From Deltaproteobacteria bacterium (GTDB taxonomy: Bacteria; Desulfobacterota; DSM-4660; Desulfatiglandales; Desulfatiglandaceae): a stretch of DNA of 60,121 bases. The position numbers and the translations under genes were made by a program. Positions within the stretch are counted from its first letter, which is position 1; each line of letters starts with the position of its first letter. Positions 1 to 60,121 of this stretch are shown here, one piece after another. Location: NCBI GenBank assembly GCA_029933075.1, contig JAOZOW010000007.1, positions 1 through 60,121 of the forward strand, in the 5' to 3' direction. The notes under the pieces were generated by a model, which did no database searches, was not told where the DNA came from, and saw only the letters and a program-made list of their open reading frames with translations.

Positions 1-352
1 CAATAAAAAAGCGGTTGGACTTTGAGGCCTCTGCAACTGGGCCACCCATCATTCGCTCTCCTTTTTCCATGAAAAATTACTGGTCTGCAAATGATCTCCT
101 ATCGATATGATGTCCTTCTTTTTTCGGCTTTTCCATTCACAGGGCATTAGGACGTTAAGTTCACCCATAAAAGGGTCAATTTGTTGACAGGTTACTTCGT
201 ATCGGCCCGCCACAAAAGTGAAAAAATATCCCATCTATTTAGAATCATGCGAAAAATTGATCCGACCGCACCTGGCATGCTTCGTGCAGAGATACTCAAA
301 CAGGCGAGAGTACATTTTCGAGCGGGACACCGGGAAAAGGGAGTGAACGACA
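1..352. other. Upstream region with no recognisable gene
   Basis: I see no convincing coding region or RNA gene here. Short open frames exist on both strands but lack family features. A TTGACA hexamer near 184 has no good -10 partner at 16-18 bases. The last bases carry the ribosome binding site (GGGAG) of the following kinase gene. Confidence 0.5.
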
Positions 353-2443
353 ATGATACTAAAACGGCTACTTGGTGAGATAATGGAAGAAATGGGATTC
401 GTCACCCGGGCCCAGCTTGAACGGGCCCTGAGAAGACAGCGTGGGATGTACGGTAAAGACCCATTGCCAGAAAACCTGTCACGTACACAGCTGGTCGCTG
501 AAGCCCGGCAGAGTGCGGACAGCACACCTTTGCTTGGTCAGATCCTGAGGGATATGGGATTTGTCACAGACAAACAGCTCGAGGAAGCGCTTAAGCTCCA
601 GGATCGAAGCATCGAGATCTACAGATCCCTTGATAGTGAGAAGCTGGGCAGGGCCATAGAGATTGGGTCTTTGATCAACTCCACATTGAACCTCGGGGAA
701 GTGCTCTCTATTATCATGAAAAACGTGAGAAGGGTAATCCACGCGGTAGGAAGCACTCTCATGCTCCTTGATGATGAAACGGGAGAGCTGGTATTCAGCG
801 TACCTACCGGGCCGAAGGCCGAAGGTCTCACGGACATGCGTCTTCCCCGAGATAAAGGGATCGCCGGGTGGGTTGCCCAACATGCATTACCAGCTCTTGT
901 TCCTGATGTGAGCAAGGATCCAAGATTTTATCCGGAGGTGGACAGGAGAAGCGGCCTGACCACAAAAACCGTCCTCTGCGTCCCCCTGAAAGCCAGAGGA
1001 AGACTGATAGGGGTCCTGGAAGTAATCAACAAGGTAGACGGCACTCCTTTCAACGAAGAGGATGCGCTACTGCTCAGCATATTCTCCTCACAGGCCGCAT
1101 TGGCAATCGAGAATGCTCGGCTGTACAGTGAACTTAAAGATCAACTGGAGAAGCAAAGGATGGCCGAGGAAGGAAAAAGGAAGCTGGAAGCGGAACTCAG
1201 GCAAGCCCAGAAAATGGAAGCCATTGGCACCCTTGCCGGGGGCATAGCACATGACTTCAACAATATCCTTTCTGCCATCTACGGCTATACCCAGCTTGCC
1301 CTGATCCAAGTGGAGGGACAGGAGGGGGCTAAAACCAAGCTCAATGAGGTATTGAAGGCATCCGACCGAGCCAAAGAGCTGGTTAAGCAGATCCTCACAT
1401 TCAGCAGACAAACCGAGCAGGAACTAAAGCCGCTGAATGTCACTACCGTAGTCAAAGAGGTCCTGAAATTCCTGAGGGCCTCCCTGCCCACCTCCGTGGA
1501 AATCCGGCAAGATATCCGGATCAATTCAGGTCTGGTACTCTCAGATCCCACGCAAATTCATCAGGTCCTTATGAATCTATGCACCAATGCGGTACAGGCG
1601 ATGAAGGAGGAGAAAGGCGTGCTGGAGGTCAACATTGAGGAAGTGGAACTCGATATTGAGGATGTTGCGGGTCAACCCGATCTTGTTCCTGGTCCTTACA
1701 TTAAATTGAGCGTAAAAGATACCGGCCACGGTATAGATCCTGCCAATATGGAGCGCATCTTTGATCCCTATTTCACCACTAAGAAAAAAGGTGAAGGGAC
1801 CGGTTTAGGGCTTTCGGTGGTGATGGGAATCGTCAAAAGCCATCACGGGATGATCAGAGTGGAAAGCAAGCCTGGCAAAGGAAGCGCTTTTGATATCTTT
1901 CTCCCCAAGATCCAAAATGCCGTTCCGGTAGAGACTGAGGAGAAAACACTTCTGCCCGTGGGCAATGAGTGTATTTTGATGGTTGACGATGAGGAAGTGC
2001 TGGCAAAAATGGGACAGGAAATGCTCGAGCATCTCGGTTATCGGGTGGTGGTTAGAACCAGCAGCATAGAGGCGCTCGAGGCGTTCCGCGCCAACCCTGA
2101 ACGCTTCGACCTTGTACTGACGGACAGGATCATGCCCCAGATGACCGGATTCAACCTTGCGGCTGAATTGAGGGAGATCCGGCCCGATATCCCTATCATC
2201 CTCTGCACGGGGTTCAGCGACACCAATGTGATGAAAAGCATAAAGGCGATGGGTATCAATGAAGTGATCATGAAGCCGGTCCTGCTGGACGATCTTGCAA
2301 GGACCATCAGGGAGGTCCTGGATGCAAACAACCAGGGAAGATCGGGCGATTCGATCTCAGTTGCCAGAGATCACAAAAAGACCCCGACCTCCTTTCAAAC
2401 ATCCAAGGCCATATCTGCCCAAAATATAGACTCTAATCCCTAA
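353..2443 (+). CDS. Hybrid sensor histidine kinase (tandem N-terminal repeat, GAF, HisKA, HATPase, receiver)
   Basis: Cytoplasmic hybrid two-component kinase of 696 residues with no membrane segment. The N-terminus has two copies of a short helical motif (about residues 7-30 and 60-84) built around LG-I-MGFVT-QLE-AL-Q, similar in style to the N-terminal segment of GspE/MshE-type ATPases. A GAF sensor domain (about 100-245) and a coiled linker follow. The HisKA box has phospho-acceptor His300 in GGIAHDFNN, then an ATPase domain with the N box NLCTNAVQA and G box GTGLGLS. A C-terminal receiver has Asp591 in LTDRIMPQMTG. The HDFNN-type kinase followed by a receiver is common in Deltaproteobacteria. 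GGGAG lies 9 bases before the ATG. No partner regulator is adjacent, so the signal is unknown. The 3' end overlaps convergent trmL by 4 bases. Confidence 0.93.
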   Translation: MILKRLLGEIMEEMGFVTRAQLERALRRQRGMYGKDPLPENLSRTQLVAEARQSADSTPLLGQILRDMGFVTDKQLEEALKLQDRSIEIYRSLDSEKLGRAIEIGSLINSTLNLGEVLSIIMKNVRRVIHAVGSTLMLLDDETGELVFSVPTGPKAEGLTDMRLPRDKGIAGWVAQHALPALVPDVSKDPRFYPEVDRRSGLTTKTVLCVPLKARGRLIGVLEVINKVDGTPFNEEDALLLSIFSSQAALAIENARLYSELKDQLEKQRMAEEGKRKLEAELRQAQKMEAIGTLAGGIAHDFNNILSAIYGYTQLALIQVEGQEGAKTKLNEVLKASDRAKELVKQILTFSRQTEQELKPLNVTTVVKEVLKFLRASLPTSVEIRQDIRINSGLVLSDPTQIHQVLMNLCTNAVQAMKEEKGVLEVNIEEVELDIEDVAGQPDLVPGPYIKLSVKDTGHGIDPANMERIFDPYFTTKKKGEGTGLGLSVVMGIVKSHHGMIRVESKPGKGSAFDIFLPKIQNAVPVETEEKTLLPVGNECILMVDDEEVLAKMGQEMLEHLGYRVVVRTSSIEALEAFRANPERFDLVLTDRIMPQMTGFNLAAELREIRPDIPIILCTGFSDTNVMKSIKAMGINEVIMKPVLLDDLARTIREVLDANNQGRSGDSISVARDHKKTPTSFQTSKAISAQNIDSNP

Positions 2444-2937
2444 AAGATGCCCATTTGGTGGAGGTAGTGATAGGTCACAATCCCCACGCTGGTAGAAAGG
2501 TTCAGGCTTCGAACCTTGCCCCAGATGGGGATTGCATAGCAGGGGAGACTATCGCGGATGCCCGGCGGAAGACCCCTGGTCTCCGGGCCAAAGAGGAGAA
2601 AATCGCCCCGCCTCACACGTGCTGCAGTATAAAGCTCGGAGGCATGGCGGCTAAACCCTATGATCCTTGCGTTCTTCTCTTTTTGCTCCAAAAGTGCTTC
2701 GTAATTCGTATGGTGACGTATATCCACCTCGGACCAGTAGTCCAGGCCAGCACGTCGTAGATGCCTGTCGTCCACCCTGAACCCCAGGGGATGTATCAGG
2801 TGAAGTCGGACCTCCGCCGCCGCGCACAGACGTGCAATATTCCCGGTATTCGCCGGAATTTCAGGCTCATAGAGAACCACATGGAGCGCAGGGGCGTTGA
2901 TAGTCCGATGCCTGATCTTTGTGATATCGCGTGTCAT
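2440..2937 (-). CDS. trmL: tRNA (cytidine/uridine(34)-2'-O)-methyltransferase, SPOUT family (TrmL)
   Basis: SPOUT-class 2'-O-methyltransferase expected to modify the wobble base of tRNA-Leu isoacceptors with SAM. The three family motifs are present: LYEPEIPANTGNIARLC near the N-terminus, LFGPETRGLP, and the knot motif LNLSTSVGIVTYHY close to the C-terminus. The frame is open to 2976, but the ATG at 2937 has an AAAAGG ribosome binding site 4 bases upstream and gives 165 residues, close to the usual 155-160. It is the last gene of a minus-strand run and ends tail-to-tail with the kinase gene. Confidence 0.92.
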   Translation of the reverse strand: MTRDITKIRHRTINAPALHVVLYEPEIPANTGNIARLCAAAEVRLHLIHPLGFRVDDRHLRRAGLDYWSEVDIRHHTNYEALLEQKEKNARIIGFSRHASELYTAARVRRGDFLLFGPETRGLPPGIRDSLPCYAIPIWGKVRSLNLSTSVGIVTYHYLHQMGIF

Positions 2938-2979
2938 GCAACCTTTTCGAAGACAGGCTGGGAGTCTCAGGTTCACCTT

Positions 2980-3201
2980 TCATTCGACAAAGGGTCTGAG
3001 TGCGCCACAGTCGGGGCATTGCCAGTTGACGCCGCTACAGGTAAACCCCCAGAGATTCTCCTCCATACACGCATTGCAAATCTGAAATCCGCAGGGGCAG
3101 GTCCAACAGTAAGGCTGGTGCTTTCCGCAGCAGCTACAGATATAAGTCTTTTTCCTGCGCTTTCTCCCCCCTGCGATCCGCTTGTCTTTTCCCGAACCCA
3201 T
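2980..3201 (-). CDS. Small cysteine-rich zinc-ribbon protein, function unknown
   Basis: A 73-residue protein with a basic N-terminus (about residues 5-18) followed by about ten cysteines, mostly in CxxC, CC or CxC pairs: CSCCGKH, CWTCPCG, CNAC, and a final CPDCG. This spacing suggests two zinc ribbons. No enzyme motif is visible. It lies 42 bases upstream of trmL and 46 bases downstream of the MBL-fold gene on the same strand, so it is probably co-transcribed. Cysteine density and position support a real gene; the function is not recognised. Nucleic-acid or protein binding is plausible but not shown. Confidence 0.7.
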   Translation of the reverse strand: MGSGKDKRIAGGRKRRKKTYICSCCGKHQPYCWTCPCGFQICNACMEENLWGFTCSGVNWQCPDCGALRPFVE

Positions 3202-3247
3202 TCCTATCCCGTTAGTGCGTCCTACGAGGTTTCACCAGGAAATTAGT

Positions 3248-4024
3248 TTAGACTTCAATCATCGGAATAGGCTCATCCTGCTCGCTTATGACGATTTTTA
3301 CCCTCTCCAGACTGCAGCAGCTGTGGAGGGCTTTCAATGCCGCACTGTAGGCCTTTTCGGGATGATTGTTTATTTTACTGAGGTGTGCAATGACCACGCA
3401 ATCCAGCCCTTCATGGTAAACGGAGCGGAGCAGCTCAGCACCTTGGATGTTTGAAAGGTGGCCCTCTGCCCCTTTGATTCTCCTTTTTATATCAAGAGGA
3501 TAGGGGCCATCTTCAAGCATCGCGGGGTCGTAGTTGAACTCCATAACCAGGGCCTGGCACTCCCTTAGGACATTCTCCACCAGATTGGTGCTTCGCCCGA
3601 GATCGGTTGCCAGCCCGATTCTCTTGTCGCCAGAAGAAATGACAAGTCCGAAAGGATCAGCAGCATCGTGGCATTTGGTAAAGGGGTGCACCGTGAGGCC
3701 GTTGATACTGAAAGGCTCACCATTCTGGATGATGACTGTTTGAGCCAGAGGGCCGAGGGTCTTGACCCCTTTTTCCAAAGTCCTCCGGTTGGTATAGATC
3801 GGCAGGCCAAAGCGCCTCGCCACAGGACCCGCTCCCTTGATATGGTCTGAGTGTTCGTGGGTAATAATGAGGGCATCCAGTCTCCCCGCCTCCACTCCAA
3901 CGGATTGAAGTCGTCTTTCGATCTCCCGGCAACTCAAGCCGGCATCCACAAGGATGCTCGCCGTCTCTGTTTCCACATAGCATGCATTTCCACCGCTGCC
4001 CGAGGCCAATACAGAAAATTTCAT
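3248..4024 (-). CDS. MBL-fold metallo-hydrolase, YycJ/WalJ-like
   Basis: Metallo-beta-lactamase-fold hydrolase of 258 residues. It begins MKFSVLASGSGGN, the typical N-terminus of the YycJ/WalJ and phosphodiesterase-like branch, and carries the dinuclear metal motif THEHSDH near residue 60, with further metal-binding His/Asp in the TKCHDAADPFG and TDLG segments and HLSKINNHPE near the C-terminus. Members are predicted nucleases or phosphodiesterases linked to DNA or cell-wall processes. The ATG at 4024 is preferred over the longer frame to 4051 because AAGGA lies 7 bases upstream. Substrate unknown. Confidence 0.88.
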   Translation of the reverse strand: MKFSVLASGSGGNACYVETETASILVDAGLSCREIERRLQSVGVEAGRLDALIITHEHSDHIKGAGPVARRFGLPIYTNRRTLEKGVKTLGPLAQTVIIQNGEPFSINGLTVHPFTKCHDAADPFGLVISSGDKRIGLATDLGRSTNLVENVLRECQALVMEFNYDPAMLEDGPYPLDIKRRIKGAEGHLSNIQGAELLRSVYHEGLDCVVIAHLSKINNHPEKAYSAALKALHSCCSLERVKIVISEQDEPIPMIEV

Positions 4025-4081
4025 TGAGATATCCTTGTTACGCGCTTGCAACAGTAATGAATCGGGCCTGCGGCCCGATTC

Positions 4082-4534
4082 TTAACTGATCCCCGTATGA
4101 CCGAACCCACCCTCTCCTCTGGACGTGGCATCGAGGTTTTCCACCTCTACAAGCTCAGCCCTGCAAACCCTGGAAATGATCATCTGTGCAATTCGGTCTC
4201 CCCTCCTTATTGTGAACGGCTCACTGCTCCAGTTGACCAGAATTACGCCGATCTCCCCCCTGTAATCCGAATCAACGGTGCCAGGGGAGTTCACCATCCC
4301 GATGCCATGGCGAAGGGCAAGGCCGCTCCTCGGTCGTATCTGTGCCTCATAGCCCGGCGGGATGGAAACGGCCAGACCCGTTGGCACAAATCTTATGTCA
4401 CCCGGGTTTATGACCAGCGTCTCATGGAGGCTTGCCCTGATATCCATACCTGATGAACCGTCCGATTCGTAACGCGGCAAAGGCAGATCATCATTGCCCG
4501 CAACACGCCTGACCTTAATCAATACCTTTTCCAC
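4082..4534 (-). CDS. dut: dUTP diphosphatase (dUTPase)
   Basis: Trimeric dUTPase, which hydrolyses dUTP to dUMP and pyrophosphate, feeding dTMP synthesis and keeping uracil out of DNA. All five motifs are visible in order: SGMDIRA, PRSGLALRHG, NSPGTVDSDYRGEIGV, RGDRIAQM, and the C-terminal P-loop-like arm RGEGGFGHTG. The GTG at 4534 gives 150 residues, the family norm, with GAGG 7 bases upstream; an ATG at 4549 is an alternative start. It lies in the same run as the M16 peptidase and pnp, as in other deltaproteobacteria. Confidence 0.95.
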   Translation of the reverse strand: MEKVLIKVRRVAGNDDLPLPRYESDGSSGMDIRASLHETLVINPGDIRFVPTGLAVSIPPGYEAQIRPRSGLALRHGIGMVNSPGTVDSDYRGEIGVILVNWSSEPFTIRRGDRIAQMIISRVCRAELVEVENLDATSRGEGGFGHTGIS

Positions 4535-4670
4535 ACCCAAACCTCGCATCCGACCTGACCCGTAACCCGCATGGTCCAAACCCCTTACCTTTCCAATTCT
4601 CTTCCGGACAAGTTGGGGATTTATAACGATTTAACAGAGGGGCCCTGGTTCGCACAGGAAATACAGGATT

Positions 4671-5939
4671 CTATGAGCTCTCCAGGTGCAAGCAACCCTT
4701 GTCGATCTCCTCTTCTCTGAGGGGGCCAAGGCTGGCAAGGGAAACCCTATCGTGCCGGAAGGTATCAATTGCCACATGAATCACATCATCCACCGTGACA
4801 CGCTCCAGATTGGAGACCAGCTCCTCGCAAGGGACATGTCGTCCAAAAACAAACTCGTTTTTGGCAAGGCGCATCATCCTGTTGTCTGCGCTTTCCGAGC
4901 CTAAGTAAATGCCTCCTATTAGGTGATCCCTTGCCGTGTCCAGTTCGGAATCCGACACCTCTCCCCTGTTGACCCTTTTAATCTCCTTCTGGATTATCTC
5001 CAACACAGGGTTCACATTTTTCCGATCAGTGGCCACATAAACGCCCAGAAGGCCGGTGTCCAGATAAGAGGTCATGAACGAGTAGACCGAATAAGCCAGA
5101 CCTCGCTTCTCCCTAATCTCCTGGAAGAGCCGAGAACTCATATTGCCGCCCAAAATGGTATTAAGTATGGCGGCTGCAAACCTCTTATCGTCTGATAATG
5201 AGGGTGCCTCTCCTCCTATGCAAAGATGCACCTGCTCCAAATCCTTGAACTGCGCTATAACTCCCGGAGTTGAGCGGGGAGCGGTCCGCCGGGAAGCGAC
5301 AGGCCCCTTGCTCAAGGGCTCGAACAACGGCTTAAAATAGGCGACCAAGCTGTCATGCTCGACGTTGCCTGCCGCCACGACTATAATTCTATCCGGGACA
5401 TAAAATCGGTGGATATACTGGAGAATGTCCTTCTGCTGGATGGCAGAGACCGTTTCATTGGTCCCCAGCACCGACATGCCGATGGGATGATTCATCCAGA
5501 ATTGTTGATTGAAAAGCACGTGGATATTGTCATCAGGGGTGTCCTCCACCATGCTGATCTCCTGGAGGATCACCTGCCGCTCAAGCTCCATGTCTTCGGG
5601 ATTGAAAGTGGAATTTAGAAAAATATCGGAAAGGATATCTTCCAGAATCGGGAGATGCTTTCCAAGCACCCTCCCATGGAAGCATGTATGCTCCTTGCCG
5701 GTGAAGGCATTCGAAAGCCCCCCGATCGCATCCAATTCCTTGGCGATCTGGAGGCTGGTCCTGGTGCGGGTCCCCTTGAATATCATATGCTCAAGGAAAT
5801 GGGAGATGCCATTTTCCGACCGATCTTCATCCCTGGATCCCGCATCCACCCAGATACCGAGGGAAACGGATTTCAGGTGATCCAGCTGTTCCGAGACAAG
5901 TCGCACTCCGTTGTCCAGGACGGTTTTACGATACATCAT
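4671..5939 (-). CDS. M16 family zinc metallopeptidase
   Basis: Insulinase/processing-peptidase type protease of 422 residues. The inverted zinc motif HFLEH (HxxEH) falls at about residues 47-51, with the downstream metal-binding glutamate in the ERQVILQEI helix; this is the catalytic-subunit pattern. The C-terminal half carries the second M16 domain with the RGLAYSVYSF segment. No signal peptide is seen, so it is predicted cytoplasmic. Tandem ATGs at 5939 and 5936 overlap the last codons of pnp, implying translational coupling. Genes of this family commonly follow pnp, as in Bacillus ymxG. The natural substrate is unknown. Confidence 0.9.
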   Translation of the reverse strand: MMYRKTVLDNGVRLVSEQLDHLKSVSLGIWVDAGSRDEDRSENGISHFLEHMIFKGTRTRTSLQIAKELDAIGGLSNAFTGKEHTCFHGRVLGKHLPILEDILSDIFLNSTFNPEDMELERQVILQEISMVEDTPDDNIHVLFNQQFWMNHPIGMSVLGTNETVSAIQQKDILQYIHRFYVPDRIIVVAAGNVEHDSLVAYFKPLFEPLSKGPVASRRTAPRSTPGVIAQFKDLEQVHLCIGGEAPSLSDDKRFAAAILNTILGGNMSSRLFQEIREKRGLAYSVYSFMTSYLDTGLLGVYVATDRKNVNPVLEIIQKEIKRVNRGEVSDSELDTARDHLIGGIYLGSESADNRMMRLAKNEFVFGRHVPCEELVSNLERVTVDDVIHVAIDTFRHDRVSLASLGPLREEEIDKGCLHLESS

Positions 5940-8025
5940 CAAGACTCTCGCCCAGTGCGGCCTTCCTGGAAAGTCGGATCTTTCCGTCATCGGCCACCTC
6001 AAGGACCTTTACCAGGACTTCATCGCCTTCCTTGAGGACGTCCGTAACCTTGTTGACCCTCTTCTGGTCAAGCTGAGATATATGAACCAGGCCATCCGTG
6101 CCCGGGAGAATTTCCACAAACGCACCAAAATCCATTACCTTGACCACCTTGCCCATATAGAGCTTTCCAACCTCGGCCTCCTGAAGCAGGTCATTGATCC
6201 TCTTGACCGCGGCTTCGGAAGTCTCCTTATCCGGCGATGCTATGGAAACCTTTCCTTCTTCATCCACATCAATGGTAGACCCGGTCTCTCTGCAGATCTC
6301 CCTGATGGTCCTGCCACCTGGCCCAATTAGTATCCTTACCTTCTCAGGCTTGATATAGAGGGTGGTGATCACAGGGGCGTATTGAGACACATGGGGCCGA
6401 GGCTTTGAAATAGCTTCATTCATTTTCTCAAGAATGATCAGCCTGGCCTCCCTTGCCTGCTCCAGGGCCCTCTGCATAACCTCGCCCGTGATATCCTCCA
6501 TTTTGATGTCCATCTGCAGGGCGGTAATGCCGTGGCGGGTGCCTGCCACCTTGAAATCCATGTCCCCGTAGTGGTCTTCATCTCCTATGATATCGGTGAG
6601 CACGGCAACACCCTCTCCGTCCGATACCAGTCCCATTGCAACCCCTGCCACCGCTTCTTTTATGGGCACCCCGGCATCCATCAGGGAAAGGGATCCGCCG
6701 CACACGCTGGCCATGGATGAGGAACCGTTGGATTCCAGGATCTCAGAGACGACCCTCACGCAGTACTCGAACTGTTCCTTGTCTGGCATGACGGGCATCA
6801 GGGCCCTTCTGGCCAGTGCCCCGTGCCCTATATCCCTCCTGCCTGGGCCTGTGAGTCTTTTCGCCTCACCCACGCTGTAAGGGGGAAAGTTGTAATGGAA
6901 AATGAACGATCGATACTGTTCTCCATAAATGGATTCCATCCGTTGCTCATCCTTTTCCGTGCCAAGAGTGGTAAGCACCATGGCCTGTGTCTCTCCCCTG
7001 GTAAAAAGGGCCGATCCATGCACCCGCGGCAGTATCCCTACCACACACTCAATGGGTCTGATATCGGTAAATGCTCGGCCATCAATCCTTTTTCCCTCTT
7101 CGAGGATCATTTGACGGACCATTTTCCTTTCCAGGTCATGAATGACATCGTTCACCTGCGATTCCATCCCTTCGCAGCTCTCCCCTAAGGCCTCCAGCAC
7201 CGCTTTTTTCGCTTCACTCCTCTTCTGCTGTCTCAACATCTTATCCGGTGTGACGATAACCTCTCTCAGCAGCGGCGTCGACAGCTCCAATACCTTGTCC
7301 TGGAGTCCTGAATCCATTACCGGGACCTTGACCTCTCTTTTCGGCCTGCCCATCTCCTGCCTCAGCTCCTCCTGGATGGCCAGCATGGGCTGTATGGCCT
7401 CATGGCCATAAAAAATGGCCTTGATCAAATCGGCTTCAAGAGCGAATCGGCCCCCTCCTTCCACCATCACGATCCCTGCCCGGTTGCCTGCCACGATAAT
7501 GTTGATATCGCTCTTTTCCTGTTCGCTCCGGGTAGGATTGGTCACAAACGTTCCATCAATACGCCCTACCCTTACGGCTGCAATGGGGCCTGAAAATGGG
7601 ATATCCGAGACTTCCAGTGCGACTGATGCACCAAGGATGGCCAAAACATCCGCTTCGTTCTCCTTGTCTGTGGACAAAACAGTGGCAATGACCTGGGTCT
7701 CATAAAAATAATTGTCCGGGAAAAGCGGCCTCAGAGGCCTGTCGATGAGACGCGCGGTCAGCGTCTCTTTCTCGCTCGGTCTCCCCATATCCCGGCGAAA
7801 ATAGTTGCCGGGGATACGTCCTCCCGCATAGGACATCTCCTGGTATTCCACTGTCAGGGGCAAAAAATCAATGCCCTCACGGACCTGGTCGGTGGAGACA
7901 GCTGTTACCAAAACAACCGTCTCCCCAAGGGTAACCACTGCAGAGCCACTTGCCTGCTTGGCAATCCGGCCCACCTCGATATTCACGGTCTTTCCATCAA
8001 TGTTGATTGCATAACTCTTAATCAT
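5926..8025 (-). CDS. pnp: Polyribonucleotide nucleotidyltransferase (PNPase)
   Basis: 3'-5' phosphorolytic exoribonuclease of 699 residues, full length for the family. It has two RNase PH-like domains (first about 1-210, second about 310-535 with the GETQAMVLTTLGT segment), a KH domain with the GxxG loop IGPGGRTIREI (about 550-610) and a C-terminal S1 domain (VVKVMDFGAFVEI and DGLVHISQL). GGAG lies 9 bases before the ATG. It sits downstream of rpsO as in most proteobacteria and overlaps the M16 peptidase by 14 bases. The upstream gap has a long hairpin that could serve in processing or autocontrol. Confidence 0.98.
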   Translation of the reverse strand: MIKSYAINIDGKTVNIEVGRIAKQASGSAVVTLGETVVLVTAVSTDQVREGIDFLPLTVEYQEMSYAGGRIPGNYFRRDMGRPSEKETLTARLIDRPLRPLFPDNYFYETQVIATVLSTDKENEADVLAILGASVALEVSDIPFSGPIAAVRVGRIDGTFVTNPTRSEQEKSDINIIVAGNRAGIVMVEGGGRFALEADLIKAIFYGHEAIQPMLAIQEELRQEMGRPKREVKVPVMDSGLQDKVLELSTPLLREVIVTPDKMLRQQKRSEAKKAVLEALGESCEGMESQVNDVIHDLERKMVRQMILEEGKRIDGRAFTDIRPIECVVGILPRVHGSALFTRGETQAMVLTTLGTEKDEQRMESIYGEQYRSFIFHYNFPPYSVGEAKRLTGPGRRDIGHGALARRALMPVMPDKEQFEYCVRVVSEILESNGSSSMASVCGGSLSLMDAGVPIKEAVAGVAMGLVSDGEGVAVLTDIIGDEDHYGDMDFKVAGTRHGITALQMDIKMEDITGEVMQRALEQAREARLIILEKMNEAISKPRPHVSQYAPVITTLYIKPEKVRILIGPGGRTIREICRETGSTIDVDEEGKVSIASPDKETSEAAVKRINDLLQEAEVGKLYMGKVVKVMDFGAFVEILPGTDGLVHISQLDQKRVNKVTDVLKEGDEVLVKVLEVADDGKIRLSRKAALGESLDDVS

Positions 8026-8064
8026 GTTCTTTCACTCCATTCCGTCCTGATCAAAAAAACCCTA

Positions 8065-8117
8065 CCGGTTTTCGATTCCAAATGGACGCAAATTCAAAAT
8101 AATCGTTTTAAAACCGG
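8065..8117 (-). promoter_or_regulatory. Long-range hairpin in the rpsO-pnp intergenic leader
   Basis: An 8-bp perfect inverted repeat (CCGGTTTT with AAAACCGG) encloses about 37 bases just upstream of pnp. In E. coli the equivalent leader is an RNase III site used for PNPase autoregulation. The resemblance here is positional only. The rest of the 219-base gap holds two short CCAGG/CCTGG hairpins and no gene. Confidence 0.35.
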
Positions 8118-8244
8118 CGGTTGACACTATCTATCCAGGCCTTTCCTGGAGAACCGATGCGCCTGAGTCCCAAACCCTTCCCCCCTGCCCCTCCCTCACT
8201 TGTAGGGGCCGGGGAGACGCCCTCTTACTCCAGGCATACCTGGA

Positions 8245-8514
8245 CTATCTCCGAATGCCTAACTCCTTTATCACCTGTCTATATCTTTCCACATCTTTCT
8301 TCTTGAGGTAGTTTAGAAGCCTCCTTCGCTGTCCCACAAGTTTCAGAAGACCTCTTCGCGAGTGGTGATCCTTTTTGTGCACCTTGAAATGGTCGGTCAG
8401 GTACTTAATTCGACTGCTGAGCAGGGCTATCTGCACCTCAGGCGAACCCGTATCTTTTTCGTTCAATTGAAAACGGCTGATAATCTCTTTCTTGACTTCC
8501 GGTGTTAGAACCAC
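8245..8514 (-). CDS. rpsO: 30S ribosomal protein S15
   Basis: Primary-binding small-subunit protein that contacts 16S rRNA helices 20-22. The 89-residue length equals the usual size. Recognisable segments are [15 protein letters not shown] near the N-terminus, [23 protein letters not shown] in the middle and the terminal KELGIRR. The start is a GTG at 8514 behind a strong AGGAGG run. It is in its conserved place between truB and pnp. Confidence 0.98.
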
Positions 8515-8618
8515 TTCCTTCCTCCTCTGAATTATTATTAAAATTCTATTTGCTCCCTCTCACCTTCACACTCATCCCCGGGCAACAACAATGATACCCG
8601 CCCGGCATCGGAAATGAA

Positions 8619-9554
8619 TTATGAAAACACCCTTTCTATTTGGACCACACCCGGGCCCCCTCTTTTCTTCCCCCTGAGTTTGAGTATGGCCACAAGCTCG
8701 TCGTCGGCTACAAGCTTTACAAACCCTTCTCCATCATAATCATGCTCCGGCACTCCCCCCGCCACTTCCTCCCAGCAGGGTTGATATCCCTGTCTGACTC
8801 GTTTGGCAAGACCAGCGTCGATCTTGATCTCGGCCATATCCGGAAGGGCCGCCCTCAGCGGGATTATATTCCCTCCCAGGATGGAATGAGGCGACCTGCC
8901 GGTTATTTCCCCGGATGGAAGGGCGTCTTTTACCTCAAACGGACCACTGGACAGCCTCCTCAATGACCTGAGGTGCCCTCCTGTGCCGAGCTTCCTGCCC
9001 AGCTCCGATGCAATGCTCCTCACATAAGTCCCGCTTGAACATTTTAACTTAAAAGTGACGCGTGGTAGATCGACCGACAGGATCTCCAGAGAGTGCACCA
9101 TCACTTTTCTCTTTTTGAGCTGAGGGTTCAGCCCCTTTCGGGCCAGTCTGTAAGCCCGCACCCCCTGGTGCCTTACTGCTGAATACATTGGAGGTATTTG
9201 CTCGATCTGGCCCACGAATTGGGTGGCTTCCCGCTCAATCTTCTTTCGGCTAAGCTTCGGCACCGGTCTGACTGAGATCACTCTTCCGGTAGGGTCCAAG
9301 GTGTCAGTTTCAATGCCCAGCCTTATGGTGGCCAAGTACAGTTTGCTCGATTCCATAAGGAAAGGGGAAAGCTTTGTCCCCTGCCCCAGAAGGATAATCA
9401 ATAGGCCGGTTGCAAAGGGATCCAGCGTCCCTGCATGGCCCACTTTCTGTGTTCCGCCCCTCACCAGTGCGGACTTTACTTTCCTGACCACATCAAAAGA
9501 GGTCTCTCCCGCATCCTTGTCAATAAGAAGTATCCCATCGGCTGTCTGATTCAT
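8619..9554 (-). CDS. truB: tRNA pseudouridine(55) synthase TruB
   Basis: Makes pseudouridine 55 in the T-loop of elongator tRNAs. The catalytic aspartate lies in GHAGTLDPFATG, the PPMYSAVRHQGVRAYRLAR motif is present, and a PUA-like domain follows. The ATG at 9554 starts a canonical N-terminus (DGILLIDKDAGETSFD) and gives 311 residues. The longer frame to 9662 overlaps rbfA and looks unused. No clear ribosome binding site precedes 9554; a seven-codon frame behind GAGGAAAAT (ATG at 9575) ends in a TGA that overlaps this start as TGATG, so translation may be coupled. Confidence 0.95.
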   Translation of the reverse strand: MNQTADGILLIDKDAGETSFDVVRKVKSALVRGGTQKVGHAGTLDPFATGLLIILLGQGTKLSPFLMESSKLYLATIRLGIETDTLDPTGRVISVRPVPKLSRKKIEREATQFVGQIEQIPPMYSAVRHQGVRAYRLARKGLNPQLKKRKVMVHSLEILSVDLPRVTFKLKCSSGTYVRSIASELGRKLGTGGHLRSLRRLSSGPFEVKDALPSGEITGRSPHSILGGNIIPLRAALPDMAEIKIDAGLAKRVRQGYQPCWEEVAGGVPEHDYDGEGFVKLVADDELVAILKLRGKKRGGPGVVQIERVFS

Positions 9555-9600
9555 CAGCGAATAATCATGCAAGGCATATTTTCCTCGGGCAAGCCGCAGT

Positions 9601-9957
9601 CTACTCCTCATCTCCAAGGTTAAGCTCCTTGAAAAGTAGCTCCATCCGGGTACCGCTCTCAAGTGATGGATCGTGGATAAAAGTGATGTCGGGCATATAG
9701 CGCAATTTCAATCTCAGTCCGATTTCTCTCTTGATAAAGCCCTTTGCACTGTCCAGGCCCGCCTGGGCCCTTTCCACCTCGCCTTGCCCGCCGAGTACAC
9801 TGAAATAGACCTTTGCCTGTTTGAGATCGCCCGTCACGCGCGTCCCTGTCATGGTGACCCCTTGCACTCTGGGATCTTTGACCCTGGTTAGGATTAACAA
9901 GGCGATCTCCTTCAAAATCTGGTCCCCGACCCGCTCTGCTCTCTTGCCATGCAACAT
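9601..9957 (-). CDS. rbfA: 30S ribosome-binding factor RbfA
   Basis: Small KH-type ribosome assembly factor for 16S rRNA 5' end maturation and cold adaptation; 118 residues, normal length. Typical segments are RAERVGDQILKEIALLI near the N-terminus, KDPRVQGVTMTGTRVTGDLKQAKVYFSV in the core and LRYMPDITFIHD near the end. It is in its conserved slot between the ylxP-like gene and truB. The ribosome binding site is weak (AAGAAGA). Confidence 0.96.
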   Translation of the reverse strand: MLHGKRAERVGDQILKEIALLILTRVKDPRVQGVTMTGTRVTGDLKQAKVYFSVLGGQGEVERAQAGLDSAKGFIKREIGLRLKLRYMPDITFIHDPSLESGTRMELLFKELNLGDEE

Positions 9958-10017
9958 AATCGTCTTCTTGTAATCTATGGTGCCCGAAATAGGTTCGGGG
10001 CAGCATTTGGCCCCGGA

Positions 10018-10158
10018 TTACCTGATAATGATCCTCTCAAGTATGATGTCGTCCTTTCTTTTGCCTCCGACCCTTCTCTCCTTCGCAATGGCGGTAAAGA
10101 GAAGGTCGCGCTCTCCTTGACCGAGGCGCAAAAACCGATTTTGGACAGTCTTGTTCAT
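10018..10158 (-). CDS. Candidate 46-residue basic protein between ylxP and rbfA
   Basis: An ATG frame begins 2 bases after the stop codon of the ylxP-like gene and runs 46 codons to TAA. The product is very basic (many Arg/Lys) and ends in LERIIIR. No domain is recognised and no clear ribosome binding site precedes it beyond coupling to the upstream stop. A GGGGC/GCCCC hairpin lies just after its stop, before rbfA. It may be a small translation-associated gene or chance; some operons carry other genes in this slot. Confidence 0.4.
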   Translation of the reverse strand: MNKTVQNRFLRLGQGERDLLFTAIAKERRVGGKRKDDIILERIIIR

Positions 10159-10160
10159 AC

Positions 10161-10448
10161 TTACAGGTTGAATATCTCCATCTCGGTATCTACCAACTGG
10201 GCAAGGCAGAGGGATTCGAGGAAATTGAGCACCCGGTTCAATGAGGCATCAATGTGCCGTCTGTCATTTCCAATGGTGCTGATCCCCAGCTCGATTTTCT
10301 GCCATTTGTCGTTGGACCCCACCTCCGCAATGGACACGTTGAACCGGGCCTTCACCTTGTCCACCATGCTTCTCACAACCTTGCGTTTCCCCTTGAGAGA
10401 ACGATTTTCGGGTAAACGCAGTTCCAGCTTAAGCGTGCCTACCACCAT
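10161..10448 (-). CDS. ylxP: DUF503 (YlxP-like) protein
   Basis: A 95-residue DUF503 protein. The family signature is clear: an N-terminal beta strand (VGTLKLELRLPENRSLKGKRK), then VRSMVDKVKARFNVSIAEVG, with a late VLNFLESL helix. YlxP proteins sit between infB and rbfA in Firmicutes and Deltaproteobacteria and are thought to help ribosome maturation. The gap to infB is 5 bases, so the two are co-translated or coupled. Confidence 0.92.
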   Translation of the reverse strand: MVVGTLKLELRLPENRSLKGKRKVVRSMVDKVKARFNVSIAEVGSNDKWQKIELGISTIGNDRRHIDASLNRVLNFLESLCLAQLVDTEMEIFNL

Positions 10449-10453
10449 CTTCT

Positions 10454-13117
10454 TTAGAGTTCAGCTTCAACTTCCTTCACCCGGTAGACTTCAAAAACAT
10501 CCCCGGGTTTGAAGTCCTGAAAATGCTCCAGGCCGATCCCGCACTCATAACCGGATTGGACCTCTTTCGCGTCTTCCTTGAAACGCTTGAGAGAAATAAT
10601 CCTGTCATCTGACACTACCACATCGTCCCGCAGCACCCTGACCTTTGCATTCCTCTCCACGTGACCATCGGTTACGAGGCAACCTGCAATGGAACCTACT
10701 TTGGGGATATGGAATATTTCCTTTATATCCACCCGTCCTATTACTTCCTCCTCATATACCGGCTCCAGCAACCCAGCCATTGCCAGCCGAATATCCTTGA
10801 TGGCGTTATAGATCACATCATAGTAGCGGATGTCCACCCTTTCCCGCTCTGCAATCTCTGCCACCCGCGGATTTGCCCTTACATTGAAGCCAATAATAAT
10901 AGCCTCAGAAGCCGAGGCAAGCATCACATCCGATTCCGATATGGCGCCCGTAGCCGAATGGATGATCTTTAGCTTGACCTCGTCGGTACTCTGTTTGGCA
11001 AGGGAGTCTGACAGGGCCTCCAACGAACCCTGCACGTCCGCCTTGAGTACAATTCTGAGCTCTTTGACCTCGCCCTCCTTGATTCTTTCAAAAAGATCAT
11101 CAAGGCTCACCAGTCCTTTCCTGGCCGTCTCCCGCTGTCGCACCCTCACCTTTCGATAATCGGTCACCATCTTGGCGGTCTTTTCATCCTCCACCACGAT
11201 GAACTCTTCGCCCGCCATGGGGACTCCGGAAATGCCATAGATCTCAACCGGCACCGACGGCCCTGCCGAAGATACTTTTCTTCCGCGATGATCCTGCATG
11301 GCCCTTACCCGGCCATGGTGCTCACCGCAAATAAAGTAGTCCCCCGGCCTGAGTGTCCCGTTCTTAATGAGCACAGTGGCCACAGGCCCCTTGCTCTTAT
11401 CCAGCTTGGCTTCAATGATGGTCCCCCTTGCCGGCTTATTGGGATTCCCTTTCAATTCCAGCATCTCAGCCTGAAGCAGGATGAGTCCGAGAAGATCATC
11501 CACTCCCTGCCCTGTCTTCGCGGAGATGCTTCCAAATATGGTATCGCCACCCCATTCTTCGGGTGCAAGGCCCAGCTCTGCCAACTCCCTTTTGACTTTC
11601 TCCGGATCAGCGTCAGGCTTGTCGATTTTGTTAATAGCCACCACAATCGGAATGTCTGCGGCACGGGCATGATTGATGGCCTCTTTCGTCTGAGGCATCA
11701 CCCCGTCGTCCGCGGCCACAACCAGAATGATGAGGTCGGTGACCTCGGCCCCTCTCGCCCTCATGGCGGTGAAGGCCTCGTGACCAGGGGTGTCGAGAAA
11801 AACAATGTCCCCGCCCTCTGTTCTTACATAATAGGCTCCGATGTGCTGGGTTATACCACCGCTTTCCCCGCTCGTAATATTGGATTTTCTTATGTAATCC
11901 AGCAGGGAGGTCTTGCCATGGTCCACATGGCCCATTATGGTAACTACAGGCGGTCTGGGCTTAAGGTCTTCGGGTCTATCCTCCTCCTCCGTGATAAACC
12001 GCCCCTCCTCAAAGGTATCCAGCTCCAGTTCATAGCCAATCTCGTCCGCTACCACCGAGGCAGTCTCGAAGTCTATGGATTGATTAAGGTTGGCCATTAC
12101 ACCCAGGCTCATCAATCTCTTAATCAACTCAGCTCCCTTGATGCCCATTGCCTTGGCAAGATCGGAGACCGTTACAAATTCTTCTATCTTGATCCTCCTC
12201 TTTATGGCCTTGGGTACGGTAATCTCGGTCTTCCTGACCTTTCTACCAACCTCCCTGGCTTTTCTGGCGCCTTTCAGTGCCTTGCGCCTCATGGGACGGC
12301 CTTCATAAAGGTCGGCCTTCTCGTATATTTCCTTCTTTCGCCTCCGAAACACCCCTTTAAGAGGAATCTCCTCTTTCTCGGCCTTTTTTTTCGCCTTTTT
12401 CTTCTTGGCAGGTCTTGCCCTTCCCGGTTCTTCCACCAGCTCACTGGGTAGCTCCAAGGGCTCCACGGGAACCGGGCGTCTGGAAGCCTTCTCCGCCGCC
12501 TTCCTTGCCAGCAATTCCTTCAAGGGGCCTTCCTCCGGGAGTTTTATGATCTTGGCGGCCTGCTCGCTCTTTTTCTTCTTAGCCCTTCTGGGCTTAACCC
12601 CCACTTCCGCTGGTCTTGCCGGTGCCTCGGCTCCAAGCGGCTCTTTTTCCGCTTTCTTTTCATGAGCCGCTTCCTCCGCCTTCAAAGCACCTTCACCCCG
12701 TTCAACTTTCTCTGGAGTCTCTTTTTCTACTCTTGCTCGTTTCGCAGTCTTCCTAATGCTCTTTTTTTCCGGTTTGGGCTTGGCTGCTGCCTCTAATTTC
12801 ACCTCCTCGGCGGGCAATTCCGCTGCCGGGACTTCCTTTCTTCCCTCCGCCGCCTTTTCCACTTCCGCAACGGGGGGCTTCGGTTCGACCCTTACCTTTT
12901 TCTTCCTCCGACGAATCACCGTGGCCTTGATGCGTTTCTCCTCAATAACTTCTGAAACTATCCCCAGAGCTATTTCTCTGGCGCGCACCACTGCCTGTTC
13001 GTCAAGGGTACTCATATAGTTTTTGATGTTCATACCACCAGCCAGGAGCTTCTCTACCAATTGCTTGCTTTCCATATTGAGTTCCCTGGCCAGCTCATAG
13101 ACTCTGACTTTAGCCAT
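10454..13117 (-). CDS. infB: Translation initiation factor IF-2
   Basis: GTPase that places initiator tRNA on the 30S subunit; 887 residues. An N-terminal IF2_N domain (MAKVRVYELARELNMES) is followed by a long Lys/Glu/Ala-rich linker (about 65-290), a second IF2_N-like domain, the GTPase domain with GHVDHGKTS, DTPGHEAF and NKIDKPDADP, and the C-terminal fMet-tRNA-binding domains. The charged low-complexity linker is typical of deltaproteobacterial IF-2. GGGGGG precedes the ATG by 4 bases. Confidence 0.98.
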   Translation of the reverse strand: MAKVRVYELARELNMESKQLVEKLLAGGMNIKNYMSTLDEQAVVRAREIALGIVSEVIEEKRIKATVIRRRKKKVRVEPKPPVAEVEKAAEGRKEVPAAELPAEEVKLEAAAKPKPEKKSIRKTAKRARVEKETPEKVERGEGALKAEEAAHEKKAEKEPLGAEAPARPAEVGVKPRRAKKKKSEQAAKIIKLPEEGPLKELLARKAAEKASRRPVPVEPLELPSELVEEPGRARPAKKKKAKKKAEKEEIPLKGVFRRRKKEIYEKADLYEGRPMRRKALKGARKAREVGRKVRKTEITVPKAIKRRIKIEEFVTVSDLAKAMGIKGAELIKRLMSLGVMANLNQSIDFETASVVADEIGYELELDTFEEGRFITEEEDRPEDLKPRPPVVTIMGHVDHGKTSLLDYIRKSNITSGESGGITQHIGAYYVRTEGGDIVFLDTPGHEAFTAMRARGAEVTDLIILVVAADDGVMPQTKEAINHARAADIPIVVAINKIDKPDADPEKVKRELAELGLAPEEWGGDTIFGSISAKTGQGVDDLLGLILLQAEMLELKGNPNKPARGTIIEAKLDKSKGPVATVLIKNGTLRPGDYFICGEHHGRVRAMQDHRGRKVSSAGPSVPVEIYGISGVPMAGEEFIVVEDEKTAKMVTDYRKVRVRQRETARKGLVSLDDLFERIKEGEVKELRIVLKADVQGSLEALSDSLAKQSTDEVKLKIIHSATGAISESDVMLASASEAIIIGFNVRANPRVAEIAERERVDIRYYDVIYNAIKDIRLAMAGLLEPVYEEEVIGRVDIKEIFHIPKVGSIAGCLVTDGHVERNAKVRVLRDDVVVSDDRIISLKRFKEDAKEVQSGYECGIGLEHFQDFKPGDVFEVYRVKEVEAEL

Positions 13118-13153
13118 GTAACCCCCCGAAAAAAATCATTATCAGGAATACCA

Positions 13154-13435
13154 TCAATCTTGTTGTGTCGGTATGAGATCAGGGTGAAGCGTGAGTTCCC
13201 CCTTTTGCCTGAATGCCTTTTTGAGGCGCTCGATCCGGCCCAGCCCCTCCAGGCAGGCCCTGCTGGGACACACATAGGCGCCTCTGCCCTCGCCTTTTCC
13301 GGTTTCATCTCTGACCACCCTGCCTTTTTCGTCCACCTTCAGACGCATAAGAGAGTCCTTTCTCATCTTTTTCCCGCAGCATATACATGTGCGCAAAGGT
13401 ATATGTCCCTTACCCCTTCCCATCTTCATTTTCAT
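13154..13435 (-). CDS. rnpM: YlxR/RnpM family RNA-binding protein
   Basis: A 93-residue DUF448 protein. Family marks are RTCICCGKK near the N-terminus, LMRLKVDEKGRVVRDETGKGEGRGAYVC with the conserved GRGAYVC turn, and a following CLEGL-KKAFRQK helix. In Bacillus the homologue (RnpM) binds and modulates RNase P. It overlaps the end of nusA by 26 bases, and later in-frame ATGs at 13429 and 13423 are possible starts. It lies between nusA and infB, the standard place. Confidence 0.92.
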   Translation of the reverse strand: MKMKMGRGKGHIPLRTCICCGKKMRKDSLMRLKVDEKGRVVRDETGKGEGRGAYVCPSRACLEGLGRIERLKKAFRQKGELTLHPDLIPTQQD

Positions 13436-14807
13436 TCAGGTGATCTGCAGATTCTTCCGTCCTGTCACCCTCTTCAGGCCTCGAACCATCTCCATCATTC
13501 ATTTCTATTTCAATCTCCTCGTCTCCGGAAACGTTGGCCGCTTCCTCGGCATCTTTCCTCTCCTGCTCTCTCACACTGGCGATGTAATTGGTGGCATCTT
13601 CTATCAACTGCTCGGCCCTCTTTTCGGTCATCCCTTCAACGGACAGGAGATCCTCCACAGTGGCCCTGGCCACATCTTCGGCGGATCGGAAGCCCTCTTC
13701 ATAGAGCTCTGAGGCCCATTTGGGGCCAATCCCTTTCAGGTCGAGTAGGGATCTGTACCCGTCCTTGAGAGCCTGGTTGTAATTGGTCTCGCTGGTCACG
13801 TCCAGCTTCCACCCTGTCAGGCGAGAGGCCAGGCGCACGTTCTGGCCGCGTTTGCCGATGGCAAGCGACAGCTGGTCGTCGGGAACCACCACCTCCATGG
13901 ATTGATTCCCTTCATCAACGATCACTCTGACAATCTCCGCCGGTGACAGAGCGTTACATATGAACTTGGCGGGATCAGGGTCCCATGTAACGATATCAAT
14001 CTTCTCTCCCCGGAGTTCCTGCACCACCGCCTGAACTCTCGTCCCTTTCATGCCCACGCATGCGCCCACCGGGTCTACATCGGGGTCCTTTGAAGCCACT
14101 GCTATCTTGGCCCTTCCCCCCGGCTCTCTGGCCACCTGTTTGATCTCCACAATGCCTTCGGATATCTCCGGCACCTCGTTTTCAAAAAGGGCCGAGACAA
14201 AGTTGGGATGGGTCCGCGAGAGAATGATCTGCGGACCCCTGCTGAACTGTTTTACGTCCAGGATATATGCCCTGATCCGGTCTCCCTGCTTGTAAGACTC
14301 CTTGGGGACTTGCTCTTTCGGGGGCAGTTCGGCTTCCGTCCGGCCCAAGTTCACGATAATCGAGCCCCTATCAAACCTTTGGACGATACCATTGATGATC
14401 TCGCCTTTCCTGTTCTTGAAATCGTCGTACACGATGTCCCGCTCGGCCTCTTTGAGGCGCTGCATGATCACCTGCTTGGCTGATTGGGCGGCAATCCTAC
14501 CAAAAGCGTCGGTATCCATCTTGATGCCGAGGCTGTCACCGACCTCGGATTCAGAATCCATTTTCAGGGCCTCTTCAAGCGAGATCTGAAGATGATCATT
14601 GGTAACATTTTCCACTACTTCCTTGAACTCAAAGACTTCGATCTCCCCCATTTCCTCATTGTAATTGACCTCGAGATCATAGTCGGGACCGAATTTCTTT
14701 CTGGCAGCCGCCCGGACCGCTTCCTCAAGGGCAGCAATGAGCACCTCACGCTCAACACCCTTCTCACGGCTTACCTGATCAATCATCCTTGTCAAATCTG
14801 AAGGCAT
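13410..14807 (-). CDS. nusA: Transcription termination/antitermination protein NusA
   Basis: RNA polymerase-associated factor of 465 residues. It has the N-terminal polymerase-binding domain, an S1 domain ([25 protein letters not shown]), two KH domains (second with [16 protein letters not shown]) and a C-terminal helix-hairpin-helix pair ([19 protein letters not shown] and [18 protein letters not shown]), shorter than the E. coli acidic repeats. The ATG at 14807 is chosen because GGAG lies 9 bases upstream; the frame extends to 14855. The acidic tail overlaps rnpM. Confidence 0.96.
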
Positions 14808-14838
14808 CTCTTTAATCTCCATTTGATATAAAAAATTA

Positions 14839-15312
14839 TCACTTTTCAAATTCATAAATCAGATTGGCCTTCTCCACATCCCCGAACGGCAAGTGGCACA
14901 GACCTTCTGTTGTCTCGAGATGAAGGGTATCGTTATCCATTCTCCTCAAATACCCTGTAAAATTCCGGCGGTCTCCAATGGGATGAATCATCCTCACCTT
15001 TATCTTTTTGCCCACGGCACGAAGAAAATCCCTTTCTTTCTTCAAGGGCCTGTCGAGCCCCGGGGAAGAGACTTCCAGGACATATTCATGCTGTATTATA
15101 TCTTCCACATCCAAAAGATCCCCGATCTCCCTGCTCACCAGCGCGCAATCATTCAGTGTAATGCCTCCCTCCCTGTCTGCATACACCCTAAGCACCCACC
15201 TGCCCCCTTGTGCCAGATACTCCACATCTACAAGCTCAAAGCCCAAATCCTCAATAACTGGTTCAACCAGGCGTGTGACTTCACCTACAATGGAATCGAT
15301 GTTTGTAGACAT
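14839..15312 (-). CDS. rimP: Ribosome maturation factor RimP
   Basis: 30S maturation factor of 157 residues, first protein gene of the nusA-infB operon. Typical segments are VEPVIEDLGFELVDVEYL, LRVYADREGGITLNDCALVSREIGDLLD, the YVLEVSSPGLDRPLKKERDF motif, and a C-terminal SH3-like part. It overlaps the longest possible nusA frame, but the chosen nusA start lies 31 bases beyond its stop. A terminator-like hairpin lies 57 bases upstream of the start. Confidence 0.95.
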   Translation of the reverse strand: MSTNIDSIVGEVTRLVEPVIEDLGFELVDVEYLAQGGRWVLRVYADREGGITLNDCALVSREIGDLLDVEDIIQHEYVLEVSSPGLDRPLKKERDFLRAVGKKIKVRMIHPIGDRRNFTGYLRRMDNDTLHLETTEGLCHLPFGDVEKANLIYEFEK

Positions 15313-15368
15313 GTCTGGAACTCAAGGACCTAACGATCCTCCTTCTGCCTTTTGCCCCCGTTCAACAA

Positions 15369-15393
15369 TAAAAAAGCGGGCTCAGTGCCCGCT
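15369..15393 (-). terminator. Intrinsic terminator or attenuator between tRNA-Gly and rimP
   Basis: On the minus strand AGCGGGC, a 5-base loop and GCCCGCT form a 7-bp GC-rich stem followed by six T. It can end the tRNA transcript or attenuate entry into rimP-nusA-infB. The stem shares the GAGCGGGCA string with the tRNA acceptor arm. Confidence 0.75.
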
Positions 15394-15520
15394 CCTCTCA
15401 TTGCAGACTAAGATTTTGAGCGTTCGTTTACACCAGATCCTCTGAGGGCCAAGAAAAGGTCAACGCCTAGTCCGCAATTTGAAGTAAATCAACAGGTTGT
15501 ATGACCTGGTTGACAACCTC

Positions 15521-15540
15521 AAAAAGGGTGTCAGGCACCT
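15521..15540 (-). terminator. Short hairpin with T-run just downstream of tRNA-Gly
   Basis: GGTG-CCTGA-CACC followed by five T lies 20 bases past the tRNA CCA end on the minus strand. The stem is only 4 bp. It could be a weak terminator or processing site; the GGTGTCAGGCACC palindrome also resembles dispersed REP-like repeats. Confidence 0.35.
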
Positions 15541-15559
15541 GCGACCGATTGCATTCAAT

Positions 15560-15635
15560 TGGAGCGGGCAACGGGGCTCGAACCCGCGACACCAAGCTTG
15601 GGAAGCTTGTACTCTACCAACTGAGCTATGCCCGC
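15560..15635 (-). tRNA. tRNA-Gly (anticodon CCC)
   Basis: A full cloverleaf on the minus strand: acceptor GCGGGCA/TGCCCGC, D-arm TAGCTCAGTTGGTAGAGTA, anticodon stem CAAGC/GCTTG with loop TTCCCAA (anticodon CCC), T-arm with GGTTCGAGCC, discriminator T, and an encoded CCA. Total 76 bases with CCA. It heads the rimP-nusA-infB operon much as metY does in E. coli. Confidence 0.97.
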
Positions 15636-15661
15636 TCAATTTATACGCTGGTCGGCCATGA

Positions 15662-15690
15662 AATATAATATACAAATCAACCCCAGTCAA
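15662..15690 (-). promoter_or_regulatory. Sigma70-type promoter for tRNA-Gly
   Basis: On the minus strand TTGACT, 17 bases, then TATATT. The predicted start falls about 20 bases before the tRNA 5' end. The strong match and position suggest it drives the tRNA and possibly the whole operon. Confidence 0.75.
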
Positions 15691-15811
15691 GGGCTATTTC
15701 ATGCCAACCTTAGGGGCAAAATTCTTGACATGGTAGGGGGATAAAAATACACTATTCTTTTGAAATACCAAATCCCAACCTCTCGTAGAACTACCAATAA
15801 GAGATAAATTC

Positions 15812-16660
15812 TTGGAAGAAGATTCGGAACAAAGTCTCTTAGCCTTCATCAAATCCCTCTTCAGAAAGAAGGAACCTTTGGGGGATAGCAACGACCTGGC
15901 TGAAGAAATTCACGACCTGATGGATGAAGGCCAGGCCAAAGGCCTCATAAGCAATGAAGAATCCGACATGGTCCACGGAGTGTTGGACCTGAAGGAGACG
16001 AGCGCCCAGTCCATCATGATTCCCCGCACTGCCATTTCTTCCGCCCCCCTGGATTCCACACTCGGTGAAGTTATCAAACTCGTCACAAAATGCGGGCACA
16101 CAAGGATTCCCATTTACAAGGGGAATATCGACGAGATTGTGGGAATACTCCACGCAAAAGATCTCCTCAAACTGCTCGGTGAACATCCTGAATCGAAGAT
16201 CCCACCCGAGATTCTCCGAAAGCCCTATTTCGTGCCAAGGACCCAAAAGGTAAGCGAACTGCTGAGAGACCTTAAAAACCGTAAAACCCACCTGGCTATC
16301 GTCACCGATGAATATGGAGGAACCGCGGGAATCATTACCATCGAAGATATTATCGAGGAGATAGTGGGAGAAATCATGGACGAGCATGATATAGAGGAGC
16401 CCACCCTGACAGTTATGGACGACGGATCCCTGCTCGTAGATGCAAGCCTGGATGTTGAAAAACTTGAGGAACAGCTGGATCTCCGGATCCCCAGAGGCGA
16501 TTTTGAGTCCGTGGGCGGATTCATCATTCACCTCCTCGGCAGGATTCCCGAAGAAAATGAAGAGATCGAATACGAGGGTTTGAAGATAAGGATCAAACAG
16601 GCCAACCAGCGCAGGGTCGAAAAGGTCCTGATCATGCGATCTCCAACACCCGAAACATGA
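15812..16660 (+). CDS. corC: CorC-type CBS-domain protein
   Basis: Cytoplasmic protein of 282 residues with a CBS pair (about 65-185, including MIPRTAI, GHTRIPIYKGNIDEIVGILHAKDLL and THLAIVTDEYGGTAGIITIEDIIEEIVGEI) and a C-terminal CorC_HlyC domain (GGFIIHLLGRIPEENEEI). It lacks the DUF21 membrane domain, so it matches the CorC/YbeX branch, linked to magnesium/cobalt efflux and ribosome fitness. The start is a TTG at 15812 with AAGAGA upstream. The corC-lnt order is conserved in proteobacteria. Confidence 0.92.
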   Translation: MEEDSEQSLLAFIKSLFRKKEPLGDSNDLAEEIHDLMDEGQAKGLISNEESDMVHGVLDLKETSAQSIMIPRTAISSAPLDSTLGEVIKLVTKCGHTRIPIYKGNIDEIVGILHAKDLLKLLGEHPESKIPPEILRKPYFVPRTQKVSELLRDLKNRKTHLAIVTDEYGGTAGIITIEDIIEEIVGEIMDEHDIEEPTLTVMDDGSLLVDASLDVEKLEEQLDLRIPRGDFESVGGFIIHLLGRIPEENEEIEYEGLKIRIKQANQRRVEKVLIMRSPTPET

Positions 16661-16728
16661 AAAGGGTCCAAAAGAGATACTGATACGAGAGGGATTGTCT
16701 GTGGAAAAGAGGACCAGGCCTCAGACTC

Positions 16729-18294
16729 ATGTTCGCAAAACCATCTAAACCAATCCCCGGAGCCCTCCTTGCCATCCTGTCAGGTCTGATGCTCACGGTA
16801 TCGTTCCCGCCAGGCAGGCTCTCCATGGTTGCATGGTTTGCACTGGTCCCTCTCCTGTTCAGCATCCAGGGGAGTACCTCAGGACAGGCCTTCAGGCTGG
16901 GACTCCTAACCGGCCTAATGCATTACCTCAGCCTCCTGTACTGGATCCTCGTGGTGCTGGGACGTTACGCCCATATGAGCCCCATCGCAAGCACTGGGCC
17001 CTATCTCCTACTTTGCTTCTACCTGGCGCTCTTCCCCGCCTGCTTTGCCGGGCTTATCCCCTGTTTCAGGGAATCCTTCTTCCCCTCCTTCCATCTGGGA
17101 TGCCTGTGGATAGGGATGGAATATATAAGATCAAAGTTGATGACCGGCTTTCCCTGGTGTCTCCTCGGTTACTCGCAATACACCCATCAGCCCCTGATCC
17201 AACTGTCCGACTTATGCGGGGTATACGGAGTCTCCTTTCTGATTGTGCTTGTCAACGGAGCAGTGCACGGTCTCCTGTTTACCCCAAAAGTAAAAGGGAG
17301 CCGGCATGCCCTGAAATGGGAGGTAGCTGTGACCGTGCTATTGGTGACAGCAACTATCCTTTACGGCAAATACCGTCTGAGAGAAATTGAGCGCACAGAC
17401 ACACATTTCATGCCTCTTAAGGTATCCATTGTCCAAGGTAACATCGACCAATCCGTAAAGTGGAATCCTGCCCACCAAGCGAAAACAATGGGCATATATC
17501 TGGCACTTACCCGTAGGGCGTCCATGGACGCTCCCGATCTAATCGTATGGCCGGAGACCGCTGTCCCTTTCTTCTTTCAGGACGACCGTAAATACCTCCC
17601 CTTGATGTGCTCCATGGTGAAAAAAATGCAGACACCATTGGTTTTCGGAAGCCCCGCTTACAAAAGCACAAAGGGAAAAATTAACTACTTCAACCGGGCC
17701 TACCTACTCAGCCCCGGCACGGGAAAGATTCAATACTATGACAAGGTGCACCTCGTTCCTTTTGGAGAGTACGTCCCCCTGAAAAGAGCGCTTTTCTTTC
17801 TCAGACGCCTTGTCCCTTCAGCAGGCGACTTTAAATCTGGAGAAAAAATTGCCCCCTTACACTACCTGAACCTATCCATGGGGATCCTCATTTGCTTTGA
17901 GGCAATCTTCCCGGAGCTGGCACGGGCCCATGCAAGAACCGGCGCCAATCTCCTGGTGAACCTCACCAACGATGCATGGTTCGGGATGACCGGCGCACCA
18001 TACCAGCATCTCGGCATGGCCGTCTTTCGCGCTGTGGAAACTCGAATGCCCATGATCAGGGCGGCAAACACCGGATTTAGCGCGTTGATAGGATCTACGG
18101 GAAAGATTGTGGCCTTGGGAGACCTGTTCACCGAACAGGTGCTGACAGCTACCATCAAGATCCAGCGATCACCCCCGGTCACCTTCTATGCTAGGTTCGG
18201 AGACCTCTTCGCCCTCGTCTTACTCCTCCTCTCCGCAATAAGGGTTGTAATGTGCCTTTTGAGAAAAGGCTCGTCACGAAAATTTGTGAGTTAG
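16729..18294 (+). CDS. lnt: Apolipoprotein N-acyltransferase
   Basis: Inner-membrane enzyme that adds the third acyl chain to lipoproteins; 521 residues. Several N-terminal membrane segments (about 10-215) precede a nitrilase-fold periplasmic domain and a last membrane helix near 480-505. The catalytic triad is visible as Glu276 (WPETA), Lys339 (YDKVHLVPFGEY) and Cys389 (ICFEAIFP). It lies 68 bases after corC, so probably the same operon. Confidence 0.96.
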   Translation: MFAKPSKPIPGALLAILSGLMLTVSFPPGRLSMVAWFALVPLLFSIQGSTSGQAFRLGLLTGLMHYLSLLYWILVVLGRYAHMSPIASTGPYLLLCFYLALFPACFAGLIPCFRESFFPSFHLGCLWIGMEYIRSKLMTGFPWCLLGYSQYTHQPLIQLSDLCGVYGVSFLIVLVNGAVHGLLFTPKVKGSRHALKWEVAVTVLLVTATILYGKYRLREIERTDTHFMPLKVSIVQGNIDQSVKWNPAHQAKTMGIYLALTRRASMDAPDLIVWPETAVPFFFQDDRKYLPLMCSMVKKMQTPLVFGSPAYKSTKGKINYFNRAYLLSPGTGKIQYYDKVHLVPFGEYVPLKRALFFLRRLVPSAGDFKSGEKIAPLHYLNLSMGILICFEAIFPELARAHARTGANLLVNLTNDAWFGMTGAPYQHLGMAVFRAVETRMPMIRAANTGFSALIGSTGKIVALGDLFTEQVLTATIKIQRSPPVTFYARFGDLFALVLLLLSAIRVVMCLLRKGSSRKFVS

Positions 18295-18394
18295 GAATAT
18301 CCCCGGTCCCAGCCGAAACTTCCCCACTTGAAATAATTTTTTCAACGATTACAATAATCCCTTAAAGACCTCATAAAAGATAGGGGGGACCAGG

Positions 18395-19499
18395 ATGAAC
18401 GCTGAAATTATGGAACAGATCGATTTTATCATGGACCAATTGAGTGACCTAAGAGGTCATCTTTGACTTGGATCAATGTCAGAAGGAACTTGAAAAGATT
18501 GAAGCGATCATGTCGAGGGCCGATTTCTGGCAAAAAGATCAGGATGAAATCTCCCGACTGAGCCAGCAGCGAGGTCTGCTCAGGGACAGAATTGATCTAT
18601 GGCAAAAGCTGCACAAGGAAACCGAAGAAGCCGGAATCCTGGCAGAGATGGCCTTGGAGGAAAATGACAAGTCCACCTTAAAGGAGGTGGAAAAGGACAT
18701 AACCCGGCTTCAGGAAAAGATTAAGGGGCTCGAATTACAATCGCTGCTTGGAGATCCGGATGACAAGAGAAACGCAATCGTTGCCATAAACGCTGGCGCC
18801 GGTGGCACCGAGGCCCAGGACTGGGTTGAGATGCTCTTTAGAATGCTCGCGCGCTGGTGTGAGAAGAAAGGTATGGAGGTCCGAGTGATTGACTACCTCG
18901 CGGGGGATGAGGCGGGGATCAAAAACGTGACCTTCAGCGTGACCGGCCCATATGCTTATGGATATCTGAAATCGGAGCATGGCATCCACCGCATGGTCAG
19001 AATATCCCCTTTCGATGCCACAAAACGGAGGCATACATCTTTTGCCTCCATCTCGGTCCTTCCAGAAGCGGACAAAGACATTAAGATTGAGATCGACGAC
19101 AAGGATCTACGCATCGACACCTATAGGGCCAGCGGACCGGGGGGCCAGCATGTGAACAAAACCAGTTCAGCGGTCCGCATCACTCACCTGCCCACGGGTA
19201 TCGTTGTCCAATGTCAGAACGAGAAGTCCCAGCACCGGAACAAGGAAATGGCCATGAAAGTGCTCAAGGCCAGACTCTATGAGCTGGAAAAGAAAAAACT
19301 GGAGCGGAAAAAACAGGATATGCACCAGTCCCAAAAAGAGATCGCATGGGGGAGTCAGATAAGGTCTTATGTATTTAATCCCTACCGGATGGTCAAAGAC
19401 CACCGGACCAATGTGGAGGTAGGCGACGTTGACAAGGTGATGGATGGGGATATTGATATATTTATCGATGCCTACCTGAGGGAGAAACCGCAAAACTGA
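18395..19499 (+). CDS. prfB: Peptide chain release factor 2, with programmed +1 frameshift
   Basis: Reads UGA and UAA stops. Translation starts at ATG 18395 behind AGGGGGG and runs 23 codons to an in-frame TGA at 18464-18466. The slip site is CTT TGA C, preceded by the internal Shine-Dalgarno-like AGAGGT, the classic autoregulatory frameshift. After skipping one base the frame runs to 19499, giving 367 residues. The SPF stop-recognition tripeptide (RISPFDA) and the GGQ motif at 249-251 are present. It should be annotated as one joined CDS (18395-18463, 18465-19499). Confidence 0.97.
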
Positions 19500-19515
19500 A
19501 AATGAAGCAACAATT

Positions 19516-21252
19516 TTAGCCGCCCCGGGCCACCTGATCTATACTCTTGATGTAGGCATCAATCCCGGCCACTATACCCTCTGCCAATCTTTCCTGATAT
19601 GCCTTGCTCAGCAAGCGCTTCCTTTCTGAGGGGTTCGACAGAAATCCCGTCTCCACGAGGATCGCGGGCATCTGAGCGCCGATAAGCACATAAAAGGGTG
19701 CTTGCTTTACACCGAGACTTCTCACTTTCTTATACCTTCTACGCAGATTCCTTACAATCTCCTTCTGGACTTCATGGGCCAGCCTGCTTGATTCATTGAT
19801 CTTCGTGTTAAGCATCAAATCATTCAGGATCGCCTGCAGGTCGCTGATGTTCTTCTCTGAAGTGGCATTTTCTCTGGCGGCCACCATAACAGCCCTTTCA
19901 TCGGTAGCCATGTTGAGGAAATAGGTCTCTACCCCGGAGATACGCCTGTTCCTGTGGGCGTTTATATGTAGCGATACAAACAGGTCCGCCTTTTTCATGT
20001 TTGCTATGGCGGTCCTGCGCTCAAGGGAAAGGGTGGTGTCCCGATCCCTGGTGAGGAATACCTCGCATCCCAGTTTTTCCCGGATCTTCCTGGCAAGGAT
20101 CTTGGCCAGATTAAGGACTATGGTTTTCTCTTTGATTCCCCCCCCGGAAAGGCAGCCGGGGTCTCTCCCCCCATGGCCGGGATCCAGCACTATTCTTTTT
20201 ACATTCAATCCAAGCTGTCTGGCCAGCGACACATGGGTATCGCTCTTTTTGGACTTCCTGATCCCCTTCCTAACGGCCCTTTTCTTGGCCGTTTTCGCGC
20301 CTTTTCGCTTATCCGGGGAAGGCTCGGATTTCCGGACATCCACCACGATCCTAAAAGGATCGTGAAGGTGGAAAATCTTATAGCTCTCAATGCTTTCTAT
20401 ATCCAGGACCACCCGCACCCTGTCCTTGCGATACTGGCCGGCCCTTACTCTCTGAAGCAATCCGTCTTTAATCGCAATCTGCCTGTCAATCTCCGTGGTG
20501 ACACGCGCTCTCTTGAGTTCAAGATAAAGGCGGCGGGGCTTTTTTTGGCGAGGATCCGCTTCGATCAGGTGGTGTGAATACTTAACGGGTCCCTCCATAT
20601 CAACCACCACTCGAGTGTAGCTCGGGGTCGACCAGTGCCGGATGTCTTTAACCGCAACCAGCCCCCCTCCCTTCCTTGCGCTCTTCGCCTCCTCCTTTTT
20701 GCCAAGGATAACCGCCAGCTCATCCAGCCTCTTCCGGGCCATAGGACGCATGTCCCCCCCAGGGAACTTTATGTCCACCTTGAGAAACTCCACATAGGCC
20801 CGTGCCGGATCTTTTCTGTATTTGTGGAAGATCTCTCCTATGCGATACTGGGCGTCGTCAGCCAACCGGTGCTCCGGATACCTATCCACCACCTCTCTAT
20901 ACATGCGGACGGCCTCATCCAGATCCCCGGACCTGCCGGAATATTTATAAAGCCCGGTGTAGAGCCTGCCCGAGAAATAGAGCGCCCAGGGAGCCTCATC
21001 GCTTTTCGGGTGGAGCTTGTAAACTCTCTTATACTTCCGGATGCAGCCCAGCCAGTTGTGTCGATACTTCTTCTTCTTGGATGAGTGCTCAAGGGACCTG
21101 CGGCACCTGTCGGCCTCCTTTAAAAGCTGAGAGGCTCCAGAGGTTTTCCCGGCCGCCACCTCGGCCCCAAACAAGAGGACCAGGGCGATCCCCAAGATGA
21201 AGCCTCGGTAAGGGGACCTCCTTAACCCGAAATTATTCTCCCGACTCAACAT
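19516..21252 (-). CDS. N-acetylmuramoyl-L-alanine amidase (AmiC-type) with TPR and AMIN domains
   Basis: Exported cell-wall amidase of 578 residues. A signal peptide (about 1-34, hydrophobic GFILGIALVLLFG) is followed by a TPR-like helical region (about 40-190), an AMIN targeting domain (about 205-310, starting IRHWSTPSYTRVVVDMEG), a Lys/Arg-rich linker, and an Amidase_3 catalytic domain (about 355-570). Zinc ligands are visible: His in DPGHGG, Glu in GIKEKT, His in SLHINAH, and the catalytic Glu in LVETGFLSN. It overlaps the mutS end by 20 bases. It likely splits septal peptidoglycan. Confidence 0.92.
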   Translation of the reverse strand: MLSRENNFGLRRSPYRGFILGIALVLLFGAEVAAGKTSGASQLLKEADRCRRSLEHSSKKKKYRHNWLGCIRKYKRVYKLHPKSDEAPWALYFSGRLYTGLYKYSGRSGDLDEAVRMYREVVDRYPEHRLADDAQYRIGEIFHKYRKDPARAYVEFLKVDIKFPGGDMRPMARKRLDELAVILGKKEEAKSARKGGGLVAVKDIRHWSTPSYTRVVVDMEGPVKYSHHLIEADPRQKKPRRLYLELKRARVTTEIDRQIAIKDGLLQRVRAGQYRKDRVRVVLDIESIESYKIFHLHDPFRIVVDVRKSEPSPDKRKGAKTAKKRAVRKGIRKSKKSDTHVSLARQLGLNVKRIVLDPGHGGRDPGCLSGGGIKEKTIVLNLAKILARKIREKLGCEVFLTRDRDTTLSLERRTAIANMKKADLFVSLHINAHRNRRISGVETYFLNMATDERAVMVAARENATSEKNISDLQAILNDLMLNTKINESSRLAHEVQKEIVRNLRRRYKKVRSLGVKQAPFYVLIGAQMPAILVETGFLSNPSERKRLLSKAYQERLAEGIVAGIDAYIKSIDQVARGG

Positions 21253-23842
21253 ATTCTTTCATCCTGCTGAGTTCATTCAGGGCCTCCAAAGGGGTCAAAT
21301 TTGAGATATCCAGGTTCTCTATCCATGACCTGAGCTTCTGATCCCTGGAAGAAAAGAGCCCGAGCTGAATCATGTCTTCCTGATCCCCCTTGGAGCTGCT
21401 GCGGGCGAGACGGGGCCTTCCGGCCTCATCAAGTTCCGCACCTTCAAGATTCTCAAGGATCTCTTTGGCCCTTTTCAACACATGGCCAGGAAGCCCCGCG
21501 ATCCTCGCCACCTGGATGCCGTAACTTCGGCTCGTCTCACCTGGAACGATCTTTCTCAAAAAAATGATCCTGTCATTCCATTCCCGGACCGCTATATTGA
21601 AATTTTTGACCCTCGGTTTTGTGGCCGCCAGCTCCGTCAATTCGTGGTAATGGGTGGCAAAAAGCGTCCTTACGCCCTGGCCGTCCTTGTCATGGAGGGC
21701 CTCTGCAACCGCCCAGGCAATGCTCAGGCCGTCGTATGTACTGGTGCCCCTTCCGATCTCGTCCAAGATGACGAGGCTCCTGGTAGTCGCGTGCCTCAAA
21801 ATGTTGGCTGTCTCATTCATCTCCACCATAAACGTACTCTGCCCCATGGCTAAATCATCGGATGTCCCCACACGGGTAAAGATACGGTCCACCAGACCGA
21901 TACTGGCCCTTGACGCAGGCACAAAGCTGCCCATCTGCGCCATCAATACCGAAAGGGCGGTCTGCCTCAGGATGGTGGATTTGCCCGCCATATTGGGCCC
22001 GGTAATGATCAGCACCTCCTGGTCTGCCCCATCCAAATGAATATCGTTGGGCACAAACGCTTCATCTTTGACCGTCTTTTCGATGACAGGGTGCCGGCCT
22101 TCCTTTATATCGATCTCGGTTGTCTCATTGACTTCCGGGTAGGTGTAGTCATTCATCTCGGCGGTCTCGGCAAGCCCCGCAAGCACATCGATTTTTGCAA
22201 TGCACTGGGCCGTGTCTTTAATGCGTTGATTCTCCGCCGCTACCCTTGCCCGAATTCTCTCAAATATCTCCAATTCGAGCTTCACCCTTCTCTCTTCGGC
22301 GCTCAGAATCTGCTCCTCCACGCTCTTCAAGGCTTCGGTAATATAACGCTCGCCGTTCACCAGGGTCTGTTTCCTTATATAGTCCGCAGGGACCAGATGC
22401 AGATTGGCCTTTGATATTTCTATGTAATACCCAAAAACCTTATTGAACCCCACCTTGAGACTGGGGATCCCCGTCCTTTCCTGCTCGGATGCGGCAAATT
22501 TCGCAATCCAGCCCTTTCCATCGCGGCTCATGGAGATAAGCTTGTCAAGCTCCCCGTCATACCCTTCCCTGATGATGCCACCCTCCTTGATGGAAACAGG
22601 AGGATCGTCATGGATCGCCTCGTTGATCCACTCGGCCACGTCCGTAAGGGTATCTATTTGCCTTGCAATCTCCGATAGCAGCGTACTTGGAGAATCGTAC
22701 AGGCGCTCCTTGATACCGGGAAGATGCCGGATGGAGGCCTTGAGGGCCAGCAGATCTCTTGCATTGGCCCGGCCCAGGGAAATCTTACCGTTCAACCGCT
22801 CCAGGTCATACATCTTGTCCAGTTCTCCTCTGATCCCTTCCCGCAATAGGGGATCCTCTTTGAATGAAGCGACCGCAGCAAGACGATCCCTGATCCGGTC
22901 CACATGAATGAGCGGATACATGATCCATCTCTTAAGAAGCCGACTTCCCATGGGCGTTACGGTGCGGTCCAGGATCTGGAAAAGGGACCCTTTCACAGAC
23001 TGTCTGCGCATGGTCTTCAAAAGTTCGAGGTGGGCACAGGTGGATTCATCCAGCACCATGTAGTCCCCGAGCCTGTAACTGGCAAGTTCCTTGATATGCT
23101 CGAGCCTTCCCTTCTGGTTCTCACGCAGATAGTATACCAGGGCCCCCGCAGCACGAATGCCCTCGGGCATGTCCTGGCATCCGAATCCCGCCAGGGACCT
23201 GACTCCAAGCTGCTCCTTAAGCAATCTCTCTGCTCCGGACCGTTCAAAACCCTCCCCCGGAAGGATCTCAATACGGTATCCTGATAATTCCTCCCTCTCT
23301 GAAAGCCCCCCGTCGTCCGGGACCAGCAGCTCGGCCGGATTTATTCTTCTCAATTCATCTATAAGTTCCCCGTGAGAACATATCTCCGTCACCCTGAACT
23401 CTCCTGTGGAGAGGTCCACATGGGCCAGCCCATATCGCTCATCCCCACCGCAAAGAGCGGCCATGTAAAGATTGCTTTTCTCGTCGAGATCCCCCTCATC
23501 AACGATAGAACCTGGGGTTACCAGCCGGATCACCTCTCTTTTTACCACTCCCTTGCCGGATCCGGGCTCTTCCACCTGCTCGCAGATGGCCACCTTCCAG
23601 CCGCTGGCTACCAGCCTGGCCACATAGGACCTGGACGCATGGTGGGGGATTCCGCACATGGGGACCTTTTCACCATTGTAGGTGCCTCTTGACGTCAGGG
23701 TTATCCCGAGGATCCTGGAGGCGGTACGGGCATCCTCAAAGAACATTTCATAGAAATCTCCCATGCGGAAAAACAGGATAGCATCAGGGTATTGGCTCTT
23801 GATGCCCATATATTGCTTGAGCATGGGAGTAATCTTGCTCAC
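21233..23842 (-). CDS. mutS: DNA mismatch repair protein MutS
   Basis: Mismatch-recognition ATPase of 869 residues. The mismatch-binding motif FFRMGDFYEMF lies near the N-terminus. Walker A GPNMAGKST starts at residue 615, and ILDEIGRGTSTYDG (Walker B and signature) and TLFATHYHEL follow. The GTG at 23842 with GAGGAG just upstream gives the usual N-terminus (SKITPMLKQYMGIK) and is preferred over the longer frame to 23899. No mutL lies nearby. Confidence 0.97.
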   Translation of the reverse strand: MSKITPMLKQYMGIKSQYPDAILFFRMGDFYEMFFEDARTASRILGITLTSRGTYNGEKVPMCGIPHHASRSYVARLVASGWKVAICEQVEEPGSGKGVVKREVIRLVTPGSIVDEGDLDEKSNLYMAALCGGDERYGLAHVDLSTGEFRVTEICSHGELIDELRRINPAELLVPDDGGLSEREELSGYRIEILPGEGFERSGAERLLKEQLGVRSLAGFGCQDMPEGIRAAGALVYYLRENQKGRLEHIKELASYRLGDYMVLDESTCAHLELLKTMRRQSVKGSLFQILDRTVTPMGSRLLKRWIMYPLIHVDRIRDRLAAVASFKEDPLLREGIRGELDKMYDLERLNGKISLGRANARDLLALKASIRHLPGIKERLYDSPSTLLSEIARQIDTLTDVAEWINEAIHDDPPVSIKEGGIIREGYDGELDKLISMSRDGKGWIAKFAASEQERTGIPSLKVGFNKVFGYYIEISKANLHLVPADYIRKQTLVNGERYITEALKSVEEQILSAEERRVKLELEIFERIRARVAAENQRIKDTAQCIAKIDVLAGLAETAEMNDYTYPEVNETTEIDIKEGRHPVIEKTVKDEAFVPNDIHLDGADQEVLIITGPNMAGKSTILRQTALSVLMAQMGSFVPASRASIGLVDRIFTRVGTSDDLAMGQSTFMVEMNETANILRHATTRSLVILDEIGRGTSTYDGLSIAWAVAEALHDKDGQGVRTLFATHYHELTELAATKPRVKNFNIAVREWNDRIIFLRKIVPGETSRSYGIQVARIAGLPGHVLKRAKEILENLEGAELDEAGRPRLARSSSKGDQEDMIQLGLFSSRDQKLRSWIENLDISNLTPLEALNELSRMKEYVESGE

Positions 23843-23950
23843 TTTCTCCTCACAAAACTTTCCACTTAATACAATTTGCAATCCACAGAAGGGTAACAAG
23901 GCCTTTTATGAGATGAACTACTTGCACCGGCCACAGATGGGCTATGCGCC

Positions 23951-25171
23951 TCAACGGGACGCTCCAGCGGACTCGTCGGCCGAATCGACCAGGTTGATGG
24001 TATCCCAGTTCCTGCACTGAGGGCACTGCCACTGAAGCTCGTTCGACTGATATCCGCATTGCTCGCAGCGAAACTTCAGGAAAGGCACATTCAGATGACT
24101 GATCAAGTCTTCGTAGTCCAATAGCGCCTCCTTTTCCCTGTGGTGCCGCAGCAAAATTTCCCCTTTAAACCTTCTCGCTTCCCAAAAAGCAGGTGCAAGC
24201 TTAAGGGCGCTTTCAACCTGCTCCAGGGCGCCCTCTACATCATTCTCATTGTATAGATATCGGGCCAAGGCCATATATGTAAACGCATCGCCGCTCGACT
24301 CCGCACAAGCTTTGAGAAAATCCCCCACCGGCTTCAGGTTTTTCATGGCCGAATAGGCTCCCTCAAGTCTTCTGTACGCCAAGAAAGTAAACCTGGGAGC
24401 CACCTGAACTATCCGCTTCCAGGTTGAAACGGCTCTCTTGTATTCCTTTCTGGTGAAATAGAGGTCGCCCAGGTGGAGGTAGGCATCCACGCATGTTTTG
24501 TGGGTAGATATGGCCTTATTGTAAAGCGAAACGGCTTTGAGCAGTTCACCCTTTTCCTGATGGACCTTCCCCATCTCTACCAGATGGTGAGCCAAGATAT
24601 GCTTATGGTCGCCCCCGGTCAGCTTGGCTATCCGCCTTCTTGTCTGATAAGCACTCTCCCAATCCTTAAGTTCCTCATGGATCCTCTCTATCTGTTCGAG
24701 AGTTTTCACATCGGAGGGGTCCTTTTTCGCCACCTCATGAAACGTGTCTATGGCTCTGTCCAGAAAACCAGCCTTGCGATAATCGAGTCCGAGGTCAAAC
24801 AGGACGCCGAGCTTGATTCTCTCGTCGATATTGGGCCTCAAGATTATACTCTGTCTGATGCGGATCGCCCTGTCGATGGCGCCTTTTGAACGGTACAGGT
24901 TCGCCAACGCCACATAGGTCTCGATTGTCTCCGAATTGATCTGGACCGATTTGGTGAGCTCCTCAATGGCCTGATCGTGGTCATTGGACAGGATGTACTG
25001 AATGCCCTTGAAAAGGGCCTTATCACCTTTTGGGATAATGGGTTTGGTCAGATTCCGGCTCCTCCGGTCCAGCCACCTCCCTGTATACAACCCTGCAAGA
25101 AGAGAGACAAAAACCGCCACCACCAGCTGATTGTCAGGCACCGCCAGCCACTGAACTATTCGCGCCCACAT
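23951..25171 (-). CDS. lapB: LapB/YciM-like TPR and rubredoxin-type protein
   Basis: Inner-membrane-anchored TPR protein of 406 residues: one N-terminal membrane helix (about 15-30), then about eight TPRs, then a C-terminal rubredoxin-like metal site FRCEQCGYQSNELQWQCPQC. In E. coli LapB acts with FtsH to control LpxC and so lipopolysaccharide output. The length, single helix and CxxC pairs match. lapA lies upstream with a 193-base gap, as in enterobacteria but less tight. Confidence 0.93.
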   Translation of the reverse strand: MWARIVQWLAVPDNQLVVAVFVSLLAGLYTGRWLDRRSRNLTKPIIPKGDKALFKGIQYILSNDHDQAIEELTKSVQINSETIETYVALANLYRSKGAIDRAIRIRQSIILRPNIDERIKLGVLFDLGLDYRKAGFLDRAIDTFHEVAKKDPSDVKTLEQIERIHEELKDWESAYQTRRRIAKLTGGDHKHILAHHLVEMGKVHQEKGELLKAVSLYNKAISTHKTCVDAYLHLGDLYFTRKEYKRAVSTWKRIVQVAPRFTFLAYRRLEGAYSAMKNLKPVGDFLKACAESSGDAFTYMALARYLYNENDVEGALEQVESALKLAPAFWEARRFKGEILLRHHREKEALLDYEDLISHLNVPFLKFRCEQCGYQSNELQWQCPQCRNWDTINLVDSADESAGASR

Positions 25172-25364
25172 GAAATTACTCCCACCACGGTTTCACGGGA
25201 GAAAAAGATGTATAAGGCGAAAATATTGTTTCCCATAAGTATGGTCCGCTTTAGTAAGTTGTAGAGTTTCCGAGAAAACGGATCATGGGGCTTTCCGGTA
25301 CAAACTTTTTCCCGGAAGGAAAACAGGGGCATACGCTGTCTTATGCGCTGTGTAAAAAAAGAAT

Positions 25365-25715
25365 CTATGATCCGGCATCAGAAGACTTTACCACACTCAC
25401 ATCCTCGCCTGTCACTGGAAGGTTCCGAAGGGAGTTGAGTTCCTTGTCCTTCTCCTTCAGCATTGAATTGAGTTGCCTCAACTCGTTTTTCAGACGAAAA
25501 CGTTCCACTATGCCATAGATGCCGGCCAAAAAAACTCCGATAAGAAAAGTAAGAATTGCTACCAGATAGAGTGACATGGGGGGGCTTTCCCAGTTGAAGA
25601 ACAGGAGGTCCACATGGAATTTTACTGTGGTCGAAAAAGCCCGAAAGTTCTGCACGGCAATTATGATAACCACCAACATCAAAAGAATACCGGCAATGGC
25701 TTTTACTTGCTTCAT
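25365..25715 (-). CDS. lapA: LapA (DUF1049) membrane protein
   Basis: Small inner-membrane protein of 116 residues with two membrane helices (about 5-24 and 45-68) and a cytoplasmic coiled-coil tail (RFRLKNELRQLNSMLKEKDKEL). The AVQNF motif after the first helix is the DUF1049 mark. It partners LapB in lipopolysaccharide assembly. Its ATG overlaps the stop of the HIT gene as ATGA, so they are translationally coupled. Confidence 0.9.
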   Translation of the reverse strand: MKQVKAIAGILLMLVVIIIAVQNFRAFSTTVKFHVDLLFFNWESPPMSLYLVAILTFLIGVFLAGIYGIVERFRLKNELRQLNSMLKEKDKELNSLRNLPVTGEDVSVVKSSDAGS

Positions 25716-26230
25716 ATCTCACCTCCAGATTCAGGATTGGCAGGATTGGGTTCTCGAAAAAAAGGCAAGAGCTTTCCATAGGTTTCCTTAATGTGCTCGG
25801 GGATCACTCTCACCTCTCCCAGAACGGTCATGGAGTTGGTATCGCCGTTCCAGCGGGGCACAATATGAAAATGTACATGCTCCTCTACCCCGGCTCCGGC
25901 AACTCTCCCGAGGTTCAATCCTACATTGAATCCTTCGGGGGCCATTGCCTTCCTCAAGACTCCCAAGGCCTTGCGGACCGTCAGCAGGAGATCCAAAGTC
26001 TCATCCTGCGAAAGGCCATCCAGGTCGGATACATGCCTCACCGGTGCCACTAAGAGATGACCGTTAATATAGGGATAGCGGTTCATCATGACCATGCTCA
26101 AGGAGCCCACATGGAGGATCAGCCGTTCTTCATCCTGGCTTCGATCCTCTCCCGGACAGAAGATACATCCCTCTCGTTTCTGATCCGAAAGAATGTACTC
26201 CATTCTCCACGGTGCCCACAGTACCTTCAT
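25712..26230 (-). CDS. HIT-family nucleotide hydrolase/phosphorylase
   Basis: Histidine-triad protein of 172 residues. The triad HVHFHIVPRW with its preceding GAGVEEH is clear, and the N-terminal WAPWRMEYI and CIFC motif match the Ap4A phosphorylase-like HIT branch. The ATG at 26230 has GAGG 6 bases upstream and is preferred over a GTG at 26242. The substrate is likely a dinucleoside polyphosphate or AMP-linked compound. Confidence 0.9.
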   Translation of the reverse strand: MKVLWAPWRMEYILSDQKREGCIFCPGEDRSQDEERLILHVGSLSMVMMNRYPYINGHLLVAPVRHVSDLDGLSQDETLDLLLTVRKALGVLRKAMAPEGFNVGLNLGRVAGAGVEEHVHFHIVPRWNGDTNSMTVLGEVRVIPEHIKETYGKLLPFFREPNPANPESGGEI

Positions 26231-26238
26231 GACTGACC

Positions 26239-26715
26239 TCACAATCGAATGATCTCCCCGCGAACAACATCGTTCACATCCAGGACGCCAATAGTATGGA
26301 CGCCCGAATAGGTGAAGCCGGTGGCTGTGCCAGGGTTGAACATGAGCACACCATCCTTTACATGATTGGCGGGGATGTGGGAATGGCCGTAGACGACCAC
26401 ATCCACGTCGTGAAACTGGGTGATTACCCGCTCTTCCAGCCCATCGGCACTCCCTCCACCATGAATAAGTCCTATTCGAAGAGGGCCAAGATCGATGATC
26501 CTCCTGGCCGGAAGCACCTCTTTGACCTCTACGGGGTCCATGTTCCCATGAACGCCATAGAAGGTCTTCCGGTCAAGGAAGTCCACAACCTCCGTGGAGA
26601 CGATGTCCCCTGCGTGAAGTACAAGGTCCTTGTCCGCGAGGTATTTATCGTAAATTTCCTCCAGTTCTTTCGTCACCCGCCGGAGATGCGTGTCTGACAG
26701 CACTCCAATTTTCAT
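26239..26715 (-). CDS. YfcE-type metallophosphodiesterase
   Basis: Calcineurin-like phosphoesterase of 158 residues. Metal motifs are visible: SDTHL, LHAGDIVS, GVHGNMD, LIHGGG and YGHSHIP. YfcE/MJ0936-type enzymes hydrolyse phosphodiesters with Mn or Ni; the natural substrate is unknown. The ATG at 26715 behind GGAGG is preferred over the start at 26730. First gene of the run leading to lapA. Confidence 0.92.
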   Translation of the reverse strand: MKIGVLSDTHLRRVTKELEEIYDKYLADKDLVLHAGDIVSTEVVDFLDRKTFYGVHGNMDPVEVKEVLPARRIIDLGPLRIGLIHGGGSADGLEERVITQFHDVDVVVYGHSHIPANHVKDGVLMFNPGTATGFTYSGVHTIGVLDVNDVVRGEIIRL

Positions 26716-26765
26716 CCGGCCTCCACCCATCCTGCTACGATGCTGCGGCTTGAATTCGGGTTAGG

Positions 26766-26793
26766 AGTATACCAACCTGCCTAAAAAAGACAA
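26766..26793 (-). promoter_or_regulatory. Candidate sigma70 promoter for the phosphodiesterase-HIT-lapA run
   Basis: Minus strand TTGTCT, 16 bases, TATACT. It lies about 50 bases upstream of the phosphodiesterase start in the divergent gap shared with the zinc-ribbon gene. The A/T-rich other half of the gap probably holds the opposite promoter, which I could not fix. Confidence 0.45.
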
Positions 26794-26916
26794 GGCATTT
26801 CAGAATCCATCCAAAATCATTTGACCGGAGAAGATTTGTTTTGTATTTCAATATATTAGTATTTATCAGGCAACAACAGGGGAAAACCCGAATTCTGCAA
26901 GAGAAGGAGAGGACTT

Positions 26917-27408
26917 ATGCCAATCTATGAGTTTTACTGCCCCAGATGCCATATGATCTTCAACTTCTTTTCCAAATCCGTAAATACCGAAAAGAAACCG
27001 ACCTGCCCTAAATGCAAGAAAGTGAGGCTGGGACGTCGTATGTCCGTTTTTTCATCGCCCCGCAATCGTGCCGAACAAGAGGACATGCCTTTCCCGGACC
27101 TTGATGAGCGCCAAATGGAGAAGGCCATGGATTTCCTCGCCCGTGAGGCCGAACACGTGGACGAGGAGGATCCAAGGCAGGCGGCGAATCTGATGCGAAA
27201 ACTCACTGATATGACCGGCATTGACCTGGGCCCAGGAATGGAAGAGGCGCTCAGACGCATGGAATCGGGTGAAGACCCTGAAAAGATCGAAGAAGAAATG
27301 GGAGACATCTTAGAAGACGAAGGGGAATTGTTCGCCTTCAAGAAAAGGGGCTTTAAGCCGTCCAGATACCTGCCCCCGAAAGTGGACGACAAACTCTATG
27401 ACCTTTAA
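26917..27408 (+). CDS. FmdB-type zinc-ribbon protein
   Basis: A 163-residue protein. The N-terminal zinc ribbon MPIYEFYCPRC and CPKCKK is the FmdB/CxxC_CxxC regulatory-protein family pattern. It is followed by an acidic helical region (MEEALRRMESGEDPEKIEEEMGD) not present in the shortest members. GGAGAGG lies just before the ATG. It is convergent with the UPF0280 gene. The role is unknown; the family is often called a putative regulatory protein. Confidence 0.85.
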   Translation: MPIYEFYCPRCHMIFNFFSKSVNTEKKPTCPKCKKVRLGRRMSVFSSPRNRAEQEDMPFPDLDERQMEKAMDFLAREAEHVDEEDPRQAANLMRKLTDMTGIDLGPGMEEALRRMESGEDPEKIEEEMGDILEDEGELFAFKKRGFKPSRYLPPKVDDKLYDL

Positions 27409-27442
27409 ACGGCAGCGTACTGCATCCATTGAGCAAATCATG

Positions 27443-28171
27443 CTACAGGTCCACCAGCTCGATATCGCCCCATGCGGTCATCCTTTCCCTAAGGATGATC
27501 ACGCCGCCCAGAATTCCTTCCACATGCTGGGCAAATGCTGCAGCTTTCTGGAGGTCAGAGTAATTCTTAACCCGGTTTCCAAGGGCGGTGGCCGCAGCGT
27601 CTGCCAAGGCGGCCGAGGGGGAGACAAGGCATACGGCATCGGCCTTTCCCAGGCTCAAGGAATGGCCCACCGTTCCCGAGGAAGCGCATACTCCCACGGG
27701 CATCTGGTTAACCGGAATAAAAAGGCCGAGCTTTTCGCTCAGGGGCGAGGTCCCGGCGAATATGGAGACCGTGACCGGGCGTAGGGCGTGCAGAAAAATA
27801 TCCCCTCCGTTTTCCACAATCGCCTGCCGGCTGAATTTCAGCAGGCCTTCGCCCACATGCTGGGCAATGGCCCCGGCTACAGCAGCCATTGGTCCCACCC
27901 CTGCCCTGCGGCTCATCTCCACCATCTCTTTTACGATATCAGGGGCATAAGGGTCGTCATCCCAGGGCAATAAGGTGGTCATGAAATCGGGGTGTGCCTT
28001 TATGTAAGTTTCCAGGTGGCGTCTCTGCTCCAGCACGAGGTCCCGGGTTTCCTGCTCCAGCATCACATCGGCACCCACCCACAGATCGGTCTCTTTCACT
28101 GCCACGTGAAATGAGACAAGGCCTGTAGCGGCTATCCTTTTCCTGTAGACGCGCTTTTCGTATTGACGCAT
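27443..28171 (-). CDS. UPF0280 family protein (ApbE-like fold)
   Basis: A 242-residue protein of the UPF0280 family, a distant relative of ApbE flavin transferases. Recognisable segments are the GVGPMAAVAGAIAQHVGEGLL helix, IVENGGDIFLH, and CASSGTVGHSLSLGKADAVCLVS. These correspond to ApbE FAD/metal-binding turns, but the activity is untested. The ATG at 28171 is chosen; a TTG frame runs to 28204. It lies 63 bases downstream of guaA. Confidence 0.85.
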   Translation of the reverse strand: MRQYEKRVYRKRIAATGLVSFHVAVKETDLWVGADVMLEQETRDLVLEQRRHLETYIKAHPDFMTTLLPWDDDPYAPDIVKEMVEMSRRAGVGPMAAVAGAIAQHVGEGLLKFSRQAIVENGGDIFLHALRPVTVSIFAGTSPLSEKLGLFIPVNQMPVGVCASSGTVGHSLSLGKADAVCLVSPSAALADAAATALGNRVKNYSDLQKAAAFAQHVEGILGGVIILRERMTAWGDIELVDL

Positions 28172-28234
28172 TGGGCTGAATCCGCCCTCATCGGAGCAAG
28201 CCAAGGTGCGATGGCGTGTCGGAAGTTGGCGCCC

Positions 28235-29794
28235 CTATTCCCATTCAATGGTGCTGGGAGGCTTGGAGGAGATATCGTATACAACCCGATTTACCCCCCT
28301 GACGCTGTTAATGATCCTGTTGGAGATCCTTGCCAGCACCTCATAGGGTACCCTTGTCCAGTCTGCGGTCATGGCATCGAGGCTGTCCACCACTCGGAGG
28401 GCCACCACGTTCTCGTAGGTCCTTTCATCCCCCATGACACCCACCGTTCTCACGGGCAGCAGCACAGCGAAGGCCTGCCAGACCTTTTCGTAAAGCCCCG
28501 CTTTCCTGATCTCTTCAAGCACTATGGTATCGGCTGATCTGAGGATCTCCAACCTCTCGCTGGTCACCTCGCCTAAAATCCTGACTGCCAGTCCCGGGCC
28601 CGGGAAGGGCTGACGCATGACCAGGGCCTTGGGCAGTCCGAGCTCCATTCCCACTTCCCTCACTTCATCTTTGAAAAGCTCTCTGAGAGGCTCCACCAGC
28701 TTCAGTTTCATAACTTCCGGGAGCCCCCCCACATTGTGATGGCTCTTGATGGTGGCCGAAGGCCCCTTAAAAGAAACGCTCTCAATAACATCCGGGTAAA
28801 GGGTCCCCTGGGCGAGATATTCAACCTTCCCCAGTTCCTTGGCTTTTTTTTCGAATACCGTAATGAACTCCCTGCCTATGACCTTTCTCTTGCGCTCCGG
28901 GTCAACAACGCCTTTTAGATGCCTCAAGAAGTGCTCAGAGGCGTCGACCAGGTGAAAATCCATGCCATAATGTTCCTGAAAAAGCTCCATCACCTCCCGC
29001 GCCTCGTCCTTCCGAAGCAGGCCGTTGTCCACCAGGATGCAGGAGAGCTGGTTCCCTATGGCCCTATGAAGAAGGACGGCGGTTACCGAGGAATCCACTC
29101 CCCCCGAAAGCCCGCAGATGACCCTGTTGGGGCCGATCTCATCCCTGAGCTTTCTGATTGTGGCCTGAATAAAGGATGCCATGGTCCAGGTGGGATCGCA
29201 ACGGCATATGGTAAACAGAAAATTCTTCAGGATCAGCGCACCGTCCGGGGTATGGGCAACTTCAGGGTGGAATTGGACCCCGAAAAAACGTCTGGAGGGA
29301 TCGCCCATTGCCGCCACAGGGCTATTCTTGCTGTCCGCCAGGACCTCGAATCCTTCCGGCATGCGCTCAATGCGATCCCCGTGGCTCATCCAAACGGTGT
29401 GAGCCGCCTCCTTTTCCATGCCCCGGAAAAGGTCCCGGTCGTCGCGAATGGTAAGGAGCGCATTGCCATACTCACGCTCCGCAGCCTTTGCAACAACCCC
29501 TCCCAGCTGGTGCGTCAGGTATTGCATGCCATAGCAAATACCGAGAATCGGGACTCCCAGATCCAAAATTTTCCTGTCCGCCATGGGCGCGTCATTGTCG
29601 TAGATACTGGCAGGCCCCCCGGAGAGAATAATCCCTCGTGGTGAAAAGGCGCGTACCTGGGCGATTGGCATATTGAAAGGGTGGATTTCACAATACACCC
29701 TTGCCTCCCGAACCCTTCTGGCAATCAACTGGGTGTACTGGGATCCAAAGTCCAGGATAAGGACCTTCTGTTCATAAAGCCCGTTAGCAGTCAC
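28235..29794 (-). CDS. guaA: GMP synthase (glutamine-hydrolysing)
   Basis: Converts XMP to GMP using glutamine and ATP; 519 residues, standard length. The class I glutaminase domain has the nucleophile in GICYGMQY and the HPEVAHT pair; the ATP pyrophosphatase loop is LSGGVDSSV; the dimerisation domain ends with the invariant TIEWE. guaB lies upstream, so the last two steps of GMP synthesis are in one operon. Confidence 0.98.
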
Positions 29795-29880
29795 GAACCC
29801 GCCCCGTGCTGAAATTCCTCAACGTCCCGAATCCTCGGCCCTTCAGCCGCGGTCGATGCCCAAAAACTCCTGACCTACCC

Positions 29881-32299
<2,419 letters not shown>

Positions 32300-32323
32300 A
32301 GGTATCAGAGGCCATCCGGTTTT

Positions 32324-32818
32324 TCAAGGGGGCGGTAAAACGCCATCGAACCTCTCCCTCTCTTTTTCCGATATCTCAGGGACGCCCGTGCCGGAAAGGA
32401 TTCTTGTCAAGCGGGGTTTGAACTCCTCCCTGACACCCCGGGCCTTGTCCATCCGCGTTATGAGATAGAATATGGCCCCCATGGCGCCGAGACCGCCCAC
32501 AATGCTCGCAAGGGTGGAATCCGCACCCGCAAGGCCTCCCAGCCTCGCCCCTCCATATGCTCCGACAACCAGCGCTACTGCCGGAATCATATAAAGAAGC
32601 AAGGAAATCTTAGCGAGGGCGCCCGATCGAATGGTTATCTCCACCCTGTCTCCCTCTTTTGCATGGATATTGTTTTCGAGCTCCAGGCGCATGGTCTTGT
32701 CCGCCATGTCCCTGCACAGACCTTTGCTGTCGCAGGAGGCGCAGGCCGCACTCCTCTGGATGCGAACAACCACGCTGTGGCCTAAGACCTCTTCTACTAT
32801 ACCCTGCTCGGTTATCAT
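32324..32818 (-). CDS. rseC: RseC/MucC-like membrane protein
   Basis: A 164-residue protein with the RseC signature: N-terminal GIVEEVLGHSVVVRIQRSAACASCDSKGLC with clustered cysteines, a middle beta domain, then two membrane helices (about 72-90 and 104-120). RseC affects sigma-E control and the SoxR-reducing Rsx/Rnf complex in gammaproteobacteria. No sigma-E or rnf genes are in this window. Confidence 0.9.
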   Translation of the reverse strand: MITEQGIVEEVLGHSVVVRIQRSAACASCDSKGLCRDMADKTMRLELENNIHAKEGDRVEITIRSGALAKISLLLYMIPAVALVVGAYGGARLGGLAGADSTLASIVGGLGAMGAIFYLITRMDKARGVREEFKPRLTRILSGTGVPEISEKERERFDGVLPPP

Positions 32819-32897
32819 TGCATCCCTCAGCCCCCAAAATCGATTTCAGCCTCAAGAGTCCAACCAATAACCTACAACTTGAGGAATCCACCCCCTG

Positions 32898-34142
32898 TCA
32901 AACTTCATGAATCTCCTGGGCGGCAGGGGTGAGCACCTCGTAGCCATCCGCGGTCACCAGAACCGTATTCTCCAGCCCCACCCCTCCTTCTCCGGGAAAC
33001 ACCATCTTGGGCTCTACGGCAAATGTCATCCCTTGTTCGAGAGGATACGAATGTCCCTTTGCAAGGAAGGGAGGCTCGTTTAACTCCAGCCCGATGCCAT
33101 GGGCTACAAAGCGGGTCTGGAGTCCGGTGGGGCCAAGATAGTTATCCTTGTACCCCAGCTTCTCCGCAATCTCCACGCTCTTTAGAAACAGGGCCTCGCA
33201 GTCCGCTCCCGGGCGGACATCCTCCAGCACCGCATCGTGGATCTCTCTACATGCAAGATAAGCGTCAACGAACCTCTTTTCCATTTTCCCGATGGAAAAC
33301 ATCCGGGTCTCATCGGCCTGATAGCCATGATAACAGGTTCCGAAGTCCACCATAATAGGCTCATTCGGCCCCATAGACCTGAGACTTGCCCCCACGGGGA
33401 ACGCAGGGGAAAGCCCGAGGCCGCCCATTGGAGAATCCGATTGACTCACAATGCCGGCCGCGGATCCGCTCAGCACATGCCATGTGTAGGCCTCGTAATT
33501 GAGGGATCGTACCCTCAGGAGCCCCTCGTGGCCATATGTTTTTGCAACAACTTCGAGAAGCCCCCCGAATTCAATCTCCGTCATTCCCTCTCTGAGAATC
33601 CTCCGCCCCTCTTCATAGACCTTCTTGCCGATCCAGCCAGCCCTGCGCATGAGATCAACTTCAAAGGGCGACTTGATCTTCCGCAGGTCCCTGATTAGGG
33701 GGAAAGAGTCCATGATCCTTGCCCCGCCCAAAAGCTGGGCGTAACGGAAATAATCTTTGACCGGAAGCACGTCAAGCTCCATACCGACACACCGGGGCAG
33801 CCTGCCATAGCGGTCCTTCAGGATGGACGGGAGTTCCCTAAGCGACCCCATTGCCACCGCCCCTTTGAGGGGGGACTCCAACCTTGCCCGCTCAAGCTCC
33901 CTGCGAATCATGAGAATCGGTTCCCCCGCCAAAGGGACAAACAGGAGGCCGTCCTGCGTCGTGCCGGAAAAATAGTAGAGGTCCATCTTCTGCACCACAA
34001 GCAGGGCCTCCATTTCCTGCTTTTCCATGGCCTCCCGGACTCCGCTCAGTCGCCTTTCAATCTCTCGGTCCGGTGTAAATCGAAATCCTGCGGCCTGGCA
34101 TGCGGAGTTCAGCTCGGAATGCACCCATTGCCCGTAATTCAT
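32898..34142 (-). CDS. M24 family metallopeptidase (Xaa-Pro aminopeptidase-like)
   Basis: Pita-bread-fold peptidase of 414 residues with a creatinase-type N-terminal domain (about 35-160). All five dinuclear metal ligands are visible: Asp in VDFGTCY, Asp in ADETR, His in AHGIGLELNEPP, Glu in AVEPKMV, Glu in GLENTVLV. The ATG at 34142 is preferred because AAAGGAGA lies upstream; the frame to 34190 would overlap the SDR gene. Likely a proline or methyl-type amidohydrolase; substrate not clear. Confidence 0.9.
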   Translation of the reverse strand: MNYGQWVHSELNSACQAAGFRFTPDREIERRLSGVREAMEKQEMEALLVVQKMDLYYFSGTTQDGLLFVPLAGEPILMIRRELERARLESPLKGAVAMGSLRELPSILKDRYGRLPRCVGMELDVLPVKDYFRYAQLLGGARIMDSFPLIRDLRKIKSPFEVDLMRRAGWIGKKVYEEGRRILREGMTEIEFGGLLEVVAKTYGHEGLLRVRSLNYEAYTWHVLSGSAAGIVSQSDSPMGGLGLSPAFPVGASLRSMGPNEPIMVDFGTCYHGYQADETRMFSIGKMEKRFVDAYLACREIHDAVLEDVRPGADCEALFLKSVEIAEKLGYKDNYLGPTGLQTRFVAHGIGLELNEPPFLAKGHSYPLEQGMTFAVEPKMVFPGEGGVGLENTVLVTADGYEVLTPAAQEIHEV

Positions 34143-34177
34143 GAATTGAGTATCTCCTTTCCGCCCCCGGGCCTCTC

Positions 34178-34918
34178 TCATATCCCCCATCCCCCGGAGA
34201 CAGGGATGGTCGCGCCGGTGATATACGAGGCATCGTCCGATGCAAGAAATGCGATCACCCTGGCAATCTCTTCAGGCTCTCCTATCCTTCCGAGCATTGT
34301 CTCTGCAATAATCGCCTCCCTGTATTTCTCTGCCATGAAAGTCTCTATGGTAGGGGTCCGCGTGAGCCCGGGCAGAACCGCATTGACCGTCACTCCGTCC
34401 CTCCCGCACTCTCTGGCCACCGATTTGGTAAGGCCTATGACCGCGGCCTTGGCAGTAGAATAAGCGACCTCTCCTTTGCCCCCGATGGCCCCATAAATGG
34501 AACTCACATTAACGATCCTACCCCATCCGGCCTCTCTCATGGCCGGGAGCAGCAGCTTGATGAGCATGAACGGGACTGTCACGTGGATACGCGCCACTGA
34601 TTCCAACCCTTCGCAATCAAGCTTGACGGTGGTCCCCGGCCGGTCAAACCCTGCATTGTTCACCAGGATGTCTATCAACCCATCCCTGCTGAGATCATGA
34701 ACCGCGCTTGCGAGTGCATCCAGGTCCGTTAGTTCCATGACCCGGGTACTCACCCCCATGCCCGCTCTATCGAGGCTTCCCCCCAATTCACGCAGAGTAT
34801 CGGCATTTTTGTCCAGGAGCACCAACTCCGCACCTCTTTCCGCGAATATCTCAGCGCAGGCGCGGCCGATTCCCTGCCCTGCCCCCGTAATCAATGCCCT
34901 GTGTCCTTTCAGACTCAT
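34178..34918 (-). CDS. SDR-family oxidoreductase (FabG-like)
   Basis: Short-chain dehydrogenase of 246 residues. Cofactor motif TGAGQGIG, NNAG, catalytic Ser in VNVSSIYGAIGG and YSTAK are present, and the C-terminus VSGGWGI is of the 3-oxoacyl-ACP reductase type. The ATG at 34918 gives the usual MSLKGHRALITG start. It heads the run into the M24 peptidase; it is not in a fatty-acid operon, so the substrate is open. Confidence 0.88.
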   Translation of the reverse strand: MSLKGHRALITGAGQGIGRACAEIFAERGAELVLLDKNADTLRELGGSLDRAGMGVSTRVMELTDLDALASAVHDLSRDGLIDILVNNAGFDRPGTTVKLDCEGLESVARIHVTVPFMLIKLLLPAMREAGWGRIVNVSSIYGAIGGKGEVAYSTAKAAVIGLTKSVARECGRDGVTVNAVLPGLTRTPTIETFMAEKYREAIIAETMLGRIGEPEEIARVIAFLASDDASYITGATIPVSGGWGI

Positions 34919-35137
34919 GTCTCCTCCATCTCCCTTTACATTTCCACCCATTTCGCCCCACCTGACAATGCACTTTATCTTTATCGCACTACCCCCGGCG
35001 AGTCAAACCCAAGTCAACCCCTGGCCCACGTGCCGCCTTTGACTCCGTGGAATCTTTTGGAGCCCCGAAATATTTTTCGCTTGGCTCGCCACCCCAACTG
35101 AAATATCCTGTAAACTGACAGATTATCCCTTTTAAAA

Positions 35138-35243
35138 GGCACCTCCGACAAATCCGCTGCAGACTCGCTACTGTCGCGATCCCGGGAGCGTCAGGTCGCC
35201 GGGACCCAAACGCATTGGAGTGACTCGCACTCGAACAGGTGCC
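35138..35243. repeat. Structured intergenic element closed by a 7-bp inverted repeat
   Basis: GGCACCT (35138-35144) and AGGTGCC (35237-35243) pair perfectly around about 92 bases. Inside, TCCCGG pairs with CCGGGA and GAGTG with CACTC, so the element can fold as a multi-branched structure on either strand. On the minus strand the closing stem is followed by TTTT, and on the plus strand it lies 11 bases before the methyltransferase ATG. It matches no tRNA or riboswitch I know. It is either a leader RNA or a dispersed palindromic repeat. Confidence 0.5.
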
Positions 35244-35254
35244 CTTGAACTGAA

Positions 35255-35893
35255 ATGAATTTCGGGAAAAAGCCAAGTAAACATGAAGTCGAGAGGATAA
35301 ACCGGCTCCAGCGGGAGCTTTTTGACAGGTTGTACTATCTTTTTGAACCACCCCTGCCCGAAGGCGTACCGGAACGCCTCGAAAGGATTGTTGCCTCTGC
35401 CGACATCAATAACGGAGACTCTGTCCTTGATGTGGGGACGGGTACAGGCATACTTATCCCCCTGATACGGAAGTACAAACCCGCAGTCATTTACGCCTGC
35501 GATATCTCCCAGGCCATGCTCAAACAGCTCCGGAAGAATTACCCACACGTGGCAACCATACAGGCAGACGTGCGTGACCTCACACTGCCTGATGGCTGTG
35601 TGGATGTAGTTTTCATCAATGCCTGTTACCCAAACATTGCAGACAAACAGGGGGCATTTTCCAATCTCTACCGCATAATCAGGCCAGGGGGCCGAATGGT
35701 GATCAGCCATCCCCTGGGAAAAGCCTTCATCCATTCTTTGAAAAAAAAGGTGCCTTTTCCACTTGACGACTTTCCCGGGGAGACCGAGGCCTCAAGGGTG
35801 ATGAAATCGTTCGGATTCCATCTCGTGAAGTTCATTGACGAGCCAGACCTCTACATAATGGTGAGCCAAAAAGGCATGAAACGCCGGTCTTGA
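35255..35893 (+). CDS. Class I SAM-dependent methyltransferase
   Basis: Rossmann-fold methyltransferase of 212 residues. Motif I is VLDVGTGTGILIP (about 58-70), the acidic residue after strand 2 is in YACDIS, motif IV is in VVFINACYPNI, and RIIRPGGRMVISHP follows. The substrate is unknown. The fold resembles the methyltransferase at 45162-45773 in motif I and N-terminal style. A small HTH gene follows at 81 bases. Confidence 0.82.
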   Translation: MNFGKKPSKHEVERINRLQRELFDRLYYLFEPPLPEGVPERLERIVASADINNGDSVLDVGTGTGILIPLIRKYKPAVIYACDISQAMLKQLRKNYPHVATIQADVRDLTLPDGCVDVVFINACYPNIADKQGAFSNLYRIIRPGGRMVISHPLGKAFIHSLKKKVPFPLDDFPGETEASRVMKSFGFHLVKFIDEPDLYIMVSQKGMKRRS

Positions 35894-35974
35894 CGGGCGC
35901 ATCAAACCGAGGTAAATCTTGAGCCAAAAGAAGAAGGCACAGGCAAATCCTGATATCAAGCAAGGAGCGTACAA

Positions 35975-36259
35975 ATGGCAAGAAAAAGGATCGATGATAG
36001 AACAAAGGAAAAAGTCGTGGAGGCTCACGCAAGAGGGCTTTCAAACAAAAAGATCGCCGAGCAGTTCCATATCAGCGTATCCAGCGTGAGCAGGATCATC
36101 AAAGAGAAGGCTGGGCACAAGAAGCAGGAAAAGCCTCCTCAACAAGACTCAAAATCAAAAGAGATACAAAAGAGGATCACGGAGATAGAGCGAAGAATCG
36201 CGGAACTGGAACAAAAAATCCTCTACTACGAGGCCAGAAAAAAAGGCATCAAACCCTGA
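35975..36259 (+). CDS. Small helix-turn-helix protein with coiled-coil tail
   Basis: A 94-residue basic protein. Residues about 8-45 form a resolvase/transposase-like helix-turn-helix (KVVEAHARGLSNKKIAEQFHISVSSVSRII); the rest is Lys/Gln-rich then a heptad-type coiled coil (IQKRITEIERRIAELEQKI). It may bind DNA as a dimer. Function unknown; there is no transposase domain, so it is more likely a small regulator or nucleoid-type protein. Confidence 0.75.
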   Translation: MARKRIDDRTKEKVVEAHARGLSNKKIAEQFHISVSSVSRIIKEKAGHKKQEKPPQQDSKSKEIQKRITEIERRIAELEQKILYYEARKKGIKP

Positions 36260-36300
36260 GACCCGGGTGGCGCCTACCAAAGCCGCCTGTCTCCCCTCCT

Positions 36301-36741
36301 TCATTTTACTGTTGGGAAGCCGAGCTCTACCCACCCTTTTAGCCCCTCGGGCATTACATAAAGCCTCCTGAACCTGCATTCGCGAAACAGGGGAAGCGCC
36401 CTTTCAGTCCTCTCCCCTCTCCGGCAATAAACCAGGTAAGTCTTCCCCTTATCCAGCTTACAGAGTTCCTCCTTGAAGGAGTCAGAGTAGTAATCGAGAT
36501 TGACGGCGCCCTCAATGTGCTCGGTTTGGAATTCTTCTGGTGTCCTGATATCAAGCACTATGAAATCGCGGTTATCCCTGTTCCGCTCCACCAGGTCAAA
36601 GGCCTTGTCAGAATCCACATTTTCAATGACCTGACCCGGGTAGTTGAGATGCACAGCTATGAAGACAAAGCCGATAGCCAGAACGCCAAGCATCACCAGC
36701 ATGGCCAGCAGCGGTTTTTTCCCTGTGCTCTCATTTTCCAT
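36301..36741 (-). CDS. Membrane-anchored rhodanese-domain protein
   Basis: A 146-residue protein with one N-terminal membrane helix (about 10-31) and a rhodanese domain outside or facing the periplasm. The DIRTPEEF motif, HIEGAVNLDYYS and the active-site loop with Cys106 (VYCRRGERT) are present, so it may be a sulfurtransferase. No sulfur-metabolism gene is adjacent. It is convergent with the HTH gene and divergent from the SulP transporter. Confidence 0.85.
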   Translation of the reverse strand: MENESTGKKPLLAMLVMLGVLAIGFVFIAVHLNYPGQVIENVDSDKAFDLVERNRDNRDFIVLDIRTPEEFQTEHIEGAVNLDYYSDSFKEELCKLDKGKTYLVYCRRGERTERALPLFRECRFRRLYVMPEGLKGWVELGFPTVK

Positions 36742-37102
36742 GAATGCAACCTCATAAACACATGTTATTCCCCATGCAAACCTGCATCAATCCACTGTCC
36801 ACTCTACGTGCTGATAGAAATACATAATATGCTGACATCACCGAAAGGGCAAGAGGGCATGAAATGCCTCATAAGGCATAATCCAGGCCATGAAAGACCC
36901 GCAGTTGTAAGTTGTAGATTCTTGCCTTTTCATGGGCTGCGATGTATATTGCCCGGCAGCTGGAAGCAGCAAAATGTAGACAGGGGGACAAGCCTATTTG
37001 GCAACGCCGATCGTGATCCGACATTCAAGGGACGGGTCCTAAGGGTTAGTTTCTCCCTTCCGGTTACGAGGCCATACATGATCGGCGCATCGGGGTGCGC
37101 TC
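36742..37102. other. Divergent intergenic region, no gene seen
   Basis: About 360 bases between the rhodanese and SulP genes. It has a small hairpin (ATGCCT-CATA-AGGCAT near 36862-36877) and an A/T-rich left half that probably holds promoters, but no strong promoter match or RNA. A long plus-strand frame crosses it and runs opposite to the rhodanese gene; it lacks protein-like features. Confidence 0.5.
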
Positions 37103-39355
37103 ATGGAGGCATACGCAGAGACGAAAGCGGCAGGCAATCATCTGACGTCCTGGCTTAAAGAAGAGCTTCAACCCAGCCGCCTGGTATCAAGCTTGGTGGC
37201 CGGGGGGGTAACCGCAATCCTGACCGTTATCGAATCGGTTTCCTATGCCGCCCTGATCTTCTCCGGCGCGATGGCGGCCCATATTTCCACCGGCATCGCC
37301 ATAACCCTTACCTCCGCAGCCGTCGCCGGGATAGTCATGACCATAGGCAGTTCCTACCCGGGGACCATCGCCGTACCCCAAAACAAGATCGCCCCCATCC
37401 TGGCGCTGGTTGCTGCATCGATCATAGCCACCATGCCCGACGGAGCCACCGCCGAGCAGATGTTGATGACCGTCGTCGCCGCTGTGCTCGTGTCTTCGTT
37501 TGCCGCCGGCGTATTCATGACCGCCTTGGGAGTCTTCAAGCTGGGGGGACTAATCCGTTTCATTCCCTACCCGGTGATCGCGGGGTTTCTTGCCGGGACC
37601 GGCTGGCTGCTGCTTCTGGGATCCATCAAGGCTATGACCGGCACGCCCGTCACCCTGTCGACCCTCCCCGGACTTTTCGAAAAGGCCCTTTTAGTCAAAT
37701 GGCTCCCGGGCTTGGTCTTTGCCGTGACTGCCCTGTTTTTCATGCATCGGATCAAGCACTTCCTGGTCATGCCGACCCTGCTGACTACGGCCTTTCTGAT
37801 CTTCTACGGCGTGTTGCTGGCAACCGGCACGTCCGTACACGAAGCCAGGGAGGCGGGATGGCTGATCCACACCGCCTCCGACGGCGGGCTCTTCCGGTTT
37901 CTGACCGTCCGCTCCGTGCTCGAGGCGGAATGGCCTGTAATCATCCATCAGGCCGGCAGCATCGCCTCCATACTGCTAATCGCCGCCGTTTCCGTGCTGC
38001 TGAACTCCAGCGCCCTGGAACTGGCGTCGAAACAGGATCTCGACCTGGACAGGGAGCTCAAGTCGGCCGGTATCGCCAACATCGCCACCGGGCTTGCCGG
38101 CGGCATGATCGGGTTTACCTCGCTGACCATCACGGGGCTGGGACTCAAGATGGGAGTGAAAAGCCGGCTGGTGGGTCTGATGACGGTTGCGTTCTGCTCC
38201 GCCGTCCTTTTTTTGGGGGCCGGTGTACTGTCCTATTTTCCCGAACCGATCATCGGTGGACTGCTCATGTTTCTGGGCATTGAATTCCTCATCGAGTGGG
38301 TGATCCATACCCGTCATAACCTGCCGCTGTCCGACTGGCTCATTGTGATCATGATCCTGGCGGTTGTCAGCCTGTTCGGATTCCTTCAGGGGGTTCTGGT
38401 GGGGATCATCGCCGCCATCATCATGTTCGTGCTCAATTACAGCCGTATAAACGTGATCAAGCACGAACTCACCGGCATCCACCACCACAGCAACGTCGAC
38501 CGGCCTCCGCGCCACAAACGGATCCTACGGGAAAAGGGCGACCAGATCCTCCTGCTGAAACTCCACGGTTACATTTTTTTCGGAACGGCCAACTCGCTGC
38601 TCAACCAGGTCCGGGAGCGCGTGGCCGATACGGGCCGAGCCCCTTTGCGCTTTGCCTTGCTCGACTTTCGAGATGTGAGCGGGATCGATTCCTCGGCGGT
38701 CATCAGCCTGGTCAAGATGAACCAGCTTGCCGACAAGAACGACTTCAAAGTCGCCTATACTCATCTGCCCGAACACATCCGGAAACAGCTGGAGCAGGGG
38801 GAACTGGGTGACATGGATGACGGCAGCTGCCTGGATTTCACAGACCTCGACCACGGCCTCGAGTGGTGCGAGGACCGGATTCTGGCGGCACAGGGCGAAA
38901 GTCTCGAAGACGGCGGCCGGACCCTGGCCGAATACCTGGAAGAACTGGTTCCCGGCGGGCTGGATTACGCCAAGTTCGACCGATACCTGGAGCGGATCGA
39001 ATTGCCCGCGGGCCACCCCCTGCTCCGGCAAGGCGACCGGTCAAACGATCTCTATTTTATCGAATCCGGCCGGGTGTCGGTGCGGATCGAACTGGAGGGG
39101 GGCGAAATCCTGCGGATTCAGAAAATGGGAGCCGGCAGCGTGGTAGGGGAACTGGGCATGTACCTGAACAAGGCCCGGACGGCATCGGTGGTGACCACGG
39201 AACCGACGGTCGTCTACCGCTTGACCTCGGCATCCCTGCGCAAAATGGAAGAAAACAATCCACAGACCGCATCGTCCTTCCACCGGTTTATGGTACGGTT
39301 TCTGGCCCAGCGACTCATCAACACGGACAACACGCTCAAAACGCTGCTGAAGTGA
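37103..39355 (+). CDS. SulP/SLC26-type anion transporter with STAS and cyclic-nucleotide-binding domains
   Basis: A 750-residue protein. About 11-14 membrane segments (30-450) with SulP features (YPGTIAVPQNKIAPILAL, IPYPVIAGFLAGTGWLLL), then a STAS domain (about 485-600, with LLDFRDVSGIDSSAVISLVKM), then a cNMP-binding domain (about 640-745, with GHPLLRQGDRSNDLYFIESGRVSV and GSVVGELGMY). This three-part form occurs in cyanobacteria, leptospires and others; the ligand is probably sulfate, bicarbonate or another anion, gated by a nucleotide. The coding sequence is visibly richer in G+C than the genes around it, which hints at acquisition. No clear ribosome binding site precedes the ATG. Confidence 0.9.
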   Translation: MEAYAETKAAGNHLTSWLKEELQPSRLVSSLVAGGVTAILTVIESVSYAALIFSGAMAAHISTGIAITLTSAAVAGIVMTIGSSYPGTIAVPQNKIAPILALVAASIIATMPDGATAEQMLMTVVAAVLVSSFAAGVFMTALGVFKLGGLIRFIPYPVIAGFLAGTGWLLLLGSIKAMTGTPVTLSTLPGLFEKALLVKWLPGLVFAVTALFFMHRIKHFLVMPTLLTTAFLIFYGVLLATGTSVHEAREAGWLIHTASDGGLFRFLTVRSVLEAEWPVIIHQAGSIASILLIAAVSVLLNSSALELASKQDLDLDRELKSAGIANIATGLAGGMIGFTSLTITGLGLKMGVKSRLVGLMTVAFCSAVLFLGAGVLSYFPEPIIGGLLMFLGIEFLIEWVIHTRHNLPLSDWLIVIMILAVVSLFGFLQGVLVGIIAAIIMFVLNYSRINVIKHELTGIHHHSNVDRPPRHKRILREKGDQILLLKLHGYIFFGTANSLLNQVRERVADTGRAPLRFALLDFRDVSGIDSSAVISLVKMNQLADKNDFKVAYTHLPEHIRKQLEQGELGDMDDGSCLDFTDLDHGLEWCEDRILAAQGESLEDGGRTLAEYLEELVPGGLDYAKFDRYLERIELPAGHPLLRQGDRSNDLYFIESGRVSVRIELEGGEILRIQKMGAGSVVGELGMYLNKARTASVVTTEPTVVYRLTSASLRKMEENNPQTASSFHRFMVRFLAQRLINTDNTLKTLLK

Positions 39356-39429
39356 CGGGGATAGGGGGAAGATAGCGAAAGAGGTGTAGTAAGGACATCC
39401 CCTTCAGTTGATCCTTGAAACGCATAAAA

Positions 39430-39915
39430 TCATACTCCCCTTTTGTGTTGGCTATAAATTCTCCTGCCTTTCCACCAAAAGAAGATCCCAGAAATTCCAA
39501 AGATGATGGAAATACCCATGAGGGCTCTTTCGTATCTGGAAAGGGAACTCTCATTTATGCCTTTGGCCTGTTGTTCATTTGTCTTCTTGAGGTTGAGTAT
39601 CTTGTCAACGTTTGTCTTCAACGCAAGGCGGTGTCCCATTCCATCGCTAACGACAACCTTCCAATCTCCCATCTTGTCCGGATAAAGAAGAAACCGTCCA
39701 TTTCTGTCGGTTCTTCCTGTTTGAAAGGGAAGCTTTTCCTCTGAATCGAATATTTCAATGCTGGCATAACTCATGGGTTCACCATCATCATACTCAGCTT
39801 CGACAAGAATTCCTTCCCCCGAAGTGATCCTGCCGCGCACCCCATGGGACCACACATCCTCTGCTGCTGCCAACAGGCACGTAATGACACACAACCACCA
39901 TATGATGAATCTCAT
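39430..39915 (-). CDS. Exported carboxypeptidase-regulatory-like protein with C-terminal membrane helix (NikL/CbiL-like)
   Basis: A 161-residue protein: signal peptide (about 1-23), a beta-sandwich with SHGVRGRITSGEGILVEAEYDDGEPMSY and DRNGRFLLYP, a variable stalk, and a C-terminal membrane helix followed by basic residues. This layout resembles the accessory NikL/CbiL component of nickel/cobalt ECF importers. The ATG at 39915 has AAAAAGG 6 bases upstream. It follows the DUF4198 gene and TonB receptor on the same strand, so a metal-uptake role is likely but inferred. Confidence 0.7.
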   Translation of the reverse strand: MRFIIWWLCVITCLLAAAEDVWSHGVRGRITSGEGILVEAEYDDGEPMSYASIEIFDSEEKLPFQTGRTDRNGRFLLYPDKMGDWKVVVSDGMGHRLALKTNVDKILNLKKTNEQQAKGINESSLSRYERALMGISIIFGISGIFFWWKGRRIYSQHKRGV

Positions 39916-39932
39916 GTGCAACCTTTTTCCCC

Positions 39933-40044
39933 GGTAACACTTTAGCACTCTGAAACAGAAGGTCTACTAACGTCGGGGGAGGGGAAGTTTTTTGGAAAAA
40001 ATATCCCTCACCCAAGTCATTTCTCCAACACTTAAAGTGTTACC
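39933..40044. mobile_element. Candidate 112-bp miniature inverted-repeat element
   Basis: GGTAACACTTTA at 39933-39944 and its exact reverse complement at 40033-40044 (12-bp terminal inverted repeats) are flanked on both sides by TCCCC (39928-39932 and 40045-40049), which looks like a 5-bp target duplication. There is no coding capacity inside. The right end also forms the palindrome AACACTT-A-AAGTGTT. It lies between the DUF4198 gene and the NikL-like gene and may supply a terminator or promoter. The rest of the 306-base gap shows no gene. Confidence 0.5.
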
Positions 40045-40221
40045 TCCCCAAAAAGAGCACTGTAAGCGTTCACCGGCATTCAACCAACTGATAGGTAATC
40101 TTTGCTTGCCTCCAAGGATTCACATGAGCCGGTCTTCTTGGCGAACGATACACTCCTACCGCCCTGGCTTAAGGCCACGTGGACGCTTAAGAAAGTGTCC
40201 ATTGCTTCTTGTGTCAATGTT

Positions 40222-41007
40222 CTACTTCACCTCAAACGTAAGCGTAGCCACAAACGACTCCACATCACATTCACTCTGGTCTGGATAAGACTCCTCATGG
40301 TCGGCCTTGATCATCCAGACACCAGAATGTAGTATCTTGATTTTGCCTTCACCCTTTCTATTAGTTGTTGTGCTATAGGCAAACGTATTCTTCTCCGTAG
40401 AAAAACCAACATAGGTAGCATAAATCACCCCTTTGAATGGCTTGCCCTTTAGAAGCACTTGCACCGGCAGATAATCACCTGCCCTCAAATCAGCAGGGTT
40501 TTCCAGGGGAATGATTTCCATCGGATGTCCGATGCGGACGTCCACCTTTCCTTTCCCCTCCCCTACATTGACGACAGCCTTCATGCACATATGAGAGTGG
40601 AAACATTTGATGACGTTCTTCAATCCCTTTTTCGAACACCTCTTTCCTCCCTGGGTGGTCTTGGTATAAAAGCCTGCCTTTCTCTTGGCAGCTACAATAT
40701 AGGCTCCAGGCCGGCTTATGATTTCCTGCGATTGAAATTCCACCTCTGAAGAGGAGCTCACAGCCTGTTTTTTCCCTCCAGGCCCCAAAATATAGATACT
40801 CTCCAAGGCATCGCTTTTCAGGAAACCATCTAAGGGGTACCGATGCCCCCAGCCTATTGTTATTCTTAAAATCTCCCCCGATTCTGGAGTATAGTCAGAG
40901 AGGTTTACCCAGGGATAATGGGCATAAGCGTGCGTACAAAAAAGCGCCACGACAAAAATGCTTACACCAATTACCTGCGACATCCTTACCTCACGCCTTT
41001 TTTTCAT
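40222..41007 (-). CDS. Secreted DUF4198 protein (NikK-like metal-uptake component), copy 1
   Basis: A periplasmic protein of 261 residues with a signal peptide cleaved probably after HAYA, leaving His as the mature N-terminus (HYPWVNL). DUF4198 beta-sandwich segments follow: ITIGWGHRYPLDGFL, PLENPADLRAGDYLPVQVLLKGKPFKGVIYATYVGF. Near the C-terminus lies H-E-x-x-Y-P-D-x-x-x-C-D, which recurs in the second copy at 54587. DUF4198 proteins (NikK) accompany nickel ECF importers. The ATG at 41007 has GGAGG 7 bases upstream. It lies 19 bases after the TonB receptor and is probably in its operon. Confidence 0.85.
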   Translation of the reverse strand: MKKRREVRMSQVIGVSIFVVALFCTHAYAHYPWVNLSDYTPESGEILRITIGWGHRYPLDGFLKSDALESIYILGPGGKKQAVSSSSEVEFQSQEIISRPGAYIVAAKRKAGFYTKTTQGGKRCSKKGLKNVIKCFHSHMCMKAVVNVGEGKGKVDVRIGHPMEIIPLENPADLRAGDYLPVQVLLKGKPFKGVIYATYVGFSTEKNTFAYSTTTNRKGEGKIKILHSGVWMIKADHEESYPDQSECDVESFVATLTFEVK

Positions 41008-41026
41008 GATACATCCTCCCAAGAAA

Positions 41027-43051
41027 CTAGAAAAAAACATCTAACTTAACTGTAAAAGTTCTCCCGGTGCGAAAATTACCTTCATCACCTTTATCAGAGT
41101 TAAAAATGTTGTCTGCCTCAAAAGACACCTTGGCCTTGTCGGAAAGGTATTTGTAGATTTTCGCATCGACGACAGTATGCCCATCGATCTGGGTGGTGTT
41201 GCCCGAATTTGTGAACTGCTTGCCGATGTATGAAATCACGGCGCCGGTGCCCAGACCATATCTCTTCAGTTCGTATGCAGGTGAAAAAGTGACACTGTGT
41301 TTAGGAACATAGGTCAATTCTTTTCCGGTCTCTTCGTTTTCGGTTTTTGTATAAGTATAAGATATGGTAGCGGTAAATTCTTCGCTCAGATACGTCCTGC
41401 ACATGAACTCAAGGCCCTGCGTCCAGGCTTTTTCTACATTCTTGTATATTTTCAGGGGCAGGCCGTTATACGTGGTGCCTGTATCTTCCCTTATTACCAT
41501 ATCATCCACGTCATTACGGAAATAACCCAGATTGACCATTATGCCCCGATCGAAAAACCATTTTTCTATGCTTGCGGAATAACCAACAGCCTTTTCCGGC
41601 TTCAGATTCGGATTAGACTGGCAGTAGTAACTGCCGTGCCTGTACGGAGCATCGTAATAGAGTTGACGAATGGTGGGTGATTTAAAGGCCTTGCCTACTG
41701 AAGCTCGAAGGATTGTGTCCTCTGAAATCTTGTACATCAGGCTTAATTTGGGGTTTACCTCACTTCCAAAGCTGGAATGGTCGTCATAGCGCAGACCTCC
41801 AACCAGGGTGAAAGCCTTAAAAAGAGTAATCTCATCCTGGACATACAAGCTGGAGGTGTCCACGTCTTTCTTGACACTTATTATACTGCCATCAGAGTTT
41901 TCTATGGTGTAATCAATACCCTGCCTTTGAATTTCGCCCCCCAGGGTGAGAGCATTCCAATCGCTGGAATACCATGTGTACTGGACCTCACACTGGTTAT
42001 ACCCGACATCGCCATATTTATATCCATAAGCATAACCGGGATAACCATGCGTGAAATCCCATGTGTATGCATATCCCTTCAAAGAAAAGAAATGGTCATC
42101 ACTCGGACGAAAGTCAATTCCGGCAGAAACGCGATAACTATCCTCCTCTCGGTTGTCCGTCTTTTCATAATCGCTCGCTTCACCTTTTAGGTAAAGATCA
42201 ATGCCATCGCCAAGATTCGCATTCAGCTTGCCCATAAAAGAGTGGCGATCAGATTTGATCGGATCCTGGCTTATGTCTTCTGCACTATCATAATTGTAAT
42301 GCAGCAAATACCCAATGCGATCCGATATCTTGTCGCCAAAAGAAACATAGGCCTGAGAGAGATTCCGGCTATGCCCGTAGTCTGAAGGTTTCGTAATTGT
42401 CCCATTCTTATTCCTCTCTTTCACCTTGTACCAACCATAGGCTACACCGGCTTTGCCGGTGGCCTTCTCTGGAATTCTCTTGGTGATAATATTGATAACA
42501 CCGGCCACAGCATCACTTCCGTATAATGCCGAACTAGGGCCTTTGACTATTTCGATCCTTTCGATCATGTCCACGGGAATCTGGTTGAGGCCGATGCCAT
42601 ATTCACCCATGCCGCCGCTTTGACCACAGCCCATTACCCTTTGTCCATCAATAAGGATCAGGCCATAACCGTCATTAAAGCTTAACCCTCGCAGATTGGC
42701 TCGCCAGGTGTATGTTCCGAAGACATCATCATGGACAGATGTGTCAATTCCCGGAATATTTTTCAAGATATCCATTACGTTTTGTCCGTTGGTTCGCTCG
42801 ATATCTTCCTTGGTAATCACGATAGTTTCCACCGGAACATCCTTTAAAGCGTGTGGTGTTTTGGTCGCGGTTACCACGATATTGTCCAGCGAGGTTACAA
42901 CCTCTTCCTTGGGTTCATCAGCCCTAGCAATGTTTACCGATGCAGCCATAGCTGCAGCCAAGACTATTGCCAGAATACTTTTTGACATATGAACAAAAAG
43001 GCTGGCCATCGAAGATGGCTGAAGTTTCCTTTTTGTTGGTCTTTTCGTCAT
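41027..43051 (-). CDS. TonB-dependent outer-membrane receptor 1
   Basis: A 674-residue outer-membrane receptor. Signal peptide (about 22-45), TonB box region (DNIVVTATKTP), plug domain (about 60-170, with RANLRGLSFNDGYGLILIDGQRV and VKGPSSALYGSDAVAGVINIIT), then a 22-strand barrel ending in an aromatic residue (VKLDVFF). The plug loop has an unusual GCGQSGGMGEYG. The family is BtuB/colicin I type. AAAGGAG precedes the ATG by 11 bases. It heads an operon with DUF4198 and NikL-like genes and follows a conserved leader element. The ligand is probably a nickel, cobalt or tetrapyrrole complex, by context only. Confidence 0.93.
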   Translation of the reverse strand: MTKRPTKRKLQPSSMASLFVHMSKSILAIVLAAAMAASVNIARADEPKEEVVTSLDNIVVTATKTPHALKDVPVETIVITKEDIERTNGQNVMDILKNIPGIDTSVHDDVFGTYTWRANLRGLSFNDGYGLILIDGQRVMGCGQSGGMGEYGIGLNQIPVDMIERIEIVKGPSSALYGSDAVAGVINIITKRIPEKATGKAGVAYGWYKVKERNKNGTITKPSDYGHSRNLSQAYVSFGDKISDRIGYLLHYNYDSAEDISQDPIKSDRHSFMGKLNANLGDGIDLYLKGEASDYEKTDNREEDSYRVSAGIDFRPSDDHFFSLKGYAYTWDFTHGYPGYAYGYKYGDVGYNQCEVQYTWYSSDWNALTLGGEIQRQGIDYTIENSDGSIISVKKDVDTSSLYVQDEITLFKAFTLVGGLRYDDHSSFGSEVNPKLSLMYKISEDTILRASVGKAFKSPTIRQLYYDAPYRHGSYYCQSNPNLKPEKAVGYSASIEKWFFDRGIMVNLGYFRNDVDDMVIREDTGTTYNGLPLKIYKNVEKAWTQGLEFMCRTYLSEEFTATISYTYTKTENEETGKELTYVPKHSVTFSPAYELKRYGLGTGAVISYIGKQFTNSGNTTQIDGHTVVDAKIYKYLSDKAKVSFEADNIFNSDKGDEGNFRTGRTFTVKLDVFF

Positions 43052-43137
43052 TGTTTTTGATTCTCCTTTCTAACAGTCATAATGAAGAAAAATGAATGCC
43101 CTTGAAAACCACCCTGGATTGAATTGACGAACCATTG

Positions 43138-43248
43138 CTACGGTGGTACAAGAATAACGAAGCATCCCTCACCCCGAGGGGTCTTCACGGGGAAGGCAGA
43201 TTTTAGACCTTTGCAGAGGACGAGATGCCTTCCCCCACCCTTTTTCAT
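43138..43248 (-). CDS. Possible 36-residue leader peptide upstream of receptor 1
   Basis: An ATG frame of 36 codons crosses the conserved leader. Residues 21-30 are VKTPRGEGCF, also found at residues 22-31 of the frame at 58452-58619. The N-terminal half is basic and not conserved. No good ribosome binding site stands close to the ATG. Because the shared block is identical at every base, including third codon positions, an RNA function explains it at least as well as a peptide. Confidence 0.25.
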   Translation of the reverse strand: MKKGGGRHLVLCKGLKSAFPVKTPRGEGCFVILVPP

Positions 43249-43290
43249 CTCTGATTCCCTAAACTGTGTTTTCTTCTCTCACCTCCTTTC
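43141..43290 (-). promoter_or_regulatory. Conserved leader RNA element, copy 1 (upstream of receptor 1)
   Basis: In transcript order: GAAAGGAGGTGA (43279-43290), a variable stretch, a perfect 10-bp stem GGGGAAGGCA (43226-43235) with TGCCTTCCCC (43189-43198) around a 27-base loop, a 30-base block (43159-43188) identical to copy 2 that can fold as GAAG-CTTC enclosing an ACCC/GGGT hairpin, and ACCACCG (43141-43147). Copy 2 at 58509-58692 has the same order with a different loop. I know no riboswitch class with this pattern. Confidence 0.7.
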
Positions 43291-43314
43291 GGTTCACTGG
43301 TCCCGTCCACACAA

Positions 43315-43370
43315 AATAAAGCCACGAAGCCGCATTCCCTTCCGGGAACATGGACCTTCGTGGCCTTTTT
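43315..43370. terminator. GGCCACGAAG-family hairpin 1
   Basis: GCCACGAAG (43321-43329) pairs with CTTCGTGGC (43356-43364), with an inner TTCCC/GGGAA hairpin. T-rich flanks on both strands make it a bidirectional intrinsic terminator candidate. It lies between the FmdE operon and receptor 1, only 25 bases upstream of the leader element, so it may also act inside that leader. Confidence 0.65.
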
Positions 43371-43494
43371 CGCTTGACTTCCCTCCGCTCGAAGCGGAGC
43401 TTGCTATTTTTGTGGCCTCCTTACTTAAGGGGCCTTGGTACCTCTCGTAATAGAGCCTATATGAACGGCTTCTGCCGCTCCTATCAGGTAGGTC

Positions 43495-43523
43495 TTATTA
43501 CTTCAGCAACTCCGCCAAGTCAA
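43495..43523 (-). promoter_or_regulatory. Candidate promoter for the receptor 1 transcript
   Basis: Minus strand TTGACT, 17 bases, TAATAA. If used, the transcript would contain hairpin 1 and the conserved leader before the receptor start, a leader of about 435 bases. The -35 lies within the end of a small upstream frame. Confidence 0.4.
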
Positions 43524-43616
43524 GAGTTTTGTTGAGTATCCGTATTCCTCCAAATGATCCTCATTGTGTTTTTTCCAATGCTCGATCCGGATTGTGGCTT
43601 TTTCGGTAATATCCAT
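43503..43616 (-). CDS. Small 37-residue protein after the FmdE gene, possibly truncated
   Basis: An ATG frame behind a strong AAAGGAG (8 bases away), 35 bases downstream of the FmdE stop. It begins MDITEKATIRIEHWKKHNE, an acidic and His-containing helix reminiscent of small helical proteins found near metal-cofactor genes. A shift by one frame near codon 25 would extend it only to about 40 residues, ending in LDLAELLK. The good ribosome binding site supports translation; the short length suggests decay. Confidence 0.5.
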   Translation of the reverse strand: MDITEKATIRIEHWKKHNEDHLEEYGYSTKLLTWRSC

Positions 43617-43651
43617 GACAAGCTCTCCTTTCTTGTTGTTTTCCTTTTTTC

Positions 43652-44617
43652 TCATTGTACAGTATAAGACACACAATCTCCGTTAATCTTCGTAAAGCAA
43701 GGAATGCAGTATAGTTCACCATTTTGCTCAATCAGCCTCCCTTCCAGAACCGGCTCACTACAACATGAACATCTGTGATACACACCGGCCAGCTCAACAG
43801 GGGGCTCATTCCACTCAATCTCTTTTACCTCAAACAACTGTTCAGGAGATAGGCCTGAAACCTGCAAAATCCTGTTGTCCACAAGCACCTGGTACCTCGT
43901 CACATCATCCAATGTGGCCTTATTCCTCCAGATTTTTCTCTCAAGATGCTCAAATTCTTCTTCGTCCCCAAAGCGCTTAGGTTTCATCGAAAGCCTGGTG
44001 GCTTTTCCGTCATGCTTGAAATAAACTGAATAGTTGTGTTTGCCAAAATCCAGTATGTACAAACGCTGGTTTCCTAGGGTGGCCCCAAGTAAGACCTGTA
44101 TCGCATCCAGGGCAGAGGTGGAGTTTTCTGCAATTATGAAGATTCCCCCGCTTGGATCATCTACCGATCTAAGCACACCCTGAACATACTCACAAAGCTT
44201 TGCACCAATCATAAGATCAGGGCACAAGTGCCCGTGAAAATCCACCAGCCGCTTAAGGGCCATGTTACCGAGCATCCTTCGATCTCCCCTGTAAAGAGCC
44301 ATTAGTTCATTGTCATTGAAAATCCGAAAACTCAGCACCCAACTGCCCGAATGCAGTGGAAAACGCTGGTCATAACTGGAATAATGAAAATACAGGAAGA
44401 AAATCTCTTCATTTGCCTGAACTAAATATCCATTGATAGGACGCTCATCAGCGGTTTTGAACCGCCCAATCAATTCTCCAACCTTGTATGTCTTTCCATT
44501 AAAGGTAAAGGAAACCGGCATCTGTCTGAAATTGTCAAAATCTACCATTACCCTCTTCTGAATGTACTCGAACAACTCGTATCGGATGGACCGCAATACT
44601 TCCGTCCTGTCCATCAT
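43652..44617 (-). CDS. FmdE-domain protein with C-terminal zinc ribbon
   Basis: A 321-residue cytoplasmic protein. Residues about 1-115 are an uncharacterised N-terminal domain. The FmdE domain follows (FHGHLCPDLMIGAKLCEYV, 127-146; AENSTSALDAIQVLLGATLG, 163-182). The usual Cys in the E-N-x-x-C-x-x-DAIQ motif is replaced by Ser. The tail is a zinc ribbon (CSCC at 283-286, CIPC at 304-307). FmdE is named for methanogen formylmethanofuran dehydrogenase operons but occurs widely in anaerobes with metal or cofactor genes. The ATG overlaps the stop of the upstream gene by 4 bases. Confidence 0.85.
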   Translation of the reverse strand: MMDRTEVLRSIRYELFEYIQKRVMVDFDNFRQMPVSFTFNGKTYKVGELIGRFKTADERPINGYLVQANEEIFFLYFHYSSYDQRFPLHSGSWVLSFRIFNDNELMALYRGDRRMLGNMALKRLVDFHGHLCPDLMIGAKLCEYVQGVLRSVDDPSGGIFIIAENSTSALDAIQVLLGATLGNQRLYILDFGKHNYSVYFKHDGKATRLSMKPKRFGDEEEFEHLERKIWRNKATLDDVTRYQVLVDNRILQVSGLSPEQLFEVKEIEWNEPPVELAGVYHRCSCCSEPVLEGRLIEQNGELYCIPCFTKINGDCVSYTVQ

Positions 44618-45165
44618 ACACCCACCTTTCTTGGCGCTGAGGTCCCTGCAGCAATTCCTTCCACGCTCAAAAACGGAGAGACTTGCAGGGTCTCTCTTTG
44701 CAATAACCTCTTTTCAACAAGCTTTTCTTTAATAGTCGCTACCACCTTCCACATGGCTTTTCGCACTTCCGGGCACATGCCAAGGCCTTCTATTATTCGT
44801 GGCTCTATCCATATGAATAAAATCTCCGTGGGAAATCCTCCCGCCAGCTCAGCCGTGGCTAATGCCTGCACGAGCCAGCGGATCACCCGATGTTTGGCGA
44901 CAATCCATGACAAGTGTTGCTTGAACACTCGGTAAGGCCAGATGTAGACTTTGCCGACCGGCCCGCCAAGACTGAAAGCACTGACAACGATCACAAGATC
45001 CATTCCATAGATTAGTCCAGCAGCACACCGCGGATCGTCACCTAGGTACGCAAGCTCTACGCCATCTCCCAACGAACCCCGGCCCAGTGCCTCTAAGAGG
45101 TAGCATCCAACGCCAAAATCACCATCCAATATGTTGCCCAGGCCAATAATCAAGCCCTTCTTCAT
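44614..45165 (-). CDS. Divergent hydrogenase-maturation-protease-like (HycI/HybD fold) protein
   Basis: A 183-residue protein with the family N-terminus (LIIGLGNILDGDFGVGCYLLEAL) and the MDLVIVVSAFSLGGPVGKVY strand. In true proteases nickel is bound by Glu16, Asp62 and His93 (HybD numbering). Here the DE pair reads DF and the DA motif reads SA, so two of three ligands are changed. It may be a non-proteolytic nickel- or cofactor-binding relative. It is coupled by 4-base overlaps to both neighbours. Confidence 0.72.
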   Translation of the reverse strand: MKKGLIIGLGNILDGDFGVGCYLLEALGRGSLGDGVELAYLGDDPRCAAGLIYGMDLVIVVSAFSLGGPVGKVYIWPYRVFKQHLSWIVAKHRVIRWLVQALATAELAGGFPTEILFIWIEPRIIEGLGMCPEVRKAMWKVVATIKEKLVEKRLLQRETLQVSPFLSVEGIAAGTSAPRKVGV

Positions 45166-45773
45166 TTCCCTCCTTGCACCTCCTTTTTACCCTTTGCGAG
45201 GTATTTGCCTGGTGTATTGACTATCTCCAGCGGAAAGACCCTGGCGTCCATAAACAACGAACGCATTCGATGGTTATCAGGAAGAGTGTCGCAGGCAACG
45301 GCCGGGTGCGCACTATGATGCTTTGTCAACTCTTCACGGCTCAAAAGGTGGGCAATAATAAGGATGCCATCATGCCTCAGGACCCGGCTCATTTCCCGAA
45401 GTGCCTTGGCCTTATCTCCAAAATGTGGGAAGGCCGCAAAGCAGATCACTCTATCGACTATCTCGTTTGCAAATGGAAGGAAATGCACATCCGCTTGTAC
45501 AATGATATCCATGACTCCCCGTGGTTTTCTGTTTGCCTGCCTCAGCATCTGAAATGACAAATCAACGCCAAATATCCGGCCCGAAGCTCCTACCTCTCTA
45601 CAAAGATAAGGAATCAAAATACCCGTTCCTGTTCCCAGATCCAGCACTCGTTCTCCCGGCCTTACCCCGAATTCCTTGACTAGGGCTTCAAGGCGTTGTC
45701 GCACATGTAGGGGGTAATGGACCTTTTCCCAATCCGAGGCTCGCCTGTCGAAAAAGCCTAGACGAGTTTCCAT
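45162..45773 (-). CDS. Class I SAM-dependent methyltransferase
   Basis: A 203-residue methyltransferase. Motif I VLDLGTGTGILIPYL, acidic end of strand 2 in FGVDLSFQML, QADVHFLPF, and a His-rich stretch REELTKHHSAHPAVACD. The His/Cys-rich part after the core could bind a metal. First gene of the operon with the protease-like and FmdE proteins. The substrate is unknown; methylation of a metal-cofactor precursor is a guess. Confidence 0.82.
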   Translation of the reverse strand: METRLGFFDRRASDWEKVHYPLHVRQRLEALVKEFGVRPGERVLDLGTGTGILIPYLCREVGASGRIFGVDLSFQMLRQANRKPRGVMDIIVQADVHFLPFANEIVDRVICFAAFPHFGDKAKALREMSRVLRHDGILIIAHLLSREELTKHHSAHPAVACDTLPDNHRMRSLFMDARVFPLEIVNTPGKYLAKGKKEVQGGK

Positions 45774-46135
45774 TTAACACCAATACCTGCTTATTGTTCC
45801 AAACCTACTAAGCTGCAGACACAGGGCTTATCATATGTTAAAACTTTATCCTCAAACCAGCACGGATCTCCCTCCCTGGTCCTTCAAAATCAAAAGACTA
45901 CTTGATCTTTATCCTATGATTCAAAAAGGTGTCCCGATACCCTGACATCAAAGGCCATGTTCCAAGACAAAAAAGCCACGCAAACCTTTGCTTCGTGCAT
46001 TCAAAGGTCTTCGTGGCCTTTTGCTTACGAACCTATATGTCTTCTGTACAAACGCCTTGGTCTATAAAGCGTTTCTTACGCTTCCTTTATGAGCCAAGAC
46101 ACTCCACCCTGAAAACATTTAACTTGTGTTTTCTA
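45774..46135. other. Intergenic region between the methyltransferase operon and trmO-like gene
   Basis: About 360 bases with no protein gene. It contains GGCCACGAAG-family hairpin 2 (45969-46022) and an A/T-rich 200-base leader before the methyltransferase. I see no copy of the conserved receptor-leader block here. Confidence 0.5.
45969..46022. terminator. GGCCACGAAG-family hairpin 2
   Basis: GCCACG (45975-45980) with CGTGGC (46012-46017) and an inner ACCTTTG (45984-45990) with CAAAGGT (46002-46008). Six or more T follow on the minus strand and TTTT on the plus strand. Probably ends the lipoprotein-trmO transcript; it may also act as leader of the methyltransferase operon. Confidence 0.65.
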
Positions 46136-46669
46136 TCACCTTCCTGAGCTTTTCATCCATTCCGGCACCGTGGCCTCTTCTACGCAGTGATAGCCCTTAA
46201 CATAGGGCTTTATGTCCAGAATGGGGCTGCCGTCCAGGGCCTCCAGTCCTCTGACCAGCAGCGCATTACCCTTGCGTGTAAGGAGTCTCACAGGAGAAAG
46301 CAGGATGGAGTTGGGCCTTACCGGGCTGCATGTGGCAAACACGCCCTTCTTGGGCATATCTCTTCTGCCCATTGGGTGGACCTGCAAGGTCCCTTTTCGC
46401 CCTTCAGGGACGAGATGGGCCCAGTAAAGAACAAAAATATGGGAGAATTCTCCAATGCCTTCCAGCATATCCTGCAGTTCAGGAAAGATCACAAGTTCAG
46501 ATTCTAAGTCCTTTATTCGCCTGTGATACTCCTTCAATCGTTCCACATATTTTTCCGTAACAAGGCCTCCATCTTGGGGGAGAGGCAGTGGGTCCTTAAG
46601 GGATGTCCTAACATAGCCTACAGGCTTGACCCTCATATCCTTGCACCAGTCATTTGGGTAATCACTCAT
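46136..46669 (-). CDS. TsaA/TrmO-family protein (tRNA m6t6A methyltransferase-like)
   Basis: A 177-residue VirR/TsaA-fold protein with IGEFSHIFVLYWAHL, RRDMPKKGVFATCSPVRPNSILLSPVRLL and LDGSPILDIKPYV, the family core. E. coli TrmO uses SAM to N6-methylate t6A37 in tRNA-Thr. In anaerobes relatives also occur in metal-cofactor clusters, so its role here may differ. The ATG at 46669 overlaps the lipoprotein stop as ATGA with AAAGGAGAT upstream; the longer frame to 46879 is not real. Confidence 0.85.
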   Translation of the reverse strand: MSDYPNDWCKDMRVKPVGYVRTSLKDPLPLPQDGGLVTEKYVERLKEYHRRIKDLESELVIFPELQDMLEGIGEFSHIFVLYWAHLVPEGRKGTLQVHPMGRRDMPKKGVFATCSPVRPNSILLSPVRLLTRKGNALLVRGLEALDGSPILDIKPYVKGYHCVEEATVPEWMKSSGR

Positions 46670-47121
46670 GTATCTCCTTTCACCACCATGGCCATGGATA
46701 ATAATACCACCATGGATGCCATAGGTAAGGGTTGGAGGACCCTTTTGCCTGTGATCTTGCCTCCGATTGTCACCTCCCTGCCCCGCCTGTAGACAGCACC
46801 ATCCAGAAAGCCCTTGTAAAGCGCCAGGAACCTTCCCTTTGACTCGTCCATATCTTTCGGTCGTGAAGAAGGATCGCAAGGTATCTGAAGAACCTCCAAT
46901 AGGGTGCCTTCCTTAGTATTCTTTGAGTCCAGGATAATACCGGACAGTACCACTACCTTTCCTGCATATACCTCTGGGTCTTTAATGATCTCATCAAACT
47001 CGATTCTTTGAGCTTGCGTTAAAAGCTGCTTCGAGACTACTGTGGCACATCCGGACAGCAACACGCAAAAACACAACCCAAGACAAACGCCATAAGCCAA
47101 GATATTGCATTTTGGTTTCAT
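46666..47121 (-). CDS. Slp-family outer-membrane lipoprotein
   Basis: A 151-residue lipoprotein with a lipobox LLSGC (lipid-bearing Cys about residue 25). The Slp domain is seen in IIKDPEVYAGKVVVLSGIILDSKNTKEGTLLEVLQIPCD and GRFLALYKGFLDGAVYRRGREVTIGGKI. The last 25 residues are Met/Val-rich and differ from the usual Slp ending in a Trp-rich strand, so a frameshift near the end is possible. The ATG at 47121 has GGAGG 8 bases upstream. Coupled to the trmO-like gene by 4-base overlap. Confidence 0.8.
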   Translation of the reverse strand: MKPKCNILAYGVCLGLCFCVLLSGCATVVSKQLLTQAQRIEFDEIIKDPEVYAGKVVVLSGIILDSKNTKEGTLLEVLQIPCDPSSRPKDMDESKGRFLALYKGFLDGAVYRRGREVTIGGKITGKRVLQPLPMASMVVLLSMAMVVKGDT

Positions 47122-47253
47122 TGACGATTCCTCCATCGTACAAGGAGAATTTTTTCATTTTTCCCGTGACATATTATCGCACCGGTATTTCATTCTGTAA
47201 AATATTCTATCCCGAAGTTTTTCCGTTCTTCCCCTTTTTTATCCTCTTTGGCA

Positions 47254-48039
47254 TTAGGAAAGCAGTGTTTTCACAATGCCTTCCATCTCAGTAGATGCGC
47301 GAGGTACATCAAGAACCCCTCCCTCAAGGCAAGCAGCCACGATTTCGCCGTGGTAATGGATGGTTCCAAGTATGGGAACACCAACATCATTCAATTTCTC
47401 GGAAAGGACAGCCTCGTGCTCGGATGATGCAACCTTATTGAGAATGGCACCTCTAAAGGATGCACCTACAGATTGGGTTAACTCCTTGATCTTAGAGGCC
47501 ATGTTGATGGATTCAAAGGAAGGTTCAACAACGCATACCACTGCATCTACACTTGCCTCAATGCCCCGACCGAAGTGTTCTATGCCGGCATCCATATCAA
47601 CAAGCACGACCTCATTTGGACTCAGCTCGATTTTTTTGAGAAACTCCCTCGTAACAACCCCCATGGGACAAGCACATCCTTCCAGGGCCTGATGGATTTT
47701 GCCTGTTTGGATGAGCCTTATGCCACCTTTTTCAACAATAAATCCTGGCCGAAGCAAATCTGGTGAGATCAGATCCTGCTGCCATATTGACATCTCGGGC
47801 TCATTTTCGCCCCGGGAGAAACGCTCAATCATCTTTGCCTGAACGCTCTTTTTCCCTCCCAGTGAGTCCATCAATGGTTGCGGAGGCCTTTCAAAGCCAA
47901 GCATCCAGTAAAGGCTTGTATTAGACTCGTCTGAGTCCAGTACCGTGACCTCTTTACCATATCCTCTAAAGGCATCGGCCATAAGTTTGATTATCGTACT
48001 TTTACCGCTACCCCCTTTGCCGCATATGCATACCTTCAT
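47254..48039 (-). CDS. CooC-like nickel-insertion ATPase
   Basis: MinD/ParA-type ATPase of 261 residues. The deviant Walker A KGGSGKST, the DSDESNTSL switch, the VVLVDMDAGIEHFGRG motif, and CACPMG (CxC) are as in CooC, which binds nickel at the dimer CxC and loads carbon monoxide dehydrogenase. No CODH is in the window. It lies 22 bases after the ABC solute-binding gene, the strongest local argument that the imported ligand contains nickel. Confidence 0.88.
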   Translation of the reverse strand: MKVCICGKGGSGKSTIIKLMADAFRGYGKEVTVLDSDESNTSLYWMLGFERPPQPLMDSLGGKKSVQAKMIERFSRGENEPEMSIWQQDLISPDLLRPGFIVEKGGIRLIQTGKIHQALEGCACPMGVVTREFLKKIELSPNEVVLVDMDAGIEHFGRGIEASVDAVVCVVEPSFESINMASKIKELTQSVGASFRGAILNKVASSEHEAVLSEKLNDVGVPILGTIHYHGEIVAACLEGGVLDVPRASTEMEGIVKTLLS

Positions 48040-48061
48040 AATTTCTGACTCCTATGTTGTT

Positions 48062-49162
48062 TCAATGTTCTGGTAAAACAAAGTCAGGCATGCTTCCAAT
48101 GGCCTGGTATTGCCGTCTCATTTGGCCATAAACAGGCCTTCCTACTAGAAATGTATAGATTTCATCTGCCTTTTTCTCGGGATCAATGTTCTTGAACCTC
48201 TGTGGGTAAAGAACTTTTCCAATGGCATATGCATCAGCCAAAGCACTTCCTATATTGGTGGCATACCAGTTGAACGGAAGCAGGGTATAAACCCTCCTCC
48301 CTGAAAAGGCCTTCAAAGCCCTATAGTATTCTGGCTTCTTGTGGTAATCTTCGGCCACGAGAAGAAGACCGCCGCTGTCAATGAAGATAATATCAGGGTT
48401 CAGCTTGAGGAGCATCTCCTTATCCATAAACACGTGGCTGCCTATGGTGGGTTTGACCTCTTCAGCCACGTTTTTAGCCCCGACCCATTCAAAAGGAATA
48501 TAGTGCTGTTCTGTGCTTTCTATGCCATGAGCGCCTCGGTAGCCGATACCGCCCACATAGACACGGGGTATCTTGGCCTCGGTAATATCTGATGTGCGTC
48601 CTCCTAGATCCTTTCTAAGGGATTCGATATAGCCTACAACCTCATCGGCCCGCTTCTTACGGTTCAGGATCTTTCCTGCAATGCGAAGAGCGTCGTAAAC
48701 TGCCCTGTCAAAAGTGGCAAAGGCGCCATAATCAAGCACCACTACAGGGATTCCCAGGGTGCGCTGCACCTGGTCAGCAAGTCCCGCCTCCATGTATGTT
48801 ATAAAGATAACCTCAGGTCTCACCGAGATCAGGGCCTCGAGATCCGGTTTTTTGTTTATACTGACCGGCCCTCCAGGGCCACAGCGTGGTAATTTACGGA
48901 GTTCGGGATGTGCAATCCAGTAAGGCCGGCCCCCCGGGTTCCTCTTTTCCATGTCCTCGACGCCCGCAACCTTTGTTTCTGCTTGAAGATACACGATAAG
49001 GCGCAAGGCCCCGGGGCCAATACATACGATCCTTGCCGGATCAAAGGGGGCTCTCACCTTACGACCTGCCATATCGGTGACGGTCACTGAATGATCCGCT
49101 GCACAGACCGCAGAAATGCCCCAAGCTATGATGAAAACTATTAAGAACCCTAACCTCCTCAT
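48062..49162 (-). CDS. Periplasmic solute-binding protein of a FecB/BtuF-type ABC importer
   Basis: A 366-residue protein: signal peptide (about 1-22), then VTVTDMAGRKVRAPFDPARIVCIGPGALRLIVYL, the N-lobe of cluster A-II binding proteins, a long helix, and the C-lobe with KLNPDIIFIDSGG. These bind iron-siderophores, haem, cobalamin or nickel chelates. A conserved-looking insert GGRPYWIAHPELRKLPRCGPGG follows the first domain. Same operon as the permease and ATPase. Confidence 0.88.
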   Translation of the reverse strand: MRRLGFLIVFIIAWGISAVCAADHSVTVTDMAGRKVRAPFDPARIVCIGPGALRLIVYLQAETKVAGVEDMEKRNPGGRPYWIAHPELRKLPRCGPGGPVSINKKPDLEALISVRPEVIFITYMEAGLADQVQRTLGIPVVVLDYGAFATFDRAVYDALRIAGKILNRKKRADEVVGYIESLRKDLGGRTSDITEAKIPRVYVGGIGYRGAHGIESTEQHYIPFEWVGAKNVAEEVKPTIGSHVFMDKEMLLKLNPDIIFIDSGGLLLVAEDYHKKPEYYRALKAFSGRRVYTLLPFNWYATNIGSALADAYAIGKVLYPQRFKNIDPEKKADEIYTFLVGRPVYGQMRRQYQAIGSMPDFVLPEH

Positions 49163-49177
49163 CCTTCTCCCTTACCT

Positions 49178-49930
49178 TTAGGCGGGTACCACAACCATGT
49201 GATTCCCGATTCGAACCAATTCCACATCAACACCATAAACTTGGCGAATCGTTTCCGCGGTAAGTTCCTCCTTTCCAGCCACTGCGTAAATCCGCCCGTC
49301 TTTTAGAAAAAGATAGCTGTCGGCAAAGCGCAGTGCCATATTCAGGTCATGGATGGCCGCCACGGCAGACAGGCCTCTTTGTTTCACGATCTTGCGGATC
49401 AATTCCATAACTTCCAGTTGATTCTTTAGGTCAAGATTGCTGGTTGGCTCGTCCAGCAAAAGCACCTGGGGCGACTGGGCAAGGGCCCGGGCAATAACCA
49501 CCTTTTGGAGCTCGCCACCGCTCAAGGTGCTAATAGGCCGCATGGCCAAATGCTCCAGTCCAATCTGGCGAATGATAGTTTCTGCCAGCGCATAATTTCC
49601 CCCTCCCATGGACCAGCGTATATGTGGTTTACGCCCCATGAGCACCGACTCAAACACGGTCAACCCTGATTCGGGATACCGCTGTGGCACATAGGCTATA
49701 AGCTGCGCAATCCTGCCGTGGTTCATTGAAGAAAGGTCCGCACCATCCAACAGGACAGTCCCGCGGTGAGGTTCAAGTATGCGGTTAAGGCACTTTAGCA
49801 GCGTGGACTTGCCAGCACCGTTTACCCCAAGCACACACATGATCTGTCCCCGCTCAAGGCAGAAACTCACGTTTGAGAGCACTGGGTGGCTGTTGTAGGA
49901 AAAGTAAATATCAGCGACCTTGAGCCTCAC
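49178..49930 (-). CDS. ABC importer ATP-binding protein (FecE/BtuD type)
   Basis: A 250-residue ATPase with Walker A GVNGAGKST, signature LSGGELQKV, Walker B VLLLDEPTSNLD and the switch His in AAIHDLNMA. It powers the FecCD-type permease; the 4-base overlap with it implies coupling. Typical of iron, cobalamin or nickel chelate import. Confidence 0.95.
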   Translation of the reverse strand: MRLKVADIYFSYNSHPVLSNVSFCLERGQIMCVLGVNGAGKSTLLKCLNRILEPHRGTVLLDGADLSSMNHGRIAQLIAYVPQRYPESGLTVFESVLMGRKPHIRWSMGGGNYALAETIIRQIGLEHLAMRPISTLSGGELQKVVIARALAQSPQVLLLDEPTSNLDLKNQLEVMELIRKIVKQRGLSAVAAIHDLNMALRFADSYLFLKDGRIYAVAGKEELTAETIRQVYGVDVELVRIGNHMVVVPA

Positions 49931-50949
49931 CTGTACCCCCTTATAAGCAGATAAAGAAACATCGGTGCCCCTAAAAAAGAGGTAATCACGCCTACCGGAA
50001 GCGCGCCCGAACCTATGAGTATGCGTCCAACGGTGTCCGCCGAAAGCAACAATAATGCCCCAAGAACTGCTGAAAAGGGTATAAGCAAGCGGTGTTCCTC
50101 GCCTACCAGACGCCGGGCCATATGCGGAGCGATGAGCCCTACAAAGGCGATCACGCCATGAAAGGCGGTCGCCAATGCGGAGACAAGGGCTGCAGCAACC
50201 ATCCCTGAAAGCCTGATCTTTCCCACACTCACGCCCAGCCCCTTGGCCGTCTCCTCGCCCGAGGCCAGGGCGTTAAGATCCCATCTGACCATCATCAAGT
50301 AAAGGGAAGTAATAAGGACAGCCCCTGTCATAAGCCAAATTTCCCGCCAACTTGAACGTGCCACGTCCCCGAATGTCCAGAAAACCACCATTGCCAGCTC
50401 TGTTTCCGTGGCCAGATATTGAATAAGAATCGTAGCCGAGGCAAAGACCGATGATAGAGCCACACCCGAAAGGATGATAGCCTCAGGGGAAAGCCTCTTG
50501 AGACCCGCCAGCACAAGAATGACCAGGGTGGCTGTCATTGCCCCCGCAAAGGCAAAGGCGGTTACAGAGAACACCTTGGTGCCAAAAACCACTATGGCTG
50601 AGGCCGCCCCGAAGGCGGCTCCCTGGCTGATTCCCAGTGTGGAAGGGGCACCAAGCGGATTCTTGAGCAACGACTGAATAGCCAGGCCAGAAACCGAAAG
50701 CCCCCACCCACAGACAACCGCCGCAACCACCCGCGGGAAACGGATATTTGCGATGACCACCCGGGAGGCCCCTTCAGCGTTGCCAAACAGCACTGATAAA
50801 ACATTGCTGAGCGCAATATGGTAGGCCCCGTGGGTAATGGCGTATGCGCCAACGACAAGCACCATGAGCAGCAATGCTAAAAATAGAAGTACTTTCTGGT
50901 GAAGATGCCTTATGTAATCTGCCGTAATGGAATTGGCTTCAACATTCAT
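49927..50949 (-). CDS. FecCD-type ABC importer permease
   Basis: A 340-residue inner-membrane permease with about 10 helices. Family marks: FPRVVAAVVCGWGLSVSGLAIQSLLKNPLGAPSTLGISQGAAFGA and FVGLIAPHMARRLVGEEHRLLIP with the coupling loop. First gene of the operon permease-ATPase-binding protein-CooC. GGCCACGAAG hairpin 3 lies 43 bases upstream. Confidence 0.95.
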   Translation of the reverse strand: MNVEANSITADYIRHLHQKVLLFLALLLMVLVVGAYAITHGAYHIALSNVLSVLFGNAEGASRVVIANIRFPRVVAAVVCGWGLSVSGLAIQSLLKNPLGAPSTLGISQGAAFGAASAIVVFGTKVFSVTAFAFAGAMTATLVILVLAGLKRLSPEAIILSGVALSSVFASATILIQYLATETELAMVVFWTFGDVARSSWREIWLMTGAVLITSLYLMMVRWDLNALASGEETAKGLGVSVGKIRLSGMVAAALVSALATAFHGVIAFVGLIAPHMARRLVGEEHRLLIPFSAVLGALLLLSADTVGRILIGSGALPVGVITSFLGAPMFLYLLIRGYR

Positions 50950-50991
50950 CTTGGACCGGCAACCCTATAATATCAACCTGCAAGACCATTC

Positions 50992-51047
50992 AAAAAGGCC
51001 ACGACGACACACCCCTCTTCCCGGAACCATGGCCTTCGTGACCTTAA
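50992..51047. terminator. GGCCACGAAG-family hairpin 3
   Basis: AAGGCCACGA pairs with TCGTGACCTT with one mismatch around about 26 bases; TTTTT follows on the minus strand. It stands 43 bases before the permease start. A possible promoter (TTGAAT, 15 bases, TATTAT) overlaps its end, so it may end the upstream transcript or sit in the leader. Confidence 0.6.
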
Positions 51048-51214
51048 TTGTTTGTTTATGTTTATATGCTACCGCCCTCGGGGCACGAATATCATTTTCC
51101 TGATAGCTTCTACTATCTTTTTTGATTTTACGTTTGTTAGCAGAATTTTCCTTGCGTCAATACTCTCTCCCTCATTCGTCTTGCGACTCAAAAAAATCTT
51201 GCGGTTTACGAGGT

Positions 51215-51427
51215 TCATCCTCTTAATCCTACCCCTGGTGGACCCAGGATGATTACGTTCTCAGCTCGATTTACAAATCCCCGTGCCGCCAGCTCACGGA
51301 CCACCTTGCGGTCTATGCTAGACTGAAAGGAGAAGTCAAATCGCTCCAGTGTTTCTCCTCCAGTACCGTTCCGACAATGGCATTTAAACTTTGCGAATCT
51401 GCTGAGAAAAGATGGCAATGCCTCCAT
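51215..51427 (-). pseudogene. Remnant of IS21-type istB ATPase gene
   Basis: The translation ETLERFDFSFQSSIDRKVVR and ENVIILGPPGVG matches the start of the IstB AAA+ domain up to the Walker A motif, where it is cut (GPPGVG then stop instead of GKTH). No istA and no terminal repeats are seen. It is a decayed insertion sequence fragment between the ABC operon and the permease gene. Confidence 0.75.
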
Positions 51428-51657
51428 AGATCAAAGAAGTTGGCAGAAGTCATTAGAGGCGTAGTGTTTGTCAATGGTATAGATGAAAATCGGATCGCCG
51501 CCTAATCCTTCACACACAACATTTGACAATAACTCTCGTCAATAATCCTCTTGGTCAATCTTTCTACAAACCCTCTGCCCCTCACACCGTGGACATAAAG
51601 GGCAAGGGGGAAATTACAGCTCAGAAAAGGATTATTATTACCGTACACCTTGTCATG
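51428..51657. other. Degenerate spacer, probably insertion-sequence debris
   Basis: No intact gene is seen. Fragments of open frames on the minus strand are interrupted by stops. Next to the istB remnant it is likely leftover mobile DNA. Confidence 0.4.
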
Positions 51658-53034
51658 TTATTGCCTTTTTGCGGCGAAATAGAAATATATCAATACACCT
51701 AAACCAATTGTTCCCAAACCGCTCAGAGAGGCGGTGGGCCTGCTCTTGATAGTGAAAAAAATAATCCAGAGGTTTCCCATGATAAAGAGAATTGGCGTTA
51801 CAGGATATCCGAATGTCTTGTAACCGGCAGCCAAAGTAGGTTGTTTTATCCGGAGCAGGATCATCCCCAGCACAGTCAGCATAGCAAATAATGATAGGGT
51901 AAAACCGATGTATAAGAGCAGTTTGTCAAACGACGCTGTGATAACCATAATAATAGCAATCCCTGCCTGGAAAAAGATGGAATATGCAGGCGTCCTACGA
52001 ATTTTGTTCACCTTGCCGAAAATGCCAAAGAAGACATTATCTTTTGACATGGCATAATAAACTCTCGGTCCGGTCATAATCATAGCGCTCAGAACGGAGA
52101 GAAGTCCTATGGCAATGGCTCCACTAAAGTATTTGCTGACATGGTCTCCGAACAAAGAAACGGCCGATTTTGCTCCGACTTCAAGGACGCCGCTTATCTC
52201 CTTTGCCGGAAGTGCGTAAATATACACGACGTTCAAAAGCAGATAAAGACACATTACGAGAGATGTCCCGGTAAAAAGAGCGAGAGGGATATTTCTGCCA
52301 GGCTTCTTGATCTCACCGCCCAGGTAAGCGGCCGCATTCCATCCACTATAAGCAAATGAGACAAATATCAACGATATAGCGAACTTGTCTTGAAACAGTG
52401 AGCTCATTTCCAGGCGTTCAGAGAAATTGCATGTTGAGCCATTACCCAGGCACAGGCCAGCGACAACAAAGAGAACAATGAAACCTATTTTAAACACGGT
52501 CAACCCATTTTGGACCCGGGTGCCGAGGAAAAGGCTGTGGTAATGAACCAGCGAAAGGATAATGATAATGGATGTGGCAAGTATGGTAATTGACGATAGG
52601 GTAAGAATATGGATCCCCAGGAAGGGAACTGTAAATCCAAATTTAGGGCCAAAAGAGGCTGGCAGCGCGCGGAAAATATAGGTGGCAAAGGCAATGGAAG
52701 CCGCTGCAATAGGCGCTGAAAATCCCACTATCAGGGATATCCAACCGGAAAGAAAGCCCATCCATTCGCCAAAGCTTTCCCTTAAAAATATATATTCCCC
52801 TCCTGCTTTCGGGAACATGGCACCCAGTTCCCCATAACAAAGAGCCCCACACAGAGCAAATACGCCCCCTACAAACCAGCAAAGAAGCATGGTTTGAGGG
52901 TTGCCGATCTCTTGCATGATGAAGCCGGAAGTAGTAAATATACCGGTCCCCACCATATTAGCGATCACCAAGATTGATGCAGAAGGAAACCCAATTTCTC
53001 TTCTCAGCTCACAGTTGTTCAATTTATTTTTCAA
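51658..53034 (-). CDS. APC-superfamily permease
   Basis: A 458-residue membrane protein with about 12 helices. The first helix region (ILVIANMVGTGIFTTSGFIMQEIG) and AYSGWNAAAYLGGEIKKPGRNIP are typical of LAT/cationic amino acid-type APC permeases. The start is a TTG at 53034, 11 bases after the nucleoside-hydrolase stop, so it is probably co-transcribed. It might take up a product of the periplasmic enzymes; substrate not known. Confidence 0.88.
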   Translation of the reverse strand: MKNKLNNCELRREIGFPSASILVIANMVGTGIFTTSGFIMQEIGNPQTMLLCWFVGGVFALCGALCYGELGAMFPKAGGEYIFLRESFGEWMGFLSGWISLIVGFSAPIAAASIAFATYIFRALPASFGPKFGFTVPFLGIHILTLSSITILATSIIIILSLVHYHSLFLGTRVQNGLTVFKIGFIVLFVVAGLCLGNGSTCNFSERLEMSSLFQDKFAISLIFVSFAYSGWNAAAYLGGEIKKPGRNIPLALFTGTSLVMCLYLLLNVVYIYALPAKEISGVLEVGAKSAVSLFGDHVSKYFSGAIAIGLLSVLSAMIMTGPRVYYAMSKDNVFFGIFGKVNKIRRTPAYSIFFQAGIAIIMVITASFDKLLLYIGFTLSLFAMLTVLGMILLRIKQPTLAAGYKTFGYPVTPILFIMGNLWIIFFTIKSRPTASLSGLGTIGLGVLIYFYFAAKRQ

Positions 53035-53045
53035 TAACTTTCCGC

Positions 53046-54524
53046 TTACTTCATCACCTCATTGAAAATATCTCGACGATCAAGTGCAAGCCAATACTGA
53101 ATCGCGAGTTCTCTGATATGGGCAAAGTACTCTGTGCTCAAGCCTTCGTACCTCTTTAATGCCTTCTTGATCTCTGCTCTTATGTTTTGCATCCACGCTG
53201 GTTTCAGCTTTAAGGTCAGTTTTTTCTCCTTGTAAAAGAAGGCTGCCGCTGGTTCCGGCTCCCCCTCAGATATCTCGATATTCCCTCGACCCAGACTCGC
53301 ACCGGTAGCCACCTGAAGCCCATCATTCATGCAGCTCAAAGGAGGAGCATTCCCAGCAAATGAAACGACCTTCAGCTCATCAAAGGGAGCTTCTAAGATT
53401 TCTCTTGCCCTTACCCCCATTTTGGCCCCGATGAGGGAATATACACCCAGGTGGCGGTGAAACTCATTAGTCAAAAGGCAGGCTTTCCATTCTTCAAGAC
53501 CATATTTTTCAATGATCTTTTTCACGTGGGGGCTTACGTCTTCCCTGAACAGGGAGGGATTGCTCGGAAAAAGCTTAAAGGCTACCGGATAGCGGGGGCT
53601 TAGGTGGAAGTCCGCCAAATGACCCAGGAGTTTCAAATAGATCTCATAGACGCCAGCCCTCCTAAAGGTCGCAAGCGACATTACATGAGGATGATTGCCT
53701 GAGGGAACAAACTTAAAAAGCGATGGACGATTTAGGTAAATGACAGTCATCTCATCCCATACATAAAAGTGCCCCATAGATAAAAGCTTTCTAACGGCAG
53801 GGGGCTCATGGATCTTAGCCACCAGGCGGGCTGGTGTTGTATTCATGCTTTCTATTTGTTCGTAGAGCTTCTTGTCAAAATGAAGTAGTTTTTCCTCTGG
53901 AAGGGCTATGGAATAAATATTTAGGCCCGAATCGAAAATGAAACTGGCGGAGTCCGGATCTCGGGTCGTGTTCCAGCCGGGAGAGGGGTCATTCGGATGT
54001 CCTCCAAAATAAACGAGCCGCGAGATCTTTTCGTTCATCCCGGGACACAGTCGAAGGGCCCCCGCCAGATTGGTTAAAGGTCCAAGGCAAAGGTATACTG
54101 CCCGCGTTTCTAAGGCCTTCAGTGCCCTTACAATTTCCTCTGAAGCTGGGTGATCCAGAGCTGTTTTGTTATCACCTACGTTTATTTCGGGCCACTTCAC
54201 ATCCTCAGTCCATGAGCGCCACTGAGGCGCTCGTTTTCCCAGTACCTTACCTGCGGCTACCGGGATTTCTTGACGTCCAAAATATCTCAGCAGCCTTATT
54301 AAACTTTTGCAACCGGTCTTGGGAGATACGGCTCCGTCTGAAGTGACAATCAACCGGATATCAACCATGTCCGAGTTTAGGAGCATGGCAATTGCACGGA
54401 TGTCATCAAGGGCCATGTCCGTATCCACAAGGACAGGCACCCTGTATGTATGGGCATGCACTATATGAGAGAAGAGGCAAAATAGTAGTGACACATAAAG
54501 TGCCGCATACCTTTTTCGAAACAT
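53046..54524 (-). CDS. Exported nucleoside-hydrolase-like protein fused to an FmdE domain
   Basis: A 492-residue periplasmic protein. Signal peptide (about 1-24, ending HIVHA). The N-terminal domain is inosine/uridine-preferring nucleoside hydrolase-like: calcium-binding VDTDMALDD (Asp34, 36, 40, 41), LGPLTNLAGAL, and WDEMTVIYL with its late Asp. Residues about 352-450 form an FmdE domain: FHRHLGVYSLIGAKMG, PPLSCMNDGLQVATGASLGRGNIE. I know of no common protein with both. The ATG at 54524 has GAGG 6 bases upstream. It may cleave a glycosidic bond of a nucleotide-bearing cofactor in the periplasm while FmdE binds metal. Confidence 0.82.
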   Translation of the reverse strand: MFRKRYAALYVSLLFCLFSHIVHAHTYRVPVLVDTDMALDDIRAIAMLLNSDMVDIRLIVTSDGAVSPKTGCKSLIRLLRYFGRQEIPVAAGKVLGKRAPQWRSWTEDVKWPEINVGDNKTALDHPASEEIVRALKALETRAVYLCLGPLTNLAGALRLCPGMNEKISRLVYFGGHPNDPSPGWNTTRDPDSASFIFDSGLNIYSIALPEEKLLHFDKKLYEQIESMNTTPARLVAKIHEPPAVRKLLSMGHFYVWDEMTVIYLNRPSLFKFVPSGNHPHVMSLATFRRAGVYEIYLKLLGHLADFHLSPRYPVAFKLFPSNPSLFREDVSPHVKKIIEKYGLEEWKACLLTNEFHRHLGVYSLIGAKMGVRAREILEAPFDELKVVSFAGNAPPLSCMNDGLQVATGASLGRGNIEISEGEPEPAAAFFYKEKKLTLKLKPAWMQNIRAEIKKALKRYEGLSTEYFAHIRELAIQYWLALDRRDIFNEVMK

Positions 54525-54586
54525 TTTTAACCTCATATAAGAAAGGACGTTATGCGCTACGCCTTGAGCCCCGTACATCTTTTATG

Positions 54587-55351
54587 TCATTCCTCCACCT
54601 GGAAGGTAAAGCAGTAGTTGTATCTATATTTATCGCATTTCTCAGGATCGGGGTAAGGGACCTCATGGAGTACATTCACGACCCATCTCCCTTTTTTCAA
54701 GATCCTGATTTGGGCTACCCCCTCCTTATCGGCCTTTGTAACAAAGGCAAAGGTATTTGGTTGGTCTGAAAAACCTGCATAAGTTGCTTTGACCTTGGCG
54801 TAAGGAAGGGCCTTCCCGTCATAAAGCACCTTTAGAGGAAAAAGCTCGCCTTCTATTAACTTATTTGGGTTTTTGAGTGGGATAATCTCCAAGGGATCAC
54901 CCACCTTCTGTTCAGCAATCTTAATACAATTCCCTACATTGATGATGGCCTTGGCGCGTATGTCAAAACGAAAGCAGGAAAGCACATTGTCCAGTCCCTT
55001 CTTGGCCTTTAGCTTATACCCATCAGTCGTCTTGCTAAGAAAGCCAGGGTGGATATTAGCCACTATAGTATAAGTGCCTTCTGCTTCCGGAACGAATTCA
55101 AACTCAGTTTGGGAGAGCTGCTTTAATGAAATCTTCACGCCTTTTGCATCTATGGCATAGACCTGATTCAGAAATTTCTCCTTTATTATCTCATCCTTAG
55201 GGAATTTGTGGCCCCAGCCTACGCCAATATGGACCTTCTGACCGGGTTTTGCTTGATGGTTATCAATATTGAGCCATAAAGAATGGGCATAAGCAGGAGC
55301 CCATGGGGACAGGAAAAACAAAAATAAAATAGAGAAAAATATGTTTTTCAC
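54587..55351 (-). CDS. Secreted DUF4198 protein, copy 2
   Basis: A 254-residue periplasmic protein. The GTG at 55351 lies 8 bases after AAGGAGGT and is chosen over the longer frame to 55429. The signal peptide ends AYA before HSLWLNI, again with an N-terminal His. Segments IGVGWGHKFPKDEI, PLEIIPLKNPNKLIEGELFPLKVLYDG and the late HEVPYPDPEKCD (H-E-x-x-Y-P-D-x-x-x-C-D) match copy 1. It lies in the receptor 2 operon. It probably delivers metal or complex between receptor and importer. Confidence 0.85.
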   Translation of the reverse strand: MKNIFFSILFLFFLSPWAPAYAHSLWLNIDNHQAKPGQKVHIGVGWGHKFPKDEIIKEKFLNQVYAIDAKGVKISLKQLSQTEFEFVPEAEGTYTIVANIHPGFLSKTTDGYKLKAKKGLDNVLSCFRFDIRAKAIINVGNCIKIAEQKVGDPLEIIPLKNPNKLIEGELFPLKVLYDGKALPYAKVKATYAGFSDQPNTFAFVTKADKEGVAQIRILKKGRWVVNVLHEVPYPDPEKCDKYRYNYCFTFQVEE

Positions 55352-55433
55352 CGTGAAGTACCTCCTTGGCCGTGTGGATATGTTCATCTGTAACTGAGCA
55401 CAGGGTAATTTGCCTGTAATTACTATCATGGTC

Positions 55434-56342
55434 TCATTCTAACTTTGATTGGTGTAGTTTCATTGCGGCCTCATAGGGCTTACCTTCCAAAAAGCGGCCC
55501 ACCAGTAAGAGGCCCATGAATTTTTCTCTCTCATCTGCCAACCTCTGCCCCATGTGGGCAACAGTTCCACGCATAATGCGCTCTCGGTCCGGATATCCGG
55601 CCCAGTAGACTACCGCGCAGGGCATGTCAGGCGGGAACACCTTCCCTAAGGCAGCAAACAGTCTCTCGGATTGCCAAAGGGCCATATAGAAAATCATGGT
55701 TGTCGGATACTTGGCCAGATCCTCGATAATCTGATGTTCTGTCAGCCCCGGGTCCATCAAAAAAAAGGGGGCCGTCTGTACGACCATGCGGGTATTATAG
55801 GCAGGTATCACGCTTTTTTTCAGCGCAGCCATGGCGGCCGCGTCACATCCCATTCCCGCAATGATCACAACGTCATGAGGATCGAACTGTTCCACATACC
55901 AGTGGCTGGGACCAAACAGGCAAGGGTTGCCTGAGTCCAAGAGTCCTACATCTTTTCCTTGAGCCAAAAGGCTTTCGATCTGGGACACTCTTGCATCCCT
56001 TATCTGAAACCGCTCCACCTTGAATCTGGCCATTTCTTCCTTGTTCAATTTTCGGTAGTCTTTTCCATTGTAGTCCCAGAACCCTTTCCACGGATCAAAC
56101 AGAATGGGTTTATTGCAAATGTAATCAGCAAAGAGCTTCACATGCTGATCCGATGCCACAATAGCATCCATCCGCTTGATCGTATCCAGGGCCTGGACCG
56201 TTGCCATTCTGGGGCCGGCCGGACCCGTTCCAATTACATAGAAGTGACCGCGGCCCCAAGCAATTGCCTGGGATGGACACAGGCATTCAACCGCGGCCAA
56301 AGCAATCGCTACAATGTAAATAATTTGTCTTATCTGTTTCAT
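55434..56342 (-). CDS. Exported tetrapyrrole-methylase-fold protein
   Basis: A 302-residue protein with a clear signal peptide (about 1-28, ending SQAIA). The mature part has the tetrapyrrole (corrin/porphyrin) methylase pattern: FYVIGTGPAGPRMATVQALDTIKRMDAIVA, GKDVGLLDSGNPCLFGP, VVIIAGMGCDAAAMAAL and a late domain with MIFYMALWQSERLFAALGK and CAVVYWAGYPDRERI. Such enzymes methylate precorrins with SAM in the cytoplasm; the periplasm has no SAM, so this one may only bind tetrapyrroles. GGAG lies 7 bases before the ATG. It follows receptor 2 by 22 bases. Confidence 0.82.
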   Translation of the reverse strand: MKQIRQIIYIVAIALAAVECLCPSQAIAWGRGHFYVIGTGPAGPRMATVQALDTIKRMDAIVASDQHVKLFADYICNKPILFDPWKGFWDYNGKDYRKLNKEEMARFKVERFQIRDARVSQIESLLAQGKDVGLLDSGNPCLFGPSHWYVEQFDPHDVVIIAGMGCDAAAMAALKKSVIPAYNTRMVVQTAPFFLMDPGLTEHQIIEDLAKYPTTMIFYMALWQSERLFAALGKVFPPDMPCAVVYWAGYPDRERIMRGTVAHMGQRLADEREKFMGLLLVGRFLEGKPYEAAMKLHQSKLE

Positions 56343-56364
56343 GAGTTTGCTCCATCAGTTGCCC

Positions 56365-58422
56365 TTAAAATTTCACGCCGAACTGGAAGCCCCAAAGATA
56401 CTTCGGCATCTCATAACCGGCAATTTCTTCATAATCGGCTCCAGTCACGTTGTTAACAAACACTTTAGCCGTATAGTCCATGCCATGGAATTTGAACTCT
56501 TGCTCGAATCCCACGTCGGCCGTGATATAGTCATCAAGCTTTGAGCCTTTCTGAGCGTTACGAGTGCCCACATAACGGGAGCTTAACTGGAACCACCCAC
56601 CCTCCCAGACCTTATATCGGGCCAATAACTTGACTTTGTGTTTAGGCAGAAGTGCAGGGAGGTAGTAAGTCCAATTCTTTTCGAAGCTTGTCTTCTCTGC
56701 ATCAAATTCCTGATAAACATAAGCTGCGGTTGCCCTGAACCTTCCTCCCAGACGAATGGTGGCTTCAACTTCGGCACCATACAGCTTAAAATGATCGATG
56801 TTATAAAGACAGTCGCTGCCGAGACCCGAACCAGGGGCGGTAATACCATTGTCATTAATGAAGTTTTCAATATCATAATAAAACAACGCTGCCCTAACAC
56901 TCAGTGGTTTGAAATCTTGTATGATCCCGACCTCATACTCCCAGGCCGATTCCGGATCCAGTGAACTATTAACGACGGACGCGCACCGCGCCCACCAGTA
57001 GTAGTCTCATGGACAAGGGAGTCGATAGGAGCGGCTTACAGCTGCATAAAGGGCTGTCTGCAGGGAGGCCTGGAAGTCTACCTTTAGGCTTGGATATAGG
57101 CCGGAGTCGTCCTGTTTTTTGCCGGATATGGGCCAGCCGGCGCCAAACTGCGAATAATAGGTATCCATATCCACCTTGTAATATCTAACCCCCGGTGTGA
57201 CGGTCCAGCGATCCCCGAGCCGAATGACGTCCTGCGCATATGCTGATTGGACCTGGTATATAATGGGGTTTTGATCTGGCCAGCCAAGTTCCTGGTATTC
57301 CATACCCATCGTGAGACTGTGCGAATCGGATAGATTAACATCCCGATATTCGATGATAAATCCTTTGGTCCTGTCATCGACGAAGTGGTCCTTGTCAAAT
57401 GTACCCATCTTCGTGTACAGGCTGGTCCAACGCCTGCCCGCAGTCTCAAAATAGTGAACCTTGCCGATTCCAGGCCCCATAGGGATTTGAAAAATTGCAT
57501 CTATGTAAGAGGTGTGTTTTTCCCAGTGGGGATTATTCGCTGCATATTGTGGCCAGTTCAGGTGCCTTAACTGGTCGGCATCTGCTCTAAATATGGGATA
57601 ATCCGGGTCATAGTCGGCCCTCGCCGGGTCATTGACAACCGGAAAGCCGTAATCTATATTACAATACTTAAATCCAAGACTGAGGCTGGCCTCGCGGGGG
57701 AGGTAAAAGGTAAGGTGACCGTTTATACTCTTTGTATCCTGGTAGTTGTTTCTGAGGTACCCATCGGTTTCTTGCTTGCTGGCTGAAAAATTGTAACCGA
57801 TCCGATTGTTGACACCCCCGTTGATGGAAGCTGATAGGTTGTACGTATTAAAATCTCCATAGCCTGCCTTGAGACCCATTTCAGGTTTAAGCTCCTTGGT
57901 CTTTTTCCCTTTTTTGGTGATAATGTTAATTACGCCCCCTATGGCAAAGGGATGAAGCACTGAATGCCCTCCCCGAATAATCTCGATACGCTCAATGTCA
58001 TCGATGTTCAACGTGGACCAATCTACGATATACCTTCCATAATGCCCGGTTTGATTAATCCTCCGTCCATCAATCTCGATAACCATCCGGCCCTCATTGA
58101 GCCCACGGATAGATACTTCATCCCCCGGGCTGGCCATAAGCGGGTTGGCCCGCTGGACATCAATTCCACCAATTTCGGTGAGAACATCGGTTAGTGTTCG
58201 CACCTCGCCCGGCTTCTTGAATTCATCTACCCGGATGATCGTCTTCTCAGGCGTAATCTCAACGCCAGGTTGGGGCGCCATGACCGTGATTCTCCCAAGG
58301 TCGACAATCTCTGAATGCTCGACCTGGGGCCAGGCATTTCCTGTGAGCAGGCCAAGCATTGAAATGCAGCCTATGAAGAAACTATTGATCCATAAGAATG
58401 TGCTGTTCGCCTTTGATCGCAT
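56365..58422 (-). CDS. TonB-dependent outer-membrane receptor 2, interrupted by one in-frame UGA
   Basis: Receptor of 685 residues if UGA is read. Signal peptide (about 1-33), TonB-box region, plug (VSIRGLNEGRMVIEIDGRRI, IEIIRGGHSVLHPFAIGGVINIITK), and a barrel ending in GFQFGVKF. An in-frame UGA at 57007-57009 is codon 472, in the context RLPCP-UGA-DYYWW; the same frame continues without stop for 213 more codons to a normal end. In receptor 1 the equivalent position is Arg, so a CGA-to-TGA change is possible. A SECIS-like hairpin follows the UGA. The ATG at 58422 has AAGGAG 9 bases upstream. The gene heads the operon with the exported methylase-fold, DUF4198 and hydrolase-FmdE genes. Confidence 0.85.
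56965..57009 (-). promoter_or_regulatory. Possible bacterial SECIS hairpin directly after the UGA
   Basis: On the minus strand one base after UGA: ACTACTA (57005-56999) pairs 6 of 7 with TAATAGT (56971-56965); after an internal loop, GGGCGCG (56993-56987) pairs with CGCGTCC (56983-56977) around the loop GTG. The apical loop begins with G 20 bases after UGA, like E. coli fdhF. It could be chance in a GC-rich stretch coding for WARCAS. Confidence 0.4.
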
Positions 58423-58451
58423 CTTTCTAAACTCCTTCCTCAATTGATTGC

Positions 58452-58619
58452 TTATTTAATAGGATACGGCCCCGGGGTTGAAAGTAAGCGATAGACGAGG
58501 AAAGACTTCAGTGGTAGAATATAATTGAAGCATCCCTCACCCCGAGGGGTCTTCACCATGGAAGGCAGCCGGGAAACCCTGGCCGGGAGAAAGGCTGCCT
58601 TCCTCACCTTGCGATCCAT
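58452..58619 (-). CDS. Possible 55-residue leader peptide upstream of receptor 2
   Basis: An ATG frame of 55 codons ending 29 bases before the receptor start. Residues 22-31 read VKTPRGEGCF, as in the 36-residue frame of leader 1. The rest is basic and unconserved. No ribosome binding site is close to the ATG. May be translated or only a passenger of the RNA element. Confidence 0.25.
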   Translation of the reverse strand: MDRKVRKAAFLPARVSRLPSMVKTPRGEGCFNYILPLKSFLVYRLLSTPGPYPIK

Positions 58620-58692
58620 AATTTCTTACACTTCTGATCCGCTTGTGCGTGTCTTACGCAGAGAGGCCGCCTTTGCTCGATCACCTCCTTTC
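58509..58692 (-). promoter_or_regulatory. Conserved leader RNA element, copy 2 (upstream of receptor 2)
   Basis: GAAAGGAGGTGA (58681-58692), then an 11-bp stem GGAAGGCAGCC (58593-58603) with GGCTGCCTTCC (58560-58570) around a 22-base loop, then the 30-base block 58527-58556 identical to copy 1, then ACCACTG (58509-58515). The stem shares GGAAGGCA with copy 1, but it extends inward here and outward in copy 1, so pairing is kept while sequence changes. That favours a folded RNA. Confidence 0.7.
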
Positions 58693-58700
58693 AATGCATA

Positions 58701-58760
58701 AAAAACAAAAAAGCCAAAAAGACCGCCCGGATTTCGATCCGATCGTGCCTTCTTGGCTTA
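58701..58760. terminator. GGCCACGAAG-family hairpin 4 (divergent)
   Basis: AAGCCAA (58711-58717) pairs with TTGGCTT (58753-58759), with an inner CGGAT-TTCG-ATCCG hairpin. Long T runs follow on the minus strand. It lies between tonB and receptor 2 and only 9 bases before leader element 2. Confidence 0.65.
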
Positions 58761-58823
58761 TTGTTGGATTAAGATAGCCTCTTGGTTTAGAAGCGCAATT
58801 TCCTATTGCACATTTGACCGACT

Positions 58824-58852
58824 CATTTAGATTATCAAGCGTTTTTTGTCAA
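58824..58852 (-). promoter_or_regulatory. Candidate promoter for the receptor 2 transcript
   Basis: Minus strand TTGACA, 17 bases, TAAATG. The -35 is perfect, the -10 poor. It lies upstream of hairpin 4, so the hairpin and the conserved element would both be in a leader of about 395 bases. Confidence 0.45.
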
Positions 58853-58904
58853 TAGAAATTTTCCATGCAGGGCTTCGCAGGTGCGGGTATCGCCATCAAG
58901 ATCA

Positions 58905-59609
58905 TCATGTAAGTTCAAACACGATGGTGATCTCCAAGGGAATCGGCCCCTTGAACAGATGGCTTGGCGGCCTCGGAAAGGGGGATGCTTTTCGTACGGC
59001 GTCAAGGGCCGCCCGGTCCAGGGCCCTGTTTCTGGCGCTCTTAACGATCTTCAGGGTGGTGACCCGGCCGTCAGGGGCAATTACAAAACGGACCGTGGCC
59101 CGACCCTCAATCTGTCTGATCCTGGCAGTGTCGGGATATCTTTTATAACTCTCTATCCTGAGCCTTATCATGTCGAAATAGTCACCTGGGTTGATATAAT
59201 CACCGATGCCGGCATTGACCCGGGGCCCGGGATCCCATGCCGCGATCTTCGGTCCCGCATCGAGAGGGAGCTCGGGCATACTCACCCGCTCCACGAGGGT
59301 ATCGGGCAAGACCCTTTCCACAGGATCAACCTTCATCGGTTTTAGTGTCGGAATCACTGTCTTGCGCAGATTCAGCCTTTTTACATCCCTTGGTCGTTCG
59401 CGCGTCTTAGGCCGCATACGGGGTCTGGGAATACTTCTGGACGGAGGTTTGGAAATATCCTTCAGTGTCAACTCAATAAAGGTCAATGCCCTGGAGCGGT
59501 ACACCCCGGCGATGTGCATGAATATAAGCAGATGAATGCCGAGGGAAACACAGATCAGGCTGCGGAGCAACCAGTTGGGTCTTCTTTTGTTTTTAGACAC
59601 GGATTTCAC
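58905..59609 (-). CDS. tonB: TonB-family energy transducer
   Basis: A 234-residue protein: N-terminal membrane anchor (about 14-34), a basic proline-containing linker (RSIPRPRMRPKTRERPRD), and the C-terminal TonB domain with RIESYKRYPDTARI, EGRATVRFVIAPDGRVTTLKIVKS and DRAALDAVRKASPFPRPP. It transmits proton-motive force to the receptors. The start is GTG at 59609, overlapping the preceding stop as GTGA; no ribosome binding site is visible, so coupling is likely. exbB and exbD are not in the window. Confidence 0.92.
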   Translation of the reverse strand: MKSVSKNKRRPNWLLRSLICVSLGIHLLIFMHIAGVYRSRALTFIELTLKDISKPPSRSIPRPRMRPKTRERPRDVKRLNLRKTVIPTLKPMKVDPVERVLPDTLVERVSMPELPLDAGPKIAAWDPGPRVNAGIGDYINPGDYFDMIRLRIESYKRYPDTARIRQIEGRATVRFVIAPDGRVTTLKIVKSARNRALDRAALDAVRKASPFPRPPSHLFKGPIPLEITIVFELT

Positions 59610-60062
59610 GGATTAAAACCCGAATTGATCCGGGTTTTATCAAATACCTTTCTTCTCACCTGAACTGAATGACCAAAATTGATCAGCAATCCTACCTCTA
59701 TACCGGTTGCTTTCAAATAATTGACCAATTGGACTTCATGTATCTCTGCCAGATCTTTGACTGCCTTTAGTTCCAGAACTACCTTATCCTCAACAATGAG
59801 GTCTGCAACCCACTCTCCCACAATTTCATTATCATAAAAGACCTTGATGGGGACTTCGCTACTCACTGCCAGGACCCCTTTTCTCAGTTCAATCACCAGG
59901 GCATTTTGGTAGACTTTCTCAAGAAAACCAAACCCGAGCACGTTGTGGACCTTGTAAGCTGCGTTGATGATTTTGTCGGTAAGGTCTGCATATTTCATTC
60001 TTTGAGTCCTGATTTAATGGAGATTATTAAGAAAAATCCGTGTCCATCCGTGCAATCCGCGT
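59597..60062. repeat. CACGGAT-type inverted repeats flanking the GxxExxY gene
   Basis: ACACGGATTTCACGGATT at 59597-59614 and, inverted, CACGGATGGACACGGATT within 60035-60062. The arms bracket the GxxExxY gene. Such repeats are often seen around this gene family and could be ends of a mobile cassette. An AAAACCCG/CGGGTTTT hairpin lies just inside the left arm. Confidence 0.45.
59606..59998 (-). CDS. GxxExxY family protein
   Basis: A 130-residue protein with GFGFLEKVYQNAL (the GxxExxY motif) and VADLIVEDKVVLELKAVKDL, typical of the TIGR04256 family. The E-x-K pattern resembles a PD-(D/E)xK nuclease fold. Often an orphan gene with patchy distribution, sometimes within insertions. It overlaps tonB by 4 bases, which may be the result of insertion upstream of tonB. 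Confidence 0.88.
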   Translation of the reverse strand: MKYADLTDKIINAAYKVHNVLGFGFLEKVYQNALVIELRKGVLAVSSEVPIKVFYDNEIVGEWVADLIVEDKVVLELKAVKDLAEIHEVQLVNYLKATGIEVGLLINFGHSVQVRRKVFDKTRINSGFNP

Positions 60063-60121
60063 CTGGACTAAAACTCCTTTTCTGTGGCGAGGCAGAGCCT
60101 CCCTGCCCCCGCAGCCTTGAC

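Follow-up and report, generated by a model that had tools for sequence, protein, structure and literature searches.

A conserved structured RNA, probably encoded opposite TonB-dependent receptor genes in Desulfobacterota, is a candidate regulator of the facing receptor

The window, that is, the whole stretch of DNA analyzed (60,121 nucleotides), carries two copies of a conserved structured RNA that probably lies on the strand opposite to the TonB-dependent receptor gene beside it. Comparison between loci establishes the conserved structure, its strand, promoter-like boxes, and a constant receptor neighbor. The element is very likely a separate RNA gene on the plus strand with a predicted promoter of its own, and the predicted genes extend from about 43159 to 43370 (copy 1) and from about 58527 to 58762 (copy 2). 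As to function, we lean slightly, judging from the sequences, toward a cis-encoded antisense or interference regulator of the facing receptor. The RNA family is undescribed so far, and no description of the element was found within the open-access literature. It provides a testable RNA family in uncultured Desulfobacterota, beside receptor genes whose substrates and control are obscure.

The first-pass annotation had described the element as blocks shared by two receptor leaders (43141-43290 and 58509-58692), and all of these blocks are present in both leaders at those positions, on the minus strand: GAAAGGAGGTGA, a GGAAGGC/GCCTTCC stem common to both copies with unrelated loops, the 30-base block GTGAAGACCCCTCGGGGTGAGGGATGCTTC with the same letters in copies 1 and 2, and ACCAC(C/T)G. 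The genome contains exactly two copies, as found with covariance model R2 (E = 5e-20 and 2e-19; next best E = 0.96). Searching with a 28-base pattern, three mismatches allowed, likewise yields only these two copies in the genome, and outside it relatives in four further genomes of the order. In Rfam, the only matches at gathering score in the window and in 20 homologous loci are tRNA and tRNA-Sec genes elsewhere, and no meaningful match is found at copy 1 or copy 2 with E up to 5. A known Rfam family is ruled out as the identity of the element by zero matches at the element itself. The claim of a conserved structured RNA that is tied to TonB-dependent receptor genes and has no Rfam family is supported.

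Two covariance models give the distribution. Model R1 was made from seven copies, built in minus orientation, and includes the −10 side of the promoter while the −35 side is excluded; model R2 also takes in the promoter region. R1 finds the element in 20 of the 85 genomes of the class, plus some other families of the phylum. With R2, the numbers are 22 of the 85 class genomes and 30 of 395 genomes across the phylum. The covariance models place the element in about 20 more genomes of the phylum beyond the class. Further loci in Desulfobacteraceae, Desulfobacterales, and Candidatus Desulfatibia vada come from GTDB contigs, where a pattern scan gives eight true loci among 80 fetched, the remainder being chance matches. 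Three candidates (L033, L232, and L235) were rejected as false positives that have no receptor and/or lie inside coding sequence. The shared blocks are far beyond chance, given their recurrence in 22 of the 85 class genomes and the covariation described below. The element is present in many genera with different surroundings, which rules out recent duplication as the sole explanation; the first-pass annotation had argued against a recent large duplication from the differing genes around the two copies. In L058 (1786-2100) and L103 (4901-5220), which are from different organisms, the RNA body and terminator are near-identical, whereas the promoters and the receptor neighbors differ, setting the RNA body apart as a unit. 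These two loci look as if the RNA body had been exchanged as a module.

The RNA consists of a promoter, a 5′ hairpin (P2), a linker ACC, a second hairpin (P1), a tail, and usually a terminator-like hairpin. The consensus of P2 is GAAGC-AU-CCCUC / GAGGG-GCUUC. In copy 2, P2 (GAAGC-AT-CCCTC/GAGGGG-TCTTC) is at 58527-58554 on the plus strand, as judged from covariation and wobbles, and in copy 1 the same hairpin is at 43159-43186; the first base of each is the predicted start of the RNA. P1 is strongly conserved, with the consensus GGAAGGCAGC ... GCUGCCUUCC and CCyUGGC in the loop. It is found by covariation at 43189-43235 in copy 1 (GGGGAAGGCA...TGCCTTCCCC) and at 58560-58603 in copy 2 (GGAAGGCAGCC...GGCTGCCTTCC, with CCCTGGC in the loop), both on the plus strand. 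The covariation of both helices exceeds all 500 column shuffles by three measures (0 of 500 shuffles reach it), and the two helices together show 21 two-sided cells vs 8.2 in shuffles. The folding z-scores of the two leaders as single sequences are not significant, and the evidence for structure is that of the comparison between species. The first-pass annotation would have been refuted by two copies alone and an absence of covariation, and neither is the case.

The strand should be noted, since the first-pass annotation had placed the element on the receptor strand, as a cis-regulatory leader or riboswitch. G-U wobbles in P1 and P2 number 46 on the plus strand vs 14 on the minus strand, with 17 loci favoring plus and one favoring minus, and in P2 alone at 47 loci they number 75 vs 18, where all of these counts take related loci as independent. 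Of 24 loci, 22 have the lower single-sequence folding energy on the plus strand (p = 4e-5), and the consensus fold gives −51.6 on plus vs −47.3 on minus. The P2 arms of a locus pair better with each other than with those of other loci when read on the plus strand (p = 1e-4), vs p = 0.09 on the minus strand. R1 was built in minus orientation, so the search itself cannot have produced the plus-strand signal at its loci. An element wholly on the minus strand is disfavored by the wobbles, the energies, and the promoter boxes alike, and the receptor-strand leader is therefore unsupported.

The promoter-like boxes lie 6-8 nt ahead of P2. On the plus strand they follow the sigma-70-like consensus TTGAC(G/A), 17 nt, TGnTAnnAA. 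The sequences CGTCAA and TACCAC of the receptor leader read as TTGACG and TGGTA on this strand, and ACCAC(C/T)G with the downstream CGTCAA is the reverse complement of the −10 and −35 boxes. Across 47 loci, the −35 box is conserved position by position (T47 T45 G46 A45 C45), TA of the −10 box is present in all 47, the extended −10 TG is present in 37-39, and the spacer is 17 nt in 41 loci and 18 nt in six. The −35 box was excluded from R1 and is therefore independent evidence for the 31 loci found by R1. Position 6 of the −10 box is mostly A in place of T, showing that this is not a textbook sigma-70 site. Copy 1 has the −35-like box TTGACG (43124-43129) and the −10-like box TACAAG with an extended TGG (43147-43152), the latter being too weak for a strict consensus scan. 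Copy 2 has TAGACG (58492-58497; family consensus TTGACG/A) and TAGAAT with an extended TGG (58515-58520). All four boxes are on the plus strand.

The neighboring gene is nearly constant. The first divergent gene in the 34 main loci is a TonB-dependent receptor in 32 and a DUF4198 gene followed by a receptor in two, and a receptor is the neighbor in 13 of 16 weaker loci too. The genome itself contains only five receptor plug domains. Copy 1 is divergent from receptor 1 (41027-43051, minus strand; Pfam PF00593 and PF07715), and copy 2 is divergent from receptor 2 (56365-58443, minus strand; NF049947). The −35 box is under about 100 bp from the receptor start codon, and about 30 bp from it in some loci. 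Such a short gap leaves room for the receptor promoter only next to or inside the RNA gene, and at 30-100 bp an overlap between the RNA and the receptor mRNA would be forced in the tightest loci. The gene beyond the RNA is mostly on the receptor strand and is frequently tonB; at copy 2, a TonB gene (58905-59609, minus strand; Pfam PF03544) is convergent with the RNA. In seven loci, this gene points away from the receptor, indicating that read-through from upstream is not a general rule.

This arrangement leads to the mechanism that we slightly favor. The small RNA gene would stand head to head with the receptor gene, with its promoter in or against the receptor leader, and the RNA and its promoter would overlap the region where the receptor mRNA starts or passes. 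Making the RNA would then lower receptor expression, through pairing with the nascent leader and/or interference between promoters. For an antisense regulator, a promoter opposite to the target is expected, and one is predicted here from boxes at constant spacing in 47 loci. A comparable arrangement is known in the polysaccharide loci of Bacteroides, where cis-antisense RNAs of the DonS type lie opposite and beside the gene for a TonB-linked receptor and are proposed to lower expression of the receptor. The likeness is that of a small RNA opposite to or adjoining a TonB-linked outer-membrane receptor gene. The DonS type, however, belongs to another phylum and is compared here by description, not by sequence or structure; unlike it, the present element has a P1 and a P2 conserved across many families of one phylum.

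A doubtful but possible alternative is a trans-acting small RNA, in which the single-stranded tail motif CACCnCCUUU would bind other mRNAs at their ribosome-binding sites, with the receptor as no more than a co-regulated neighbor. The tail is variable in length (7-110 nt) and often contains UCACCnCCUUU(C). It occupies 43236-43317 in copy 1, with CTCACCTCCTTTC at 43278-43290, and 58604-58709 in copy 2, with ATCACCTCCTTTC at 58680-58692, both on the plus strand; at these two sites, UCACCUCCUUUC is identical to the anti-Shine-Dalgarno end of 16S rRNA. A pyrimidine-rich tail on an RNA with a predicted promoter and terminator of its own is consistent with action in trans, as are the presence of CACCnCCTTT or a close form 40-70 nt past P1 in most main loci and the likeness of paralogous copies within one genome. 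However, pairing of the tail with the ribosome-binding site of its own receptor shows no preference for the locus over other leaders (p = 0.74), the middle base of the motif differs among relatives (T, A, G, or C), which breaks the Shine-Dalgarno core, and several loci with intact P2 and P1 do not have the motif. Trans pairing between the 3′ arm of P2 and the receptor leader was rejected in the same manner, being not locus-specific (p = 0.21). OmrA and OmrB are small RNAs that regulate outer-membrane proteins. They have their own promoter and terminator, as is predicted for the element, and they act on receptor mRNAs, an action that is only proposed for the element. They differ in that their action is in trans on targets that do not adjoin them, and the comparison is by description, not by sequence.

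The terminator-like hairpin (GCCAnGAA...TTCnTGGC) is found in about 23 of 30 loci, 7-110 nt past P1. It is two-directional, the T-run is often better on the other strand, and the hairpin is missing in about one quarter of the loci. In copy 1, it is at 43318-43370 (AAAGCCACGAAG...CTTCGTGGCCTTTTT), and in copy 2 at 58710-58762 (AAAGCCAAAAAGACC...CCTTCTTGGCTTATT; two-directional, with the better T-run on the minus strand), both given for the plus strand. Hairpin arms like these are found at about ten places in the genome, suggesting that the terminator is probably an ordinary one. In L014, L017, and L100, a T-run follows P1 itself, so the RNA may also be a shorter one of about 80 nt.

The −10 box lies within an inverted repeat: the bases that separate the −35 and −10 boxes are complementary to the first 8-13 nt of the RNA. 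The repeat is seen at 43124-43170, at 58492-58540, and in 45 homologous loci. In copy 2, the left arm, AGGAAAGACTTC (58498-58509, plus strand), flanks the −10 box and shows locus-specific complementarity to the 5′ end of the RNA. The complementarity is locus-specific in general (0 of 20000 permutations by duplex energy; 0 of 5000 by alignment), and from species to species both arms change together, taking on unrelated sequences. Wobbles within the repeat number 36 on the minus strand vs 24 on the plus strand (p = 0.16), which leaves the strand unsettled. A covarying inverted repeat is unexplained by an ordinary promoter and could mean a hairpin in the receptor transcript; on the receptor strand, the predicted hairpin would compete with P2.

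Such a hairpin is the basis of another explanation, a receptor leader on the minus strand that acts as a riboswitch or attenuator, in which the 3′ arm of P2 would have two possible partners, the other arm of P2 and the downstream arm of the inverted repeat. The ligand of such a leader, by the conjecture of the first-pass annotation, would be a metal, a cobalamin-like compound, or a tetrapyrrole. The pairing with the downstream arm is specific to each locus, which favors this explanation. In L226, L228, and L230, moreover, a T-run comes after the inverted-repeat hairpin on the minus strand, giving the shape of an intrinsic terminator just ahead of the receptor gene; the start codon is about 30 bp away there, so the receptor mRNA must pass through it. 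Nevertheless, we regard this explanation as very unlikely. The wobbles and folding energy of P1 and P2 favor the plus strand, the conserved CGTCAA and TA at a distance of 17 nt look like a plus-strand promoter, the seven loci noted above have no receptor-strand gene upstream for read-through, and the T-run is missing in nearly all loci other than these three. Wobbles, folding energy, and boxes thus point away from the strand of the regulated gene, where the structured RNA of a riboswitch or leader would lie. Riboswitches for cobalamin, metals, or other cofactors are similar in their neighbor genes (TonB-dependent receptors, TP_methylase, FecCD, and DUF4198), but the element has no Rfam match, is on the other strand, and has its own predicted promoter. 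Had the strand gone uncorrected, looking for ligands of the receptor-strand leader would probably have led nowhere.

RNAI of pT181 and RNAIII of pIP501 are antisense attenuators of plasmids that work through alternative pairing, a:b or b:c. The element resembles them in having an antisense promoter beside a leader with alternative pairings, both of which are locus-specific. In the pT181 type, b:c is an intrinsic terminator, whereas the b:c hairpin of the element mostly has no T-run (three loci have one), showing that intrinsic attenuation is not the common mechanism; the element is also chromosomal and faces a receptor gene, not a replication gene. Since almost no locus beyond these three has the T-run, we do not claim antisense attenuation for the RNA family. 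A wider reading is a phylum-wide small RNA family with the promoter inside the covarying inverted repeat. One stretch of DNA would then encode the small RNA's 5′ hairpin when read one way and, on the other strand, a competing hairpin of the receptor leader, which would amount to a two-strand RNA switch acting on outer-membrane nutrient receptors, of which many are selenoproteins. We consider this unlikely as a whole; if true, the two-strand hairpin arrangement would be a compact coupling of a small RNA with the leader opposite. It is hardly credible that the repeat is the operator of a dimeric repressor controlling both the small RNA and the receptor, with the RNA as a minor part: the arms of 8-13 bp are symmetric about the −10 box and overlap the start site in most main loci, but they differ between species in concert (GAAGTATTCCTC, CGAGGGGT, CTCAACTCT, and CCCATCTC), which is unusual for one regulator, and the distance between the arms changes too.

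The receptor beside copy 2 is a single frame broken by an in-frame TGA (57007-57009) and matches the selenoprotein receptor family NCBIfam NF049947, the PCPU motif type (1265 bits). At least nine loci conserve the motif SRSYRLPCP-TGA-DYYWWARCAS, and the receptors of the related loci L058, L185, and L186 have P-TGA-I-TGA-D (P-U-I-U-D), an exchange of Cys for Sec. A tRNA-Sec candidate in the genome scores 73 bits, above the Rfam cut-off, though the control also matches many genomes, five of 14 above the cut-off. The PCPU receptor type is already known (NF049947); a description of its link with the RNA element was not found in the open-access literature. A related receptor type, FCYXU, has been listed (PMC13188914).

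Two further observations concern the surroundings of the copies. The gene at 53046-54578 (minus strand) fuses a nucleoside hydrolase domain to an FmdE domain, and its cluster contains TP_methylase, DUF4198, a FecCD/periplasmic-binding ABC transporter, a HycI-like protease, and TonB. From this gene content, the cluster probably serves the uptake of a metal or a tetrapyrrole. Past the copy-1 terminator, the sequence at 43371-43520 (GAGCGGCAGAAGCCGTTCATATnGGCT...) is common to L006 and L007 and similar in L013, and it resembles either the last part of a coding sequence or a remnant past the gene for the FmdE-domain protein.
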